This document shows positions 1 through 64,000 of a DNA stretch of 64,000 nt, piece after piece; the stretch's first letter is position 1; each line of letters starts with the position of its first letter. Both the position numbers and the translations under genes were made by a program. Source of the DNA: Gammaproteobacteria bacterium (lineage in GTDB: Bacteria; Pseudomonadota; Gammaproteobacteria; Pseudomonadales; Azotimanducaceae); assembly GCA_021773555.1 (NCBI GenBank), contig JAJFKA010000012.1:62001-126000 (forward strand). Reading direction: 5' to 3'. The notes beneath the pieces are model-generated. The model was not told the origin of the DNA. It made no database searches and saw only the letters and a list, made by a program, of their open reading frames with translations.

Positions 1-574
1 AAACCAGACCGGCGACTCGATTCGGCATCTCGTAATCTCGTATTTCGGATTCAAGTACCTGCGGGGATGCAAATACGTTAAGACGATAGTCAAGGTAGGG
101 AGCGGGTAGCTTGATTGTTGTGTTTACTGTGGGGTCGTATATATGCGCGAAAGTTTCTGCTGCGCAGTTCACAGCGTCAACATTTATCCGCGCACTAAGG
201 ATAGGGACCCTTCTGCCCATTGGCAGGCCGGCATCGTTCGGCCTGCTATCCAGCAGTCCCCGTTGATTAACACCAATCAGGAGTTTGTCACTACTTACCA
301 GGGAGTGCCTGAGTTGCGCCGTGAACTGATAGCGAAGATCCGGTTCAGCTGGTTCCAGATTTAACTGAATCAAGTCTACACAATGAAAAGGAAGATCATC
401 GCTGATTCGATCGAGTGTTCGTTTGATGGTCAGGGATGTCTTGTTCATCGGGAGGTAGTAGACAACGCCAACACAGGAAGGATCACCCTGGCCGCAATTT
501 TTCGTCCGTACAGATCCGATGTTGTTGCAGCCTGCCACTATCACAAAGGCGGTGGCACATATCACAAAGCGCAT
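1..574 (-). CDS. Putative lipoprotein, 3' end outside window
   Basis: This reading frame starts at an ATG at 574-572 and stays open for 191 codons until it leaves the window on the left, so the C-terminus is missing. The first residues (MRFVICATAFVIVAGCNN) form a short charged start, a hydrophobic stretch and a VAGC lipobox with Cys16 as the expected lipidation site, so an outer-membrane or periplasmic lipoprotein is predicted. The mature part has several further Cys residues and a mixed polar, beta-rich look. I recognise no family. A GGA stands 7 bases before the start codon. The short plus-strand frames over this region are shadows. Confidence 0.7.
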   Translation of the reverse strand, partial: MRFVICATAFVIVAGCNNIGSVRTKNCGQGDPSCVGVVYYLPMNKTSLTIKRTLDRISDDLPFHCVDLIQLNLEPAEPDLRYQFTAQLRHSLVSSDKLLIGVNQRGLLDSRPNDAGLPMGRRVPILSARINVDAVNCAAETFAHIYDPTVNTTIKLPAPYLDYRLNVFASPQVLESEIRDYEMPNRVAGLV

Positions 575-716
575 AGAGCATTCCAGCCGAGGGGTGGCGA
601 AACTTTAAGAGTTTTACAACGCCCGGTCAATCAACGGTCCCCGCTCAACAATCCCGCAGCAAAATTACAGCGGTTCACAACGCGCAAATGACAGGTCGGA
701 CAGGCATTACCATCCG

Positions 717-1496
717 TCATGATCCAGCGCTTTCAATTTTAGCCTGCAATCGACGCATGCCGGTTAACCAGCGTTCCAGATCATAAGTCTTTCGCTCCAT
801 CCAGGTTTGTGCAATCTCATCGGTCAGAATCAGAAATTGTTCTGCGCGCACCGCTTCGATAACCTGCTCCGCGACCTCCTCCGGCTCCTTGATCGGTCCG
901 GCAGCGGAGCTGGACCAGGCAGAGTTCGGATCCCCTAACATAGGAGTCCGGACGCCAAGCGGTGCCAGCAATGAGAAGCGGATGCCTTTGTCGTGATAGG
1001 TTACGGACATCCATTCCGCGATACCCACCACTGCGTGTTTGGTTGTCGCATAAGTCAGGTTACCGTGGGTCGTGAGTATGCCGGCCATCGATGCCGTGTG
1101 CACAAAGTAGCCTGAACCTCGTTCCAGCATGCCTGGTAAGACTGCCCGTATCGCATAGATATGCGACATAGTATTTACCTGCCATTGACTCTCCCACACC
1201 GAAATCGGTGTCGTTAACGGATCACCACCTGTCAGTACCCCGGCGTTGGCAAAAAACAGGTCGATCGCACCTACATCCGCGTTTACCTGGGCGACCATGT
1301 CATTCACCGATGCCTCATTGCCCACATCGCAGGTCAGCGCTATTACGCCGCAATGCGATGCGACATCCCGGACACCCGCCTCGTTGATATCAACGGCCAC
1401 GACGGTTGCACCGCGTGCTGTAAATGCCTTAACACTGGCGGCGCCAATGCCGCTGGCGGCACCTGTAATCACGCAAATTTTGCCTTTGATGTCCAC
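717..1496 (-). CDS. SDR family NAD(P)-dependent oxidoreductase
   Basis: Short-chain dehydrogenase of classical length (about 259 residues). The N-terminus carries the Rossmann motif TGAASGIG, followed by an acidic residue after strand 2 (VVAVDIN) that points to NAD(H). The NAG motif is present (FFANAGV), and the catalytic Ser and YxxxK appear as HTASMAG and YATTKHA. I prefer the GTG start at 1496, because AGGAG lies 7 bases upstream of it; a TTG at 1514 would add six residues. Substrate is not predictable from sequence. It stands alone, divergent from msrA. Confidence 0.85.
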   Translation of the reverse strand: MDIKGKICVITGAASGIGAASVKAFTARGATVVAVDINEAGVRDVASHCGVIALTCDVGNEASVNDMVAQVNADVGAIDLFFANAGVLTGGDPLTTPISVWESQWQVNTMSHIYAIRAVLPGMLERGSGYFVHTASMAGILTTHGNLTYATTKHAVVGIAEWMSVTYHDKGIRFSLLAPLGVRTPMLGDPNSAWSSSAAGPIKEPEEVAEQVIEAVRAEQFLILTDEIAQTWMERKTYDLERWLTGMRRLQAKIESAGS

Positions 1497-1627
1497 CGCT
1501 ATGCTCCTGTTCAATCACGATTTGAATACCTGCAAGTGCCAGTATCATCACACGATCAAGGTCGCTGTAACAAACCCAGGTTCAGTTTGTCTAATCTTTT
1601 GTCAATCATCCAAAAAGCTTTGTAATC

Positions 1628-2203
1628 ATGAATCAATTGAAATTTGTCATCGCGGTGTTGCTATCTCTCCCACTGAACAACGTCACCGCCGACAAAGCTG
1701 TTTTTGCGGGCGGTTGTTTCTGGTGTGTTGAAGCTGCATATCAGGATGTTCCGGGTGTCACCGATGCGGTTTCCGGGTTCACCGGTGGTGAACTCCAGAA
1801 TCCCACTTATAACGGTAACCATCGTGGGCATTTCGAGGCGGTTGAGGTAAGTTTTGATCCTGCCATTATCAGCTATCAACAACTGTTGGACATTTTTTGG
1901 GTGAACATTGATCCCTTCGACAACCGGGGACAGTTTTGTGACAAGGGTCCGAGCTATCGAAGCGCTGTCTTCGCCTCGGACGAGCAGAAATTCGAAGCAC
2001 TGGCTTCAAGGCAACAAGTCAGTGACCAGTTCCCCGAAAAAACTATTTACACGGAAGTCCACCCGGTGTCTCGCTTCTGGCCGGTTGAGAACTACCATCA
2101 GGACTACTACAAGAAGAATCCGATTCGCTACAAGTTGTATCGCACCGGTTGCCGGCGCGATTCGCGTTTAAGGGCGATCTGGGGTTCCACCGCAGCCCAC
2201 TAG
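1628..2203 (+). CDS. msrA: Peptide-methionine (S)-S-oxide reductase, exported
   Basis: MsrA reduces methionine-S-sulfoxide in proteins or as free amino acid. The active-site motif GCFWC gives catalytic Cys30 with a second Cys33, and a C-terminal resolving Cys175 lies in YRTGCRRD. Other family motifs visible are GHFEAVEV and ENYHQDYY. The first 21 residues (hydrophobic, ending in VTA before DKAVFAGG) look like a Sec signal peptide, so this copy should work in the periplasm on oxidised envelope proteins. No msrB lies nearby. The gene converges on phoH with a 28-bp gap. Confidence 0.93.
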   Translation: MNQLKFVIAVLLSLPLNNVTADKAVFAGGCFWCVEAAYQDVPGVTDAVSGFTGGELQNPTYNGNHRGHFEAVEVSFDPAIISYQQLLDIFWVNIDPFDNRGQFCDKGPSYRSAVFASDEQKFEALASRQQVSDQFPEKTIYTEVHPVSRFWPVENYHQDYYKKNPIRYKLYRTGCRRDSRLRAIWGSTAAH

Positions 2204-2231
2204 CCTCAGCGGCAATGCCAGTGGTCAGGCA

Positions 2232-3047
2232 CTAACCGACCGGCTGCTCATACCTGTCAATCAACGCCCGAACCAGTCCACTGCGCACAATGTCCTCTCG
2301 TTCGAATTGATGCACAAATACACCTTGCAGGTTGCGCACGCGATTAACCGCGTCCGATAAACCATTCGGACCCCTGATATCACTCTGGTTAATATCTCCG
2401 TTCACCACAACCTTAGCGCCTTCACCGATCCGAGTAAGGAACATCTTCATTTGTTGTACTGATGTGTTTTGCGCTTCATCGAGGATGACGAAGGAATCTC
2501 CAGCAAACGTTTTACCACGCATGAACGCCAACGGTGCTGCGACAATTCGACCATGGCGCAAGTGATAATCAACCGCGCCTGACCCAAGCCGCTCATTGAG
2601 GATATCCCTGAATGTATCAATATAGACTGCGAATTTTTCATCCACAGCACCAGGAAGAAATCCAAGCTGCTCTCCGGCTTCAACGGCCGGCCGGGTAAGA
2701 ACGATACGTTCAACGTGACCTGACTCCAACGCTTCGGCCGCCATTCCAGCGGCACAATAGCTTTTCCCGGTACCCGCAGGACCGATACCAAAAGTCAGGC
2801 AGTGATTTTTGATGGCGGAAATGTATTGTTTTTGTGCGAAGTTTTTTGCTTCCAGCGGCGCCTTGCTCTTTCTGGGCGAATAAGCTGTATCCAGGCTAGC
2901 TCTGGTGGAATGCAGCGTATAGATATCCGCGGATTCCAGAGGATGTATATTTTCGGTATTGTTGTTGTGCTTGCGCCTCCCTGCTGATCTCTTTTTGTGA
3001 TTAGTTGAACTATTCAGTGAACATTGTGCTCGTGACTTTTTCGCCAT
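2232..3047 (-). CDS. phoH: PhoH family P-loop ATPase
   Basis: PhoH-like protein of 271 residues. A basic, Asn/Lys-rich N-terminus of about 60 residues precedes the ATPase core, which has Walker A GPAGTGKS at 89-96 and Walker B VILDEAQ at 187-193. The family is linked to phosphate starvation and RNA metabolism, but its exact activity is not settled. This is the short E. coli PhoH/phage type, not the YbeZ type with an ybeY neighbour. The start ATG has no ribosome binding site of its own and lies inside a 25-codon ORF that has an ideal one, which suggests translational coupling. Confidence 0.85.
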   Translation of the reverse strand: MAKKSRAQCSLNSSTNHKKRSAGRRKHNNNTENIHPLESADIYTLHSTRASLDTAYSPRKSKAPLEAKNFAQKQYISAIKNHCLTFGIGPAGTGKSYCAAGMAAEALESGHVERIVLTRPAVEAGEQLGFLPGAVDEKFAVYIDTFRDILNERLGSGAVDYHLRHGRIVAAPLAFMRGKTFAGDSFVILDEAQNTSVQQMKMFLTRIGEGAKVVVNGDINQSDIRGPNGLSDAVNRVRNLQGVFVHQFEREDIVRSGLVRALIDRYEQPVG

Positions 3048-3091
3048 AAATAACCCGTTTGCTGCGTATGAATGATTTGATCGGCCGTCAT
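3014..3091 (-). CDS. Small ORF overlapping the phoH start (possible leader peptide)
   Basis: A 25-codon frame (MTADQIIHTQQTGYLWRKS...) begins at the ATG at 3091-3089. It is preceded by AAAGGAGG with 8 bases between AGGAGG and the ATG, the best Shine-Dalgarno match seen in this part of the window. It ends at 3014, 34 bases inside phoH and in another frame. phoH itself lacks a ribosome binding site, so this ORF may feed ribosomes to phoH by reinitiation or act as a control peptide. Expression is an inference, and no homolog is recognised. Confidence 0.45.
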   Translation of the reverse strand: MTADQIIHTQQTGYLWRKSHEHNVH

Positions 3092-3351
3092 ACCTTTAAC
3101 CTCCTTTATGTTCGTGTATTTGTTCGTATGTTTAAGTACCAAATTTATGCACTCTGTCCTGGCGTGTACAACTTTAAGACAGTTCGAACTGCATACAATT
3201 CGATGACTACAGGAACCGATGTTAATCAAAATTGACAACTGTTCAATCATTATAAGGGTCAGATCTTGAAATATGACAGACGGTGGAATTAGGGCTGTAA
3301 CCTTCGAGACGCTATTGCTAAAGTATGAGGTTGGCAATCCCTGGAACGACC
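3048..3351. other. Intergenic region upstream of phoH and the P-loop gene
   Basis: About 300 AT-rich bases between divergent genes. Apart from the small ORF and its ribosome binding site at 3100-3107, I see a short imperfect direct repeat (TTCGTGTA / TTCGTATG near 3111-3130) and no clear consensus promoter. The longer minus-strand frame through this stretch is probably not coding beyond the small ORF. Confidence 0.4.
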
Positions 3352-3906
3352 ATGCACTTGATTTTTCTCCACGGTGTCCCCGGTGTCGGTAAGCGCACAA
3401 TCGCTACTGAGCTGGCAAACGAGCTGGACTTCCCGTTTCTGAATTTTCAACACGTTGCAGAATTACTTGGACCGGTATTTGGATATTCCTCACCAAGCTT
3501 CAATGCACTTCGCGATCAGATAACCTCCCAACTTATGAACGAAGCAATGTCTCTGCCGGAAGACGGCGTAATCTGCTCGTTTACTTATGAGCCAACCGTA
3601 CCACTGGAAAACTATCGAGACTTCATTGACAGCGCAAAAGCATCCGGGGGCATTGGATTGTTCGTCGGCCTGACTTGTGACGAGACCGAACTAAGACAGC
3701 GAGCAGATGCACCGGAACGAAAAGGCGCGGGTAAAATTGACGAATTTCAACTGCTGGAAGAATCCATGGCAAGGGAAGTCTTCGAGGTTCCCGAACTGCC
3801 TGGGCCATCGATTACCATCAACACCAGCGGAGAATCTGCGGAACAATCCGTCCAGAACATCCTTGCTGTCCTGCCAGATGATATGAAGCACGGCATATCG
3901 TTTTAG
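3352..3906 (+). CDS. Small P-loop NTPase/kinase-like protein
   Basis: Protein of about 184 residues if started at the internal Met MHLIFLHG; an upstream ATG at 3325 would add nine residues that do not resemble a family start. Walker A is GVPGVGKRT at residues 8-16, directly after the first beta strand, as in shikimate-kinase or nucleoside-kinase-like AAA_18/AAA_33 proteins. A mid-region with RADAPERKG could be a lid. I cannot assign a substrate. It stands alone and converges on the VOC gene. Confidence 0.7.
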   Translation: MHLIFLHGVPGVGKRTIATELANELDFPFLNFQHVAELLGPVFGYSSPSFNALRDQITSQLMNEAMSLPEDGVICSFTYEPTVPLENYRDFIDSAKASGGIGLFVGLTCDETELRQRADAPERKGAGKIDEFQLLEESMAREVFEVPELPGPSITINTSGESAEQSVQNILAVLPDDMKHGISF

Positions 3907-3950
3907 GAAGCTTTAGAACAGTGAATTTTTCGTGTACCTCGAACAGGTGC

Positions 3951-4343
3951 TCACTGGGATACCGGGGGTCTTCGGCTCGCCAGTGCCAGGGTATTACCTG
4001 CCGGATCTTTGAAAAACGCCATGACTTCCTCATCGCCTGACGTTCCAAACACACCCTCCCTGTCAAGGAAGATCCGCTCCGGCAGGTGATCAAACGAAAC
4101 CCCTCGACGCTGCAGTTCAGCGACGGCCGCGTCGATATCTTCCACCAGGAAATATACTATTCCAGTCATGGCACCTTTTTCCAGCAGCAAGCGAACACCG
4201 TTAAAATCGAAAAACACCAGTCCTGGAGGATGGAACTCAGCCACCAGTCGGGCACCGAGGGTGTTCAGGTAAAAATCCCTGGATACTTCGAGATCATTCG
4301 CTGAAACAGCGATCTGGTGAATCCTATCCAGCTTCAGGTCCAT
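3951..4343 (-). CDS. VOC/glyoxalase-like domain protein
   Basis: Single vicinal-oxygen-chelate domain of 130 residues with two beta-alpha-beta-beta-beta halves. It opens with the usual IHQIAVS motif (possible metal ligand His9) and closes with FKDPAGNTLAL, where the Glu expected after the GN in many metal-dependent members is Ala, so metal binding may be incomplete. I start at the ATG at 4343, because the longer frame to 4388 would run over the promoter and operator pair described separately. It is divergent from a MarR gene, a common arrangement for a regulator and its target. Confidence 0.82.
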   Translation of the reverse strand: MDLKLDRIHQIAVSANDLEVSRDFYLNTLGARLVAEFHPPGLVFFDFNGVRLLLEKGAMTGIVYFLVEDIDAAVAELQRRGVSFDHLPERIFLDREGVFGTSGDEEVMAFFKDPAGNTLALASRRPPVSQ

Positions 4344-4359
4344 GAAATTTCTCTTTTTA

Positions 4360-4404
4360 GTTAGCATGCCTAAGCATATTGTTAGCATACCTAACCAATG
4401 TCAA
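4360..4404 (-). promoter_or_regulatory. Promoter of the VOC gene with two MarR/SlyA-like operators
   Basis: On the minus strand a perfect -35 TTGACA (4404-4399) and a -10 CAATAT (4381-4376) are separated by 17 bases. The spacer is filled by the inverted repeat GTTAGCATACCTAAC (4381-4395), and a second site, GTTAGCATGCCTAAG (4360-4374), lies just downstream of the -10. The two are spaced 21 bp apart, two helical turns, on the same face. The TTAG-N5-CTAA form resembles SlyA/MarR operators. Repression by the adjacent MarR protein is an inference. Confidence 0.65.
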
Positions 4405-4481
4405 TCATATTTGGTACCATGCTGCGATGGATTATATCCTCGGGAACAGATTAACTCCCGGTAACTGGCTCAGGGATACGC

Positions 4482-4907
4482 ATGACAATTGATTACGATA
4501 ATCTGGCCTCTGGCCTGAACTCCACAGCGATCCATTTGCTGCGTCGGTTGCGTCTGCAGGATGCCAGACTCGGGATCGGGCCTGCGCGCCTCTCCGCACT
4601 GTCAGTACTGGTATTCCGAGCGCCCTGCTCTCTGGGTCAGCTCGCCGAAGCAGAGCAAGTGACTTCGGCGACCATGTCCAAAATCGTGTCCGGACTGGTG
4701 CAATCCGGTCTCGTAAAACGCCAACAGTCCGCGGAAGACGCGCGCGCCGTCAGGATCAGTGCAACCAGGAAGGGGCGGACGCTGATGAAAAGGGGGCAAC
4801 GCGCACGAATCCTGGATCTGAGTGCCCGGTTAGAAAATCTGGACCCAACAGAAATCTCCTGTCTGCAAGGTGCGGTTGCCATCCTTCGGTCCATGGAGAC
4901 CACCTAA
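4482..4907 (+). CDS. MarR family transcriptional regulator
   Basis: Winged-helix regulator of 141 residues. The helix-turn-helix reads as LGQLAEAEQVTSATMSKIVSGL, with the wing marked by DARAVRISATRKG, the typical D-x-R-x-x-x-I/V-x-x-T-x-x-G signature. MarR proteins act as dimers, usually as repressors released by small ligands. It is divergent from the VOC gene and followed after 70 bases by the dioxygenase gene, so it probably controls both sides through the operators at 4360-4395. The ligand is unknown. Confidence 0.88.
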   Translation: MTIDYDNLASGLNSTAIHLLRRLRLQDARLGIGPARLSALSVLVFRAPCSLGQLAEAEQVTSATMSKIVSGLVQSGLVKRQQSAEDARAVRISATRKGRTLMKRGQRARILDLSARLENLDPTEISCLQGAVAILRSMETT

Positions 4908-4977
4908 CCCGGTTGCATCAGCATTGTTTCGGGGCCATCATCAATGCTCAACTCGATTGAACGGAGAATCCATTCAC

Positions 4978-6117
4978 ATGAGTGAAGCAGTCGCGGACTA
5001 TGGTTCTGAGCAGGCAGCCATGCAGGCTTACCTCACGGACGGGGAAGCCCGGGCGCAGGAAATACCCAACCGGGGTGCAATTCTCATCGATGCCGACGGT
5101 AATCTGGCGAAGCCGATCCTGGACGCCTACTGGCGGTATGGATTTTATATATTTGAAGGTGTTCTCGATACCGAAGAGCTCGCTGACATCGAACAGGATG
5201 TGGACGAAATGTTAAGCCGGGCACCAGTCGAAAAAGGTGCAGCCCTCGATGCCTCTGGCAGGCCGGCGCTTGGGATTGGACACAAAGCACCCAACATTAT
5301 CTGGGTGAAACCCCTGAGTGACCCCAGCGGCGGAACATCACAGAGCGCCGGTCGCCATCCGGTAAGAATGTTTGAACCGGTTCCTCCCGCCAATGCACCA
5401 CGTCACATCGTCCAGTTAATCCTGGGGTCCTTGCAGTTTTCCGATGCCTGTCTGCGTGTCTACGCCCACCCCAGGTTGCTAAAAGTAGCAGAGCAGATAA
5501 ATGGATCAGATTTTACGCCGTTCAACGAAGCTGTGTGGATTAAGCATGCAGGCCTCGGTGGCTCCGTCGCGTGGCATCAGGACGGCACCACCCAGTGGAC
5601 GCATCCAAATTTCGATCTGGGGACGCACGGGTTCAATTTCATGGCACAACTTCATGGCTGTACCGCGGCCAACGGGCTCTGGGTAGTGCCGGGATCGCAC
5701 GCCGGACCCGCCGACATCGCCGCTATGTGCGCGGCAGCAGGGTCAGACCGGCTTCCGGACGCAGTACCAATGATTTGTGCACCCGGTGATGTCGCGATCT
5801 GCAACAGACAAGCAGTGCACGGTTCCTTCGCCAACACATCCTCCCAGCGACGGGTGACGATCAACTTTGGTTTTCATCGAAGATCGTCTGTCCTCGGTGC
5901 AACCGGCAATGGTATTCACAGTGAGCAAGCGGTTTATGATGAAGCGCGAATAGCCGCAAGATCACGCGTGCTTGGCCTCGCTATCGATGCGCGCAAGCAA
6001 CGCTTTCCAGAAGAAGAGCCGTTTAATTACCAACCCCTGGCAGGTGAGCAACTGCGCTATGATGAGCAGGCGAGGTTGTCTCTTAGAGATTACAATCTGC
6101 TCGATCTGGGAATTTGA
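4978..6117 (+). CDS. Phytanoyl-CoA dioxygenase (PhyH) family protein
   Basis: Fe(II)/2-oxoglutarate oxygenase of 379 residues. The metal triad is visible as WHQD (His200, Asp202) and the distal His281 in AVHGSF, with Arg291/Arg292 placed to bind 2-oxoglutarate. The family hydroxylates acyl-CoA or small organic substrates; the true substrate cannot be told. The ATG at 4978 has GGAG about 11 bases upstream and is preferred to an upstream frame start at 4870 that overlaps marR. It begins a tight same-strand run (25 and 27 base gaps) with an amidohydrolase and aminopeptidase P. Confidence 0.87.
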   Translation: MSEAVADYGSEQAAMQAYLTDGEARAQEIPNRGAILIDADGNLAKPILDAYWRYGFYIFEGVLDTEELADIEQDVDEMLSRAPVEKGAALDASGRPALGIGHKAPNIIWVKPLSDPSGGTSQSAGRHPVRMFEPVPPANAPRHIVQLILGSLQFSDACLRVYAHPRLLKVAEQINGSDFTPFNEAVWIKHAGLGGSVAWHQDGTTQWTHPNFDLGTHGFNFMAQLHGCTAANGLWVVPGSHAGPADIAAMCAAAGSDRLPDAVPMICAPGDVAICNRQAVHGSFANTSSQRRVTINFGFHRRSSVLGATGNGIHSEQAVYDEARIAARSRVLGLAIDARKQRFPEEEPFNYQPLAGEQLRYDEQARLSLRDYNLLDLGI

Positions 6118-6142
6118 TTAAGAATACCCAACAGGACTCTCC

Positions 6143-7312
6143 ATGAACCAGACGTTTGATCCAGCATCAATCTACCATAGCAAATACACCGGGGTTGTCG
6201 ACGCGGATGGGCACATTCTCGAACCACCGGATCTCTGGGAAAACTACCTCGAAGCCCGGTATATGGATCGAGCACTGCGAGTTGAAAAAGATGACAATGG
6301 GCTCGAACGCCTTTCCATCGGAGGCAAACCGTCGCTCATGTCCGCTAACGGTTTCCCTGCGACACTGGGTTTAATGGGCAGCCGCGAACGGGACGACTTT
6401 CTGCCAAGTCCGGAAAAAACCTACCTGTCCAATATGCCCTTTGGCGCCATGAACGCTGCAGAGCGCCTCCAATTACTGGACGCAGAAGGTCTGGACGCCG
6501 CAGTGCTTTATCCAACCATCGGCATTCTGTGGGAAGCAGAACTCGATGATGTCGAACTCTCCCAGGCTTACTGCCGGGCATACAATCGCTGGATTACTGA
6601 TTTCTGTCAGCCTTCCGGTGGGCGGCTGATTCCTATTGCGCATCTGAGCCTGGGCGATCCCCACGCTGCCGCCGCCGAACTTGAGCGGGCAGTGAAGTCA
6701 GGTTGTCGTGGTGCGTTTGTTGTTCCCTTTACTATCAGCGGGAAAGCACACGGCCACCCGGATCACGATCCCGTCTATGAAGTTGCCCAGGCGCACGATG
6801 TGCCCATCGGCCTTCATCCGAGCTTCGAGCCTGCCAGGCTTCGCAGCTTGCGCTTCACCGAGCCGAGGAAACTTCGTTTACTCAGTTCGGTGACCGCGGC
6901 GGATGGCGTCCGGCATGCATTTACAACATTTTTTGACTACGCAACTTTCGATCGATTCCCAAAACTGAAAATCGTTGTTCTGGAGTCCGGCGGAGGTTGG
7001 ATTGGGTACTGGTTTGACCGGCTCGATGCAGTTTTCGAAGACACGATTATTGGAACCGGGGCCAGGATTTCAAAGAAGCCCAGCGACTGGTTCAAATCGA
7101 ATTGCTTTATCTCCTGTGATCCGGATGAACGCACCATTCACGCCATGGTTGACCTGCTGGGCGAGGATCGTTTTTTCTGGGCCAGTGACTACCCGCACGC
7201 GGATCACACGCCAGACTACGTCAGGGAAATCGATGGTCTCGCTGATACACTCAAACCACAGGACCGCGCTGCACTCTTAGGTGCTAATGTCCGCCAAGCC
7301 TACGGTTTTTGA
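6143..7312 (+). CDS. Amidohydrolase family protein (ACMSD-like)
   Basis: TIM-barrel amidohydrolase of 389 residues. The N-terminus has VDADGHILEP, the DxDGHxxEP variant of the metal motif in the amidohydrolase-2 group; later His residues appear in IGLHPSF, and the C-terminal motif FWASDYPHADH supplies the conserved Asp. Members include metal-dependent decarboxylases and hydrolases, so decarboxylation is as likely as hydrolysis. Co-transcription with the PhyH-like gene upstream and aminopeptidase P downstream is likely from the short gaps. Confidence 0.85.
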   Translation: MNQTFDPASIYHSKYTGVVDADGHILEPPDLWENYLEARYMDRALRVEKDDNGLERLSIGGKPSLMSANGFPATLGLMGSRERDDFLPSPEKTYLSNMPFGAMNAAERLQLLDAEGLDAAVLYPTIGILWEAELDDVELSQAYCRAYNRWITDFCQPSGGRLIPIAHLSLGDPHAAAAELERAVKSGCRGAFVVPFTISGKAHGHPDHDPVYEVAQAHDVPIGLHPSFEPARLRSLRFTEPRKLRLLSSVTAADGVRHAFTTFFDYATFDRFPKLKIVVLESGGGWIGYWFDRLDAVFEDTIIGTGARISKKPSDWFKSNCFISCDPDERTIHAMVDLLGEDRFFWASDYPHADHTPDYVREIDGLADTLKPQDRAALLGANVRQAYGF

Positions 7313-7339
7313 AATTCGAATTTTCTGTAAGGATAATCC

Positions 7340-9118
7340 ATGAATGAAATAGCCAGTCGGCTGGCTGCGGTTCGTGCCGCGATGACCAAAACCGGCCTTG
7401 ATGCGCTGATCGTACCCCGGGCGGATGAGTATCTGGGTGAGTATGTCCCGGCCCACAACGAAAGACTGCGCTGGATAAGCGGCTTCACGGGTTCTGCAGG
7501 TGAAGCGATTATCTGCGCGGAAACGGCGGCAATTTTTGTCGATGGCCGATACACCATCCAGGTTCAACAACAAGTGCCGGGCGATCTTTTTGAATATCGG
7601 CATATACTCGAAGATCCACCACCCAACTTTCTGCGAGAGACACTAAATTCCGGGGCACGCGTGGGCATCGATACACGGTTGCACAGCCACGCCTTTTTCG
7701 ACCGCGTCCATGCACAGCTTGAGGATGCCGGCATGCAGCTTGTGGAAATGGACGACAATCCCATTGACTCGAACTGGCAGAATCGACCGTTTCCTGAACC
7801 CGTATTGGCAACATTGATGGCAGAGGAGTTTACCGGCGAACACAGTCTCCACAAACGCACTCGGATAGGAAAGATAATCAGTGACGCAGGTGCCGATGCA
7901 GCACTCATCACCCAACTGGATTCAATCGCCTGGTTGCTGAACATTCGCGGTGCAGATGTTCCGCACTTGCCCGTGGTACTCGGAACCGCCCTGCTGGACA
8001 AAGCGGGCCAGATGACATTTTTCACAGATCCTCGAAAAATCCCAAACGACTTTTCAGCGCACGTCGGCGATGGCGTCATCATCCGCGAAGAATCAGAATT
8101 TACCGCCAGCCTGTCTGCACTCGGCGAGAAAAGTAAAAGAATCCTGGCTGACAGCGCTGCCGTCAATGCATTTTCTGTCTTAAGGTGTCAGGACGCAGGT
8201 TGCCATATGGTTTTCGACAAGGATCCCGTGCTCTTGCCAAAAGCCACCAAGAATCCGGTTGAGCTGAATGGTATGCGTGTCTGCCACGTTCGCGACGGTG
8301 CTTCGGTCAGCCGGTATCTTGCCTGGATCGAAAGGGAAGTCGCCGCCGGTCGCTTTCATGATGAGGCAGCGCTGGCGGACAAACTCGAGGCGCTGCGGCG
8401 TGAACACCATCTGCTTCACGACTTGTCCTTCGACACAATCAGCGCTGCCGGTGCAAACGGCGCCATGTGCCACTACAACCACGTCAACGGGACCCCGGCG
8501 ACATTAAGTCGGGATTCACTTTATCTGGTTGATTCTGGCGGGCAATATTCGGACGGCACCACTGACATCACCAGAACCGTTGCGATCGGTACGCCAACCG
8601 ATGAGCATCGAAAAATGTTCACCCTGGTACTCAAAGGTCACATCGCGCTGGCGACCGCCGTTTTCCCAAATGGCACAACCGGTGTACAACTGGACGTACT
8701 GGCACGCCAGTATTTATGGCAGGAAGGTCTGGACTATGACCACGGCACCGGCCACGGGGTCGGCAGCAATCTCAGCGTGCATGAAGGACCACAGCGGATT
8801 GGTAAAAAATTCATGCCCAACAACGAACTGCTGCCAGGGATGGTCCTGAGTAACGAGCCGGGCTACTACAAGGAAGGTGCCTACGGCATTCGCTGCGAAA
8901 ATCTCATGATCGTAAGGAGCCGTGAAGATAATATGCTTAGCTTTGAAACTATTACATTCGCACCATTTGATCTAAACCTTGTCAACCCGACACTGATGAC
9001 TCCAGCAGAAATTTCCTGGCTCAACCAATATCATGTGGAAGTCTGGAATAGATTATCGGACGATCTGAAGGGTCAGGATGCTGACTGGTTGAAATCAGCG
9101 ACTTCTCCCATCCATTAA
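7340..9118 (+). CDS. M24 aminopeptidase P (Xaa-Pro aminopeptidase)
   Basis: Protein of 592 residues, the long three-domain type with two creatinase-like N-terminal domains and a pita-bread catalytic domain. The five metal ligands of a dinuclear site can be assigned as Asp398, Asp409 (DSGGQYSDGTTDITR), His472 (GTGHGVG), Glu506 (NEPGYY) and Glu520 (RCEN). It should remove N-terminal residues ahead of proline from peptides in the cytoplasm; no signal peptide is present. Its place in an operon with acyl-CoA and amidohydrolase enzymes is unexplained and may mean it acts on an amide intermediate. Confidence 0.92.
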   Translation: MNEIASRLAAVRAAMTKTGLDALIVPRADEYLGEYVPAHNERLRWISGFTGSAGEAIICAETAAIFVDGRYTIQVQQQVPGDLFEYRHILEDPPPNFLRETLNSGARVGIDTRLHSHAFFDRVHAQLEDAGMQLVEMDDNPIDSNWQNRPFPEPVLATLMAEEFTGEHSLHKRTRIGKIISDAGADAALITQLDSIAWLLNIRGADVPHLPVVLGTALLDKAGQMTFFTDPRKIPNDFSAHVGDGVIIREESEFTASLSALGEKSKRILADSAAVNAFSVLRCQDAGCHMVFDKDPVLLPKATKNPVELNGMRVCHVRDGASVSRYLAWIEREVAAGRFHDEAALADKLEALRREHHLLHDLSFDTISAAGANGAMCHYNHVNGTPATLSRDSLYLVDSGGQYSDGTTDITRTVAIGTPTDEHRKMFTLVLKGHIALATAVFPNGTTGVQLDVLARQYLWQEGLDYDHGTGHGVGSNLSVHEGPQRIGKKFMPNNELLPGMVLSNEPGYYKEGAYGIRCENLMIVRSREDNMLSFETITFAPFDLNLVNPTLMTPAEISWLNQYHVEVWNRLSDDLKGQDADWLKSATSPIH

Positions 9119-9177
9119 GTGCACGCTTCCAGTCAGCGCCATATGCCACAAATAGAAATCGCCCAGGGATTCAAACA

Positions 9178-10857
9178 ATGACAGCTGTTACCTCGAGAAG
9201 CGAAGCGCTTGCCCAACTCACTGCGCCCGGTCAACCCTATGAATTGGAATTGGTCAACGTCAATGGGCACCCGCACCGCGTATTTAAGAATGGTCCACCC
9301 ACTTTGCGCGAACTTTTTAGTGAAAACCGCAGCGATGAAACTTTTCTGATTTACGAGGAAGAACGTTATAGCTTCGATATGGCTTATCAAAAGTCCTGCC
9401 AGATTGCGACACTGCTCGTCCGTGACCACGGCATCAGCAAAGGGGACAGGGTTGCGATTTCAATGCGCAACTATCCAGAATGGATCATGGCATTCGCCGC
9501 TGTGACTTCCATCGGTGCCATCGCGGTTGCAATGAACGCACTCTGGTCGACCGAGGAAATGTTGTACGGCCTCGAACACAGCGGAGCGAAAATTCTGTTT
9601 GCTGACCCTGAACGCGTCCAGCGTGTGTTGCCGATTTATCAGCAACTCGCCATCAAAGTGATCGCTGTGCGCACGGATGAAAGTCTTGCCCGGGACATAC
9701 CGGTACTCGATTCCCTGCTGGCCGCTATGCCTGCCTGTGAAATGCCGGAAGTCGCGATCGAGCCCGATGATGATGTCACCATCCTCTACACTTCCGGTTC
9801 CACCGGCCACCCGAAAGGTGCCATTTCAAGCCACCGAAACATTATTACTGCGCTGCTTTCCTGGGAACTGGATGGGCAGAGCGCGCTCGCACAACTTGTA
9901 GACCCGCCAGGCGATGCGCCCTACCCCCCGGCGACGTTGTTAGCTGTCCCACTGTTTCACGCCACCGGTTCGCACGCCGTGTACCTTTCATCGTATCGTT
10001 CCCAGCGAAAAATTGTATCTATGTATAAGTGGGACGCAAGGCTCGCTGCGGAGTTAATCGAGCGCGAGCGTATATCTTCATTCGTAGCACCAGCAGCGAT
10101 GACCGGCGATCTGGTTCGAGTCGCGATTGATACAAATTGCGACCTCAGTTCGCTGGCAACGGTTGGTGGTGGTGGCGCACCCCGTGCGCCGGAGCAAGTC
10201 AAAGGAATCGCCAGTACGTTCGCCAGAGCAATGCCGAATACAGGTTGGGGTATGACAGAGACCAATGCGATTGGCACCGGCATTGGTGGTCCCGACTACC
10301 TTGATCACCCCGGTAGTTCAGGTCGGGCATCTGCCGTTGTTGACCTGGGAATTTTCGATGAAACCGGTGATGAACTGCCCAGCGGCGAGCGTGGTGAATT
10401 GCGCATCCGTGGTGCCTCCATCATCCGCGGTTATTGGGATCGGCCCGATGCAAATGTAGAATCATTTGTGGATGGCTGGCTTAAAACTGGGGACGTAGCC
10501 TACCTGGATGACGAGGGATATCTATACATCGTTGATCGAATCAAGGATCTGGTCATTCGCGGCGGCGAAAATATCGGTTGCGCCGAAGTTGAGGCCGCAT
10601 TGCTTGAACATGATGACATAAACGAAGCGACGGTCTACGCGGTACCGGACGAGCGTCTCGGCGAAGAAGTAGGTGCGACCGTCTATTCGACCACACCTGT
10701 TGACATCGATGCGCTCAAAGCATTTCTGGGTGAACGTATCGCCCGCTTCAAGATTCCGCGCTACATCCAGGTTTCCTCGGAACCCCTGGAGCGCATCGCC
10801 TCAGGTAAAATTAACAAACGCGCCATTCGCGAAGCCGCAGTCAGCCAGTTTTCGTGA
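9178..10857 (+). CDS. AMP-binding acyl-CoA synthetase
   Basis: ANL-superfamily ligase of 559 residues. The phosphate loop TSGSTGHPKG begins near residue 205, GWGMTETN is the A5 region, the hinge is YLDDEGYLYIVDRIKD, and the C-terminal catalytic Lys lies in SGKINKRAI. It converts a carboxylate to its CoA thioester via acyl-AMP. In this block it could activate the substrate later hydroxylated by the PhyH-like enzyme. Chain length or aromatic preference is not clear from motifs. Confidence 0.9.
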   Translation: MTAVTSRSEALAQLTAPGQPYELELVNVNGHPHRVFKNGPPTLRELFSENRSDETFLIYEEERYSFDMAYQKSCQIATLLVRDHGISKGDRVAISMRNYPEWIMAFAAVTSIGAIAVAMNALWSTEEMLYGLEHSGAKILFADPERVQRVLPIYQQLAIKVIAVRTDESLARDIPVLDSLLAAMPACEMPEVAIEPDDDVTILYTSGSTGHPKGAISSHRNIITALLSWELDGQSALAQLVDPPGDAPYPPATLLAVPLFHATGSHAVYLSSYRSQRKIVSMYKWDARLAAELIERERISSFVAPAAMTGDLVRVAIDTNCDLSSLATVGGGGAPRAPEQVKGIASTFARAMPNTGWGMTETNAIGTGIGGPDYLDHPGSSGRASAVVDLGIFDETGDELPSGERGELRIRGASIIRGYWDRPDANVESFVDGWLKTGDVAYLDDEGYLYIVDRIKDLVIRGGENIGCAEVEAALLEHDDINEATVYAVPDERLGEEVGATVYSTTPVDIDALKAFLGERIARFKIPRYIQVSSEPLERIASGKINKRAIREAAVSQFS

Positions 10858-10981
10858 ACATCGGTCAACCCGGTCTTTAATGATGTCTGCGTTGCGCCGA
10901 ATCCAGGTGATCATACTAAATTTGGTTCTACCGGAAAGTCTTTTCCGTTAGCATGCGCGCATAAAACGCCAGGAATTAACC

Positions 10982-12166
10982 ATGGGCTTTTCCCCGAAAT
11001 ACAGTTGCGCTTCAACTCGCCTGGAAGCGCAAGGCAGTGACCTCTGGGCAGTCCATACCGACGCCATGGCGCAATTGGAGGCAGGCGCAGACATCATCAT
11101 GATGTCTGTTGGAGACCCTGATTTACCCACCATCGAGCGCATTATCGAACACGCCGTAACCAGTTTGTATCGCGGCCGGACGCACTATTCTCCTGGCATG
11201 GGGGAACTACACCTGCGTGAAACCATCGCTGAAATTGAAACCCAGGCAAGCGGCAAGCTGACAACGCCTGATCAGGTCATCGTTTTCCCGGGGGCAACCA
11301 ACGCGGTCTTTTCCACTCTATCCTGTTTGCTGGATGCTGATGATGAACTGATTGTGGTAGAACCTGCCTATGTGGGCTACGAAGGTATTTTCAGTACCAT
11401 CGGGTCTGCGGTAATCAGAATACCCGCACTGGCTGACCAGGGCTTCGCTGTCGACACTGAGGCTATCAGGGCTGCAATCACCGATCGAACCCGGGTCCTG
11501 CTGCTCAATACTCCCGGCAATCCAGCGGGCAACATTATTCCGGAGGATCAATTACGCTCCCTCTCAGAACTGTGTTACGACCGGGACATTTGGCTGGTCT
11601 GCGACGAGGTGTATTCCATGATCACCTTTGAACACAAGCATATTTCCGCACGCAAGGCAGCTAACACGCTGGAGAACATCATCGTCATTGACGGGCTCTC
11701 CAAATCGCACGCGATGACAGGCTGGCGCCTCGGGTGGGCGGTTGCGCCTGCCGCTGTCGCACAGCGATTGCTATCCTTCACTTCAGCAACCGTTTTTGGC
11801 TGTAGTCAGTTTATCCAGGACGCCGCCGCATTCGCCATGAAAAATGACGGTGAATACATTCAAGGAATAACCCAGGAGTATCGCGAAAGGCGGGACTACG
11901 CCTGCAAACGAATCAGGGAAATTGACGGATTGAATTGTCAGGTTCCGCAAGCCGGCATGTTCCTGATGATTGATGTCAGTGCGGTGTCGCCCGACGGCTT
12001 CCAGTTCGCCAGGGCACTCCTTGACGAGCAGGGCGTTTCGGTACTACCAGGCGAAGGATTTGGGGAAATCACCCGGCAGTTCGTTCGCCTGTCCCTCACC
12101 CATCCTGTTAAAGTGCTGGATCAGGCATTCGCGCGAATCGAGGCCTACGTCAGAAACCTTCCCTGA
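10982..12166 (+). CDS. PLP-dependent class I/II aminotransferase
   Basis: Fold-type I aminotransferase of 394 residues. The PLP lysine is Lys241 in SKSHAMTGWRLGW, with NTPGNPAGN and CDEVYS providing the other cofactor contacts. It resembles aspartate/aromatic-type family members; amino donor and acceptor are unknown. A 124-base gap separates it from the ligase gene. The gap holds a 6-bp hairpin CGGAAA-GTCT-TTTCCG (10932-10947) and a GTTAGCATGC (10947-10956) identical to the start of the MarR-like operator near 4360, so it may be a separate unit under the same regulator. Confidence 0.88.
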   Translation: MGFSPKYSCASTRLEAQGSDLWAVHTDAMAQLEAGADIIMMSVGDPDLPTIERIIEHAVTSLYRGRTHYSPGMGELHLRETIAEIETQASGKLTTPDQVIVFPGATNAVFSTLSCLLDADDELIVVEPAYVGYEGIFSTIGSAVIRIPALADQGFAVDTEAIRAAITDRTRVLLLNTPGNPAGNIIPEDQLRSLSELCYDRDIWLVCDEVYSMITFEHKHISARKAANTLENIIVIDGLSKSHAMTGWRLGWAVAPAAVAQRLLSFTSATVFGCSQFIQDAAAFAMKNDGEYIQGITQEYRERRDYACKRIREIDGLNCQVPQAGMFLMIDVSAVSPDGFQFARALLDEQGVSVLPGEGFGEITRQFVRLSLTHPVKVLDQAFARIEAYVRNLP

Positions 12167-12265
12167 CTGAACAGTATTTCGGCGCAACCATCGGGTCACG
12201 TCTGTTGTACAATCGTCAGATAAACATTAGCAGTTGATTCGACACTTATTCATCGAGGAACGGTC

Positions 12266-12829
12266 ATGCAACTCAAATTTTTCTTATGCGTCACGGCGCT
12301 TCTGGGTTTATCTTTAACCACGATGGCACAACCCTTACCAGAAATGTTAGATACAAAAGGTTTTCGAGGTGGCATCGCTATCACGGGGAATCTGTATATC
12401 GCTGGTCAACCTACCAACGAGGAGGCATTAAAGCAGTTGAAAGAGCGGGGCCTGACCAGGGTTATCAATCTCCGCACAATTGAGGAAATGGAGGATAAGA
12501 AATCTACACCGATCAACGAGGAGCAGCTGCTTGAGGACCTGGGCGTCAGCTATGTCCAGATCGAATCCGGGGGTGAAGATCACCCTTTTAAACCAGTAAC
12601 TCTGGATGCATTCGCCGATGCCTACCGCCAGGCCGACGGTGCGGTATTGCTGCACTGTAACAGCGCCAAACGTGCCTCACATCTGTGGGTGGCCTACCTC
12701 GTGAAATACCAGCACATGCCGCTCAGCGAAGCATTGGTTCACGGGCGCGCGATTAACTTTGGGAGCATGCCGCTCGAAGGTTACCTGGAAGGCGAAATCA
12801 CCTTCGAATATCATAAAAAAGAACCCTGA
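12266..12829 (+). CDS. Exported DUF442/tyrosine-phosphatase-like protein
   Basis: Protein of 187 residues with an N-terminal signal peptide (MQLKFFLCVTALLGLSLTTMA). The body begins with the family pattern of a beta strand and GQPTNEEALKQLKERG, followed by VINLRT. The phosphatase-type loop is HCNSAKRAS with Cys131, spaced C-x4-R as in the beta-lactamase-hydrolase-like DUF442 group rather than the classic C-x5-R. A periplasmic phosphatase or sulfur-related role is possible; no substrate is known. GAGGAACGGTC precedes the ATG. Confidence 0.78.
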   Translation: MQLKFFLCVTALLGLSLTTMAQPLPEMLDTKGFRGGIAITGNLYIAGQPTNEEALKQLKERGLTRVINLRTIEEMEDKKSTPINEEQLLEDLGVSYVQIESGGEDHPFKPVTLDAFADAYRQADGAVLLHCNSAKRASHLWVAYLVKYQHMPLSEALVHGRAINFGSMPLEGYLEGEITFEYHKKEP

Positions 12830-12832
12830 AGG

Positions 12833-13630
12833 TTACTCAAGCTTGTTGATGCGTGCTTCCGTCAAGACTTTATCGTCGCGGATGAGCCCGACTGCCCGAT
12901 CATGTTCAGTACCCGGAACTGTCACCACCGCAAATTCATCATCCCAGAAGATCGGCCTTCGAAAGTAAATCGACAGGTCAAACGAACGCGGTTGGCAGCG
13001 CTCCCACAGCGCGTGAATCATGTAATGAACCCCCATACCACCACCGATGATCGGTGCGCGGAATCCTGCTTTGATGGCCGCGTCCATTTCGTAGTGGATG
13101 CTGTTGCCTTCGGAACTGTAGCGTTTTACGGACCCAGGCGTCAGTGCGTAACTGGCACAGATATCACAACTCGATAAATCCTCAATCACCGCAGCGGGCC
13201 TGTCTCCCGCGCCTCGTTTACTCCCTCGAGTCGGATCCGGCTTCAGGGATCGCCTCGGTGCGGAAATGGCAGTCTTACCATCAGCCCCATCAAACCAGAC
13301 CTCAGTATCAACTGTTAATCCCCGGGGGACCTGGGTTATTTTCGTAATAGCCCCGTGCACGGTCAGCACCTCACCCAGCAGCACCGGGCGATGTTGGATT
13401 AGTGTCTGCAACATATTCACATTACCCTCGGCGCTAATCCCATTCCTGATGCCTGCACGAATGCCGAGACCAATATAAAAAGCCGGATCTACACAACCGG
13501 CGTACAGGGAATGATCCAGTCCACACGCGGCAAGTTTTTCCTCCTGGTGTTCGGCGCTGACAGTGACCTCTGCCGCCGCGAACTGGAAGCCTTCTTCTGG
13601 TTGTCGCCATTCAATTTCCTGCTCTGCCAT
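12833..13630 (-). CDS. MaoC-like double-hotdog dehydratase/hydratase
   Basis: Protein of about 265 residues with two hotdog halves. The second half has the hydratase-type segment AIKAGFRAPIIGGGMG, where the helix and glycine-rich turn of MaoC/enoyl-CoA hydratase 2 are recognisable, preceded by a YSSEGNSIHYEMD segment. It probably hydrates an enoyl-CoA or similar thioester. The ATG at 13630 has GGAGG six bases upstream and is preferred to GTG at 13633. It converges on the DUF442 gene with three bases between stops. Confidence 0.7.
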   Translation of the reverse strand: MAEQEIEWRQPEEGFQFAAAEVTVSAEHQEEKLAACGLDHSLYAGCVDPAFYIGLGIRAGIRNGISAEGNVNMLQTLIQHRPVLLGEVLTVHGAITKITQVPRGLTVDTEVWFDGADGKTAISAPRRSLKPDPTRGSKRGAGDRPAAVIEDLSSCDICASYALTPGSVKRYSSEGNSIHYEMDAAIKAGFRAPIIGGGMGVHYMIHALWERCQPRSFDLSIYFRRPIFWDDEFAVVTVPGTEHDRAVGLIRDDKVLTEARINKLE

Positions 13631-13969
13631 CACTGTCCTCCCGGGTACCCTGGCGCATCTGGTTGAGTCGGTATGATCAAGCAGGCAGATTACCGGATTA
13701 CGCAGGGAATACGAACACCTGAAGCTAATGCTGACAGAGATTGAACCTACACTTACCGCCGAAAATGACCGGGTTTGTCGATATCAAAAGAGAATCAATA
13801 GCTGACCAACAGTGACTGGTTTAGCTGTTTTCTTGAGGCTGCTCGTGGAAAGCGCTATCATGCCCGCCATAAGAAATACACAGGTCCCGGCTTCCCGCTG
13901 ATAATCGACCTGAGCGCAAAGCACATGCCAGGAAGGCGAACCTTAATAAAAGGGTATCCAACCTGATCC
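13631..13969. other. Non-coding gap between hydratase and hybrid kinase genes
   Basis: About 340 bases between divergent genes. Besides the ribosome binding site of the hydratase gene I see no convincing gene, strong hairpin or consensus promoter. It presumably holds two outward promoters. Confidence 0.4.
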
Positions 13970-15559
13970 ATGGCTAACAAATTCGAGAAGTTCCTCTACT
14001 CCGACCGAGTGTTCCTGATATTCAGGGTTGCTGGACATTACCTCCTCGCACTTGCATGTTTATTGCTGCCTGAAGTCGGGGAAAAGCGGTTCATGATAGC
14101 CGGATTAGTCGCCTTCGTATTTGCACCGATGGCGCTGATTATCAGCATCCGTTTTGACAAATCCATTTATAACTGGCGCGACCTGTTTTTCGACCTTTTC
14201 ACTCTCATTGTCTTCGGATTCCTGACACCCGAGAACTGGGATCTGGTGTTATTGCTGGGTCTGGTTGTCTCCCTGGCCCCGAGTATCAGTATCCAGAACA
14301 GAAGCACGCTGTTATACAGTTCTTCCTTCGTTACGCTGATCGTCGGCATGTCCATTTCGGCCATGATTAATAGTGTTCCGGGATGGCACACCTCGATTAT
14401 CATGCTCTGTGCAATCTGTCCTATCGTGATTTTTTACGCGCACTGGCAGATGCAAAAAGCGGATGAGCTTCGAAACAAAGCAAAGGCTCACGAGAGCCTG
14501 GTCCTGGTCGCGGGTGGCGTCGCTCACGATTTCAACAATATCCTCACTGCGATTAGTGGTTATTCCGATATTGCGTTGTCCTATCTTCGCCCCGGTGACA
14601 AGGCCTACCAACCTCTGCAGTCCGTGATCGAGGCCACCGGCAGGGCAGCTTTTCTGACCAGGCACCTGTTATCCTTTGCCGGCAGGCCGGTCATCGAGAA
14701 AACCCGGCTGGATCCACAAGACCTGCTTGAGTCCACCATCAAAATCGCCAAAACGCTGATTCTGCCTGGTATCGAAATACGCTTATCCTGCGGGGCCGGA
14801 CTACCGCCGATCCTCGGAGATGCTGGGCAGCTTCAACAAGTATTCCTGAACATCATCCTGAATGCTGCGGAAGCCTCCAGCGCACCAGCGCTTATCGACG
14901 TACACCTCAGCCACGCAACAAAGACCGTGCGATTCGAAATCCTGGATCACGGCTGTGGCATCGCGCCTGTTGATCTTGGAAAAATATTTGATCCCTTTTA
15001 CACCTCAAAACCGAAGGGTCATGGACTGGGCCTTGCCGCAGTCAAGAGAATTCTCGATTTCCACGAGGGAATCCTCGAAATCACCAGCGAACTCAATGAA
15101 GGTACAACCGTTATCGTATCACTTCCAAGCGCCAGAACACTGGCCAACATATCGATACCCGAGGAATCAACTGAACCGACAGTACAAAGAAAAACTATCC
15201 TGATCGCGGATGATGAAGAATCTATCCGAACACTGACCCGACACATGATTGAGCAATTCGGCTTTAAGGCACTGGAAGCCGTGGATGGCACGCAGTGCGT
15301 GACAATGTACGAACAACATAAGGATGAACTACGGGCTGTCATACTCGATCTGAAAATGCCTGGGCTCGATGGCTGGCAATGTCGCGAACACATCAGGAGT
15401 GAGGATAACGTCTTGCCGATCCTGATTGTCAGTGGTTACAATCCCGGTGAATCAACTATCATCGATGATGACCGGAACACCAGTTTTCTCGCCAAGCCTT
15501 TTCGAGTTCAACAACTAAAAGAGTCACTTTCGAGTCTGTTACTGGAAGATCTGTCATAA
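13970..15559 (+). CDS. Membrane-bound hybrid sensor histidine kinase
   Basis: Protein of 529 residues. Residues 15-155 hold about five to six hydrophobic segments with no large periplasmic domain, so the membrane part itself may be the sensor. The phosphoacceptor is His186 in GGVAHDFNNIL, the NtrB-like H-box. The ATPase domain has the N-box near Asn298 (NIILNAAEA), DHGCGI and GHGLGLA. A C-terminal receiver domain (about 408-525) has DDE at its start and phosphoacceptor Asp460 (LDLKMPG). No separate output regulator is adjacent; the SDR gene follows after 31 bases. Confidence 0.9.
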   Translation: MANKFEKFLYSDRVFLIFRVAGHYLLALACLLLPEVGEKRFMIAGLVAFVFAPMALIISIRFDKSIYNWRDLFFDLFTLIVFGFLTPENWDLVLLLGLVVSLAPSISIQNRSTLLYSSSFVTLIVGMSISAMINSVPGWHTSIIMLCAICPIVIFYAHWQMQKADELRNKAKAHESLVLVAGGVAHDFNNILTAISGYSDIALSYLRPGDKAYQPLQSVIEATGRAAFLTRHLLSFAGRPVIEKTRLDPQDLLESTIKIAKTLILPGIEIRLSCGAGLPPILGDAGQLQQVFLNIILNAAEASSAPALIDVHLSHATKTVRFEILDHGCGIAPVDLGKIFDPFYTSKPKGHGLGLAAVKRILDFHEGILEITSELNEGTTVIVSLPSARTLANISIPEESTEPTVQRKTILIADDEESIRTLTRHMIEQFGFKALEAVDGTQCVTMYEQHKDELRAVILDLKMPGLDGWQCREHIRSEDNVLPILIVSGYNPGESTIIDDDRNTSFLAKPFRVQQLKESLSSLLLEDLS

Positions 15560-15590
15560 ACACATCTGATAGCGGCCGCGGGATAAAAAC

Positions 15591-16433
15591 ATGGGAAAAC
15601 TCAACACTAAAACAGCGATTGTCACGGGGGCAAGTCGAGGCATCGGGCAGGCAATAGCGGAGCTTTTCGCAGCGGAAGGCGCAAACGTCGTTTGTGCCGC
15701 GCGGACGGTCAATGAGGGTGATCATCTGCTGGAGGGCTCCCTCGCCAATACCGTCGCATTGATTAACGGCAATGGTGGCAGTGCCCTTGCGGTTGCTGCT
15801 GACGTCTCTCTTGAGCAAGACTGCCGAAACCTCGTCGATGCAGCAATCGACAAATATGGCAATGTTGATGTGCTGGTCAATAACGCCGCTTTAAACTATT
15901 ACGTGCCTGTCGTTGATTACGACGTGCACAGATGGACGCGCGCCTTCGCAGTTAACGTGCATGGCCCATTCATGCTGTCAAAGTTTGTACTGCCGCTAAT
16001 GATCAGGCAGCGTTCAGGTGCAATCGTCAACGTGTCCTCCGGTGCGGCCATTGGTCCGGGTCGCGGTCCCTATGACGCACCGGGCCGGGGCGGAACTATG
16101 TATGGCGCATCGAAGGCCGCGCTGGAAAGAATGACTCAGGGTCTGGCCCAGGAAGTTGCACAACATCATATTGCCGTTACCTGCTACTCGCCGTCCCAGG
16201 TAGTGCCAACTCCAGGAACGGTTTATCACAAACTGGTTGAGGGACTGGACGACCCGCGCGGTGAACCGCCGGAGATCATGGCCAGGGCGGCGCTGTTACT
16301 TGCCACCGAGGACCCGGAGACCGTGAATGGGAGGGTCACTTACAGCCAGGAGATCCTTAAAGAGTTCGGCTGGATCGATAATGCCAGAGGTCGCGGGATT
16401 GACTCCACGGGTTCCGGATACTCACAGATCTGA
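15591..16433 (+). CDS. SDR family oxidoreductase
   Basis: Short-chain dehydrogenase of 280 residues. TGASRGIG forms the cofactor loop, NNAAL replaces the usual NNAG, VNVSSGAA provides the catalytic Ser, and MYGASKAAL the Tyr and Lys. A slightly long insertion rich in Gly and Pro (GPGRGPYDAPGRGG) sits between the Ser and Tyr motifs. The substrate is not identified. The gene follows the kinase gene closely and may be in its transcript. Confidence 0.86.
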   Translation: MGKLNTKTAIVTGASRGIGQAIAELFAAEGANVVCAARTVNEGDHLLEGSLANTVALINGNGGSALAVAADVSLEQDCRNLVDAAIDKYGNVDVLVNNAALNYYVPVVDYDVHRWTRAFAVNVHGPFMLSKFVLPLMIRQRSGAIVNVSSGAAIGPGRGPYDAPGRGGTMYGASKAALERMTQGLAQEVAQHHIAVTCYSPSQVVPTPGTVYHKLVEGLDDPRGEPPEIMARAALLLATEDPETVNGRVTYSQEILKEFGWIDNARGRGIDSTGSGYSQI

Positions 16434-16468
16434 TGCCTGCAGAATTTTAGGTCGAGCGTTGCGTCCGC

Positions 16469-17350
16469 TCAGCTCGTCGTCGTATCCACATAGTCCGGAT
16501 AGAATTTCACCATACAGTCCGGACAAAAAGAATGTGTAAATTCGATGGCCGAGTGGCTGCTCACATAATCCTCGATCGGACTCCAGCTATCCTGTTCATC
16601 GCGGATACTCTTACATCCCGCACAGATCGGTAACAGGCCACTTAATGTCTCGATGTCCCGCAGTGCCTTTTCCAATCGCTCCTGGTAGATATCCTGTCGA
16701 ATCTGATTTTCACACAACCGAACAGCCGATCGCCTGCGCATGTAGTAAAAAAAGGCGCAGGAGATAATCGAGCTGAGCATCATCAGCAATTCCTCACCCT
16801 GAAATTCCAGGGTTGTCAACGAGCGCAGCAGAAGCCAGCTGCCGCACAACATCGTCACGGAGACACAGATCCACCTGACATTCGTCAGGAAAATACCCGC
16901 ACTGATAATCAACACGTAAACACCAAAACTGTTCATCATGTCATTTGTGAGCAGTAGAAACGCCAGGCCATCTGCCTGCAATATGACAATCTCCACAAAA
17001 GAGAGTGCATTGGCGCTCGCGTTGGCAATTGGTATCAAGCGGTAGCCGACCGTCAACCCGAGAAAAACCAGACTGACTGCCAGTGCGAGCAACACGCCTT
17101 CCATGCGCGATTCCGATGGCACAACTACCAGGTTGACAATCGCCAGCACCGCATAGGTTATCCCGATAAGTAATGTCCGCAGCGGCATCAGGTCTTTCAG
17201 CGTTGCATTCAGCGATGCAAAGACGCGTTGTTCAAGGTCAACGCCGTCAATCACGACTTCCAGGGGATCGTCAAAAACGTGTCCGGCCTGAGTTACCGAA
17301 CCATCAAGGCGTTCCATGGCATATCCCGCTTTAGTTGTCCGATCTTCCAT
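16469..17350 (-). CDS. Six-TM protein with C-terminal LPICxxCK/CPDC cysteine module
   Basis: About 293 residues from the ATG at 17350, which has AGG 7 bases upstream; a start at 17431 would add 27 polar residues. Six hydrophobic segments fill roughly residues 60-220. A short helical, probably coiled-coil linker (QERLEKALRDIETLSGL) leads into LPICAGCKSIRDEQDSW and, about 30 residues on, FCPDCMVKFYP. This four-cysteine module is known from the C-termini of bacterial PAS and sensor-kinase proteins; a metal-binding regulatory role is plausible but not established. There is no kinase, cyclase or DNA-binding domain. Confidence 0.75.
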   Translation of the reverse strand: MEDRTTKAGYAMERLDGSVTQAGHVFDDPLEVVIDGVDLEQRVFASLNATLKDLMPLRTLLIGITYAVLAIVNLVVVPSESRMEGVLLALAVSLVFLGLTVGYRLIPIANASANALSFVEIVILQADGLAFLLLTNDMMNSFGVYVLIISAGIFLTNVRWICVSVTMLCGSWLLLRSLTTLEFQGEELLMMLSSIISCAFFYYMRRRSAVRLCENQIRQDIYQERLEKALRDIETLSGLLPICAGCKSIRDEQDSWSPIEDYVSSHSAIEFTHSFCPDCMVKFYPDYVDTTTS

Positions 17351-17499
17351 TTTCGGACCTGTTTCAATACTCGAGGGATATGGCCGATCATTTTCTCCAA
17401 TCCCTCTCCATTGTCGGCCTGCCACGTGCATCAGACCGGGAGCGCTGAATAAATTCTTACAACAGTTTAACGTGTTTTATCAGTTTTGCCTGAGGTGTT

Positions 17500-17508
17500 T
17501 GTTATGAT
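17500..17508 (+). promoter_or_regulatory. Extended -10 of the asnS promoter
   Basis: TGTTATGAT is an extended -10 (TG-N-TATGAT) 27 bases before the asnS ATG; no good -35 stands 17 bases upstream, as often with extended -10 promoters. The assignment rests on consensus alone. Confidence 0.45.
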
Positions 17509-17535
17509 GGCGACTTTCGCAAAACGGACCAGATT

Positions 17536-18924
17536 ATGACAGTACATTCCGTGAATTCCATACTCAAAGGTGAGATCAGTGTTGGTGAGACGGTGACCGT
17601 CCAGGGCTGGGTGCGCAGTAAAAGAGACTCGAAAGCTGGCATTTCCTTCGTGGCTGTTCATGACGGGTCCTGTTTTGACGCCATCCAGGCAGTCGTCGCA
17701 AATACCATCGAAAATTACGAATCCGAAGTGCTGCGCATCACCACCGGTTGTTCAGTCATCATCAGTGGCGAGCTGGTTGAGTCAACCGGAAAAGGACAAA
17801 GTCTTGAAATACAGGCATCAAACGTCACCCTGGTAGGAGAAGTTGACGATCCAGAGACCTATCCGATCGCAAAGAAAAGACACACTTTTGAATACTTACG
17901 TACAGTCGCCCACCTCCGCCCGAGGACCAATACTTTTGGTGCCATCACAAGGGTACGTACAACACTGGCTAATGCCATCCATAACTACTTTTTCGACAAG
18001 GGTTTCCACTGGATAAATACGCCAATTATTACTGCCAGCGATTGCGAAGGTGCCGGTGAACTTTTCCGTGTGAGTTCGCTGGATCTGGCGAACCTCCCCA
18101 GGGACGGACTGGACTTCAGTCAGGATTTTTTTGGTAAGGAAGCATTTCTCACGGTTTCCGGCCAGTTGAATGTGGAAGCCTATTGCCTGGCACTAAGTCG
18201 GGTCTACACCTTTGGGCCAACGTTCCGAGCTGAAAACTCCAATACGTCTCGGCATCTGGCCGAGTTCTGGATGGTTGAACCTGAGATTGCGTTTGCTGAC
18301 CTGCACGATAACGCTGATCTCGCAGAGGACCTCCTGACCAATGTATTACAGCGAGTCATGGATGAGTGTGAAGACGACATGGCGTTTTTCGAGCAGCGCA
18401 TCGACAAACAGGTATTGAATAGGATTCGCGGCGTGATTGATAACAAGTTTGAACGCATGGAGTACGGAGAGGCAATTGACATACTCAGCAACGCGAAGCA
18501 AAAGTTTGAGTTTCCCGTTAAGTGGGGTCTTGATCTGCAATCGGAACACGAGCGATTTCTGACGGAAAAACATGTGGGCAGACCGATTGTGCTGATGAAC
18601 TATCCGGTGGAGATCAAGGCTTTCTACATGCGCCTTAACGATGACGAAAAAACTGTCGCCGCCATGGACGTTCTGGCGCCCGGAATCGGAGAAATAATTG
18701 GTGGTAGTCAACGTGAAGAACGCCTGTCGGTGCTCGATGCACGTATTCCTGATGACGAAATGAAGGAAGAACTCTGGTGGTACCGGGATTTACGTCGCTA
18801 TGGCACAGTACCTCATGCGGGTTTTGGACTCGGTTTCGAGCGCCTGCTGAACTATGTTACCGGCATGGAGAACATTCGTGACGCGATTCCGTTCCCGCGA
18901 ACGCCGGGTAACGCCGCAATCTGA
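17536..18924 (+). CDS. asnS: Asparaginyl-tRNA synthetase
   Basis: Class IIb tRNA synthetase of 462 residues, close to the E. coli length of 466. The N-terminal OB-fold anticodon-binding domain starts with [14 protein letters not shown]. Class II motif 2 is visible as [17 protein letters not shown] and motif 3 as [15 protein letters not shown]. It charges tRNA-Asn in the cytoplasm. It is a single-gene unit, divergent from the six-TM gene and ending 3 bases from the convergent MBL-fold gene. Confidence 0.97.
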
Positions 18925-18927
18925 GAG

Positions 18928-19611
18928 TTACCCTCCCATCATCATTTTCCAGGTCGCAAGGTCATTGATGCGCAAATAGGTATTAATCCGTTTGGTTTCC
19001 TCCATGGTCGCCTGGGGAACCTGGCTGTAATTGTGACCCGGCAGCAGCAGAGTGTCGTCAGGGAGTGCCGCCAGCTTTTGAATGCTGTGATACATATCCT
19101 CCGAGTTTGATCCGGGAAGATCGACCCTTCCGCAACCGTCGATAAACAATGTATCCCCTGACACGAGAGTATTCTTCACTTTGAAACACTGGGAACCCGG
19201 GGTATGACCCGGCGTATGTAGAAACTCAATCTCTATATCACCAATCTTCAGCTTATCACCTGATTCAACTTTTTTGAGGTCAGAATCCGAGACGCCGGTC
19301 ACCTTTTTGACACCCTCGGCTTCAAGCTTGTGGGTGTATATTTTCACGGGATTGGTCGCCAGCAACTCCGCAACTCCGGTCACGCTATTGTTTCCAAACG
19401 ACCCACCGCAATGATCAGGGTGATAATGTGTCACCAACGCTGCAGTCAACTGATAGTCGCGTTCATTGATAAAGTTCAGTAGTCCGTCAATATCCCAGGC
19501 TGGATCAACCACCGCGACTTCACGTGTTCGTTTGCACCCAACCAGGTATGCAAAATTCTGCATGGGTCCAATTTGTATCTGTTCTATGATCAACTCATCC
19601 TGAAGTGACAT
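18928..19611 (-). CDS. MBL-fold hydrolase (glyoxalase II-like)
   Basis: Metallo-beta-lactamase-fold enzyme of 227 residues. The metal motif is HYHPDHCGG, followed by HTPGHTPGS and SGDTLFIDGCGRVDLPGS and a last His in PGHNYS, the pattern of hydroxyacylglutathione hydrolase and persulfide dioxygenase relatives. No signal peptide, so cytoplasmic. It is the last gene of the mtoX-sco-ridA run, where a thioester or persulfide substrate derived from methanethiol oxidation products would fit; this is inference. Confidence 0.85.
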   Translation of the reverse strand: MSLQDELIIEQIQIGPMQNFAYLVGCKRTREVAVVDPAWDIDGLLNFINERDYQLTAALVTHYHPDHCGGSFGNNSVTGVAELLATNPVKIYTHKLEAEGVKKVTGVSDSDLKKVESGDKLKIGDIEIEFLHTPGHTPGSQCFKVKNTLVSGDTLFIDGCGRVDLPGSNSEDMYHSIQKLAALPDDTLLLPGHNYSQVPQATMEETKRINTYLRINDLATWKMMMGG

Positions 19612-19634
19612 GCTTATCTCCGTTCCTTTAACTT

Positions 19635-19988
19635 CTAATCCAAAGCCGCTGTTACTGCGATTTCCACAGCGAACTGAGGTGCTGCCAATCGGGATTCAAC
19701 ACAGGCTCTGGTCGGTGTCTCACCTTCCACTACCCAGGCATCCCAGACGTCGTTCATGGCCTTAAAATCGGTCATATCCGCGAGCCAGATGCTCGCTGTC
19801 AATAGTCTGGATTTATCGGTTCCTGCCTCCGCCAACAACGCATCAATGGCGCCCAGGATATCCCTGGTCTGCGCGCCGGCATCTTCTCCGGCAGCGTTGT
19901 GAGCCACTTGTCCCGCGGTGGAAACAACGTTGCCATGGATCACCGCCTGGCTCATGCGTTTCCCGATCTTGATTCGTTTAATTCTCAT
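19635..19988 (-). CDS. RidA family protein
   Basis: Protein of 117 residues of the YjgF/YER057c/UK114 family. Visible marks are the start of the barrel (AVIHGNVVSTAGQVAHN), the segment QTRDILGAIDALLAEAG, and the late CVESRLAAP with the substrate-binding Arg; RidA proper uses this Arg to hydrolyse reactive enamines/imines. The usual final acidic motif is replaced, so it may belong to a non-RidA (Rid1-7) subgroup. Its ATG overlaps the sco stop by four bases, showing translational coupling. Confidence 0.82.
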   Translation of the reverse strand: MRIKRIKIGKRMSQAVIHGNVVSTAGQVAHNAAGEDAGAQTRDILGAIDALLAEAGTDKSRLLTASIWLADMTDFKAMNDVWDAWVVEGETPTRACVESRLAAPQFAVEIAVTAALD

Positions 19989-20677
19989 AAGTCTCCTTTT
20001 GCGTTGCTTGTGGCAACAATAGTGCGAATATCGTTAATCACCGTATCCGGATGAAGAAATGATACCGAATAGATGTTGCGTATTTTCTGGTGCTGGTCAA
20101 TCAGGTAGACCCGCAACAAGTGCGAAATACTGCCTGCCTCATTACCCTGCTCATCATAATCCCTGATCACAAACTGATCATAGTCCTGCAACACCCGTGT
20201 AAGTGCCTGATCATCCACCGCGGTGACAAATGTCCAGTCGAATCCTGGCTTTCTGAATTTTTCCGCATAACGAGCAAGCACTTGCGGGGAATCGTTGCGC
20301 GGATCAAAACTATAGCTGACAAGACGAACATAGTCCCGGAGCGCTGCATCCGCAAGGATGCGATCCTGGACTCTGGCCAGCACATAGGTAGCCAGTGAAC
20401 AGCCATTAACGTCGGAGCAGTTGGTGTAGATGAAGCTCAGCAGGCTGAATTTCCCGGCGAGGATTTTGTGCAGTCCGAGTCGTCTGTTTTCACTGGTGAC
20501 CACATCACTATCCCGGGCGACGCCGAATTCCGGGAGGGCGTAACTGCCTGGTTCGGGCAGCACAAATTCCAGATTACCCCAGCCCGGTGCTTTCCGTTCC
20601 GGCTCCGTGCCGTGGTGCTCAGCGTTAACCAGGGCAGATAGCATCAGCAGCGGCACGAAGACCGCACATCGAGTCAC
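19985..20677 (-). CDS. SCO1/SenC family copper protein
   Basis: Thioredoxin-like SCO protein of 230 residues with a signal peptide (start to VNAEHH), so periplasmic. The redox/copper motif is YTNCSDVNGC (Cys87, Cys93), C-x5-C instead of the classic C-x3-C, and the third ligand is probably His186 (SISHLLRV). SCO proteins deliver copper to cuproenzymes. The gene lies 148 bases downstream of the SBP56 gene, which encodes a copper-dependent enzyme in characterised cases, so metallation of that enzyme is the likely job. Confidence 0.85.
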   Translation of the reverse strand: MTRCAVFVPLLMLSALVNAEHHGTEPERKAPGWGNLEFVLPEPGSYALPEFGVARDSDVVTSENRRLGLHKILAGKFSLLSFIYTNCSDVNGCSLATYVLARVQDRILADAALRDYVRLVSYSFDPRNDSPQVLARYAEKFRKPGFDWTFVTAVDDQALTRVLQDYDQFVIRDYDEQGNEAGSISHLLRVYLIDQHQKIRNIYSVSFLHPDTVINDIRTIVATSNAKGDL

Positions 20678-20733
20678 TTAGGGGACTTTGAAATAAATCG
20701 GACGATGATTGCGTTTTTTCGTCAGGCGCAAAC

Positions 20734-20771
20734 GAAATCCGTATACCGAAGTATGATCGAATACGGATTTC
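20734..20771. repeat. Inverted repeat between the mtoX and sco genes
   Basis: GAAATCCGTAT (20734-20744) and ATACGGATTTC (20761-20771) are perfect 11-bp inverted arms around a 16-base loop. No T-run follows on the minus strand, so an mRNA stability or processing hairpin, or an operator, fits better than an intrinsic terminator. Confidence 0.6.
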
Positions 20772-20825
20772 AGTGTGGCCATCTCCGGGCAACAACTGGC
20801 ATGACATCGGCGCAGCAATGGCGTT

Positions 20826-22163
20826 TTAATCGGACGCTCCCGCACGAGAAGTGATTCGGACCGGTGCTGACAATCCATACAACGAATAAGCACCAAAACG
20901 CATCTGGTGAGGATACCCAAGTTTCTGCGCGACAAAATCTATGGTGAGCTTGTGGGTCAATTTTTCACCATCGAAATCGTAGAGCTTGAAATATTGCAGG
21001 TCAGCGCCACTCGATTCAACCTTGTCCCAGTTAGCTAACAGCGATGAAGTGAAATAGACTCTTTTCCCGTCCCAGCTCTGGGAAACCATGTTGAGCTGCT
21101 CGCCAATTTTCTTTTCACTAATCTGTTCAGGCGCATGCGGGTTGGAAATATCAAACAGTCGCACAGTTCCGTCATTCCATGTATCTACCCAGAGCAGATT
21201 GTCATCCGCGCTAATGCTGATATCAACGGGCAGAGGGATCTTTGACGCATCGCCAATATCCGCTACCTTTTTTGCATGCCATTCGGTTTTGTCATCTTCA
21301 TAGATGAGCCATATCTCCGAGGTCAACGCAGTGGTGGTAAAGCAATAGTTGTTTTTCGCTCCCCAGGCACAACGGATCTCCAGGGGTGCACCCGGAACAT
21401 CCAGGATTTTCTTCGGTGTCCTGGCGTGCAGATCCCAGATCACCACAGTGTTGCCAAACTGCGCCATGGCTTCCGGGCTGGCCATCATCGCACCAAGATT
21501 CATCATGTAATTGTTCCAGCCGGTAAACGAAGAAGTCACCATAACGTTGCGCCTGGGAAACGCTCGAAGGTCGTAGCCATAACCATCTGCATATTTGCCT
21601 GATTTCACTGCGCCATTGAGCGCACCTTCAGACGGCATCCAGTGAGTCGCGATATAGTCACCCCCGTTGGTATATTCAACCAGCGCAGTCTTACCGCCGT
21701 GATCTTTGTTATTGGACAATCCTGTGAGCATCATTCTTCCGGGCAAAGCGTAGGAAGTATGAGGACCAACGACACCACCGGATTTCGAGACGAAGTTTTC
21801 AATGACCTTGTGAAGCCTGGGCTTCGCCGGGTCGGTGGCCACGTCAAAAATAAATATCCTGCTGGTATCAAGCCCCGACGCCCACAAATACCGCCGATCA
21901 TCTGTGAATCCGGAGTGATGCGCTTCATTGCGCCCTCCTACCGACAGGCTATTGATTACTTCACCATAAGCCTCATGCATAGGATTAACATCAACCGTGA
22001 CCAATTTATCCTGCTCATCACCAAGTCCTTCCACGCCCAGCGTCCAGACATAAACAAAATCTTCCTGTCCAACTATCTTGGCCATATACGGCGACATGCA
22101 TGTCTCATCTGAATACCCGACCATGGGAACGCACAATGCGATCATGATTAGCACTTTCTTCAT
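20826..22163 (-). CDS. mtoX: SBP56 family methanethiol oxidase (selenium-binding protein homolog)
   Basis: Protein of 445 residues matching selenium-binding protein 56/methanethiol oxidase, a beta-propeller. Family stretches include NEAHHSGFTDDRRYLWASGLD, VVGPHTSYALPGRMM, and FTGWNN, with several His residues that can bind copper. Methanethiol oxidases convert methanethiol to formaldehyde, sulfide and peroxide. A signal peptide (MKKVLIMIALCVPMVGYS) places it in the periplasm, as in bacterial MtoX. Neighbouring SCO and di-haem MauG-like genes match the described mtoX gene cluster, which supports the call. AGGAGAGACTA precedes the ATG. Confidence 0.85.
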   Translation of the reverse strand: MKKVLIMIALCVPMVGYSDETCMSPYMAKIVGQEDFVYVWTLGVEGLGDEQDKLVTVDVNPMHEAYGEVINSLSVGGRNEAHHSGFTDDRRYLWASGLDTSRIFIFDVATDPAKPRLHKVIENFVSKSGGVVGPHTSYALPGRMMLTGLSNNKDHGGKTALVEYTNGGDYIATHWMPSEGALNGAVKSGKYADGYGYDLRAFPRRNVMVTSSFTGWNNYMMNLGAMMASPEAMAQFGNTVVIWDLHARTPKKILDVPGAPLEIRCAWGAKNNYCFTTTALTSEIWLIYEDDKTEWHAKKVADIGDASKIPLPVDISISADDNLLWVDTWNDGTVRLFDISNPHAPEQISEKKIGEQLNMVSQSWDGKRVYFTSSLLANWDKVESSGADLQYFKLYDFDGEKLTHKLTIDFVAQKLGYPHQMRFGAYSLYGLSAPVRITSRAGASD

Positions 22164-22216
22164 TAGTCTCTCCTATAGCTGAATCGGAAAAGCTGTGTTC
22201 GGCTTCGTTACAGCCT

Positions 22217-22225
22217 ATCATAGCA
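22217..22225 (-). promoter_or_regulatory. Extended -10 of the mtoX promoter
   Basis: On the minus strand TGCTATGAT is an extended -10 (TG-N-TATGAT) about 54 bases before the mtoX ATG, inside the 69-base divergent gap. The -35 would overlap the mauG-like start, implying mutual interference of the two promoters. Confidence 0.4.
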
Positions 22226-22232
22226 GCACCTC

Positions 22233-23411
22233 GTGTTAATGATGATTGGTGGCATGCAACTTTTCCGACTCCTGCTAGCGGTGACTATTCTCTGGACGCC
22301 GGCTTCCCTGGCGGCCGTGCAGTCCGGTGTTCCCGAATACGACTTACCGTCACAGGAACTGATCTTTCTCGGCAGGAAGCTGTTCCTCGATCGACGATTG
22401 TCTGCCAATGGCACTCTATCCTGCGCGATGTGCCATGTTCCCGAGCAGGGATTTGCACAGAACCAGCTTGCAACCCCTGTGGGTATTAACGGGCGTGCCG
22501 TGAAGCGGAATTCACCCACTCTGCTTAACGTTCGGTTCAGGACCGTGCTGTTTCATGACGGCCGGGAATTCACACTTGAAGATCAGGTCTGGTCACCTCT
22601 CTTGAGTCGAAGGGAAATGGGTAACGTTTCGATTGGTGCCGTGCTTGCCCGGCTCAGGAGTCTCGATGACTACCAGCAGGTTTTTAGCCGAATCTTTGCA
22701 ACCGGCATCACCGCCGCCAATATCGGCATTGCCCTTGCTGCATATGAGCGCACCCTGGTGGCGGCAAACTCACCCTTCGACCGCTGGTATTTCGATCACC
22801 AGGCGGACGCCATGACACAAAGCGCCCAAAAAGGATTCACGCTGTTTTTGCGCCACGGTTGTGCAAATTGCCACACCCTGGGGCAACGCGTGGCTCAGTT
22901 TACCGACGATAAATTTCACAATACCGGCATCGGTTTCGCAAGGTCCATGGAGGCACCCGTCCGCGGCACCCGGATTGTCGCGCTGAGCGAAACGGTCTCC
23001 ATCGAGACCACTCAATCCTTCGAGTCGGAGTCCTTGAATGACCTGGGTCGCTATGAGTTCACGAACGTGCCTCAGGACCGCTGGAAGTACAGAACACCAA
23101 CGCTGCGTAATGTGGCATTGACCGCGCCTTATATGCACGATGGTTCCTTATCGACCCTTGATCAGGTTATCCGTTTTTATATGCGGGCCGGTATTGCAAA
23201 CAACGATCTGGATGAACGAATGCTGCCTTTCTCACTTAGCGAAAGCGAAATTTCATCTCTGCTGGATTTTCTAAACTCACTAACCTCCTCTCATATTGAC
23301 TCACTGACCAGGGATGCGCGTTCAATAGCAGTGGGTGACACTGTCTCACCCGATAACGATCCTTCTACCCCGCATCAGGAAAAACGCACAAGCGGCCCCT
23401 TCTCTCGATAG
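22233..23411 (+). CDS. Di-haem cytochrome c peroxidase/MauG-like protein
   Basis: Protein of 392 residues with two c-type haem sites: CAMCH (Cys64, Cys67, His68) and CANCH (Cys210, Cys213, His214), the spacing of the CCP/MauG family. PYMHDGSLSTLDQV near the C-terminus is also typical. A signal peptide (best from the ATG at 22254, LFRLLLAVTILWTPASLAA) sends it to the periplasm. GTG at 22233 and ATGs at 22239 and 22242 are other possible starts. It is divergent from mtoX; MauG relatives make post-translational modifications, so MtoX maturation is a possible role, and peroxide removal the alternative. Confidence 0.87.
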   Translation: MLMMIGGMQLFRLLLAVTILWTPASLAAVQSGVPEYDLPSQELIFLGRKLFLDRRLSANGTLSCAMCHVPEQGFAQNQLATPVGINGRAVKRNSPTLLNVRFRTVLFHDGREFTLEDQVWSPLLSRREMGNVSIGAVLARLRSLDDYQQVFSRIFATGITAANIGIALAAYERTLVAANSPFDRWYFDHQADAMTQSAQKGFTLFLRHGCANCHTLGQRVAQFTDDKFHNTGIGFARSMEAPVRGTRIVALSETVSIETTQSFESESLNDLGRYEFTNVPQDRWKYRTPTLRNVALTAPYMHDGSLSTLDQVIRFYMRAGIANNDLDERMLPFSLSESEISSLLDFLNSLTSSHIDSLTRDARSIAVGDTVSPDNDPSTPHQEKRTSGPFSR

Positions 23412-23494
23412 AAGTCTCCATAAACGTCTCAATAAACGTCTGTCGTAACATCAGGCACACTCGTTTATTATGGTACCTGACCACGTAACGGAAG

Positions 23495-23968
23495 ATGAAT
23501 TTGGCCCCCAGGGAAAAACCACTGATACTTGTGGCTGATGATCAGGCTACTATTTTGCGCATCATGACCAGTATTCTTAAACCCGAATACGACGTCTGTA
23601 TCGCGACCGACGGGCGCAAAGCCATCGAAGTTGCGCGCAGCCAGCTTCCTGACCTGATCCTGCTGGACAACATGATGCCCGGTATGACCGGAGTCGAGGC
23701 ATGCCTGGGACTAAAGGCAGATCCGATAACGCAAAAAATCCCGGTCATTTTTGTGACCTCCATGGACGACAAACACAATGAGTCTGTGGGCTTAAAAGCG
23801 GGCGCCGTGGATTACATTCCGAAACCACCCTCCGCAGAAATCGTAAGGGCAAGAGTGAGCGTGCACTTGCGCAACAATCTTAGCCAGAAGTTCATCGAGC
23901 GCCTGGCAGCCGGTACCCTCTCCGACATTGAGGCCATCAGGCTTGAAGCCCGCGCTCTGCTGCTTTAG
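23495..23968 (+). CDS. Single-receiver response regulator
   Basis: CheY-like receiver of 157 residues. Acidic pair Asp15/Asp16, phosphoacceptor Asp58 (LLDNMMPG), Thr88 and Lys110 (YIPKP) are all in place. After the receiver only about 30 helical residues follow, with no DNA-binding or enzymatic output domain. A partner kinase is not adjacent. Upstream is a 10-bp direct repeat ATAAACGTCT (23420-23429, 23432-23441) with 12-bp period that could be a binding site. Confidence 0.88.
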   Translation: MNLAPREKPLILVADDQATILRIMTSILKPEYDVCIATDGRKAIEVARSQLPDLILLDNMMPGMTGVEACLGLKADPITQKIPVIFVTSMDDKHNESVGLKAGAVDYIPKPPSAEIVRARVSVHLRNNLSQKFIERLAAGTLSDIEAIRLEARALLL

Positions 23969-24110
23969 CGAGCGCATCGGTCAAAGTTGTGATATGCGCG
24001 ACACAATCCAGCAGGTCATCATTTTTCCCATAATCTTTATTCCAACTCAGTACTTGTGACATCAGCCCGGGTTTCGGATACTGGCTCTTTCAGCTCAGGG
24101 AGAATTCCAA

Positions 24111-24755
24111 ATGATTAAAGTCCATGGCGTGCCGCTTTCACCCTTCGTACGCAAAGTCCTGCTGGTGCTTGACTACAAGGGTGTCGACTACGATGTTGAA
24201 CCCGTTTTCCCTGGTGCTGAGGACCCCGCCTTCCGGGCTATCAGTCCACTGGGGAAAATACCTGTACTGGAGCACGATGGCTTTTTTGTCCCGGATACCA
24301 GTGTGATCTGTCGATACCTGGATCGCGTGTTTCCAGACAATCCGATTTTCCCGACTGATCCGCAGGCCGAAGCAACGGCTACCTGGATTGAGGAATTCGC
24401 GGATTCAAAGCTGATTGAAGCCTGCGCAGGACTTTTTGTGCAGCGATTCCTGAATCCAAAGATGATGCAGACAGAACCGGACGAAGCGGTTATCCAGGAC
24501 ATTCTGGAAAACCGCATGCCCCAGGTTCTGGATTATCTGGAGTCCATCATCCCCGCTGAGGGGTTGTTGCTGGGTGAACTGAGTATCGCTGATTTTGCTG
24601 TGGTCACGTGTTTCATCCAGGCCGAGTATGGCGATTTCAAGCCCGACCCGGACCGTTACCCCGGCCTTGCCCGATACCTGACCTACACACTCGACAGCGA
24701 TATCGTTAAGAACCGCATCGCCGCGGAGCGGGCTGCGCTACCCAATTTGTTTTGA
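24111..24755 (+). CDS. Glutathione S-transferase family protein
   Basis: GST of 214 residues: thioredoxin-like N-terminal domain with VPLSPFVRKVLL (Ser of the SxF/SPF motif at the catalytic position) and the cis-Pro GKIPVLE, then DTSVICRYLD for glutathione contact, and an all-helical C-terminal domain. Substrate is unknown. It ends 12 bases from the convergent rnhB. Confidence 0.87.
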   Translation: MIKVHGVPLSPFVRKVLLVLDYKGVDYDVEPVFPGAEDPAFRAISPLGKIPVLEHDGFFVPDTSVICRYLDRVFPDNPIFPTDPQAEATATWIEEFADSKLIEACAGLFVQRFLNPKMMQTEPDEAVIQDILENRMPQVLDYLESIIPAEGLLLGELSIADFAVVTCFIQAEYGDFKPDPDRYPGLARYLTYTLDSDIVKNRIAAERAALPNLF

Positions 24756-24761
24756 TCCGCA

Positions 24762-24777
24762 CCGGCGTCATCGCCGG
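24762..24777. terminator. GC hairpin between GST gene and rnhB
   Basis: CCGGCG-TCAT-CGCCGG is a perfect 6-bp hairpin lying between two convergent genes and containing the rnhB stop in its loop. No T-run follows, so it is only a weak terminator candidate. Confidence 0.4.
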
Positions 24778-25331
24778 CAAGGTGAAAATGACAATCGATG
24801 AATCGGACTGGGACCATGTACTTTCAGTGCTGCAAGATGCGCTGCCGTGGGGTAACCCTTGTGTCTTGCAAGTCCATATAAAGGGTAGATTTTATCCAAC
24901 GCTTCCATTTCCGCGTCCCGGGCAACCTTGGCAATAATCGACGCCGCCTTGATCGCATCAAATTTACCGTCACCCTTGATCAGCCATTCTGAATCACAAT
25001 CGAATCCCGGTGATCGATTGCCGTCAACCACAACGAAATCAGCGCCTGGTCGAAGTCCACTGACCGCACGTTGCATGGCCAGCAGGCTGGCTTGCAGGAT
25101 ATTAATTTTATCGATTTCTGCGACTTCGGCACGACCGAGGCTAAAAGAAATCGCCTCAGCACGAATGACACGGTCCAGTTCCTCTCTGCGTTTTGCTGAC
25201 AACACCTTAGAGTCACGAAGCCCTTCAATCATTTTAAAAGGATTCAGAATCACTGCAGCGGCAAACACCGCACCTGCCAGGGGTCCTCGACCCACTTCAT
25301 CCACACCGGCACAGTATTCACGCAGATACAT
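24768..25331 (-). CDS. rnhB: Ribonuclease HII
   Basis: RNase HII of 187 residues. The N-terminus has [12 protein letters not shown] with catalytic Asp11 and Glu12; further acidic residues lie in VVDGN and [11 protein letters not shown]. It removes misincorporated ribonucleotides and cuts RNA-DNA hybrids. It overlaps lpxB by 14 bases, the usual lpxB-rnhB order. In many relatives dnaE follows, but here the operon ends at rnhB. Confidence 0.95.
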
Positions 25332-26505
25332 CGTTCACACCGCAAAGGTCAAGTATTGCGTCGGCTGCCTCGCTTTCCGAGTCAATCCTGAGTAGTCGAT
25401 GGATGATGTCGAATTCTGCCCGCAGCTGCCTTTGCTTTGCCTCATCGAACATGGAGAGCACCGCTTCACTCAGGCTCGACGGGGTTGCGGAATCCTGGAT
25501 AAATTCCGGCACCAGCAACCTGCCGGCAAGAATGTTGGGTAATGCGAAGAAGCGGGTTTTAACCATGCGCGACACGAGCGCATACGTCAATCCACCCAGC
25601 CGATAAGACATCACCATAGGTTTTTTGAGCAACATCGCTTCGAGCGTCGCAGTTCCACTATTAACGAGAACCACATCCGCGGCAGTCATCACTTCCCGGG
25701 AGTGACCCTCAATGACGCGGAGCGCAGGTCCAGGCAGTAATCTGCTGGCAAGCTTTTCAATTTGTATCCTGCGACGTTCGTTGGCCGCAGGGACCAGAAA
25801 TTTGATGCCAGGTTTAATTTCTTGCATCAGGGAAGCTGCGCGAAGGAAGTCCGGACCGGAATATCCAACCTCACTTCCTCGACTGCCTGGCAGAATTGCA
25901 ACGACTTCATCAGCCTCACCCAGGTCAAATCGTTGCCGAGCGCGGGGTTTATCTTCGATTCCCGACAACAGATCAATCTCATGTGCTTTCGGGTGCCCCA
26001 CGAACCTGACACCAACCCCATTTTCTTCGTAGACCCTGGTCTCAAACGGGTACAGGGTTAACATCAGGTCAACATTGCGTGCAATATTCTTGATTCGTCC
26101 CGCTCGCCATGCCCAGATCGTTGGTGAAACATAGTGGACGGTTTTTAGCCCCCCCCTTTTTAACATGCCTTCAAGTAGCAGATTAAAAAAGTTGAAATCC
26201 ACGCCCACAAAGCATGCCGGTTTCTCAGCCAGCATGCGCGTCCTTAGCATGAACAAGGTATGAATCAGTTCAGGAAGTCTCTTCAGCGGATCGACAAAGC
26301 CATTCACCGAGAGTCGATCAATGTCAATCCAGGATTCCATGCCCTCCGCGATCATAGCGGGGCCACCAACACCGACAAATCGGGCACCAGGAAAGCGACG
26401 TTTAATTTCCCGGATTAACGGTGCTCCGAGGTTATCACCGGAGGTTTCACCCGCTAACAATCCGATTATGAGAGGAGATGGTCGCGAATCTTCAGAGATA
26501 TTCAC
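25318..26505 (-). CDS. lpxB: Lipid-A-disaccharide synthase
   Basis: LpxB of 395 residues, a GT-B type glycosyltransferase (GT19). It joins UDP-2,3-diacylglucosamine and lipid X to form the lipid A disaccharide on the inner membrane face. The N-terminal [14 protein letters not shown] and the C-terminal [20 protein letters not shown] are family signatures. It follows fabZ by only 21 bases: lpxA, which normally lies between them, is missing. Confidence 0.96.
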
Positions 26506-26526
26506 GCCTTCCCCAGCCAGTCCCCT

Positions 26527-26970
26527 TCAGGAGACCTTTTGCTCAGCACAAGTCAATCGCGATGAACACACCAGTGTTTCCCCAACAAATGCTTTACCGG
26601 AAACCTTCATCCAGTGATTACGCAGGTTGATTATATCGACCTCCAGCCGCAATTGATCGCCAGGAATAACTGACCGCTTGAATTTGGTTTTATCGGTCCC
26701 GGCCAGATAGTAAATATAGCCGTCGTCGAGCGTCCGGTTTCGACTCTTGAAGGCCAGTATGCCGGACGCCTGGGCGAGCGCCTCAACGATATAGACTCCA
26801 GGAAATACAGGAGTGTCCGGAAAGTGGCCGGTAAACATCGGTTCATTAACAGAGACGTTCTTGATCGCTACAATTCTTTTGTTAGCCTCAAACTCGATGA
26901 CTCGGTCAACCAGCAGAAATGGAAATCTGTGTGGCAGGTACTTAACTATCTCTGTTACTTCCATAACCAT
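26527..26970 (-). CDS. fabZ: 3-hydroxyacyl-ACP dehydratase FabZ
   Basis: Hotdog dehydratase of 147 residues. Catalytic His lies in LPHRFPFLLVD and the Glu in FPGVYIVEALAQ after GHFPDTPVFPG. It dehydrates 3-hydroxyacyl-ACP in fatty acid synthesis and competes with lipid A synthesis for 3-hydroxymyristoyl-ACP. It is placed between lpxD and lpxB. Confidence 0.96.
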   Translation of the reverse strand: MVMEVTEIVKYLPHRFPFLLVDRVIEFEANKRIVAIKNVSVNEPMFTGHFPDTPVFPGVYIVEALAQASGILAFKSRNRTLDDGYIYYLAGTDKTKFKRSVIPGDQLRLEVDIINLRNHWMKVSGKAFVGETLVCSSRLTCAEQKVS

Positions 26971-27054
26971 CTCTAGTCTCTATTACACGCTAATTTTTCA
27001 GGGTTTTTCTGGCCAGCTTTTCGTGGCCGACTTTTTTTAGATGACTGGGCCACT

Positions 27055-28071
27055 TCAGCCCTCATCAAGGCGTTTCTCGAGTAACCGGATCCGCTTAAGC
27101 ATCTCATCCAACTTCCGAAAACCGACGATACTACGCTTCCATCTGTTTCCCGGCATCAGTCCAGTACCGGAGGAATATCGACCTTTCTTAAGTATCGACT
27201 GACTCACCAGGCTCATCGCCGTAATCTCTACCTGGTCCACGATTTCTATGTTGTCGATAATACCGACTGCCCCGCCGATCAGGCAGTAGCTGCCAATCCT
27301 GGTGCTTCCCGCAATCGCCGTGCAACCGGAAATCGCTGTGTGTGCACCGATGTTTGTGCCATGCCCCACCTGCACCTGATTATCCAGTTTAACCCCATCA
27401 GCGATGCATGTGTGATTTAGTGCACCCCGATCTATCGTCGTACCCGCGCCGATCTCAACGTCATTACCGATGTGTACGCTATAGAGCTGCGGTATTTTTT
27501 TCAGCTTGCCGTCAAACTCATAGCCAAACCCATCGGCACCAAGCACCGCACCGGAATGAACAATACAACGCTCACCAATTTGAACCTCGTGATAGATGCT
27601 CACATTGGCGTGCAGGCGCGAGTTCTCTCCAATTGAGACATCGTTGCCGATCACACAACCCGGACCGATACTGACCCCATCCGCCAGCACAACACCAGCA
27701 GACACCACTGCATGCGCACCCACCGAGACGTGCTTGCCTAAACGAGCTGAGCCATCAATGACTGCCGTTTTCTGAATTGATCTGTCAGGTTGTGGGGCCG
27801 TATCGAAGAGTGAAGCGATATTAGCCCAGGCGAGTCGCGGCTGATCTGACAGCAACACCGGCAACGGACAATCCACGCTGTCGGCCTCGTGTAATACCAC
27901 AGCTGATGCCGCACTTTTTGCCAGGTGCTTTTTGTAGGAACTGTTAAACAGGAAAGTTAGATGGCCGGGCTGGGCATCTGTCAAATCAGCGAGTCCACTG
28001 ATTTGAATAGATGCATCACCGATCAGTTGCAGGCCAAAGCGATCTGATATTTCTCCCAGGCTGATTTTCAA
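27055..28071 (-). CDS. lpxD: UDP-3-O-acylglucosamine N-acyltransferase
   Basis: LpxD of 338 residues: an N-terminal uridine-binding domain, then a left-handed beta helix built of hexapeptide repeats (about 105-300), then a C-terminal helix that binds ACP. The catalytic His is in VQVGHGTNIG. It adds the second 3-hydroxyacyl chain in lipid A synthesis. It lies 9 bases after ompH. Confidence 0.96.
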   Translation of the reverse strand: MKISLGEISDRFGLQLIGDASIQISGLADLTDAQPGHLTFLFNSSYKKHLAKSAASAVVLHEADSVDCPLPVLLSDQPRLAWANIASLFDTAPQPDRSIQKTAVIDGSARLGKHVSVGAHAVVSAGVVLADGVSIGPGCVIGNDVSIGENSRLHANVSIYHEVQIGERCIVHSGAVLGADGFGYEFDGKLKKIPQLYSVHIGNDVEIGAGTTIDRGALNHTCIADGVKLDNQVQVGHGTNIGAHTAISGCTAIAGSTRIGSYCLIGGAVGIIDNIEIVDQVEITAMSLVSQSILKKGRYSSGTGLMPGNRWKRSIVGFRKLDEMLKRIRLLEKRLDEG

Positions 28072-28080
28072 GGATTCAGG

Positions 28081-28614
28081 TTAGCTGCCTGCGGATTTTT
28101 TATCTAACTGGTTCAGCTTTTCTGTGACCTTGCGAGTGATGTCATACAAATCACCCGCATAGAGCGCTGCGTTGCGCGGCAGAATCACATCGTAATCATT
28201 TTCCAGGACCAGATCCTCAATCGCTTTTTGTACCTTGACTTCAGTCCCGGCAAACAGCTCCGTCTGGCGGGCATTGATTTCTTTTTGCAACTTCTGACGC
28301 AAGTAAACAAAGTCATTATTTTTCGATTCAATTTCCTGCTGAACCCGTCGCTTCTCGGTATCACTCATCACCTCAGCGTCTTTTTGTGCCCTCTCCAGCA
28401 GCGCCGCTGCCGCTGTCTGAATCTTTCGGATCTCATCTTCATCGGCTTTGAATTCTTCCTGAATCTGCGCCAGCAGGCGCTTCGCCTCTTCCGAACTTAA
28501 GATCGCGCGCTGCACATCGACGACAGCTAACTTGACTTCAGCAAATGCCAAAGGTGATGCGAGAGCGAACATACACACCGCCACAATAGCTACCATACGT
28601 TGTTTGATTTGCAC
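28081..28614 (-). CDS. ompH: OmpH/Skp family periplasmic chaperone
   Basis: Skp-like chaperone of 177 residues with a signal peptide (to PLAFA), an AEVKLAVVDVQRAI start of the mature protein, and a long central coiled coil (residues about 50-120, rich in Glu, Lys and Gln). It forms a trimer that carries outer membrane proteins to the Bam complex. The start is GTG with AGGAG six bases upstream. A terminator separates it from bamA. Confidence 0.92.
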   Translation of the reverse strand: MQIKQRMVAIVAVCMFALASPLAFAEVKLAVVDVQRAILSSEEAKRLLAQIQEEFKADEDEIRKIQTAAAALLERAQKDAEVMSDTEKRRVQQEIESKNNDFVYLRQKLQKEINARQTELFAGTEVKVQKAIEDLVLENDYDVILPRNAALYAGDLYDITRKVTEKLNQLDKKSAGS

Positions 28615-28688
28615 AATTTTCTCCTCAGATGCTGGTTTGAATATTTATTCTTGATACTCGATTATCGTTTCCGGTGTCACTGTTTCTT

Positions 28689-28714
28689 AAAAAAACCAGA
28701 AAAAATCCTTCTGG
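28689..28714 (-). terminator. Intrinsic terminator after bamA
   Basis: On the minus strand CCAGAA, a 7-base loop and TTCTGG are followed directly by seven T residues. It lies in the 289-base gap between the bamA stop and the ompH start, so ompH-lpxD-fabZ-lpxB-rnhB probably has its own promoter (a weak candidate GTGACA-18-TATCAA lies just downstream). The rest of the gap shows no gene. Confidence 0.65.
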
Positions 28715-28903
28715 AAGAAACTGGTCCTGATACCAGGTTAAATGCCTGTTCCTTACCCCTTTTTCAGCTACGGAGAGTTTTCCGGAGCGTCAATTATTCA
28801 ACTTCAATGGTTGAGATTTCAGGGCAAATCTTCCTGCCGCACGATGGGCGCAGATATTTACACATCCGATGCGATCAATCAATGTAGTTTGATCAGCAAA
28901 CCC

Positions 28904-31246
28904 CTAAAAAGTTCGACCCAATTCAAACTGGAACGCCTCGCCCTCATCACCTTTCTTCTCATTGATCGGCACAGAAAAAGCAAAGCTCAGAGGTGCAAAC
29001 CCGGTTATCCAGGTAATCGATACCCCAGCGCTGTAGCGCAACTCACCATCTTGTGGGGAAAGACAAATCGTCGAAATTTTCGGACAATTCGTATTGAATA
29101 CGTTCCCCGCATCAACGAACAAAGCAGACTTGATCTGACGCTGATCCTTGACGAAAGGTAGTGGGAACAAAATTTCTGCGCTGGTCTCGATTAAAAGGTT
29201 GCCTCCAATCGGGTCAGGTTCGCCGAAACGGTCAAGCGGGCTGGGAGTTGTGCGCGGTCCAAGGGAGTTATTTTCATAACCTCGAACTGACCCGGCGCCG
29301 CCAGCAAAGAAGTGTTTGTAGAATGGGAAATTTTCAGTTCCACCGTAAGCATCACCATAGCCAAGGTCCGTCCTCAGCCGTAGTGTAAACAGTCTCGTTA
29401 AGGGGAAGAATATCTGGCCGCTGTAGTTCAGGCGGAAAAACTCCAGTTCACTGCCTGGAATACTCATCTCAAACGAGAGATTTTGTGACCGCCCTGCCGT
29501 TGGCAACAATCCTCGGTTCAGTGCTGACATGCTATATGCAGCAGACATGGTCACGAGATTGAACTTCTTACCTTCCGCGTCCAGAAACTGTGAGATTTCC
29601 TGTGCCGGAAAAATACCTTCCTTAATCCTGGTATTCTCATACCCAACACTGAAATTGACTCTTGAAACCTCACTGATTGGATAGCCAAAATTGACGGAGC
29701 CGCCGAAAGAATCAGTGGAAAATCTTGCGATATTTCGTTCATCAAAATCACTGCTTCTAAAAAACACCGAATAGCCCCGACTCACGCCATCAACCGTGTA
29801 ATAGGGATCAAAAAACGAAAAGTTGTAGGAGGTCTGAAAACTACTTCTGTTGACACCCAGATTCACGCTGTTTCCTGAGCCGAAGACGTTCGACTCCTGA
29901 TAGGACAAGCCAAGAATCAATCCGATATCCTGAGAGAACCCCAGTGTTGCTGAAATGGATCCGGAGGGTTGTTCTTCAACGCTATAGTTCACGTCGATCT
30001 GATCGTCCGTTCCTGCTACCTCTGGTGTTTCTACATTGACCTCTTTGAAATACCCAAGACGTTCAAGACGCACCTTCGAACCTTCGATTGCTGAGTTCGA
30101 TGCCCATCCTCCTTCCATCTGGCGCATTTCCCGGCGTAATACTTCATCCTGAGTCAAGGTGTTACCCCTGAAGCTGATGCGTCGAACATAGGCACGCCGG
30201 CCTGCGTCAACGAAGAATTTAATAGTAACGGTGTTGCCCTCGTCATCCACGACGGGCTGTCCCGTGGCACTGGCGAACGTGTACCCTGCATTTCCCAGCG
30301 CCCGCTCAATGCGTTCCTCAGAAGCTGTCATCAGTTCCCGGGAGAAGGTCTGGCCGGGCCGGGATAAAACCAGCGCGCGGATAGAGTTCTCGGGGACATC
30401 GTGCAATTCTCCCGCAACATCAACTTCGGATACCTTGAACAGCTCTCCTTCAATCACATTAATCGTGATGTAGACATCTTCCATATTCGGTGCGATCGCA
30501 ACCTGAGTAGAATCAACTACAAAATTCAGGTATCCCCTGTCGAGATAGTGGGATTCCAGTTTTTCCAGGTCACCTTTGAGCTTTTCCCGGGAGTACTGAT
30601 CGTCTTTTGTATAAAAGGAAAACAGGCTTGGTAGTTTTAACTCCAGCATTTCCTGAAGTGTCTCATCATCGAAAATCGTATTGCCGATGATATTGATATG
30701 CCGGATCCCGGACACATTCCCCTCGTTCACATCAACCTTGATTGCCACCCGGTTCCGCGGTAAATCTTCAACCTCGGTACTGATCTTTGCGTCGTAGCGG
30801 CCCTGGCTCACATATTGTCGCTCCAGATCAGAGGTCATGTGTTCCAGTGTGACCTTCTTGAATATCTGACCTTCAGCGAGTCCGGACTGGTTCAATCCCT
30901 CCAGCAGTGCTTCTGTTTTGATCGCCTTATTACCTTCAAACTCGATTGACTCGATGGAAGGACGCTCTTTGACAATGATAACGAGCACATTTCCGTCTCG
31001 TCCAACCTCGACATCGTCGAATGATTCTGTCTTGAACAGCGAACGAATAATGAGCCGAAGATCGAGATCGTTGACGTCGTCGCCCACATTAAATGGAATG
31101 GCGCCGAACACCGTACCCGCAGATATCCGCTGCAATCCTTCAACACGAACATCTGAGATCACAAAACCGAAAGACGGCAGGGAAACCGCGAGCAACAGGG
31201 CACCGACACACAAACGTTGTGATAGTTGAGACAAGAGTGGGATCAT
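28904..31246 (-). CDS. bamA: Outer membrane protein assembly factor BamA
   Basis: BamA of 780 residues. After a signal peptide come five POTRA domains (first: ISDVRVEGLQRISAGTVF) and a C-terminal Omp85 barrel with the VRGY loop-6 motif (AGGAGSVRGYENN, roughly residue 650) and a final Phe (FELGRTF) typical of barrel proteins. It inserts outer membrane barrels. It follows rseP by 19 bases in the usual order. Confidence 0.97.
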   Translation of the reverse strand: MIPLLSQLSQRLCVGALLLAVSLPSFGFVISDVRVEGLQRISAGTVFGAIPFNVGDDVNDLDLRLIIRSLFKTESFDDVEVGRDGNVLVIIVKERPSIESIEFEGNKAIKTEALLEGLNQSGLAEGQIFKKVTLEHMTSDLERQYVSQGRYDAKISTEVEDLPRNRVAIKVDVNEGNVSGIRHINIIGNTIFDDETLQEMLELKLPSLFSFYTKDDQYSREKLKGDLEKLESHYLDRGYLNFVVDSTQVAIAPNMEDVYITINVIEGELFKVSEVDVAGELHDVPENSIRALVLSRPGQTFSRELMTASEERIERALGNAGYTFASATGQPVVDDEGNTVTIKFFVDAGRRAYVRRISFRGNTLTQDEVLRREMRQMEGGWASNSAIEGSKVRLERLGYFKEVNVETPEVAGTDDQIDVNYSVEEQPSGSISATLGFSQDIGLILGLSYQESNVFGSGNSVNLGVNRSSFQTSYNFSFFDPYYTVDGVSRGYSVFFRSSDFDERNIARFSTDSFGGSVNFGYPISEVSRVNFSVGYENTRIKEGIFPAQEISQFLDAEGKKFNLVTMSAAYSMSALNRGLLPTAGRSQNLSFEMSIPGSELEFFRLNYSGQIFFPLTRLFTLRLRTDLGYGDAYGGTENFPFYKHFFAGGAGSVRGYENNSLGPRTTPSPLDRFGEPDPIGGNLLIETSAEILFPLPFVKDQRQIKSALFVDAGNVFNTNCPKISTICLSPQDGELRYSAGVSITWITGFAPLSFAFSVPINEKKGDEGEAFQFELGRTF

Positions 31247-31265
31247 ATTCAGCTTAAGTGAGACG

Positions 31266-32687
31266 TTATAACCTTGTTAGATCGTTGTAGATGGCGAGCA
31301 ACATGATACCAAATATCATGAACATGCCTACCTGTAATCCCCATACCTGAATTCTCTCCGGAACGGGTTTGCCTCCGATCAGTTCAAGGAAGTAGTAGAG
31401 CAGATGACCGCCATCCAGGACCGGAATGGGTAGCAGGTTCAATACGCCAAGACTGATGCTGAGCAATGCGATAAATCCAATAAAACTCGCAATGCCCGAT
31501 TGGGCTGTGGCATTGGCCACCTTTGCGATTGTGATCGGACCACTCAGGTTCTTTGGAGAAATCGCCCCGACGATCATTTTCTTGATCGAGGTCAGCGTGA
31601 ACAAGGTCACATCCCAGGTTTTCGCGAGAGCCGGGATCCAGGCGGTATAGAACGGGTAGCTCACTTCACGCTGCATTTCCGGTGGTAACTCAATGGCTTC
31701 ACGAGCGGCACCGATATAACCGATCATCTCCCCATCACGTTCAATACGTGCCGGTGTCAGCACCAGTGACAGGGGATTACCTTCCCGGATCAATTCGACG
31801 CTGAAACTCACCTCGGGTCGCTGCTTGATAAATCCAACCCAGTCGACCCAGTCAACAATTTTCTCCCCATCGGCGGCAATAACCTCGTCACCAGCTTTAA
31901 ATCCTGCAGCCTGGGCTCGGCCATCGGCGAGCACGCTGCCGATGCGCGCGGGAATCTCGGGATACTTCAGAGCCAGCCCCAGTTCACCCACAGGGTAAGG
32001 CTCCTCTTCGCCTGACATCCAGTCCTCGACCGGAATCGCGACCTCGGTCCTGGCATCGTAGCTGCCCGGTTCTCGCAGCGTCAGCATGATGTTTCCGGTT
32101 TCACCAATTCGCTCGAACAGTCTGAGGTTCACTTCTGACCAGGTTTCCGTCGGCTCACCGTCAACAGCCACGATTTCCTGACCAGCCTTGATTCCCGCCT
32201 GTCCGGCACGAGAATCCGGATCTATCTCACCCAGCAGCGGTACCACTCCGGTGACCCCAACGGTGAACAGCACCCAGTAAGCGACAATGGCCAGCAAAAA
32301 ATTTGCAATCGGACCTGCGGCGACAATGGCAATTCGCTGCCACACAGTTTTACGATTAAAAGCGAGATGCAACTGGTCGTCCGGGACAAAACCTTCACGC
32401 TCATCCAACATTTTCACGTACCCGCCCAGCGGGATCAACGCAATCACGAACTCCGTCCCCGTCATGGGTTCATTGCTGCGAGTTTGCACGTGGCTGCCTT
32501 CAGGGACAGGAACATGCTTCGGTACCGGGCCAATCTTGCTGTAAAGCGGTCGACCAAAACCGACGCTGAATCGCAATACATGGACATTGCACATTCGTGC
32601 TACCCAGTAATGCCCAAACTCGTGGATAGTCACCAGGATGGACAGGGTGACAATCAATGCGAGAATGCTTTGAATGACTTCAATCAT
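31266..32687 (-). CDS. rseP: RIP metalloprotease RseP
   Basis: Inner membrane site-2 protease of 473 residues. The zinc motif HEFGH is at residues 22-26 in the first TM helix and the third ligand is in PVLDGGHL near residue 425. Two PDZ domains lie between, followed by TM helices. It cleaves anti-sigma-E and signal peptide remnants. An unusually long insertion near residues 60-75 (KHVPVPEGSHVQTRSNEP) resembles pseudomonad copies. Confidence 0.96.
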   Translation of the reverse strand: MIEVIQSILALIVTLSILVTIHEFGHYWVARMCNVHVLRFSVGFGRPLYSKIGPVPKHVPVPEGSHVQTRSNEPMTGTEFVIALIPLGGYVKMLDEREGFVPDDQLHLAFNRKTVWQRIAIVAAGPIANFLLAIVAYWVLFTVGVTGVVPLLGEIDPDSRAGQAGIKAGQEIVAVDGEPTETWSEVNLRLFERIGETGNIMLTLREPGSYDARTEVAIPVEDWMSGEEEPYPVGELGLALKYPEIPARIGSVLADGRAQAAGFKAGDEVIAADGEKIVDWVDWVGFIKQRPEVSFSVELIREGNPLSLVLTPARIERDGEMIGYIGAAREAIELPPEMQREVSYPFYTAWIPALAKTWDVTLFTLTSIKKMIVGAISPKNLSGPITIAKVANATAQSGIASFIGFIALLSISLGVLNLLPIPVLDGGHLLYYFLELIGGKPVPERIQVWGLQVGMFMIFGIMLLAIYNDLTRL

Positions 32688-32689
32688 GG

Positions 32690-33865
32690 TTAGTGGGTAA
32701 TCCTGGCTATTACTTCAATTGCGCGGTTTCGGGCCTCTGCGTCCAGCGCGAGGATGGTCTCTATTGTATGTGCTTCTGTAGGGCTTGTCTGTTCAAGAAC
32801 AGATTCAATAATAACTGGGATGTCAGTAAAGCGAATAAGTTCATCGAGAAATTGCGCCACAGCGACTTCATTAGCCGCATTCAGCGCGATGGCGTAATTC
32901 TGTGACTTCCCTGCCACCTGCTGGCAAAGCCTGAGGCAGGGATAGCGGTCTAAATCCGGAGCTTCGAACCGCAGATCACCCTGGCTGCTGAAATCAAGGC
33001 GTGTAACGCCCGACTCAATCCTTTCGGGCCACGCCAGACCGTGGGCAATCGGCGTTCTCATGTCCGGATGTCCCAGCTGGGCAATTATCGAGCCGTCAAT
33101 ATATTCGACCATTGAATGGACCACGCTCTGAGGATGGATGACCACCTCCACATCCTCCGGCGCCAGCGAAAACAGCCAGCAGGCCTCGATGAGCTCAAGT
33201 CCCTTATTCATCATACTGGCGGAATCAACAGAAATTTTACGGCCCATTTCCCAGTTTGGATGGGCGCAGGCCTGATCCGGGGTGATCGACGCGAGACTGG
33301 CAACCGATTCCCGCAGCAACGGCCCACCAGACCCTGTGAGCAGGATTTTTCGAACTCCTTGTGCATGTCCTTGCGCCCCGTTTGCCAGGCACTGGAAAAT
33401 CGCATTGTGTTCACTGTCGATGGGCAGCAAAGTCACTGCTTCGCGTTGCACCCTGCTCATAAACAGATGCCCGGACATTACCAGCGATTCTTTATTGGCG
33501 AGTAATACCTTCCGGCCGTTACCAACCGCTGCGAGCGTGGGTTGTAAACCAGCGCCGCCAACGATGGCGGCCATCACAATATCAACTTCCGGGTCGGCAG
33601 CCACGCTGCACAAACCATCCATACCGCACAAAACTTCCGTCGCGCTACCCACTGCCGAGAGGTATCGCTGCAGGGCCTGCGCTGCCTCGGCCTGGCACAG
33701 GACCGCAAATTTAGGTTGGAATTCCTCACATTGAGCACCCAGCCGCTGCCAGTTTGTGTTCGCCGTCAGGGCGTGCACAGCAAATCGCTGCGGGTGCCGC
33801 CTGAGCACATCCAGTGTGCTTACGCCGACTGAACCCGTGGCCCCAAGGATTGTGACGGTTTGCAT
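32690..33865 (-). CDS. dxr: 1-deoxy-D-xylulose 5-phosphate reductoisomerase
   Basis: DXR (IspC) of 391 residues, the second step of the non-mevalonate isoprenoid pathway. The NADPH loop is GATGSVGVSTLDV, and metal and substrate residues appear in LLPIDSEHNAIFQ and NWEMGRKISVDSASMMNKGLE. It lies two bases from both cdsA and rseP, so all are probably one transcript. Confidence 0.97.
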   Translation of the reverse strand: MQTVTILGATGSVGVSTLDVLRRHPQRFAVHALTANTNWQRLGAQCEEFQPKFAVLCQAEAAQALQRYLSAVGSATEVLCGMDGLCSVAADPEVDIVMAAIVGGAGLQPTLAAVGNGRKVLLANKESLVMSGHLFMSRVQREAVTLLPIDSEHNAIFQCLANGAQGHAQGVRKILLTGSGGPLLRESVASLASITPDQACAHPNWEMGRKISVDSASMMNKGLELIEACWLFSLAPEDVEVVIHPQSVVHSMVEYIDGSIIAQLGHPDMRTPIAHGLAWPERIESGVTRLDFSSQGDLRFEAPDLDRYPCLRLCQQVAGKSQNYAIALNAANEVAVAQFLDELIRFTDIPVIIESVLEQTSPTEAHTIETILALDAEARNRAIEVIARITH

Positions 33866-33867
33866 GT

Positions 33868-34677
33868 TTATACCCAGCCGTAAAGCAGGACGAACAGCGC
33901 GAACACCGGACCTGCCGATAAAAGGCTGTCGATACGATCAAGGAATCCGCCGTGACCGGGTAGCAACTGACTGGAGTCCTTTACATCGCGATTGCGCTTG
34001 AACATGCTGATAGTCAGGTCACCTACCACCGAAACCACGGCGACCAGCAGGCAGGCCAACATAAATACCACACCCCGGGTTGTTTCAAGATCCGGTTTAC
34101 CCAGCCACAAAGACATAGCCATTGCGATGAACATCGCTGTCAGCATGCCTCCCCAGAATCCCGCCCAGGATTTCCCGGGGCTGACATTGGGCGCGAGTTT
34201 CTTTTTACCCAATGCGCGGCCACTGAAATAGGCCCCGATATCAGCGCCCCATATGAGGAAAAACAGCAGTAAAATCAGATAGTTGCTATCGACACTCTGC
34301 TTGAGTTGAAGCAGCGCGACAAAGCCGGGAAGCAATAGAACAATACCGAGGAGCGACAAGGTAACCTGGTGTTGCCAGAGGTTGCGAAGCGCCGGGTATT
34401 GAATCACCAGCAACGCGGCCACGGCCCACCAGATGAATGCAGGTGTCAGTATCCACAGTGGCGGGCTATACCAACCCGCAACCAGTATTACCGCCATCAG
34501 CGTCGCGTACACAAACTTGCTGTGACCCTCGAATCCGGCAAGGTTCGCCCATTCCCATGCAGAGACCGTCAGCACCAGGCCAACAAACAGCGCAAATCCC
34601 AACAGGGGGAGAAAAAACACGCAGGCGATTGAAATCGGGGCGATGATCAGGGCGGTGATAATACGAAGCTTAAGCAC
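33868..34677 (-). CDS. cdsA: Phosphatidate cytidylyltransferase
   Basis: CDP-diglyceride synthase of 269 residues with about seven to eight TM helices. The C-terminal catalytic signature reads KRNRDVKDSSQLLPGHGGFLD followed by RIDSLL. It makes CDP-diacylglycerol for all phospholipids. Only 72 bases separate it from frr, so uppS, normally between them, is absent. Confidence 0.95.
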   Translation of the reverse strand: MLKLRIITALIIAPISIACVFFLPLLGFALFVGLVLTVSAWEWANLAGFEGHSKFVYATLMAVILVAGWYSPPLWILTPAFIWWAVAALLVIQYPALRNLWQHQVTLSLLGIVLLLPGFVALLQLKQSVDSNYLILLLFFLIWGADIGAYFSGRALGKKKLAPNVSPGKSWAGFWGGMLTAMFIAMAMSLWLGKPDLETTRGVVFMLACLLVAVVSVVGDLTISMFKRNRDVKDSSQLLPGHGGFLDRIDSLLSAGPVFALFVLLYGWV

Positions 34678-34749
34678 GGGACGTTAGAGACTCCGTTGGA
34701 TGCGATCAAAGGTACCCGGATTCTGCGCCCGGTGGGACAAGATCACTGT

Positions 34750-35307
34750 TCAAATTTCCATCAAGTCAGCTTCTTTACCTTCCAAAGATTTATCGATCGA
34801 CCTGATGGTTTCGTCGGTCAATTTTTGGATCACATCTTCGCCGCGGCGCAGGTCATCCTCAGTGATTTCCTTTTCTTTGAGAAAGTCCTTTAGTACTGAG
34901 TTCGCGTCACGACGAATATTACGTACCGCGACGCGCGCATTCTCCGCTTCCGATCTTGCAACCCGGGCGAGGTCGCGGCGGTTCTCCTCGGTCAGCGGCG
35001 GCATTGGTAAACGTATGTTGTCACCGCTGGTGGACGGATTGAGGCCGAGGTCGGACTTGAGAATCGCTCTCTCAATTTTAGGAATCAAGGGTTTTTCCCA
35101 GGGTGAGATCAGCAGTGAACGTCCGTCCTCGACGATGATATTGGCCACCTGCGTGATTGGCGTATCCGTGCCGTAATAGTCAACCATGACACCATCGAGC
35201 AAACTGGGGTGAGCTCGTCCGGTACGGATTTTTGCGAAAGCGCTGTCCAGCGTGGCCAATGTCTTGTGCATCCGCTCTGCCGCGTCGTCTTTGATGTCAT
35301 CAATCAC
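34750..35307 (-). CDS. frr: Ribosome recycling factor
   Basis: RRF of 185 residues, the standard length. It opens with MIDDIKDDAAERM, contains IRTGRAHPSLLDG, LGLNPSTSGD and PPLTEENRRDL, and ends in a helical KEADLMEI. With EF-G it splits post-termination ribosomes. It lies 25 bases after pyrH. Confidence 0.97.
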   Translation of the reverse strand: MIDDIKDDAAERMHKTLATLDSAFAKIRTGRAHPSLLDGVMVDYYGTDTPITQVANIIVEDGRSLLISPWEKPLIPKIERAILKSDLGLNPSTSGDNIRLPMPPLTEENRRDLARVARSEAENARVAVRNIRRDANSVLKDFLKEKEITEDDLRRGEDVIQKLTDETIRSIDKSLEGKEADLMEI

Positions 35308-35332
35308 GTCATAATCCCCCGGTTTGAATTCT

Positions 35333-36061
35333 TTATGCGCTTACGATCAAGGTTCCTTCGTTACCGCCGACAACAGCATCGCGCAGGGCTCCGGATTTCT
35401 CCATGGCGAAGACTCGCAACGGCATTTGGTGATCACGCGCCAGGCAGATTGCGGTCAGGTCCATGACACCGAGTTGTTTTTCCAGCACTTCATCGTAGGT
35501 AAGTCGATCATAGCGCGTGGCAGTCGGGTCAATCTCAGGGTCCGCAGAATAAACACCATCGACTTTCGTGGCCTTCAGCACCACATCCGCATCGATTTCG
35601 ATACCACGCAGACAAGCGGCCGAATCCGTTGTAAAAAACGGATTACCGGTACCCGCAGAAAATATTACGACATCCCCACCGACCAGATGTCGGATCGCTA
35701 ACCTGCGATCGTAGTGCTCGACAACTCCACTCATGGGAATCGCCGACATGACCACTGTGTGAATGTTAGCTCGCTCAAGTGCGTCGCGCATGGCCAGGGC
35801 ATTCATAACGGTTGCCAGCATCCCCATATGGTCGCCGGTGACCCGGTCCAGACCCGCCGCATTCAGTGCCGCGCCACGGAACAGATTACCCCCACCCACA
35901 ACAAGACCCACTTCTATGCCAATGCCAACGAGCTGTCCAATTTCCAGCGCAGTCCGGTCGAGCACCATCGGGTCAATACCAACGCCTTTGACACCCAGCG
36001 CTTCACCACTCAGTTTGAGCAGAATTCGCTTGTACTTTGGCGTGCCCTTGTTTTGTGGCAT
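35333..36061 (-). CDS. pyrH: UMP kinase
   Basis: Bacterial UMP kinase of 242 residues, amino acid kinase fold. Visible motifs are KLSGEALG near the N-terminus, VGGGNLFRG, and the UMP site around [16 protein letters not shown]. It makes UDP and is usually hexameric, activated by GTP and inhibited by UTP. Order tsf-pyrH-frr is conserved. Confidence 0.97.
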
Positions 36062-36093
36062 AAGTATTCGATTCCGATAATGGCGACTTTAGC

Positions 36094-36948
36094 TCAGGAG
36101 AGTTGTTTGGCGACTTCTGTGGCGAAATCATCACCACCCTTGTCAATACCCTCGCCAACTTCGAAGCGAACAAACCGGGATACCGTTGCGCCCTGCTTTT
36201 TAAGCAGCGCGCCGACCCGGGTGTCACTATCCTTCACAAATGGCTGCTCGGTCAGACTGACTTCCTGAAGGTATTTGCGAACCCGGCCTTCAACCATCTT
36301 TTCCACTATTTCGGCTGGTTTACCACTGTCTGCGGCCTGGGCGGTGTAAATTTCCCGCTCTTTGGCAACCACATCAGCTGGCGCATCAGCGGGCGATACC
36401 ACGATCGGACTGGTCGCTGCGATATGCATCGCGATATCCCGCCCCAGATCATCGCTGCCACCGTCTATCGCCACCAGCACGCCGATTCGGCCGTTGGTAT
36501 GCAGGTAACTCGCGAGGTTGCCTTCAAACAGATCGGCTCTGCGAACTGAGCAGTTTTCACCGATGACCTGAACCAGATTTTCCCGCTCGGTCTCAAGTCC
36601 GGCGGCCAGCAATTTATCGATATCAGTCTCACCCGTTTCCAGGATTTTTTCAGTCACGGTAGTCACGAACTTCAAAAAGTTTTCGTCACGAGCAGCGAAA
36701 TCCGTTTCACAGTTCACTTCAGCGATGGCAGCGCGACTTCCGTCGGCAGACATTTTCATTCCGATGAGACCATCGCTGGCAATGCGTCCGGCTTTTTTTG
36801 CTGCTTTCAATCCACTGGATTTGCGCAGGTTTTCAATGGCCAGTTCCATGTCACCCTCGGATTCCACCAACGCCTTCTTGCAATCCATCATGCCAAGTCC
36901 GGTACGCTCCCGGAGTTCTTTTACCATCGATGCTGATACTGCAGCCAT
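36094..36948 (-). CDS. tsf: Elongation factor Ts
   Basis: EF-Ts of 284 residues. The N-terminal UBA-like domain has VKELRERTGLGMMDCKKAL, and the core begins near NCETDFAARDENF, both family signatures. It exchanges GDP for GTP on EF-Tu. A strong hairpin in the 100-base gap separates it from rpsB. Confidence 0.97.
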   Translation of the reverse strand: MAAVSASMVKELRERTGLGMMDCKKALVESEGDMELAIENLRKSSGLKAAKKAGRIASDGLIGMKMSADGSRAAIAEVNCETDFAARDENFLKFVTTVTEKILETGETDIDKLLAAGLETERENLVQVIGENCSVRRADLFEGNLASYLHTNGRIGVLVAIDGGSDDLGRDIAMHIAATSPIVVSPADAPADVVAKEREIYTAQAADSGKPAEIVEKMVEGRVRKYLQEVSLTEQPFVKDSDTRVGALLKKQGATVSRFVRFEVGEGIDKGGDDFATEVAKQLS

Positions 36949-36980
36949 CCTGATCCTCTCTCTTCTCTATTCTGGATTAA

Positions 36981-37023
36981 TCGATAGCCGCCAGCCTTCC
37001 TGCTGGTTAGCTGGCGCTATCGA
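36981..37023 (-). promoter_or_regulatory. Hairpin between rpsB and tsf (attenuator candidate)
   Basis: TCGATAG and CGCCAGC pair with GCTGGCG and CTATCGA, a 14-bp stem interrupted by one bulged base, with a 14-base apical loop. No T-run follows on the minus strand, so partial attenuation or mRNA processing is more likely than full termination. A transcript drop between rpsB and tsf is known in E. coli. Confidence 0.6.
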
Positions 37024-37048
37024 AGAATCAATTGTCTACTTTTTACAG

Positions 37049-37930
37049 TTAAGCGGCAGGCGTCTCTGAATCTTCGACCGCGGGCGCGGCTTGCGTTTCT
37101 ACCGCCGCAACTTCCGGCGCAGCCTGAACTTCTTCCGCTGCAACTTCTGGTTCTGCCGCTGAAACTGGCTCTGCAACCACTGCCGTTTCAAGCGCAGCCT
37201 CGTCGCCAGTTACTTCAACAAAGTCGTCGACACTGACGCCGCCCTCGAATTCTGCCTTCCCGGATAACGCCGCGTCAGCAATTGCGCTGACAAACAATCG
37301 GATCGAGCGAATCGCATCGTCATTACCAGGAATTACGAAATCAACACCGTCGGGATTACTGTTGGTGTCCACAATACCGACCACGGGAATGCCCAGCTTC
37401 TGCGCTTCAGTGATGGCAATTCGTTCGTGATCTACGTCAACGACGAAAATCACATCAGGTAAGCCACCCATTTCCTTAATACCACCAAGGCTGCGCTCAA
37501 GTTTTTCCAGATCACGTCGTCTGGACAGTGCTTCTTTCTTGGTCAGTTTTTCGAAGGTACCATCGGCAGCCTGGCTCTCTAGTTCACGTAAGCGGCGAAT
37601 TGACTGTCGGATAGTCTTGTAATTGGTGAGCATACCGCCGAGCCACCTCTTATCTACATAAGGCATACCGCTCCGGGTCGCTTCCTCTTTGACGACTTTC
37701 CCAGCGCTGCGCTTGGTGCCAACAAACAGGATTTTGTTGCGTTTCGACGCAACGCCACGAACGTACTCGCTCGCTTCGTTCAGCGCCGGTACGGTCTTTT
37801 CAAGATTGATGATGTGGATATTATTTCTGGCCCCAAAAATGTAATCGTCCATTTTGGGATTCCAGTATCTGGTCTGATGACCGAAGTGTGCACCTGCTTC
37901 CAGCAGATCACGCATGGATACGCTATTCAT
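37049..37930 (-). CDS. rpsB: 30S ribosomal protein S2
   Basis: S2 of 293 residues. The core matches the family ([59 protein letters not shown]). After about residue 237 there is a roughly 55-residue tail made almost only of Ala, Glu, Val and Pro that E. coli S2 (241 residues) lacks. Such acidic tails occur in some relatives and are probably disordered. Confidence 0.97.
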
Positions 37931-38104
37931 GTTGACTCCAATGTTTGGGTTCAGCCTCCACCTACCCCATGATCCAACCAGATAACTGGCACCCGAATCA
38001 TGTGTCGGTAAGTGTGAGAATTTTTGGCCGGTGAATCAGCCCCATAAGGTTGACCACTGGCACGTCGTTTAATTTCTCCTGCCAACGTTGCTGACAGGCC
38101 GCGC
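37931..38104 (-). promoter_or_regulatory. rpsB 5' leader
   Basis: About 165 bases separate the predicted transcription start near 38097 from the rpsB ATG. Long S2 leaders in gammaproteobacteria carry a site through which S2 represses its own synthesis; the length fits, but I cannot fold it confidently by eye. The rest of the rpsB-map gap (38134-38261) shows only a 5-bp hairpin CCACC/GGTGG near 38175. Confidence 0.4.
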
Positions 38105-38133
38105 TTTATACCATAAAAGCCCCGCCAATCCAA
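38105..38133 (-). promoter_or_regulatory. Sigma-70 promoter of rpsB-tsf with GC-rich discriminator
   Basis: On the minus strand a -35 TTGGAT (38133-38128) and -10 TATAAA (38110-38105) are exactly 17 bases apart. The -10 is followed by GCGCGGCC, a GC-rich discriminator of the kind that makes ribosomal promoters sensitive to ppGpp. Confidence 0.7.
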
Positions 38134-38261
38134 CTTTAACGGCGCCTGAACACTGCTGAATCAGGCATCTATCCACCTGCCTGGTGGCGGGCAAACGCTA
38201 GCCGGAATAGATTCTGATATAGTTGGCATCCCTTGCCAGCCACGAATTTAACCATAGTGTT

Positions 38262-39044
38262 ATGACCATAAACCTTAAAACACCTGAAGAAATCGAGAAA
38301 ATGCGAACCGTTGGTGCGCTGGCAGGTGCGCAGCTCGAAATGATCGAAGCACATATCCAACCCGGGATCAGTACCGGAGAGCTCGATCGCATATGCCATG
38401 AGTTCACGGTGAACGAACAGGATGCCATCCCAGCGCCGCTAAATTACCGGGGCTTCCCAAAATCCATTTGTACTTCTGTCAATCACGTGGTTTGTCATGG
38501 CATTCCGTCCGATGACAAGATTCTCAAAAATGGCGATGTTATTAACATTGATGTCACCCTCTTGAAAGACGGGTACCACGGAGATACCAGTAAAACGTTT
38601 ATCGTCGGAAAACCTAACGTGCTGGCTGAACGACTGGTCAGGATTTGCCAGGAGAGCCTGTATCTGGGTATTTCCGCCGTAAAACCAGGTGGTCATCTGG
38701 GTGATATCGGGCATGTTATCCAGAGCCATGCGGAGAAAAATCGTTTTTCCGTCGTTCGCGAGTATTGTGGTCATGGTATCGGTACGATTTTCCACGACGA
38801 GCCACAGGTGCTCCACTACGGCAGAGCTGGTACGGGTGTTGAGTTGAAACCCGGCATGACGTTCACCATTGAACCGATGATCAACGCCGGTCGAGCCGCA
38901 GTGAAATTACTACCGGACGACTGGACAGTGGTGACGAAGGATCACAAACTGACAGCACAATGGGAACACACGATTCTGGTAACCGAATCGGGTTACGAAA
39001 TCCTGACCCATCGCAGCGACGACACTATTGCTCGCTGTGGTTAG
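38262..39044 (+). CDS. map: Methionine aminopeptidase, type I
   Basis: MetAP of 260 residues from the ATG at 38262; a TTG at 38223 would add 13 residues not seen in the family. It starts MTINLKTPEEIEKMR. The metal residues lie in NIDVTLLKDGYHGDTSKTF, GHGIG, FTIEPM and WEHTI. It removes initiator Met. Divergent from rpsB and upstream of glnD, as in pseudomonads. Confidence 0.97.
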   Translation: MTINLKTPEEIEKMRTVGALAGAQLEMIEAHIQPGISTGELDRICHEFTVNEQDAIPAPLNYRGFPKSICTSVNHVVCHGIPSDDKILKNGDVINIDVTLLKDGYHGDTSKTFIVGKPNVLAERLVRICQESLYLGISAVKPGGHLGDIGHVIQSHAEKNRFSVVREYCGHGIGTIFHDEPQVLHYGRAGTGVELKPGMTFTIEPMINAGRAAVKLLPDDWTVVTKDHKLTAQWEHTILVTESGYEILTHRSDDTIARCG

Positions 39045-39091
39045 AAACTCGTGATTAGAAATCATCGCGCTGCCGCAAAGGGCAAACTGAC

Positions 39092-41794
39092 ATGATCGTT
39101 GCGGCAATCGAGCATCTGGAAACTGAACTGGCTGTTACGAAACAGCCAATTCCGCTGTTTAAAGAGGCGCTCCTCGCGAACCAGGAAAGCCTCAAGGCAC
39201 GATTCGACGCCGGGGAAGATGCGGACCGACTGGTTCACGACAAAGCTGCATTCATGGACGAAATTATGCGCCTTGCCTGGGCGCGATTCGCATGGGATGA
39301 AAATAGCAGGAGCTGGTTAAAGAATCGGATATCTTTACTCGCGGTCGGCGGCTACGGACGGCGTGAACTCCATCCTCATTCAGATATTGACCTGCTGATT
39401 CTCCTGCAACGCAGCAGCTATCAGCACCATGCAGCGAATATCCAGTCATTCCTGACGCTGCTCTGGGACATTGGACTTGAAGTCGGCCATAGCGTGCGCT
39501 CACTGAAAGAGTGCAGATCCCAGGCTAAAAACGATGTGACCGTGCTCACCGCGATGATGGAGTCCCGGACTATCTGTGGCGATGATGCACTTCGCAAAAA
39601 AATGAATGATGCGACCGGCGCTAACCGAATCTGGCCGCCGGATGCTTTCTATCATGCGAAGAAAGAAGAACAGGCAGAACGTCACCAGAAGTCGCAACAT
39701 ACAGAGTACAGCCTTGAGCCTAATGTAAAGACCTCTCCCGGAGGACTACGCGACATCCAGACAGTAATGTGGATTGCCCGGCGGAATTTCGGATCTGTCG
39801 ATTTTGAGGATCTGGTTGATCGCGCTTTCCTCACCAGGGCGGAGAAAGAGGTGCTCACGGATGGCCGCAAGTTTCTCTGGAAGATTCGTTTCGGCCTGCA
39901 TCTGATTGCGGGGAGAGAGGATGATCGACTGCTCTTTGAGCACCAGCGTCAGCTCGCCGCCATGTTCGGCTATACCGACGGAGACCAGCTCGCCGTAGAG
40001 CAGTTCATGCAGGACTACTATCGAACTGCGCACGAGGTCAGCGCCACCAACGAATTGCTACTGCAGCATTTTGATGAGGACATCGTCCGTTCGTCCGAAC
40101 GCGCCAGACTTGCCCCCATCAATGATCGTTTCCGGACGCGAAATGATTATCTGGAAACGACTTCTGATGAGGTGTTCCTGAAGTACCCGCCCGCGTTACT
40201 GGAAATGTTTGTGATTCTCGGCGCAAGCGAGACGATCAAAGGTGTCCGGGCCGAAACTATTCGGCTGGTAAAACGCCATGTGGTTCTGATTGACGACGAG
40301 TTCCGTCACAACGCGGATGCGACCCGACTTTTCCTTGAACTCCTCAACTCAGCGAATCATTTGTTCACGCAACTACGCCGGATGGCGCGTTACGGAATCC
40401 TCGGAGCTTACCTGCCAGAGTTCGAGCGTGTCATTGGACAAATGCAGTTCGATCTATTTCATGCCTACACTGTCGATGCACACACCTTGCAGGTAGTGCG
40501 TAATATGCGACGGTTCCGCTATAAAAATCAGGAACAGCAGTTTCCTGTTGCAGCACATATACATCATCGATTACCCAAAGTGGAACTGCTGTATGTGGCG
40601 GGTCTGTACCATGACATCGCCAAGGGCCAGGGGGGCGATCATTCAGAACTGGGTATCGCTGTCGCAGAGGCGTTTTGCAAACGCCACAATCTTGGTACCT
40701 GGGATACCAATCTGGTTTGCTGGCTGGTCAAGCATCACCTGGTCATGTCCACAACGGCGCAGCGAAAAGATATACAGGACCCGGAGGTAATTCACGAATT
40801 TGCCTTGCTCGTGCAGGACCAGGTTCGTCTTGATTACCTCTACGCGCTTACCGTCGCTGACATCAACGCGACCAATCCCACGCTCTGGAATGGCTGGCGG
40901 GCATCACTGATGAGGCAGCTTTACCTTGAGACCAAGCGAACCTTGCGGCAGGGACTTGAGACCCATGTGGATCGCGAGCACTACATTACCGAAACCCAAA
41001 ATCGGGCAATCGAACGGCTCACCGAAAAATCCATTGCAGAAGCAACCATCCGATCAATCTGGAAGGGGCTGGATGACGACTATTTCGTTCGGGATTCTGT
41101 CAATGATATTGTCTGGCACACGGAAGCCATACTGCAACACAGACAAACCGGGGAACAAGGCCCGCTCATTGCGATTCGCGACGATGTCAGCCGACGACGT
41201 GCAGACGCAGGTGCCACGTACATTTTTATTCACCGCGAGATCACGCGAACTCTTTTCGTATCGATCACTACTGCATTGGACCAGCTGGCGTTAAACATTG
41301 TTGACGCCAGAATTCCGGGATCAGCCAGCAATCTGTCTTTTTATACATTCGTTGTGCTCGAAGCCGACGGACAGCCAGTCGGGGAAAAGACCAGCCGCAT
41401 CGATCGTATCCGCTCAACGCTGCTAAAGTACATGCAAAGCGAATCAAAGCAGCAGCCTTCACGACGGCGCGCGCCCCGCAGCCTGAGACAGTTCAAATTC
41501 AAAACAGAAGTTTCCCTGCGCACGGATCCGAGCAACGAATATTCAATTCTGGAGATAGCCGCCGCCGACCGACCCGGTTTGCTCTCGGTACTGGCTAACA
41601 TATTTGCTGACCAGGATATCACCGTGCTCAATGCACGGATTACTACCCTTGGAGAACGGGTAGAAGATGTTTTCCACATTACCAATGGTGAAGGCAATCC
41701 CATCACTGACCCGGCAGCGCAGCAGGTCCTGCAATTGCGCATTAGCGATGAACTTGATGACCATTTAGATCAGGTGGAAAAGATAGCGGTGTAG
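39092..41794 (+). CDS. glnD: Bifunctional PII uridylyltransferase/uridylyl-removing enzyme
   Basis: GlnD of 900 residues. The nucleotidyltransferase site is GGYGRRELHPHSDIDLLIL (about residues 85-105), the HD-type uridylyl-removing site is LYHDIAKGQGGDHSELG (near 505), and two ACT domains at the C-terminus (about 710-900) sense glutamine. It modifies PII to control nitrogen assimilation. It is followed by dapC after two bases. Confidence 0.97.
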   Translation: MIVAAIEHLETELAVTKQPIPLFKEALLANQESLKARFDAGEDADRLVHDKAAFMDEIMRLAWARFAWDENSRSWLKNRISLLAVGGYGRRELHPHSDIDLLILLQRSSYQHHAANIQSFLTLLWDIGLEVGHSVRSLKECRSQAKNDVTVLTAMMESRTICGDDALRKKMNDATGANRIWPPDAFYHAKKEEQAERHQKSQHTEYSLEPNVKTSPGGLRDIQTVMWIARRNFGSVDFEDLVDRAFLTRAEKEVLTDGRKFLWKIRFGLHLIAGREDDRLLFEHQRQLAAMFGYTDGDQLAVEQFMQDYYRTAHEVSATNELLLQHFDEDIVRSSERARLAPINDRFRTRNDYLETTSDEVFLKYPPALLEMFVILGASETIKGVRAETIRLVKRHVVLIDDEFRHNADATRLFLELLNSANHLFTQLRRMARYGILGAYLPEFERVIGQMQFDLFHAYTVDAHTLQVVRNMRRFRYKNQEQQFPVAAHIHHRLPKVELLYVAGLYHDIAKGQGGDHSELGIAVAEAFCKRHNLGTWDTNLVCWLVKHHLVMSTTAQRKDIQDPEVIHEFALLVQDQVRLDYLYALTVADINATNPTLWNGWRASLMRQLYLETKRTLRQGLETHVDREHYITETQNRAIERLTEKSIAEATIRSIWKGLDDDYFVRDSVNDIVWHTEAILQHRQTGEQGPLIAIRDDVSRRRADAGATYIFIHREITRTLFVSITTALDQLALNIVDARIPGSASNLSFYTFVVLEADGQPVGEKTSRIDRIRSTLLKYMQSESKQQPSRRRAPRSLRQFKFKTEVSLRTDPSNEYSILEIAAADRPGLLSVLANIFADQDITVLNARITTLGERVEDVFHITNGEGNPITDPAAQQVLQLRISDELDDHLDQVEKIAV

Positions 41795-41796
41795 GT

Positions 41797-42996
41797 ATGA
41801 ATCCCTGGCTCGACAAATTAAACCCTTATCCGTTCGAACGTCTCACTGCGCTGCTTGCGGATGTTGCTGTTCCCTCGGACAGGTCGCTGATTCCATTGTC
41901 TTTGGGCGAACCTAAAGGACGTGCGCCGAAGTTCATCCTGAATGCAGCTACCGACATTGATCTGGTTACCCGGGGACTCGCAACTTATCCCCCAACCCGC
42001 GGCCTTCCGGAACTGCGTAGTGCCATCGCCGGATTCGTCACTCGCAGGTTCAAGCTACAGTCCATTGATCCTGAAAGCCAGGTGCTCCCGGTTAGTGGAA
42101 CTCGCGAAGCGCTTTTCTCCTTCGCACAGGCAGTCATCGATAATAGTCGGCCGGCACTAACACTGATGCCCAATCCATTCTACCAGATCTACGAAGGTGC
42201 GGCGCTGCTCGCCGGCAGCTCGCCGCGGTATGTCCCCTGCCTTGCAGAAACCGACTTCAATCCGGACTTTTCGTGCATCAGTGAACAGGAGTGGCGAGAC
42301 TGTCAGCTTCTTTATCTGTGTACGCCTGGCAATCCCAGTGGTTCAATCATGTCAATTGAGCAACTACAGACGTTGATCAAATTGTCCGATGAGCACAACT
42401 TCGTTATAGCGTCCGACGAATGCTACTCAGAAATATACGACGACGAGCGTAATCCACCGGCTGGAATCCTTGAGGCAGCCGCGGCCATGGGCCGGCATGA
42501 TTTTAAAAACTGTATCGCCTTCAACAGCCTGTCAAAACGATCGAACCTGCCCGGCCTTCGTTCCGGTTATGTCTGTGGTGACGCTGGTATCGTTGCGAAG
42601 TTTCTGTTGTATCGCACTTATCACGGTGCAGCGATGCCGGTGCACAATCAGCTCATCAGTGCCGCCGCCTGGAACGATGAGCACCACGTTGTCGAAAATC
42701 GCAGCGCCTACCGGTTAAAATTCGACGTTGTGCTCGAGATTCTTAAAGATGTCTGGCCCATGCGTAAACCCCCTGCGAGCTTCTACCTGTGGCCGGAAAC
42801 GCCATTCGAGGATACCGAATTTACTCGCCGTCTGATGGCCATTGCGCATGTCAAAGTGGTACCCGGCTCCTTCCTCTCGCGCACCAGCGAGGGCATCAAC
42901 CCAGGTGCGATGAGAGTGCGACTGGCCCTTGTGGCCGAGGTAGAAGAATGTGCGGAGGCTGCGCAGCGAATTAAGGACAGTTGGGCAGCTTTGTAA
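41797..42996 (+). CDS. dapC: Succinyldiaminopimelate transaminase
   Basis: PLP aminotransferase of 399 residues. LCTPGNPSG and SDECYSEIY contact the cofactor, and the Schiff-base Lys is in NSLSKRSNLPGLRSGY. The family start MNPWLDKLNPYPFERL is characteristic of DapC. It makes N-succinyl-LL-diaminopimelate, and its position between glnD and dapD/dapE supports the role. Confidence 0.93.
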   Translation: MNPWLDKLNPYPFERLTALLADVAVPSDRSLIPLSLGEPKGRAPKFILNAATDIDLVTRGLATYPPTRGLPELRSAIAGFVTRRFKLQSIDPESQVLPVSGTREALFSFAQAVIDNSRPALTLMPNPFYQIYEGAALLAGSSPRYVPCLAETDFNPDFSCISEQEWRDCQLLYLCTPGNPSGSIMSIEQLQTLIKLSDEHNFVIASDECYSEIYDDERNPPAGILEAAAAMGRHDFKNCIAFNSLSKRSNLPGLRSGYVCGDAGIVAKFLLYRTYHGAAMPVHNQLISAAAWNDEHHVVENRSAYRLKFDVVLEILKDVWPMRKPPASFYLWPETPFEDTEFTRRLMAIAHVKVVPGSFLSRTSEGINPGAMRVRLALVAEVEECAEAAQRIKDSWAAL

Positions 42997-43063
42997 TAAC
43001 GCCTACTACAGGCATCCATAAGTCGTCATAATGGGCGACGAAAAAAACTAATCGGACATCACT

Positions 43064-44080
43064 ATGTACAGCCTCGCCTTCGGTATCGGTACCCGAAATT
43101 CAAATATGGAATGGCTTGAAGTTTATTTCCCGCGGCCCCTCCTGAAACCTGACGAGTCCATTGTCAGGGAAATATCAAAGATACTCGGTTATCAGGGCGG
43201 TAACCAGGACATCGACCTTGATGATGCCCTTCTGGCGCAATTGCGCGATGCGGTTAGCGACATCGACCAGAAGAAATTACTGGCAGAGATGATAGGCTCG
43301 CAAAAACCGTGCGTCGCCACCTTGCTGGAATCCGACGATGCCCTGACGACCACGCCGGAAACTTACCTGAAACTGCATTTACTATCGCATCGCTTCCGGC
43401 TTCCGAATGAACAAAATCTCACCGACATTTACGCCCGACTGCCCAATGTCGCCTGGACCGATATCGGTGCTGTAGATCCGCAGGAGTTACCAGCTTTGCA
43501 GCTACAGGCAAGAAAACAGGGACGGGTTATCGAGGTCGCCGGCATCGACAAGTTTCCAAAAATGACCAACTATGTGGTGCCATCGGGCGTTCGTATTGCG
43601 CACTCAGCAAGGGTCCGTCTCGGCGCCTACCTTGGCGAGGGAACCACCATCATGCATGAGGGCCTGGTCAATTTTAACGCCGGCACAATTGGCCCCAACA
43701 TGGTTGAGGGGAGGGTTTCCCAGGGAGTACTGCTTGATTCGGGAACCGATCTTGGTGGCAGTGGTTCCACCATGGGCACCTTGTCGGGTGGCGGGACTAT
43801 TATTGTCAGCATTGGCAAGGACTGTCTGATTGGTGCAAATGCCGGGTGTGGAATCTCCCTTGGGGACAGATGCACGATCGAGGCCGGTTTGTACATTACC
43901 GCAGGCACCATCGTCCAGTTGCTGGACGAAAACAGGGAGTTCGTTAAGAAAGCGAAGGCACGGGAATTGTCCGGCCAATCCGATATGTTGTTTATTCGGA
44001 ATTCGCAGACCGGACAGGTGGAGTGCAGGACTAACAAGAAAGCCATCTCCCTGAACGATTCATTGCATCAGCATAACTAA
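43064..44080 (+). CDS. dapD: 2,3,4,5-tetrahydropyridine-2,6-dicarboxylate N-succinyltransferase
   Basis: DapD of 338 residues, the longer pseudomonad-type form. The C-terminal half is a left-handed beta helix; recognised runs are GAYLGEGTTIMHEGLVNFNA and MVEGRVSQGVLL, with GANAGCGISLGDRC. It uses succinyl-CoA in the succinylase branch of lysine synthesis. A hairpin GCGGTC...GACCGC follows around 44090-44115. Confidence 0.95.
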   Translation: MYSLAFGIGTRNSNMEWLEVYFPRPLLKPDESIVREISKILGYQGGNQDIDLDDALLAQLRDAVSDIDQKKLLAEMIGSQKPCVATLLESDDALTTTPETYLKLHLLSHRFRLPNEQNLTDIYARLPNVAWTDIGAVDPQELPALQLQARKQGRVIEVAGIDKFPKMTNYVVPSGVRIAHSARVRLGAYLGEGTTIMHEGLVNFNAGTIGPNMVEGRVSQGVLLDSGTDLGGSGSTMGTLSGGGTIIVSIGKDCLIGANAGCGISLGDRCTIEAGLYITAGTIVQLLDENREFVKKAKARELSGQSDMLFIRNSQTGQVECRTNKKAISLNDSLHQHN

Positions 44081-44134
44081 CAGCGGTCAGGTTAACGACC
44101 CCGTCAGACCGCGGCATCATTGTGAGCAAACATC

Positions 44135-45295
44135 GTGGACACAGATCGATCAATAGCGGATTCAGAAACCCTGGCAATCGCCCGGGAACTCATCAGCCGG
44201 GAATCCATCTCCCCGCATGATGCGGGTTGTCAGGAAGTCATAGCACGCTACCTCGCAGACCTCGGGTTCACTATCGAGCAGATGGTCTTTACGGACGTGA
44301 CCAACCTCTGGGCAACTCACGAGGGCTCTGAGGCCGGGCCGGTATTTGCCTTTGCGGGCCATACTGACGTGGTGCCCACAGGACCGTTATCCAGTTGGCA
44401 GACCGACCCGTTTGAGCCGACGCTGAAGGACGGGATGTTGTACGGTCGTGGCGCTGCAGATATGAAAGGTTCTCTCGCGGCCATGCTCACAGCGGTGAAA
44501 CGCTTTCTTGAAGAAAACGCCCGACACAAAGGGACCATTGCATTCCTGATCACCAGCGATGAAGAAGCTGATGCAATAAACGGTACTGCAAAAGTAATGG
44601 AGACGCTCGGCAGCCGCGGAGTCGCAATCGAATGGTGCATCGTCGGTGAACCATCAAGTTCAGAGCTCCTCGGCGATGTGGTCCGTATTGGCAGACGAGG
44701 ATCACTGAACGGAACTCTCAAGGTTCTCGGACAACAGGGCCATGTTGCCTACCCGCTCGACGCCGTGAATCCGATTCACGAGAGTCTGCAGGCACTAGCC
44801 GACTTAGCGGCGGTCACCTGGGATGAAGGTAACGAACGTTTCCCGCCCACGTCGATGCAGATCTCCAACATTCATGCCGGAATGGGTGTAAACAACGTGA
44901 TCCCTGGCGAACTGGAAGTTGTCTTTAACCTTCGGTTTTCGACGGAATCCACCGAGGCCTCGCTGAAAAGCAGAACCCATGCCGTGCTGGATGCCTACAA
45001 ATTCGATTACCAGCTTGACTGGTCGCTTTCGGGGAATCCATTTATGACCCATGACGGCGCCCTGATAGAAGCTGTGCAGACGACGCTATCTGAGCGAGCA
45101 GGCATGAATACGGAGCTCTCTACATCCGGGGGCACCTCGGATGGACGGTTCATTGCACCTACCGGGACCCAGGTGGTTGAGCTCGGTCCCTGCAACAAGA
45201 CAATTCATAAAATTGACGAATGCGTATCAATCGCGGATTTGAATGAACTGTCTCAGATCTACTCGCAGATACTGGAGAAACTAGTTCGCTCATGA
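44135..45295 (+). CDS. dapE: Succinyl-diaminopimelate desuccinylase
   Basis: M20 metallopeptidase-family enzyme of 386 residues. Metal ligands lie in FAGHTDVVPTG, GRGAADMKG and SDEEADA, and the dimerisation/lid domain contains RIGRRGSLNG. It yields LL-diaminopimelate for lysine and peptidoglycan. Its stop overlaps the next start (ATGA). Confidence 0.96.
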   Translation: MDTDRSIADSETLAIARELISRESISPHDAGCQEVIARYLADLGFTIEQMVFTDVTNLWATHEGSEAGPVFAFAGHTDVVPTGPLSSWQTDPFEPTLKDGMLYGRGAADMKGSLAAMLTAVKRFLEENARHKGTIAFLITSDEEADAINGTAKVMETLGSRGVAIEWCIVGEPSSSELLGDVVRIGRRGSLNGTLKVLGQQGHVAYPLDAVNPIHESLQALADLAAVTWDEGNERFPPTSMQISNIHAGMGVNNVIPGELEVVFNLRFSTESTEASLKSRTHAVLDAYKFDYQLDWSLSGNPFMTHDGALIEAVQTTLSERAGMNTELSTSGGTSDGRFIAPTGTQVVELGPCNKTIHKIDECVSIADLNELSQIYSQILEKLVRS

Positions 45296-45681
45296 CCGAC
45301 GCTTTCCCCGATATAGAGGTATACATCAAACAACCTGCGCTCGATGCCCTCCTGGCATTTTTCGACAAGTACTTTGATGACTGCAGCAATATTGCTTCCA
45401 CGGATTCAAACTGCAAGGAAATTTCCCTGACCGCCGGTAGTGTCCAGATTCCCTGTGTGGTCACTTTCGAGGCCGTTAAAGGCGGCTTTGCCTCGGTGTG
45501 GTTTAAATCAGCTGCGACTCCCTGGCGCAACGATATCGATTGCGCACGTGACGCCTATCAAACACTCCAGCGAGAGGTACGTTGCAGCATGGGTTCCTGG
45601 GACACCGAAGAGCAGGAACATGAAGAGCGCTGGTTTTGCATTGATGCGGGGGGCGAATCAGAAATACGCTGGCACACATGA
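45292..45681 (+). CDS. Conserved-looking hypothetical protein between dapE and gspN
   Basis: Protein of 129 residues with four-base ATGA overlaps to both dapE upstream and gspN downstream, so it is translated as part of the chain and is real. It is acidic, has no signal peptide or TM segment, and holds several Cys and Trp residues (SVWFKSAATPW, RWFCIDAGGE). Pattern suggests a small alpha/beta cytoplasmic protein. I recognise no family. Confidence 0.75.
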   Translation: MTDAFPDIEVYIKQPALDALLAFFDKYFDDCSNIASTDSNCKEISLTAGSVQIPCVVTFEAVKGGFASVWFKSAATPWRNDIDCARDAYQTLQREVRCSMGSWDTEEQEHEERWFCIDAGGESEIRWHT

Positions 45682-46409
45682 AAATCGCCCTGTATGTGTG
45701 TGCGGCGCTGGTTACCTTCATTACCTTTCTGGCGATCTTTGCACCGGCAACAATCGCCTTGTCATTCGTTAGCGTCGAGGACGTTCCGGGTCTAAACGTC
45801 GGCAATCTCGACGGATCAATCTGGAACGCCGAGGCGGACATCCAGTATCAGGAACTTCCTGCCTCCCACATCGCAACGGCGCTGTCAGTTTTACCTCTGT
45901 TCAGCGGTACCGTCCACATCGACGCGATCGTAACCGGTGCCGGACATGAACTGGCCCTGATGGTGACCAGGCAAAAACAGGTAATCTCAATCGAAAACCT
46001 TGATGGACACATTGACGCCACCTATGTGAATCGGCTGGCCCGCCGTTACGGGCTGAACTTCTCAGGCGAACTGCAGCTGCGCCAGATAAACCTCGTAACG
46101 GACCAGAAATGGATCACCGCTGCCGGCGGATCCGCCCTCTGGAATGGCGGCAAGGTCGTATTGACGACGGCTGTGAGTTATCAGTCGTTCGAACTGCCCG
46201 CACTGCTGGCAACACTTTATTTTGAGGACGATCAGTTAAACCTGGATATTACTCACAAGGAACTAAAGGTGATTCGCATTGTCTTGCAAAGAGATGGTTG
46301 GGCGAAAATTGAACTAACCGGCAGACTCTTTCAATTGGTAAATTTGCCGCAACCGGGTAACCTCGGTCTCGACGAAACTATCCTGCAACTGGAAGAGAAA
46401 ATACTGTAA
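45678..46409 (+). CDS. gspN: Type II secretion system protein N
   Basis: GspN of 243 residues: one N-terminal TM helix (residues 4-28) then a periplasmic beta-rich domain with the family phrase NLDGSIWNAEA and VLPLFSGTVHID. It is an accessory inner-membrane part of the type II secretion machine. It forms a short group with gspC and gspD; gspE-M are not in the window. Confidence 0.85.
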   Translation: MKIALYVCAALVTFITFLAIFAPATIALSFVSVEDVPGLNVGNLDGSIWNAEADIQYQELPASHIATALSVLPLFSGTVHIDAIVTGAGHELALMVTRQKQVISIENLDGHIDATYVNRLARRYGLNFSGELQLRQINLVTDQKWITAAGGSALWNGGKVVLTTAVSYQSFELPALLATLYFEDDQLNLDITHKELKVIRIVLQRDGWAKIELTGRLFQLVNLPQPGNLGLDETILQLEEKIL

Positions 46410-46516
46410 GGTAAGCCTCCAGTTGAGGTGCAACCAAGAGAATCACTCTGGACCTTTTTTTCGATTTATTTCAACAACATAGCCGCAGACTGGCTGCCCT
46501 TGCGAACTTCCTGTTA

Positions 46517-47389
46517 GTGGCTTTGCTGGGCCTGATCCTGGCACGAAGCGTACTCTTTTTCCTGGAGAATACTGGCGACGCAGTGACCGCTCGTCTGTCA
46601 CCTCTGGCGGCACCAAAAGTGTCAGAACCTGTCAGTAAAATCGACATCGCCAGCCTGAATCTATTCGGCACGGTCCAGCGTAACATCGTGGTGCCGACCA
46701 CTGATGCTCCGGCAACAAAGCTTAACCTTCTGCTTCAGGGTGTATTTCTAGCAGAGCAGGCGGAAAACTCCAGCGCCATTGTCGCCGGAAATGGCAAGGA
46801 AGGAGAGTTGTTCAACATCGGTGACACCCTACCGGGCAACGCGGTGCTTGCCGCTGTACTTGAAGACCATATTCTGCTGCGTCGTGGCGGGCGTATGGAA
46901 AAACTGATGTTTTCCGACAATACCGTTGGCTCTGGTGTGACCAGACTGGAATCAGAAACACCTGAGTCCCAGCAGATATCTGAACCGACCAAAACCAGGC
47001 TACAACAGGTCCGGGAACGGCTGGCCGAAAGGCAACAATCCGTGAAAACGCAGCGGCCCAGTACCCCGGGCTCCACGTTGAAGAATTATGTGTCGGAGTA
47101 TCGTGACAAGATTGAAGCCAATCCTGACCAGGTGCTCGCTGAGCTGGGGATGAGCGAAGTCACTGAAGGTGAGACGAAGGCTTACAAACTTGATAGCGCG
47201 GTCTCCGATACAACCCTCATGCAGGCTGGACTGCAAACGGGTGATGTCATTTTGTCGGTCAATGGTCAGCCGGTGGCAGAAGTGATCAACGATACTGAGG
47301 CGATTGACCGGGCGATGCAAAGCCAGCGGGTACGCGTTGAAGTCAAACGTGGAAACCGACGTTTCTTCCTGACCGTGCCGATTCCCTGA
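46517..47389 (+). CDS. gspC: Type II secretion system protein C
   Basis: GspC links the inner membrane platform to the GspD secretin. From the GTG at 46517 it has 290 residues: a TM helix at the very start, the HR domain (KLNLLLQGVFLAEQAENS to about residue 150) and a C-terminal PDZ domain (GDVILSVNGQPV). The GTG start would leave the TM helix without a cytoplasmic tail and has no ribosome binding site. The frame stays open upstream, and a CTG at 46448 preceded by AAGAG (46436-46440) would give the expected 23-residue tail, so the true start may be non-ATG. Confidence 0.87.
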   Translation: MALLGLILARSVLFFLENTGDAVTARLSPLAAPKVSEPVSKIDIASLNLFGTVQRNIVVPTTDAPATKLNLLLQGVFLAEQAENSSAIVAGNGKEGELFNIGDTLPGNAVLAAVLEDHILLRRGGRMEKLMFSDNTVGSGVTRLESETPESQQISEPTKTRLQQVRERLAERQQSVKTQRPSTPGSTLKNYVSEYRDKIEANPDQVLAELGMSEVTEGETKAYKLDSAVSDTTLMQAGLQTGDVILSVNGQPVAEVINDTEAIDRAMQSQRVRVEVKRGNRRFFLTVPIP

Positions 47390-47429
47390 TCCACCCAAAT
47401 TTCGCTATTCGAGGTATTTTTCCCAGATA

Positions 47430-49370
47430 ATGATGTTGTTTACTTACCCGCTCTCAAAGGCACTTATCAAGATGCAAACCTGCAAAGCAAAGGCTTACGT
47501 TCGCCTGATCCTTCTGGTCGTATTGCTTGGTTCCACTTCGTCCTCGCTGCTCGCACAGGACAATTGGAAAATTAACATGAAGAACGCCGACATTCGCGAG
47601 TTCATCTCCCAGGTATCGACGATCACGGGGCGAAGTTTTGTGGTTGACCCGCGAGTAAAAGGTAATGTCACCGTTGTGTCCAATACTCCCATGGATGCCG
47701 ACGCGGTTTACGAACTTTTTTTAAGCGTCCTCAGAGTGCACAGTTTTGCCGCGGTGCCTTCCGGAAATGTCACCAAGATTGTGCAGCAGGTACTCGCCAA
47801 ACAAAGCAGCAATCCCAACGACTTCAACGTCAATCCAGATTCTGAAGAGTTGATAACGCATGTCATCTCTATACGAAACGCAGCTTCAACAGAGATGGTT
47901 AAGATTCTGCGTCCGCTTATTCCCCAATACGGACATGTCGCCGGACTGGACAATCCCAACGTTCTGATCATCAGTGATCACGCTTCAAACATTGATCGAC
48001 TGGTCAGCATTATCAAGCGGGTTGATGTGGCCGATGATCTGGAAATTGCCATCGTTAATCTTGAAGAATCCTGGGTTGAAGACATGGTGGCACTCCTCGA
48101 AGAACTCGCCCCCGACCAGATTGGTAAAGGCTCGAAGGGTCCGAACAAAATTACCATCGTTGCCAGTGAAAGAACCAATTCTCTGGTACTGAAAGGCGAA
48201 AAAGATACCATAAAGAGAGTGCAGGACCTGATCAAACAATTGGATGTGCCTGCCAACCGAACCGGCGGAATCCAGATTGTCCGCCTTGCTCACTCCGATG
48301 CAAAACTAATGGCAGATATCCTGAATAATCTGGTCGCGGACAAGGGCACTAAAGACAAACCCGGCTTGAATGTCGATATCAGCATCCAGGCGGATGAAGC
48401 ACTGAATGCTCTGGTCATTCGAGCAGACCCATCAACCATGATGGACCTGAAAGATATCATCGCAGGGCTGGACGTAAGACGTCTGCAGGTGCTGATTGAG
48501 GCTGCTATTGTGGAAGTCACGACCGACTTCAGTCGTCAGCTTGGATCTGAACTGTTCGTCGGTGATGCCGCCAGCGGCACCACACCTGTCGGGTTTACAG
48601 CACCCTCGGGGACGCTTGCACAACTGCTGCAAAACCTCGCACTGGCAACTCCCGGACCTATTTCACTGGGTGAAGCCCCGCTGGTGGGTGGTGGCAGATT
48701 CAGCAACACAGGCACCAGCTTCGCGTTCATCATCAGTGCACTGGCATCCAACAGTAACGTCAATCTGCTGTCCACACCCAGCATTACGACGATGGATAAT
48801 GAAGAGGCCAAGATCGTCGTCGGTCAGAATGTCCCCTTCCGAACGGGCTCCACCGTAAGCGGAAGTCAGGGCGCCAACAACCCCTTCACCACAATTCAGC
48901 GCGAAGATGTGGGTCTTACCCTGGAAGTAACCCCGCATATCAATGAGGGCAATCTGGTACGACTGAAGATTCATCAGGAAGTATCAGAAGTAGACACCTC
49001 AAGTCTCGCAGCAATCGGTACCGAGGCAGCAGCGGACCTCATCACCAACAAACGCACGATTGATACCACGATTCTGGTTGATGACCAGGAGGTTATCATT
49101 CTCGGCGGTCTGATCCGGGACAAGGAAACCCGAGGCGTATCGAAGGTGCCTATCCTTGGCAGCATCCCTGGTTTGGGATTCCTGTTCCGGAGCGAAACCA
49201 AGTCACATGAAAAACAGAATCTGTTGGTGTTCCTGCGCCCCACCGTGCTGACCAGTAAGACAGACATCTCGACCCAGACCAAACGAAAATACCGCAATGT
49301 GTTCGAAGTTGAGATAGAAGGTACCGATCCCACGGATGAGTTGCGTGAATTATTCAATGGAAATCATTGA
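47430..49370 (+). CDS. gspD: Type II secretion secretin GspD
   Basis: Secretin of 646 residues. Signal peptide (about 1-42), N0 domain (NWKINMKNADIREFISQVS), then N1-N3 domains, and the secretin core with VPFRTGSTVSGSQG and EVIILGGLIRDKE. It forms the outer membrane channel for folded exoproteins. The start has ATGATG with a second in-frame Met at 47433. Overlaps plsB at the 3' end. Confidence 0.95.
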   Translation: MMLFTYPLSKALIKMQTCKAKAYVRLILLVVLLGSTSSSLLAQDNWKINMKNADIREFISQVSTITGRSFVVDPRVKGNVTVVSNTPMDADAVYELFLSVLRVHSFAAVPSGNVTKIVQQVLAKQSSNPNDFNVNPDSEELITHVISIRNAASTEMVKILRPLIPQYGHVAGLDNPNVLIISDHASNIDRLVSIIKRVDVADDLEIAIVNLEESWVEDMVALLEELAPDQIGKGSKGPNKITIVASERTNSLVLKGEKDTIKRVQDLIKQLDVPANRTGGIQIVRLAHSDAKLMADILNNLVADKGTKDKPGLNVDISIQADEALNALVIRADPSTMMDLKDIIAGLDVRRLQVLIEAAIVEVTTDFSRQLGSELFVGDAASGTTPVGFTAPSGTLAQLLQNLALATPGPISLGEAPLVGGGRFSNTGTSFAFIISALASNSNVNLLSTPSITTMDNEEAKIVVGQNVPFRTGSTVSGSQGANNPFTTIQREDVGLTLEVTPHINEGNLVRLKIHQEVSEVDTSSLAAIGTEAAADLITNKRTIDTTILVDDQEVIILGGLIRDKETRGVSKVPILGSIPGLGFLFRSETKSHEKQNLLVFLRPTVLTSKTDISTQTKRKYRNVFEVEIEGTDPTDELRELFNGNH

Positions 49371-51783
49371 ACCCGTTCGACGTTTCCAGTTCCATGTCTC
49401 GCGTCGATTGCTGTTCAGTTGGATCAAACCAACCATTCTTGGTTGCAGCACATCTGAACTGGGGCTGACAACAGACGACCTGATTTGTTATGTACTGCCG
49501 TTTCGTTCAATCGCCGACATGATGGTGACTGACAAGGCCTGTGAGGATGCGGGACTGCCGAGGCCCACCGAGCCAATTGAAACGCTCAATGAAAGACGCG
49601 CGGTATTTTTCCTCGGCCATCCGGAAGGTCGTTTTGGCAGGAAGACCCTGCGCCAGCAGTCGACGCGGATGTCGCGTCTGTTTGACCATGTGGTACCCGA
49701 TGGGAAAACAATCAAGATAGTTCCGGTTTCCGTATTCTGGGGGCACCAGCCTGATCAGGAGAAATCGCTGTTCAAACTGCTGCTGTCGGAAAACTGGACG
49801 GTCACCAGTCGATTCAAAAAATTACTGAGTGTTGTATTTCACCCGAACCATATTCTCATTCAGTTTGGCGAACCATTAATGCTTTCGTCGATAACCGAGT
49901 CAGAACTCGATCGCCAAAAACACCGGCGGAAGCTTCTGCGTATCCTAAGGGTGCACTTCAACAGTCAGAAGCAAGCGATTATCGGACCGGACTTATCCCA
50001 CCGTCGAACCCTGATTAACAATGTTATCGAAAGCGAAGATGTGCGCACGGCAATCACAAAAGAAGTGTCAAAAACGAAAGCTCCGCTGCACAAGGTGGAA
50101 GCCAAAGCATTAAAGCACGCCAGGGAAATCGCATCACACCAGTCCTATCGGGTTATCCGGTTCTTCCATGTACTACTCACCTGGTTGTGGAACAACCTGT
50201 ACGATGGCATCCAGGTTAATAACATCGACCGGGTGAAGCGCCTCGCCCAGTCACATGAAATTGTCTACACGCCCTGTCATCGCAGCCACATCGATTATCT
50301 GCTGTTATCTTTTGTGTTGTACCAGAATGGCCTGACGCCGCCGCATATTGCTGCCGGTAAAAACCTGAACCTGCCGGTTATAGGTTCACTGCTCCGCCGA
50401 GCAGGTGCTTTCTATATGCGTCGCTCATTCAAGGGCGATAACTTATACAAGGCGGTGTTCGATGAATATCTGCATCAGATGTTTACCAAAGGCTACTCGG
50501 TAGAATATTTCATTGAAGGTGGCAGGAGTCGAACCGGCAGGACACTGGTTCCGCGCACGGGCATGCTGAGTATGACGCTGCGCAGTTTTCAAAAAGACTC
50601 CTCCAGACCCATCTGTTTGATGCCGGTCTATTTCGGCTATGAGCGGGTGCTTGAATCGACTACCTACCTGGGTGAGCTTTCCGGAAAGAACAAGAAAACC
50701 GAATCCATTTTTGATCTGTTCAAGATATTCAGGTCGTTCAAGTATTCCTTCGGTGAGGTCACCGTAAACTTCGGGCAGCCACTGCTGCTGGCAGAATTCC
50801 TGGATGAAGAATTGCCAGAGTGGCAAACCCAATCGAACACTGCCGATTTTTCTCGAGCCTGTGTCAGGTTGGCGAATGAATTAGCAACTCGCATCAACAG
50901 CGCCGCAGCAATCAATGTGGTCGGTCTTGTGGCGACTGCAGTCCTCAGCACCCCACGACATACCATCGAGGAAACACACCTGATCAGCCAGCTTGAGGTA
51001 TTACGTCAACTGGCCAGGGACGCCGATGAGGATCACTCTGTGACCAGTCTGACTGCCGCGGAGATTCTGGCAATGGCGATTACGATCACCGGCCTGAAGC
51101 GCACAGAGCACGCATTCGGCGTAACCATCAGCGCATCGTCCGACCTGGCAATTCTACTTACCTATTACGGTAATAACATACTGCACATGTTCGCCCTGCC
51201 TTCACTGGTCGCAAGATTCGTGAAATCCAAACAGTCCTGTACCCAGGAACAAGTGGAGGAATATGTCGCGAAGCTTTACCCGTTCCTGAAGGCCGAATTT
51301 TTCCTGCGCAAATTCGATGAACAACAAGTCGCCCGAATTATCGAATCCTTCGCACGGCTTGGTCTCATCACCGTGAATAACGGCACGATCACAACGGCCC
51401 CTACCGCGAGTGATTACTACGCGTCTCTCCAGGAACTGGGTGAAATCATCGAACCCACACTGGAGCGATTCCAGATCGTTGCCGCCTTGCTGATGGCTGA
51501 CGAACCAAGAACGATCCGTGAACTCGAAGTCGTTGCAGCAGCCGTAGCCGAGCAACTATCTGCAATCTACGGTATTAACTCCCCGGAGTTTTTCGAACGC
51601 TCGCTTTTTGCAACTTTCATCGGCAGCCTGAAATCCCGACAGCTCATCTCAACCGAGGGCAGCATCGTCCGGAGAGAAGAGGGCTTTCTGGATTTGATAG
51701 AGCTCACTTCCTCGACGCTTGACGCAGACGTGCAGTACAACATCCTCCAGGCTGTTTCACCGCGGACTACGGCTTTGCCGTAG
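49357..51783 (+). CDS. plsB: Glycerol-3-phosphate 1-O-acyltransferase
   Basis: PlsB of about 808 residues. The acyltransferase block I is CHRSHIDYLLLSF (HX4D, near residue 308), block II region HIAAGKNLNLP, block III YFIEGGRSRTGR, and block IV LMPVYFGYE. It starts phospholipid synthesis in the inner membrane. An upstream ATG at 49336 would add 7 residues. The start overlaps gspD by 14 bases. The last residues (TTALP) and the stop codon come from the first palindrome of the repeat array, so the native 3' end has been altered. Confidence 0.95.
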   Translation: MEIIEPVRRFQFHVSRRLLFSWIKPTILGCSTSELGLTTDDLICYVLPFRSIADMMVTDKACEDAGLPRPTEPIETLNERRAVFFLGHPEGRFGRKTLRQQSTRMSRLFDHVVPDGKTIKIVPVSVFWGHQPDQEKSLFKLLLSENWTVTSRFKKLLSVVFHPNHILIQFGEPLMLSSITESELDRQKHRRKLLRILRVHFNSQKQAIIGPDLSHRRTLINNVIESEDVRTAITKEVSKTKAPLHKVEAKALKHAREIASHQSYRVIRFFHVLLTWLWNNLYDGIQVNNIDRVKRLAQSHEIVYTPCHRSHIDYLLLSFVLYQNGLTPPHIAAGKNLNLPVIGSLLRRAGAFYMRRSFKGDNLYKAVFDEYLHQMFTKGYSVEYFIEGGRSRTGRTLVPRTGMLSMTLRSFQKDSSRPICLMPVYFGYERVLESTTYLGELSGKNKKTESIFDLFKIFRSFKYSFGEVTVNFGQPLLLAEFLDEELPEWQTQSNTADFSRACVRLANELATRINSAAAINVVGLVATAVLSTPRHTIEETHLISQLEVLRQLARDADEDHSVTSLTAAEILAMAITITGLKRTEHAFGVTISASSDLAILLTYYGNNILHMFALPSLVARFVKSKQSCTQEQVEEYVAKLYPFLKAEFFLRKFDEQQVARIIESFARLGLITVNNGTITTAPTASDYYASLQELGEIIEPTLERFQIVAALLMADEPRTIRELEVVAAAVAEQLSAIYGINSPEFFERSLFATFIGSLKSRQLISTEGSIVRREEGFLDLIELTSSTLDADVQYNILQAVSPRTTALP

Positions 51784-51784
51784 T
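51766..51784. terminator. Perfect palindrome covering the plsB stop
   Basis: ACTACGG-CTTTG-CCGTAGT is a 7-bp perfect hairpin, the first element of the repeat array. It includes the plsB TAG. It may stop or stabilise the plsB transcript; no T-run follows. Confidence 0.5.
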
Positions 51785-51970
51785 CGCCGAAAGCTGTTTA
51801 GGACAACGGCTTTGCGCAGCAAAACGTAGTCGCCGAAAGCCGTTTGCGAAGCAAACTGCGAAAGGCAAAATCTCCGAAACCTCACGATCTCTGAGCTTGA
51901 ACAAACTACGGCTTTGCAACGCCAACAGCGAAAAGCAAAAACTCCGAACTCCGAGGATCTGTAAGCTGTA

Positions 51971-52095
51971 ACCCGAAAAGCGGTAACGGGACCTGTCGTC
52001 TCCGCTGGCTCGCAACCTTCCAGGTTGCCCTCAGTCGCAATTGAGCCTGTAGTCTCAATTACTCTTTCGGTGCTTCACCTTGAAGGCTACGCCAA
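51971..52095. repeat. 125-bp long repeat unit, copy 1
   Basis: Identical to 52386-52510 except one base (A at 52077, G at 52492). It carries internal hairpins CAACCT/AGGTTG, AATTGAG/CTCAATT and GGTG-CTT-CACC. This copy is the core of the closed structure at 51975-52116. Confidence 0.9.
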
Positions 52096-52116
52096 CAGGT
52101 CCCGCCACCGCTTTTC
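51975..52116. other. Structured element closed by a 20-bp stem
   Basis: GAAAAGCGGT (51975-51984) pairs with ACCGCTTTTC (52107-52116), and CGGGACCTGT (51987-51996) pairs with ACAGGTCCCG (52095-52104). Together these are 20 base pairs around a symmetric 2x2 internal loop. Three smaller hairpins lie inside. It could be a structured RNA, a non-autonomous mobile element with long arms, or a DNA cruciform. Strand of any transcript is unknown. Confidence 0.65.
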
Positions 52117-52385
52117 TACACCACGGCTTTGCGCAGCAAAACGTGGTGGCCGATAGCTGTTTGCATCGCAAACTGCGAAAGGCAAATCTCCAAAATCCCA
52201 CGATCTCTGAGCTTGAACAAACCGCGGCTTTGCGAAGCAAAAACGAGGTCGCAGGCAGACTGTTTGCACCGCAAACTGCGAAAGGTAAGACACGGCTTTG
52301 CGCAGCAAAACGTGGTCGCCGATAGCTGTTTGCAACGCAAACTGCGAAAGGCAAAATCTCCGAACTCCCACCATCTGTGATTTGA

Positions 52386-52510
52386 ACCCGAAAAGCGGTA
52401 ACGGGACCTGTCGTCTCCGCTGGCTCGCAACCTTCCAGGTTGCCCTCAGTCGCAATTGAGCCTGTAGTCTCAATTACTCTTTCGGTGCTTCGCCTTGAAG
52501 GCTACGCCAA
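52386..52510. repeat. 125-bp long repeat unit, copy 2 (lacks 3' arm)
   Basis: Second copy, offset 415 bp from copy 1. The left arm (GAAAAGCGGT, 52390-52399, and CGGGACCTGT, 52402-52411) is present, but the matching right arm is replaced by AGAGGTAAACC and the next short unit. Its single difference turns CACC into CGCC, which still pairs with GGTG through a G-U wobble. Confidence 0.9.
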
Positions 52511-52642
52511 GAGGTAAACCACGGCTTTGCGCAGCAAAACGTGGTCGCCGAAAGCTGTTTGCGACGCAAACAGCGAAAGGCAAAAACTCCGAACTTCCAC
52601 CATCTGTGAACAAAGAGGGCTTTGCGCAACAAAACCTAGCGC

Positions 52643-53302
52643 TCAAAGACTACTCAGGTAAACATCAAACTGGCTCGATTTCCCCTTAACTGAATGGGAT
52701 GGTTTTCCGGCTGGGTAGTCATTCGTTGACGCACTTTCTAATGGACGCTTGACGACTATTCTGCGGCAACCTGTTGCCTGTGCGGCCGAGATCAGTTGCG
52801 ACACATCCTGGTCCTTGCCGATAAAGCGCTGCAAAAATTGCATTTCACCTTTTACCTGCGCCGTTTTTCTGCGGGACGGGAACATCGGGTCAATCAGTAT
52901 TGCGTCGAACTGTGGGTTACCATGGGTCAGGTAGCGTATCGAGTCATCGCGCAGCAGGGTCAGCCGACTGACGATGCCAGCCAGGTCCGGATCGTGGCTT
53001 GCACGCTCAAGCGCATCACGGAGTAACATGGCGAGTACATTTGATCTTTCCAGCATGGTTACCTGACATCCCAGTGATGCCAGCAGAACCGCATCTCGTC
53101 CAAGTCCGGCAGTACAGTCGAGCACCTTGAGATCTTTTTTCGCACCAATCGCCCTGGCAACATGCTCCGCTTTGCCCCCGCCTTTTCTGAGACGATAACT
53201 GAACCCTGCATCACCGAAGTCGATCAGCAGCGGATGTTGATGACTGAAACTATCCACCAGCCGAAGGCCGGCTAAGCTTTGTTGCAGCAGGTAACGACCC
53301 AT
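52643..53302 (-). CDS. rsmJ: 16S rRNA (guanine(1516)-N(2))-methyltransferase
   Basis: RsmJ (YhiQ) of about 219 residues, a Rossmann methyltransferase. The SAM site is VLDCTAGLGRDAVLLASLG and the catalytic-side motif is DAILIDPMFPSRRKTAQVKG, which is characteristic. The ATG at 53302 has GGAG five bases upstream and is preferred to GTG at 53308. It ends right at the repeat array. Confidence 0.93.
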   Translation of the reverse strand: MGRYLLQQSLAGLRLVDSFSHQHPLLIDFGDAGFSYRLRKGGGKAEHVARAIGAKKDLKVLDCTAGLGRDAVLLASLGCQVTMLERSNVLAMLLRDALERASHDPDLAGIVSRLTLLRDDSIRYLTHGNPQFDAILIDPMFPSRRKTAQVKGEMQFLQRFIGKDQDVSQLISAAQATGCRRIVVKRPLESASTNDYPAGKPSHSVKGKSSQFDVYLSSL

Positions 53303-53320
53303 TAACACTCCATCAGATAA

Positions 53321-54022
53321 TCATTTCGGAGCGCTGGTGCCTGGAACACTGGCAACCTGTTCGCGAAGATATTCGGGTTCTGCATTCATCGCATCGATTG
53401 TCTCCCCCCGGTTCATTTTGTCCGTACCGATGTCGAGTAAGTCGTGTGCCTGGATGACGGGCTCGGTCATAATCCCGGCCATTTTTACTCCGATGGCTTT
53501 CTCAAGCTTTTCTCTGAACTGCCAGCCTTCGCCAATTCCGACCCAGCTCAATTCGTCAGCAGGGCTGCCTAACCGGGGAGCGAGGGAGCAATCCAGGACT
53601 GCTTCTGATCCGTACAAAACCGGAAGCTTATTGACGATATTGTAGGCACCAAGGAACACTTCTTCCTTCCTCGCAGTCAACGCAACATAGATATTCATGG
53701 CGCCACTGCGGCGAAATTCACCTGCCGCGAGGCAGGCAAGGGTAGAAACAGGTATCACGGGTGTTTTCAATCCGTATCCAAGACCCTGAACTACGCCAAC
53801 GGCAATTCGCAAGCCGGTGAAAGATCCAGGACCCCGACCAAAAACGATGGCATCGAGGTCAGACAATGGCAGACCCGCTTGCGCAAGCAGATTGTCAACG
53901 TTAGGTAGTATTTCACGACTATGCGATCCAGGGGATTGCGTGGTGAAGATGTGGCGCTGTTCACCAACCTGGATACCGAGGACGGTTGCATTGAATGATG
54001 TATCGATTGCCAGCAGATTCAC
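53321..54022 (-). CDS. tsaB: tRNA t6A synthesis protein TsaB
   Basis: TsaB (YeaZ) of 233 residues, an inactive ASKHA-fold partner of TsaD in making the t6A37 base of tRNA. The N-terminus MNLLAIDTSFNATVLG and GRGPGSFTGLRIAVGVVQGL are typical. It overlaps the yoaA stop by four bases (ATGA). Confidence 0.95.
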   Translation of the reverse strand: MNLLAIDTSFNATVLGIQVGEQRHIFTTQSPGSHSREILPNVDNLLAQAGLPLSDLDAIVFGRGPGSFTGLRIAVGVVQGLGYGLKTPVIPVSTLACLAAGEFRRSGAMNIYVALTARKEEVFLGAYNIVNKLPVLYGSEAVLDCSLAPRLGSPADELSWVGIGEGWQFREKLEKAIGVKMAGIMTEPVIQAHDLLDIGTDKMNRGETIDAMNAEPEYLREQVASVPGTSAPK

Positions 54023-55968
54023 GATGCCTGCCTGGTGATCGTTAAATGTTCCATAAATTGACTCACGCGTTGTTCATCAGTGCTCCACTCCATGTCCGGC
54101 AGGCTGCTCATGACCATCCTGCCATAGGGTTTTGTCATCACCCGTGGATCTCCAAGAATAAAGAGTCCCGTGTCGGCTTCCTGCCTGATCAGGCGGCCAA
54201 AACCCTGTTTAAGGGCGATTATCGCCTGAGGCAGTAGATAATCCATAAATCCGTTACCTCCGGCCCCATCTATCGCTGCCATCAACGCACGCGGCAGGGG
54301 TTCGTCCGGACTGGCAAAGGGCAGTTTGTCGATCACCAGACAGCGCAGGTCCGCACCACGCAGATCGACTCCTTCCCAGAAACTGCCAGTTGCCAGCAAC
54401 ACGGATCCGGAAGACTGACGGTAGCGGGCAATCAGATCCGACTTGGAGAACTGGCCCTGATAGAACACCATCAATCCCGGGACTGCGGACAGAAGATCGG
54501 TGGCCAGGCGCAATGCTCTGTGACTGGTAAACAGCATGAAAAACTTTCCTGGATCATTCATTTCGAGATTTCGTTCCAGCAAACCGCGCAAGCGGTCGAT
54601 AAGCGTTCGGGTATGTTCATCGGTACCGGGCGTCGGTAGATTTTCCGGAACATAAGCGAGCACCTGCTGTTGGTAGTCAAAGGGGCTTTCAAACTGGCGC
54701 TCAAGCAGATCATCGAGTCCCAGACTTCCCTTGATGTGCTCGAAGCTGTTTGCTACGGCCAGAGTTGCCGAGGTGAACACCCAACTGGTCGCAGGATTCT
54801 CAAAGCGTGCGGCAAGTTCTGAGGCAATGCTGACGGGCGTCAGGTGTATTACAAAACCTCGGCCTTGTAATTGCAGCCAGTGAACGTGAGCCTGGTCACC
54901 CCCTAAGGGTTCGGTTAGCAGGGTGAAGAGATCAGTCAATTTCGTTAACCTGTGTGCCACAAGCTGCAGTCCGGTCGACCGTTCTGCAACCATATCTAAC
55001 CTGGTTCTCAGCTGACCCAGGGCGATGTCAATCTGGTCGACGAACTCACCCCGAGGACCTCGAATCCAATCAGAAAAGTCCAGAATCGCGTTGCTGTTGA
55101 CGAATTGTGACATCTCATCCACGGCTTTCTGGAGCAGCTTAGTGCGTTCAAGCAGCACCGGATCATCATCACCCAGAAGGCGGCATTCCTGACGCAGATC
55201 TCTGGCCAGCTCAGTAAGCTGACCACTGCTAATTCGGCTACCAAAAAACTGGCGTGCCACTTCCGTCACCTGGTGCGCTTCATCAATCACGACGCTTGTA
55301 ACATCCGGTAAGATACTAGTGAGTCCATCATCTCGCAGCGCAAGATCTGCAAACAACAGGTGATGATTCACAACGATAAGATCGGCCTCCCTGGCTTTAT
55401 CGCGAGCGCGATAAAGCGGGCATTCAACGAATTTCGGACAGCGGGACCCCAGGCAGTTGTCCCTTGAACTTGTAACCATGGAAACAAGGCTTGCGTCATC
55501 ATGAAAATCTGACAGCTCAGTCAGATCACCAGTACGAGTCCCCGTCGACCATTGCCGAACTTCTACAAGCCGCGATAACATTTGTCGTGAAGTGCCATTG
55601 GTCATCTCACGTATCTTGCTATCGAGTCTCTGCGGGCATACATAATTGGCTCTGCCTTTTAACAATGCGACACGCAGGGGTTTGCCTATCAGATTCAGGA
55701 TCAACGGCAGGTCTTTGTAGAAGAGTTGATCCTGAAGATTCTTGGTCCCGGTTGATACAATGCATTTCCGTCCGGACAACAGCAGTGGTAAAAGATAAGC
55801 GAAAGTTTTGCCCGTACCGGTTCCTGCTTCCAACAACGCGTTTGAACCACTCGCGATTGCAATTCCAACTGTCTGTGCGAGTTCGAGTTGTTCTACGCGT
55901 GGGCGAAATCCGGGTAAATGCTGCGAAAGCTCGCCATCTGCCCCAAGAATTTCAGCAAGTCTGTGCAT
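54019..55968 (-). CDS. yoaA: ATP-dependent DNA helicase YoaA (DinG family)
   Basis: XPD/DinG-type iron-sulfur helicase of 649 residues. Walker A is AGTGTGKT at 48-55, the DEAH box is VVIDEAHQVTE, and four Cys for a 4Fe-4S cluster can be placed (NYVCPQ, then CLGSRCPKFVEC). Late motifs include GSFWEGVDLRG and QGFGRLIR. YoaA acts in DNA damage repair with the polymerase III chi subunit in E. coli. Order yoaA-tsaB is common in gammaproteobacteria. Confidence 0.92.
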   Translation of the reverse strand: MHRLAEILGADGELSQHLPGFRPRVEQLELAQTVGIAIASGSNALLEAGTGTGKTFAYLLPLLLSGRKCIVSTGTKNLQDQLFYKDLPLILNLIGKPLRVALLKGRANYVCPQRLDSKIREMTNGTSRQMLSRLVEVRQWSTGTRTGDLTELSDFHDDASLVSMVTSSRDNCLGSRCPKFVECPLYRARDKAREADLIVVNHHLLFADLALRDDGLTSILPDVTSVVIDEAHQVTEVARQFFGSRISSGQLTELARDLRQECRLLGDDDPVLLERTKLLQKAVDEMSQFVNSNAILDFSDWIRGPRGEFVDQIDIALGQLRTRLDMVAERSTGLQLVAHRLTKLTDLFTLLTEPLGGDQAHVHWLQLQGRGFVIHLTPVSIASELAARFENPATSWVFTSATLAVANSFEHIKGSLGLDDLLERQFESPFDYQQQVLAYVPENLPTPGTDEHTRTLIDRLRGLLERNLEMNDPGKFFMLFTSHRALRLATDLLSAVPGLMVFYQGQFSKSDLIARYRQSSGSVLLATGSFWEGVDLRGADLRCLVIDKLPFASPDEPLPRALMAAIDGAGGNGFMDYLLPQAIIALKQGFGRLIRQEADTGLFILGDPRVMTKPYGRMVMSSLPDMEWSTDEQRVSQFMEHLTITRQAS

Positions 55969-56048
55969 TAAATTTGTTTTGAAGTGAGTTCAACGATAGG
56001 TAACATCATAGCAATGAATCCTCTGACAACCTGCGACATATTCGTGAC

Positions 56049-56615
56049 ATGTTACGCTCCGGTGTAACCGCTCTAATCCTTGCAGGTGGCCGTGGTTCTC
56101 GAATGGAGGGTCAGGACAAAGGTTGGGTCAAACATCTCGGCAAACCGTTGGTCCAGCATGCGATCTCGATCATCTCACCTCAGGTGTCTGAGCTTGTCGT
56201 CAGTATCAATCGAAATGAATCGCGCTATCGCGAGTTGGGAATCGCCTGTTCGATGGATGAGCAAATGGAATACGCAGGGCCACTCATGGGTATCTGGAGT
56301 GCCAGGAAACTCATCAATACCGAGTTCATCTTTGTCATGCCCTGTGACATGCCGGGACTTCCAGGAGACGTGGTTGAACGCCTGTATGAAAATATTCGCT
56401 CTCATGAAATTTGTGTCGCCCGGGACGAAACGAGACTACAACCGCTTGTGTTCATCGCCAGAACACAAGTCATTGATAGTATTGAGCTTTATTTGGGGAA
56501 AACGGAAAAATCAGTAAAAGGATGGATAAAATCGAGGGACTATCATGCCATCAGCTTTCCAGGCCAACAACAAGCTTTCCAGAACATCAACACTACCAGT
56601 CAGTTGCAGCGCTAA
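56049..56615 (+). CDS. mobA: Molybdenum cofactor guanylyltransferase
   Basis: MobA of 188 residues. The nucleotide site LILAGGRGSRMEGQDKGW (residues 9-26) and MPCDMPGLP are the family signature. It turns molybdopterin cofactor into the bis-MGD form used by DMSO-reductase-type enzymes. No molybdoenzyme gene is in the window. Confidence 0.93.
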   Translation: MLRSGVTALILAGGRGSRMEGQDKGWVKHLGKPLVQHAISIISPQVSELVVSINRNESRYRELGIACSMDEQMEYAGPLMGIWSARKLINTEFIFVMPCDMPGLPGDVVERLYENIRSHEICVARDETRLQPLVFIARTQVIDSIELYLGKTEKSVKGWIKSRDYHAISFPGQQQAFQNINTTSQLQR

Positions 56616-56760
56616 GCCCGAACCAGACTACCTGATATAAGCTACGTCCCTGATTTTCAGTGAGGGATGGGCAATCGCCCACCGCACTTGCGGTAGTCGG
56701 GAATACCTTCTCCGAAGAAAATAAGCCCGGGGAAAAAACCTCTGGGAAAAGCTTCTAACA

Positions 56761-56788
56761 AAGAAAGCCCTCAATCGAGGGCTTTCTT
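56761..56788. terminator. Bidirectional terminator of mobA and the H1-like gene
   Basis: AAGAAAGCCCTC-AATC-GAGGGCTTTCTT is a perfect 12-bp hairpin whose arms begin and end in A/T runs, so it can work for both convergent genes. The stretch before it (56616-56760) also has hairpins GGGC-AATC-GCCC and CCGC-ACTT-GCGG near 56668-56694 and no gene. Confidence 0.85.
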
Positions 56789-56797
56789 ATTTAGGAG

Positions 56798-57199
56798 CTA
56801 CTTCTTTTTTCTGGCAGCAGGCTTTTTCTTCGCAGCGGCCTTCTTCTTAGCTGCTGGCTTTTTCTTAGCAGCTTTTTTCTTGGCAGCTGGCTTTTTCTTG
56901 GCAGCTTTTTTCTTGGGCGCTGCTTTTTTCTTGGCTACCTTTTTCTTAGCAGCTTTTTTCTTGGGCGCTGCCTTTTTCTTAGCTACTTTCTTCTTAGCTA
57001 CTTTTTTCTTGGCAGCCTTTTTCTTGGGAGCTGCTTTTTTCTTTGCAGCCGCCTTTTTCTTAGCAGCTGGTCTTTTCTTGGCTGCTACTTTTTTCTTAGC
57101 AACTGCCTTCTTCTTAGCAGCTGGTTTTTTCTTAGCAACCGTCTTACGTTTTGCTACTGATTTCTTTGCAGCTTTTTTCTTTTTCGCAACCACTTTCAT
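56798..57199 (-). CDS. Histone H1-like Lys/Ala-rich protein
   Basis: About 133 residues from the ATG at 57199, which follows AGGAG; the frame to 57262 would begin at an unlikely GTG. Nearly the whole protein is Lys, Ala and Pro in irregular KKKAAKK/KKKPAAKK repeats, like the C-terminal tails of AlgP/histone H1-like bacterial proteins. It should bind DNA or RNA without sequence preference and lacks a folded N-terminal domain. The repeats make length variation between strains likely. Confidence 0.8.
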   Translation of the reverse strand: MKVVAKKKKAAKKSVAKRKTVAKKKPAAKKKAVAKKKVAAKKRPAAKKKAAAKKKAAPKKKAAKKKVAKKKVAKKKAAPKKKAAKKKVAKKKAAPKKKAAKKKPAAKKKAAKKKPAAKKKAAAKKKPAARKKK

Positions 57200-57461
57200 C
57201 GCTCCTATTTTACGTTGAAAAGTTTTAACACTTCGCCCTGCTAACTGACGTCTCCTCGGCACTTTTGTTAGTCACATATTATGACGTTCAAAAACAATCA
57301 CGCTGTCAGTTATCAACACGATGCAAAGTTTAGAAAAAAAAATTCTATTTGCACACCTTTTTTTTACGAAAAATGCAAAAATTTCAGTGTTTTACTGCCA
57401 CGACTTCGAATTTTTCTAACAATTTCGTTGTATCACCTAGATATTGCTACATAAAAAAAAT
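57200..57461. other. AT-rich gap upstream of the H1-like gene
   Basis: About 260 bases between the adk stop and the H1-like start on the same strand. It is strikingly AT-rich, with A and T runs near 57334-57363 and 57452-57460. No gene or firm promoter is seen; poly-A/T tracts suggest curved DNA. Confidence 0.4.
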
Positions 57462-58115
57462 TTATTCGTCGAGTATCGAAAATATTTTGTCCTTGATTTC
57501 GGTAGTGTCACCTAGTCCGCTTATCGAGTGATAACCGGTCTTGCCGCCCGATTTTGATGACAATTCTTTGTAGAACTTAACTAACGGTTCTGTTTGTTCT
57601 CGATAAACATTCAATCTTTCCATGATTGTTTCTTCTTTGTCATCTTCCCTTTGGACGAGTTCTTCGCCGGTTTCATCATCTTTTCCCGCAATCCTGGGTG
57701 GATTATTCTGAGTATGATAGATTCTGCCGGATTCGATATGGGTACGTCGGCCACTCAGCCGGGAAATTATTTCCGCATCGGGAACTGATATTTCAACTAC
57801 ACAATCAATTTCGATTCCCTGGTCAATCAGGGCCTGTGCCTGGGCAATTGTTCTCGGAAAACCATCAAATAGAAATCCAGAACGACAGTCCGGGGCCTGG
57901 ATTCGCTCTTTGACAAGATCAATAATAATTTCATCGGTCACGAGTGCGCCGCTTTCCATGACAGATTGCACTTTCTTACCAAGCGGCGATTCGGCCGCAA
58001 TCGCCTCTCTCAGCATATCTCCCGTCGAAATCTGGGGAATCGACAGTTTGGCAGTTATAAACTGAGCCTGCGTGCCCTTCCCTACACCTGGGGCACCCAA
58101 AAGAATCATTTTCAC
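57462..58115 (-). CDS. adk: Adenylate kinase
   Basis: Adk of 217 residues, the long form with a full lid. P-loop [10 protein letters not shown] is at residues 7-16, FDGFPRT marks the NMP side and RLSGRRTH the lid start. The start is GTG, in the position of the usual MRIILLG, with AGGAG 11 bases upstream. It follows relA by 46 bases. Confidence 0.96.
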
Positions 58116-58161
58116 GGTCTTAATCTCCTGTATCGAATAGTTTTGTCGTCAATGCGACCTC

Positions 58162-60387
58162 CTAGGAGGCAATCGACCTTCTGGCAGCAATGACGTTGGG
58201 CAACTGCTCGATCATCTCCATGATGCGTAGCAAGCGAGTAAGCTGATCAACTTCAATCTGCATTCGCAGGGTTACCTGATTCGACTGTGCACCAGGCAGT
58301 GTATGGATTGATAATACATTGGTCTCCTGGCGCATTAATATCCCGGTGATGTCATACAACAATCCGGCACGGTCGTGAGCAAGCACATCAACCGTTACAG
58401 GGAACGTGGTATTTAGCGCTTGTTCCCAATCAAGACGCACAATGCGTCCATAGACATCCGCCTTTAAAGCCTGGAGACAATCCTGCAGGTGTACATGCAC
58501 TTTATTGTCATCATCAATAACCCCAACGATGGAATCACCGGGTAATGGATTGCAACACCCTGATATAACGTAATCGAGCCCGCCAAGCCCGGATACAAGC
58601 AGGGGCCTCGATGCATCAGCTTCCTGCAGCCCGAGATTCAGTTGTGCTGACCGGACATCCAGATCCGCATGGACCGCTGCGACTTCGGCGAGTTCGACGA
58701 CATCGACTTCACCGACGGCAACTGCATAATACATTTCATCTGCCGTTGAAAATTGCACTTTCCTCAGAACTTCGGAGACATCAAACTTGTCGATTCCCAG
58801 GTGCGAGAGTTCATCAAGGATGATTTTCTTACCTTCAGCGATGTTTTTCTTCTTCTCCCGGTGGCCAAACCAGGCTTGTATTTTTGCCCTGGCCCTTGCA
58901 GTCGTTACATAGCCCAGATGTTCATGCAACCACTCACGCCTCGGTGCTGACTCCTCACCAACGATTATTTCTACCTGGTCACCGGAGCGAAGTACCGTGT
59001 TCAATGGCACGACACGTCCGTTGATCTTGGCACCTCTACACGTGTGTCCAACTTCGGTATGTACACGATAAGCGAAGTCGACCGGGGTGGCGCCAGGTGG
59101 CATGTCAACCACATGTCCTTCCGGCGTGAACATGTAGATCCGATCGAGGTTTACGTCGGTCAATATCTCCGTTGCCAGCCCCGGTACGTCTTCAAGCTCC
59201 CCCTGCCACTCCAGTATTTGCCTGAGCCACTCAATTCTTTCTTCATAAGCATTGGATCGCTCGGTACCACCCTGGCCCTTATACTCCCAGTGCGAGCAAA
59301 CTCCGAACTCAGCATCCCTGTGCATTTCCCGGGTGCGAATCTGCACCTCGAGCACTTTGCCTTCCGGGCCGATCACAGCAGTGTGCAGTGACTGGTAGCC
59401 ATTCTCCTTCGGATTCGCAATGTAGTCGTCAAATTCGTGTGGGATGTTTCGCCATAAGCTATGCACAACTCCGAGGGCCCTGTAGCAGTCATCGACCTCA
59501 TCTACCAGCAGTCGCACTGCTCTGACATCGTAGACCTCCGAGAATGAAATACCCTTGCGGCGCATCTTGCGCCAGATACTGTAGATGTGTTTTGCACGCC
59601 CTTCAGGTTCAACTTTGATACCAACCAGTCTTAATTTTTTGTCCAGTTCATGAATTACTGCTTCGATGTAATCCTGGCGTGCGGTTCGTTTTTCATCCAA
59701 CTGTTGCGCGATTCGCTTGTAGGACAGCGGTTCAAGATAACGCAGGGACAAATCTTCCAGTTCCCATTTCAGGTGTCCGATACCCAGACGATGCGCCAGG
59801 GGTGCATATATCTCGAACACCTCGTGTGCCAGGCTAACCTGCTTTTTTGCATTTCCTTTGGCGATCGCGCGTATTGCGCAGGTCCGTTCAGCCAGCTTGA
59901 TGAGCGCTACACGCACATCATCAACCAGCGATACCAGCATCCTTCTGGCTTGCTCTAACTGGTCGTTTTTTTCACCCAATACAGGTTTGCGGCTGCCAAA
60001 CTGAATATTGCTGATGGCCGCCATTTTCAGAACACCTTCGACAAGACCAGCAACCTCTTCGCCGAAGTTTTTTCGAACATGATTCAGTGTAATCTGATTT
60101 TCGCGAACGGCCCGGTAGATTATTGCCGCGATGATTCCAGCTTCACCAACGCGCAGCTCGCAAATAATTTCTGCCATTTCCAGCCCGATGCGGTAACTGC
60201 TGTGGCCTGCCGCCCACACAGAATTGGTTGCGATCGCTTTTTCTTCTGCCTGCTCCGAGAGCTCGCATGCCTTGCGAATGGCGGCGATATTCAGCCCAAC
60301 ACTTCGCTCGCCCAGTTTGCAAAGCCAGGTTTCAAGATCAACAGTTCCGTCGATCGAGAGCGGGTGTTCCTCTTTGACCTTTACCAT
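58162..60387 (-). CDS. relA: GTP pyrophosphokinase RelA
   Basis: RelA of 741 residues. The N-terminal HD-like domain has lost the HD pair (GHSSYRIGLEMAE), so it should not hydrolyse ppGpp. The synthetase site has VYDVRAVRLLV and the RelA-type EFDD motif before YIANPKENGYQSLHT. TGS, zinc-finger (ISGCCNPLPGD) and ACT domains follow. It makes ppGpp on stalled ribosomes. It is 24 bases downstream of rlmD, as in pseudomonads. Confidence 0.96.
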   Translation of the reverse strand: MVKVKEEHPLSIDGTVDLETWLCKLGERSVGLNIAAIRKACELSEQAEEKAIATNSVWAAGHSSYRIGLEMAEIICELRVGEAGIIAAIIYRAVRENQITLNHVRKNFGEEVAGLVEGVLKMAAISNIQFGSRKPVLGEKNDQLEQARRMLVSLVDDVRVALIKLAERTCAIRAIAKGNAKKQVSLAHEVFEIYAPLAHRLGIGHLKWELEDLSLRYLEPLSYKRIAQQLDEKRTARQDYIEAVIHELDKKLRLVGIKVEPEGRAKHIYSIWRKMRRKGISFSEVYDVRAVRLLVDEVDDCYRALGVVHSLWRNIPHEFDDYIANPKENGYQSLHTAVIGPEGKVLEVQIRTREMHRDAEFGVCSHWEYKGQGGTERSNAYEERIEWLRQILEWQGELEDVPGLATEILTDVNLDRIYMFTPEGHVVDMPPGATPVDFAYRVHTEVGHTCRGAKINGRVVPLNTVLRSGDQVEIIVGEESAPRREWLHEHLGYVTTARARAKIQAWFGHREKKKNIAEGKKIILDELSHLGIDKFDVSEVLRKVQFSTADEMYYAVAVGEVDVVELAEVAAVHADLDVRSAQLNLGLQEADASRPLLVSGLGGLDYVISGCCNPLPGDSIVGVIDDDNKVHVHLQDCLQALKADVYGRIVRLDWEQALNTTFPVTVDVLAHDRAGLLYDITGILMRQETNVLSIHTLPGAQSNQVTLRMQIEVDQLTRLLRIMEMIEQLPNVIAARRSIAS

Positions 60388-60411
60388 ATATTGAGTTTTG
60401 TGATTTGTAAC

Positions 60412-61770
60412 TTATGAACGGGTGAGTAGTGCAATTGATTCAACATGCGTCGTATGTGGAAACATGTCGATGATGCCCAATCTTTTCAAGTGAAACCCTG
60501 CTTCCACCAACATCTGGACGTCTCGTGCGAGCGTTCTCGGATTGCAGGAAACGTACACTACCCTTTCAACTGCGCTGGTTGCAAGTTTTTTGCATAGCTC
60601 CAGAGCGCCCGTCCTTGGCGGGTCTACAAGAACTTTGTCAATGTCAAGAAGCGAATCTGCAAGGTTTTCCGGATTAAAAAGGTCTAAAACCGAAAAGCCG
60701 GCATTTGTTATCTTGTTACGGTCGCTGTTTTCAGCGGCGCGCGCCACGCTTGCAGCCGTTCCTTCCAAACCGACGACACGATGACATCGCCGTGCAATGG
60801 CCAGGCTGAAATTTCCAATGCCACAAAAAGCATCCAGAACCGTATCGGTGCTGCGAAGCTCCAACAATTCGACCGCCAGGTTCACCATTTGTCTGTTGAT
60901 CCCCAGATTGACCTGGGTGAAGTCAAGAGGATGGAATGCCATCTCCAGGTCAAACCGAGGCAACTGGTAGTACAAACGGTCCTCACCTAGCAGCGGGAAA
61001 ATTTTGTGTAGAGATTCTGGGTTGCCTGGTTGCAGGTATATGTCCAGCGCGTGAGACTGTCCAAATTGTCGCAGCACTTCAATGTCTGCATGAGTTAACT
61101 CCTCCATGTGCCGGAACAATAGCGCGCAGCCCGTGTCCCCAATCGCAACTTCTATCTGTGGAATCACCCGGGGGTTCGACAACAATTCCACCAACGTGGC
61201 CAGAGCATTGAGCAGGTTACCAACAGGTTCTTTCAATACGTGGCAGATGGTGAGTTCTGCGATATAGGGTTTCATCTTCTCCCTGAATCCAACAAGAATT
61301 CGGCCTTTCTTTTCCACAAACTTCACGCCAAGGCGAGCCTTACATCGATAGTGAAAACCGTTTCCACTAAGGGGTGGTAGCCATGCATCGGGTTTGTAGA
61401 TGCCAAACTCATGCGCCAGTTGTGCCTGCTTGAATTTCAGTTGCGCGCCGGAGGACATATGCTGAAGGCTGCAGCCTCCGCAGTAACCGGCCGCATCACA
61501 GCGTGCTATCACTCTGTCGGTGGAAGCCTTTTCAATAGTGTCCGCGCGACTATAAAGTCTGCGTCGCTTCTTCGCGAACGGGAAGGAAACAACCGATTCA
61601 TCCGGTAGTGACCCGAATACGCCGTGTCTGCCATCACTCGTCAGACCATAGCCATCTTCATGCAATGTGGCGATATCAAGGTGCAATACATCATTATTTT
61701 TCATGAAGCGGCAATCGCCCGAACCTGTTGATACGGCCCGTTGAATTGTCACGGGGTGAGTTCGTATCAT
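60412..61770 (-). CDS. rlmD: 23S rRNA (uracil(1939)-C(5))-methyltransferase
   Basis: RlmD (RumA) of up to 452 residues; an ATG at 61704 would give 430, nearer the E. coli length of 433. Parts: N-terminal TRAM-like domain, 4Fe-4S cysteines (CDAAGYCGGC plus TICHVL), SAM site LDAFCGIGNFSLAIA, VDPPRTGA, and catalytic YVSCNPRTLARD. Gene order relA-rlmD-cysM supports the call. Confidence 0.95.
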   Translation of the reverse strand: MIRTHPVTIQRAVSTGSGDCRFMKNNDVLHLDIATLHEDGYGLTSDGRHGVFGSLPDESVVSFPFAKKRRRLYSRADTIEKASTDRVIARCDAAGYCGGCSLQHMSSGAQLKFKQAQLAHEFGIYKPDAWLPPLSGNGFHYRCKARLGVKFVEKKGRILVGFREKMKPYIAELTICHVLKEPVGNLLNALATLVELLSNPRVIPQIEVAIGDTGCALLFRHMEELTHADIEVLRQFGQSHALDIYLQPGNPESLHKIFPLLGEDRLYYQLPRFDLEMAFHPLDFTQVNLGINRQMVNLAVELLELRSTDTVLDAFCGIGNFSLAIARRCHRVVGLEGTAASVARAAENSDRNKITNAGFSVLDLFNPENLADSLLDIDKVLVDPPRTGALELCKKLATSAVERVVYVSCNPRTLARDVQMLVEAGFHLKRLGIIDMFPHTTHVESIALLTRS

Positions 61771-61800
61771 AGCAAACCCACGCCGCAGCAGGTTAGCCTG

Positions 61801-62700
61801 TCAGTCCTGGGAAAATACCCCGGTCGACAAATATCGGTCGCCGCGATCACAGATAATCGCAACGATTGTTGCGTCTTCAACAACGCTGCTCACCTGCAGT
61901 GCTCCTGCAACGGCACCGCCGGACGAGACGCCGGCAAATATACCTTCTTCACGCGCAAGTTGACGCATGGTGGTTTCGGCCAGTGATTGTTCAATGTCGA
62001 TTACTTCATCTACCATGCTGCGATCATAGATTTTTGGCAGGTAGGCTTCAGGCCAGCGCCGGATACCAGGAATCGCAGATCCTTCCACGGGTTGTAATCC
62101 AATTATCCTGATGCTGGGCTTCACTTCACGAAAATAGCGAGAAGCTCCCATAATTGTTCCCGTGGTGCCCATCGAGCTGACGAAGTGGGTGATCTCTCCA
62201 CCAGTTTCCTTATAAATCTCAACCGCTGTACCAAGATAGTGCGCTTCCGGATTATCGGGGTTGGCGAACTGGTCAAGCACTTTGCCCCTGCCCTCACTCT
62301 GCATCTGTTCGGCAAGATCACGGGCACCCTCCATACCTTCGTCTTTACTGACCATAAGTAACTCCGCACCATAAGCGCTCATGGCGCTTTTACGCTCGTC
62401 ACTCATGTGGGCCGGCATAATCAGCACCATCCGGTAACCCTTGATCGCTGCGGCCATCGCGAGCGCAATACCTGTATTGCCACTGGTCGCTTCAATCAGC
62501 GTATCACCCGGTTTGATTTCGCCACGTTCTTCCGCGCGAACAATCATGTTCATGGCCGGTCTGTCTTTGACAGATCCTGCAGGATTGTTCCCTTCAAGCT
62601 TCACCAGAATTGTATTGTTTCGCTCAAGGCCAAGCCGCTGTAGTTTCACCAGAGGCGTATTGCCGATAAATTTTTCAATGGTCGGATACTGCTTCGCCAT
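61801..62700 (-). CDS. cysM: Cysteine synthase B
   Basis: CysM of 299 residues from the ATG at 62700; the frame to 62763 adds 21 residues not seen in the family. PLP Lys45 is in NPAGSVKDRPA, which is the CysM rather than the CysK pattern (NPANSVK). SGNTGIALAMAAA binds the substrate. It makes cysteine from O-acetylserine and sulfide or thiosulfate. Confidence 0.95.
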   Translation of the reverse strand: MAKQYPTIEKFIGNTPLVKLQRLGLERNNTILVKLEGNNPAGSVKDRPAMNMIVRAEERGEIKPGDTLIEATSGNTGIALAMAAAIKGYRMVLIMPAHMSDERKSAMSAYGAELLMVSKDEGMEGARDLAEQMQSEGRGKVLDQFANPDNPEAHYLGTAVEIYKETGGEITHFVSSMGTTGTIMGASRYFREVKPSIRIIGLQPVEGSAIPGIRRWPEAYLPKIYDRSMVDEVIDIEQSLAETTMRQLAREEGIFAGVSSGGAVAGALQVSSVVEDATIVAIICDRGDRYLSTGVFSQD

Positions 62701-62866
62701 ACACAACTCGTTGATGGAGATTAAATTTAGGGTGCCAATAATAGGAGATCGAGGCAGATTCATATAATATCTGGATCATCTATAGAAATTCCGTTCAGAC
62801 ATAATGTCGGACTGCCAGGATGTGCAGTGTTCTATAGACCTGACAACAAACAGGACGTTGTCGACA

Positions 62867-64000
62867 ATGAGCAGGATAGCCACAGAATTGATGTTTCTTA
62901 TTGCACTACCTCCCGTAGTGCTGGCAATCGTCGCCTTCCTTACCCCAGATCCTCCCAGCTATGTGTTTATCTCGCTCCTGTCAGCGGTAATCCTGATGTC
63001 GATCGCGATCGCTCGATGGATCATGCATGTGTCCATCACGCCGTTAGAGCGCGCTTTAAATCGACTAGGTAGCCCACCGATCCAGCCCGGGAGCCTGGGA
63101 TCTCTGGCTGAACAAATCGATGCCCTGGTAGAGCAGGTCGTGCATCAGCAAGTCTGCCAACAAAATAAATTCGAGGTGAGTGTCGGTAATCTCCAGAAAA
63201 ATCTACAGGATCGTGAGAACCGGCATTCAGATATCCTAAACCGGGCTCATCGACAAAAAACGGCAGACGAAGCAACGCGTCTTATCGCGCTATCGCTTCT
63301 CAAAGTGCTCGTGGGCATGACCAACAAGGCTAATCACGAAACAACAACGTTGCAGCAGGATGTCGAAAAAATAACTCACACTGTCAGGTTACTGGACTTT
63401 GTGATGAGGCAATCCCTGCAAAAACCTTTCGGAGCAGGGCCCGAACAAGTTAACGTCTGGCAGTTCAGCGACGAGATCATTGGCCTGCTCGACCCACTCT
63501 GTCAGGAAAAGGGAATCGCACTTAATGTGCTCGTCGATGCAGACTGTCCCGTCGAAGTTGAATTGGACTACCGCGATCGCGCACTCATTTTCCTGTTTGT
63601 TCTGCAATACCTGCTTGGACTCACGGATGAGGCAGCCAGCCACCTGATCAGTATTAAGTCCTCACTCCATTTACTTGAACTACATCTTGGTCCCCGTGAT
63701 TGTCCCGGTCCTGAACTGTACAACTCATATCTTAAACAACTGCTGGATGACCACCACGAGATTCGCGAAAACACACTGCGCATACCGCTGATCTCAAAAA
63801 ATGCTGTATTACAAACTTCCCTTTCCGGGATGGTTGGACTTGTGATCTGCGATGACGAGATCGCAAGAGAAAGCCTGATTGTGCGGCTTCGAGCGCTTGG
63901 TGTGGTACTGGGCGTCGACTTCAAATCAGACAGACTTCAATTTTGCCTGGTGCACAATGTTGACAGCCCGGCATTCAAGGCGATCGTGCCTTATCTTAAT
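62867..64000 (+). CDS. BarA/GacS-locus sensor-like protein, degenerate, 3' end outside window
   Basis: Open for 378 codons to the window edge. Two TM helices (about 8-25 and 32-52) with only a tiny periplasmic loop precede a HAMP-like and coiled-coil region (60-140). Where the kinase H-box should be there is NKANHETTTLQQDVEKI, with a His-Glu pair but no SHEIRTPL. The ATPase-like part (about 190-310) lacks a clear N-box and DxGxG. At about 314 a receiver-like start (GLVICDDEIARESL) follows. Position beside cysM-rlmD-relA matches gacS of pseudomonads, so this is likely a diverged GacS/BarA relative. Confidence 0.65.
   Translation, partial: MSRIATELMFLIALPPVVLAIVAFLTPDPPSYVFISLLSAVILMSIAIARWIMHVSITPLERALNRLGSPPIQPGSLGSLAEQIDALVEQVVHQQVCQQNKFEVSVGNLQKNLQDRENRHSDILNRAHRQKTADEATRLIALSLLKVLVGMTNKANHETTTLQQDVEKITHTVRLLDFVMRQSLQKPFGAGPEQVNVWQFSDEIIGLLDPLCQEKGIALNVLVDADCPVEVELDYRDRALIFLFVLQYLLGLTDEAASHLISIKSSLHLLELHLGPRDCPGPELYNSYLKQLLDDHHEIRENTLRIPLISKNAVLQTSLSGMVGLVICDDEIARESLIVRLRALGVVLGVDFKSDRLQFCLVHNVDSPAFKAIVPYLN

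Follow-up and report, generated by a model that had tools for sequence, protein, structure and literature searches.

A two-hairpin repeat family dispersed in one family of uncultured Gammaproteobacteria, often placed behind tRNA genes and stop codons

How do REP-like repeats spread without a flanking transposase, and does the host make any use of them? REP-like repeats are common, and the family described here bears on both questions. PATE-like derivatives of IS200/IS605 have hairpin ends, cannot move on their own and insert on the 3' side of a short target. GTAG REPs are described as short stem-loops that lie behind genes, often adjoining or supplying the TAG stop, and that form arrays (PMC3733652). 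The same source reports the CGTC-tagged REPs as a superfamily without a dedicated transposase, having 8-9 bp stems, a CGTC tag, an arrangement mainly as inverted dimers and a distribution mainly in alphaproteobacteria (PMC3733652). According to another study, the E. coli REP needs a bulge, and TnpA-REP cuts between C and T, the Marinomonas enzyme also cutting between C and A (PMC8266576). In the literature surveyed (titles and abstract openings, including few subscription papers), double hairpins of the present kind at tRNA ends are not described.

The window, a 64,000-nucleotide stretch of contig JAJFKA010000012.1, contains the convergent genes plsB (ORF 49336..51783, plus strand) and rsmJ (52643..53308, minus strand), with an array of two-hairpin units between them from about 51764 to 52640 on the plus strand. 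The first-pass annotation had described five hairpins with the same arms and five different loops, in an array occupying the gap between the two genes, and both observations are borne out: exact copies of GTTTGC-N3-GCAAAC stand at 51842, 52159, 52262, 52328 and 52557, with loops GAA, ATC, ACC, AAC and GAC, respectively, and these are the five sites of the exact arms in the source genome. With at most one mismatch allowed, the window holds six matches versus 0.27 expected from shuffles. The GTTTGC hairpins are real, but a second hairpin type and two 131-nt inserts had been missed. Each unit consists of two abutting, unlike hairpins, H1 then H2 (an order read rather than counted); H1 has the form CCACG-GC-TTTGC-N3-GCAAA-A-CGTGG, with the internal loop GC/A, and the internal loop of H2 is GNNA/GANA.

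The array, whose hairpins all read on the plus strand, opens with a collapsed hairpin, GACTACGGC-TTT-GCCGTAGTC (51765..51785), that overlaps the 3' end of plsB and supplies its last codons and stop. Unit 1 comprises H1 at 51802..51831 (from the fold, with coordinates read off the sequence) and H2 at 51832..51866 (loop GAA). At 51903..51938, approximately, lies a probable chimeric unit that reads as the 5' half of H1 followed by the 3' half of H2, in agreement with the earlier suggestion that one unit had lost its middle by recombination. The first insert, with its right end, spans 51970..52116; it contains a 131-nt repeat (51970-52100) and has 22-nt inverted ends at 51975-51996 and 52095-52116. 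Unit 2 (H1, 52119..52148; H2, 52149..52183, loop ATC) is followed by unit 3, in which both hairpins are degenerate (H1, 52221..52249; H2, 52251..52286, loop ACC, a weak model match), and by unit 4 (H1, 52291..52314, from the fold; H2, 52318..52352, loop AAC). The second 131-nt copy (52385..52515) is 98% identical to the first and is without the right inverted end; neither insert is assigned a strand. Unit 5 (H1, 52518..52545; H2, 52547..52581, loop GAC, fully paired) and a trailing partial H1 (52618..52639) complete the array.

The array is a copy-rich site of a repeat family that is dispersed in one bacterial family. In a family-wide search with 33 candidates scored per genome, the H1/H2 architecture was found at E <= 0.001 in 39 of 206 genomes and 15 of 37 genera of the source genome's family, the other 167 genomes giving no match at this threshold. 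Among the 33 candidates scored in each, G020 has at least 33 matches, G033 at least 28 and the source genome at least 18. The possibility that the repeat occurs only here is true of the exact arms and false of the unit, which recurs elsewhere in the source genome and its family. An order-wide search returned eight genomes outside the family, each with one weak match (E 5.7e-4 to 0.0097); the three inspected are chance-like. A pattern search of genome contigs gave seven stretches, of which three are real (L209, L212 and L213), each behind tRNA-Leu, and four are chance as judged by eye. The phage and plasmid collections searched gave no match to the element, and a single viral-contig pattern match is apparently coding sequence without H2 (by eye). 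At the plsB-rsmJ junction, seven of seven relatives checked are free of the array and have the two genes overlapping or at most 15 bp apart; the array was therefore added in the source lineage. Among the filled and empty sites compared, no pair could be aligned so as to show where the element ends on its right side or whether the target is duplicated.

Placement follows a clear preference. Among 122 clusters, 32 lie in sense behind a tRNA or tmRNA gene and 46 in sense behind a CDS end, together 78 of 122; the CDS-end label was given to 49 clusters, from which the doubtful L147, L148 and L229, lying within an ORF call, were left out. A further 19 are at a CDS on the opposite strand, two are by a tRNA on the opposite strand, and 20 are placed otherwise. 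The downstream CDS within 300 nt is on the opposite strand in 52 cases and on the same strand in 38, with no clear rule. Neighbouring elements are inverted at six loci (L050, L063, L073, L230, L248 and L265). The usual left edge is TA/G, TA/A (edge at the slash) or CCA. At tRNA genes, 15 of 18 first elements have CCA at this edge and three have TAG. The 66 non-tRNA first elements show TAG in 25, TAA in 11, CCA in six and TGA in two cases (control windows 3.5, 3.5, 6.5 and 8.1%, respectively), and the 22 with no such triplet count against reading the family as a mobile element. Exact GTAG spans the left edge in three of 84 first elements (counted from the list). The triplets abutting H1 in 106 elements (TAG 30, TAA 13, TGA 2) form a mix unlike the stops of nearby long ORFs (TAG 82, TAA 67, TGA 105; nominal Fisher p = 1.7e-7), and thus the edge tracks sequence rather than stop function. 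A CGTC consensus is absent both from the 6 nt before H1 (106 elements) and from the 8 nt after H2 (168 elements).

Is the pairing itself maintained? In an alignment of 136 distinct H2 sequences (A6), double changes occur at 12 of 12 pairs, with 329 cells versus 99.8 in shuffles. Likewise, a hand-chosen set of 22 equal-length H2s from eight genomes (A5) has double changes at eight of 12 pairs (41 cells versus 10.3 shuffled), and its covariation score of 0.477 falls to 0.09 or below when the alignment is slid. These results support the conclusion that H2 keeps its pairing while its letters change, the arm changes between copies and genomes coming in compensated pairs. The earlier claim that pairing is kept gains from the compensated changes in other copies, while the identical arms within the array, on which it had been based, are by themselves a weak sign of selection, since these units are nearly copies of one another. 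Nor do arms and loops simply vary alike: arms do vary between copies and genomes, but they do so in pairs. Folded as RNA, five of six sequences (either strand of each of two units, plus the G003 element) give z of -3.6 to -4.4; the sixth, the C83 unit, adopts a different fold (z -1.34, with 23 of 200 shuffles as good). The element strand carries 58 G.T pairs versus 13 A.C mismatches.

The tRNA-Leu(GAG) site allows the comparison to be made in place. Among five species of one genus, the element is present in G001-G004 and absent from G000, and across the four species that have it three outer pairs of H1 are changed on both sides, with one T.G state in addition. The covariation score of this H1 is matched by eight of 500 shuffles, and its three covarying pairs by 174 of 500. 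Such compensated change in place goes beyond what mobility alone predicts and counts against a purely mobile element. At the tRNA-Met site, H2 from five genomes has one covarying pair, within the shuffle range.

What moves the element? A RAYT had been suggested as the gene to look for, and Y1 genes are indeed present in the source genome (11 matches, four above the cut-off), yet the R2 scan, which covered 59 Y1 loci in 31 genomes, found no element in the fetched flanks. Of these loci, some of which end at contig ends, 53 come from 25 element-bearing genomes; the seven sub-threshold matches of the source genome were left out. The first 31 loci gave no element in an additional R1 scan and no paired flanking hairpins by eye. 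Three genomes, G061, G121 and G100, have R2 matches and no PF01797 match. Y1 was found in 25 of 28 element-bearing genomes tested (from the 39) versus six of 15 element-free ones (Fisher p 0.0011, clade not corrected), and since it is commoner where the element occurs, action of a Y1 enzyme from a distance is possible. A Pfam search covered 116 neighbouring proteins, chosen from 146 of the 165 ORFs no longer than 420 aa (205 without this length cut). Of the 136 families obtained, the 25 most frequent include none named as a transposase; HTH_32, a domain often present in transposases, has two members. The two C108 copies are unlikely to enclose an autonomous element, since the 4.2 kb that separates them reads by eye as ordinary housekeeping ORFs (one Pfam-tested).

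We favour, with measured confidence, the reading that the family is made up of REP-like miniature elements, non-coding and about 65 nt long, which are inserted in trans next to such motifs and whose fold may be retained as a 3' end. We propose that what moves is a single DNA strand of the element in its folded form. This strand would be cut next to a TAG/TAA/CCA-type motif and joined 3' of the motif by a trans-acting enzyme; by analogy with REPs and IS200/IS605, a Y1/HUH-type nuclease is the most plausible candidate. An element at a gene end would then be transcribed, and its fold may be selected at some sites. Local arrays would grow via tandem duplication, and array units could lose their middles via recombination between matching arms. 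A variant that we regard as rather doubtful has an enzyme other than a RAYT put the double hairpin right behind the tRNA CCA or TAG/TAA, the host keeping the fold as a tRNA or mRNA 3'-end module.

The observations on pairing and orientation also invite a possible, if doubtful, alternative, in which the family serves the host above all as RNA: the two hairpins would form a 3' end by which tRNA and mRNA transcripts are shielded, processed or terminated, copies would persist for the sake of this working fold, and dispersal would be incidental. The predominance of sense placement, the H1 kept with compensated outer pairs at tRNA-Leu(GAG) and the excess of G.T over A.C all speak for it. However, the left-edge preference alone could account for orientation, the fold is equally good on both strands, the model by which the strand was chosen tolerates G.U, and shuffles often reach the three covarying tRNA-Leu pairs and the single tRNA-Met pair; moreover, most genomes of the family are without a match, and the source genome is without the element at tRNA-Leu(GAG). 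That these are classical REPs or REPINs moved by a same-genome RAYT flanked by the repeat seems unlikely: the location of palindromes at the 3' ends of CDSs, an edge resembling TAG, the presence of arrays, inverted neighbours and the co-occurrence with Y1 fit, but the Y1 loci are without the element, three element-bearing genomes gave no PF01797 match, GTAG is rare at the edge, and H1 and H2 are unlike hairpins in fixed order. Intrinsic transcription terminators are very improbable; hairpins do lie behind genes and between convergent genes, and in G179 the hairpin at that tRNA-Leu position resembles a terminator by eye, but there is no T run: TTTT follows H2 within 20 nt in just 11 of 169 cases (6.5%), versus a background of 6.2%. 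A local minisatellite of no wider meaning would explain why the exact arms are confined to this array within the genome; it is refuted by the 39 genomes that share the architecture with compensated arms. The value of the case lies in the placement preference combined with covariation at every H2 pair, and in a tRNA site with compensated arms in four species that is empty in a fifth of the same genus; mobility and RNA function are both directly testable on this family.

Finally, how does the family compare with known systems? Rfam gave the array only three sub-threshold matches (Termite-flg, sucA-II and SMCR2_1), the hits above gathering score being t44 elsewhere in the window and tRNA or tmRNA genes in 15 loci; no Rfam family fits. 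The annotation, by eye, had recognized no known named family. Integron attC sites were set aside on the basis of what we take their core sites to be. PATE-like elements differ in that none of the 59 Y1 loci, IS200-like ones included, has H2-type ends. With the CGTC REPs the family shares the apparent lack of a dedicated transposase, and it differs in having no CGTC consensus and in pairing different hairpins head-to-tail. In comparison to GTAG REPs and REPINs with their RAYT (TnpA-REP), the edge here is TAG/TAA/CCA-like and rarely the GTAG that, or a GYRG-type variant of which, marks one end of those repeats, no Y1 gene was found next to the repeat, and a fixed pair of unlike hairpins, often at tRNA ends, forms the unit; yet the position mainly downstream of genes, the TAG edge, the arrays and the imperfect stems (the GC/A loop of H1) are all features that the family has in common with REPs of this kind as they are described.

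What is the repeated unit of the array at window 51764-52640? The five GTTTGC-N3-GCAAAC palindromes described in the first-pass annotation lie exactly where it placed them, and the motif, with up to one mismatch allowed, has six matches in the window against a mean of 0.27 in window shuffles. The array also fills, as that annotation claimed, the whole gap between two convergent genes, plsB and rsmJ (Pfam GPAT_C/Acyltransferase and SAM_MT, respectively). However, the unit exceeds the palindrome: each comprises two abutting hairpins, H1 and H2. In H1, an uneven internal loop (GC/A) separates the outer stem from the tip TTTGC-N3-GCAAA. H2 rises from a 3-bp foot through a symmetric internal loop, GNNA/GANA, to a 9-bp stem capped by a loop of 3 nt. 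Unit 5 folds as RNA at -32 kcal/mol versus -20.05 in shuffles (z -4.12), and its reverse strand folds equally well (z -4.29); thus, fold energy does not identify the relevant strand. Folded alone, a unit from contig C83 of the same genome favours a different shape (z -1.34, within the shuffle range).

The array also holds two near-identical 131-nt inserts (window 51970-52116 and 52385-52515; 98% identical, the first with 22-nt inverted ends). They have no further good match in this genome (next best E 0.2), and the repeat may be a second small element within the array. Elsewhere the window contains a t44 RNA (RF00127; 37949-38036, minus strand, 68.2 bits) and, at 56802-57200, a repeat region with 15- and 18-nt steps that by eye encodes a lysine/alanine-rich and perhaps histone-H1-like tail.

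Base pairing in H2 is maintained through sequence change. Among 22 hand-picked, and thereby structure-biased, H2s of equal length from 8 genomes, 96.2% of cells are paired, two-sided changes occur at 8 of 12 pairs, and 41 cells are double changes (10.3 when shuffled, with none of 500 shuffles reaching 41), with slid controls far lower. The covariance model that the first-pass annotation called for was built, and across 136 distinct H2s aligned to a model, which biases this set toward structure as well, all 12 pairs covary (329 double-change cells versus 99.8 shuffled). These shuffles do not correct for kinship, but the slid controls retain it. On the element strand, G.T pairs outnumber A.C (58 versus 13), an excess that favours this strand, although the model is itself G.U-tolerant. 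No Rfam family fits the element, in agreement with the first-pass annotation, which recognized no named family by eye.

A search of the 5.2-Mb genome gave a divided answer as to whether the unit is confined to this locus: the exact hairpin occurs at the five array sites only, whereas related units occur elsewhere. BLAST with one unit found these in contigs C83, C93 and C137 and in two congeners, their arms altered with pairing kept (GTTTGC/GCAAAC to GCTTGC/GCAAGC). Model R1, built on nine H2s of this genome, matches 22 of 200 family genomes (E <= 0.1), and the broader R2 matches 39 of 206, in 15 of 37 genera (E <= 0.001). An order-level draw of 390 genomes yielded 12 with matches (E <= 0.01), four from the same family and eight from other families with one weak match apiece; the three of these eight that were read look chance-like. 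Strict filters were applied, and each genome contributed only 33 (family search) or 17 (order search) scored candidates; copy numbers are therefore minimum values, and a genome without a match is not proven to lack the element. Contig C83 breaks off at its 3' end, and C137 at its 5' start, within 61-nt tandem arrays of one type; the two may therefore adjoin, and the array may exceed its assembled length.

Where do the elements lie? Of 194 R2 matches in fetched loci, 175 were used, giving 169 unique elements in 122 clusters; constrained folding parsed H1 in 167 of the 169, with some parses extending across adjoining units. A tRNA or tmRNA lies directly 5', in sense, of 32 clusters, with H2 starting 23-52 nt past the gene and H1 filling the gap. 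Another 49 were labelled as following a CDS 3' end in sense, or 46 without L147, L148 and L229, which fall within an ORF call. The remainder lie beside an opposite-strand tRNA (2), by an other-strand CDS (19) or elsewhere (20). These counts describe best-scoring loci rather than a random draw and rely on simple ORF picks; because orthologues and duplicate contigs bring some tRNA sites into the tally repeatedly, events are non-independent, and some "elsewhere" sites (e.g., L271, L189) have tRNA-like CCA flanks uncalled by ARAGORN.

H1 was cleanly parsed in 84 first elements. The left edge is CCA in 15 and TAG in 3 of the 18 that abut tRNAs; in the other 66 it is TAG in 25, TAA in 11, CCA in 6, TGA in 2 and none of these in 22. 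Control windows 40-400 nt upstream at the same loci contain TAG at 3.5%, TAA at 3.5%, CCA at 6.5% and TGA at 8.1%. H1 abuts TAG 30, TAA 13 and TGA 2 times in 106 elements, versus 82, 67 and 105 among stops of nearby long ORFs (Fisher p = 1.7e-7, nominal since copies are related). Since TGA is avoided, the left edge seems to be determined by sequence rather than by stop-codon role, and this preference alone can explain the sense orientation. In genome G061, at least seven tandem 50-nt units of an atypical element (C1:2792355-2792685) apparently lie directly 3' of an ORF with a TAG stop. A second palindrome resembling CGTCGGACCG (<=1 mismatch) lies inside H2 in 4 of 169 elements and within 75 nt before H2 in 14 (loci L072, L180, L204, L212, L216, L225, L238, L241, L244, L248, L253, L254 and L255). 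It frequently occupies the loop of a hairpin, as though such loops draw insertions.

In the seven relatives checked at the plsB-rsmJ junction (G001, G002, G003, G005, G006, G069 and G125, out of 17 further genomes in which rsmJ was matched; plsB taken as the ORF identified by location and C-terminus), the genes overlap or are <=15 bp apart, and R1 detected no element at any of the 17 rsmJ loci. The end of plsB in the window comes from the array, QAVSPRTTALP-stop versus QAIPH-stop in G003. Conversely, four congeners (G001-G004) carry an element 1 or 2 nt past the CCA of tRNA-Leu(GAG), a site without one in the genome of the window and with none seen by eye in eight genomes of other genera (G017, G145, G069, G121, G134, G125, G179 and G033). 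A distinct and longer arrangement of hairpins occupies this position behind the tRNA in G125 and may be a related type of element; a degenerate H1/H2-like stretch immediately follows the CCA of the second tRNA-Leu of G001 (L303). In the four congeners, H1 shows two-sided changes at three outer pairs (one T.G state), with 46 of 48 cells paired and both misses in the G004 tip. Its covariation score is matched by 8 of 500 shuffles and its number of covarying pairs by 174. With four sequences, this is only suggestive of compensation in place, or else of replacement by other copies. At a tRNA-Met site there is one covarying pair, no more than shuffles give.

What moves the element? The first-pass annotation pointed to a REP-associated transposase (RAYT), and PF01797 (Y1) matches are indeed present in this genome, four over the cut-off and seven under. 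However, none of 59 Y1 loci has an element at E <= 1; the loci come from 31 genomes, and 53 belong to the 25 of these that bear the element. Y1 is present in 25 of 28 element-bearing versus 6 of 15 element-free genomes tested (p 0.0011, clade ignored), yet G061 and G100 (single contig) and G121 have R2 matches and no PF01797 match; the G061 copies are atypical, having lost the GANA side. Of the 136 Pfam families in 116 neighbouring proteins, the 25 most frequent include no named transposase; HTH_32, often part of transposases, has two members. TnpA-REP cleaves hairpin-adjacent C|T or C|A and requires a stem bulge in E. coli (PMC8266576). By analogy, a Y1 enzyme acting in trans could possibly move the element.

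The two-hairpin elements are a real, dispersed, structure-conserved family absent from the libraries searched. As far as our tests reached, they fall outside both the tag and the transposase criteria for REPs, which are nevertheless the closest known kind.
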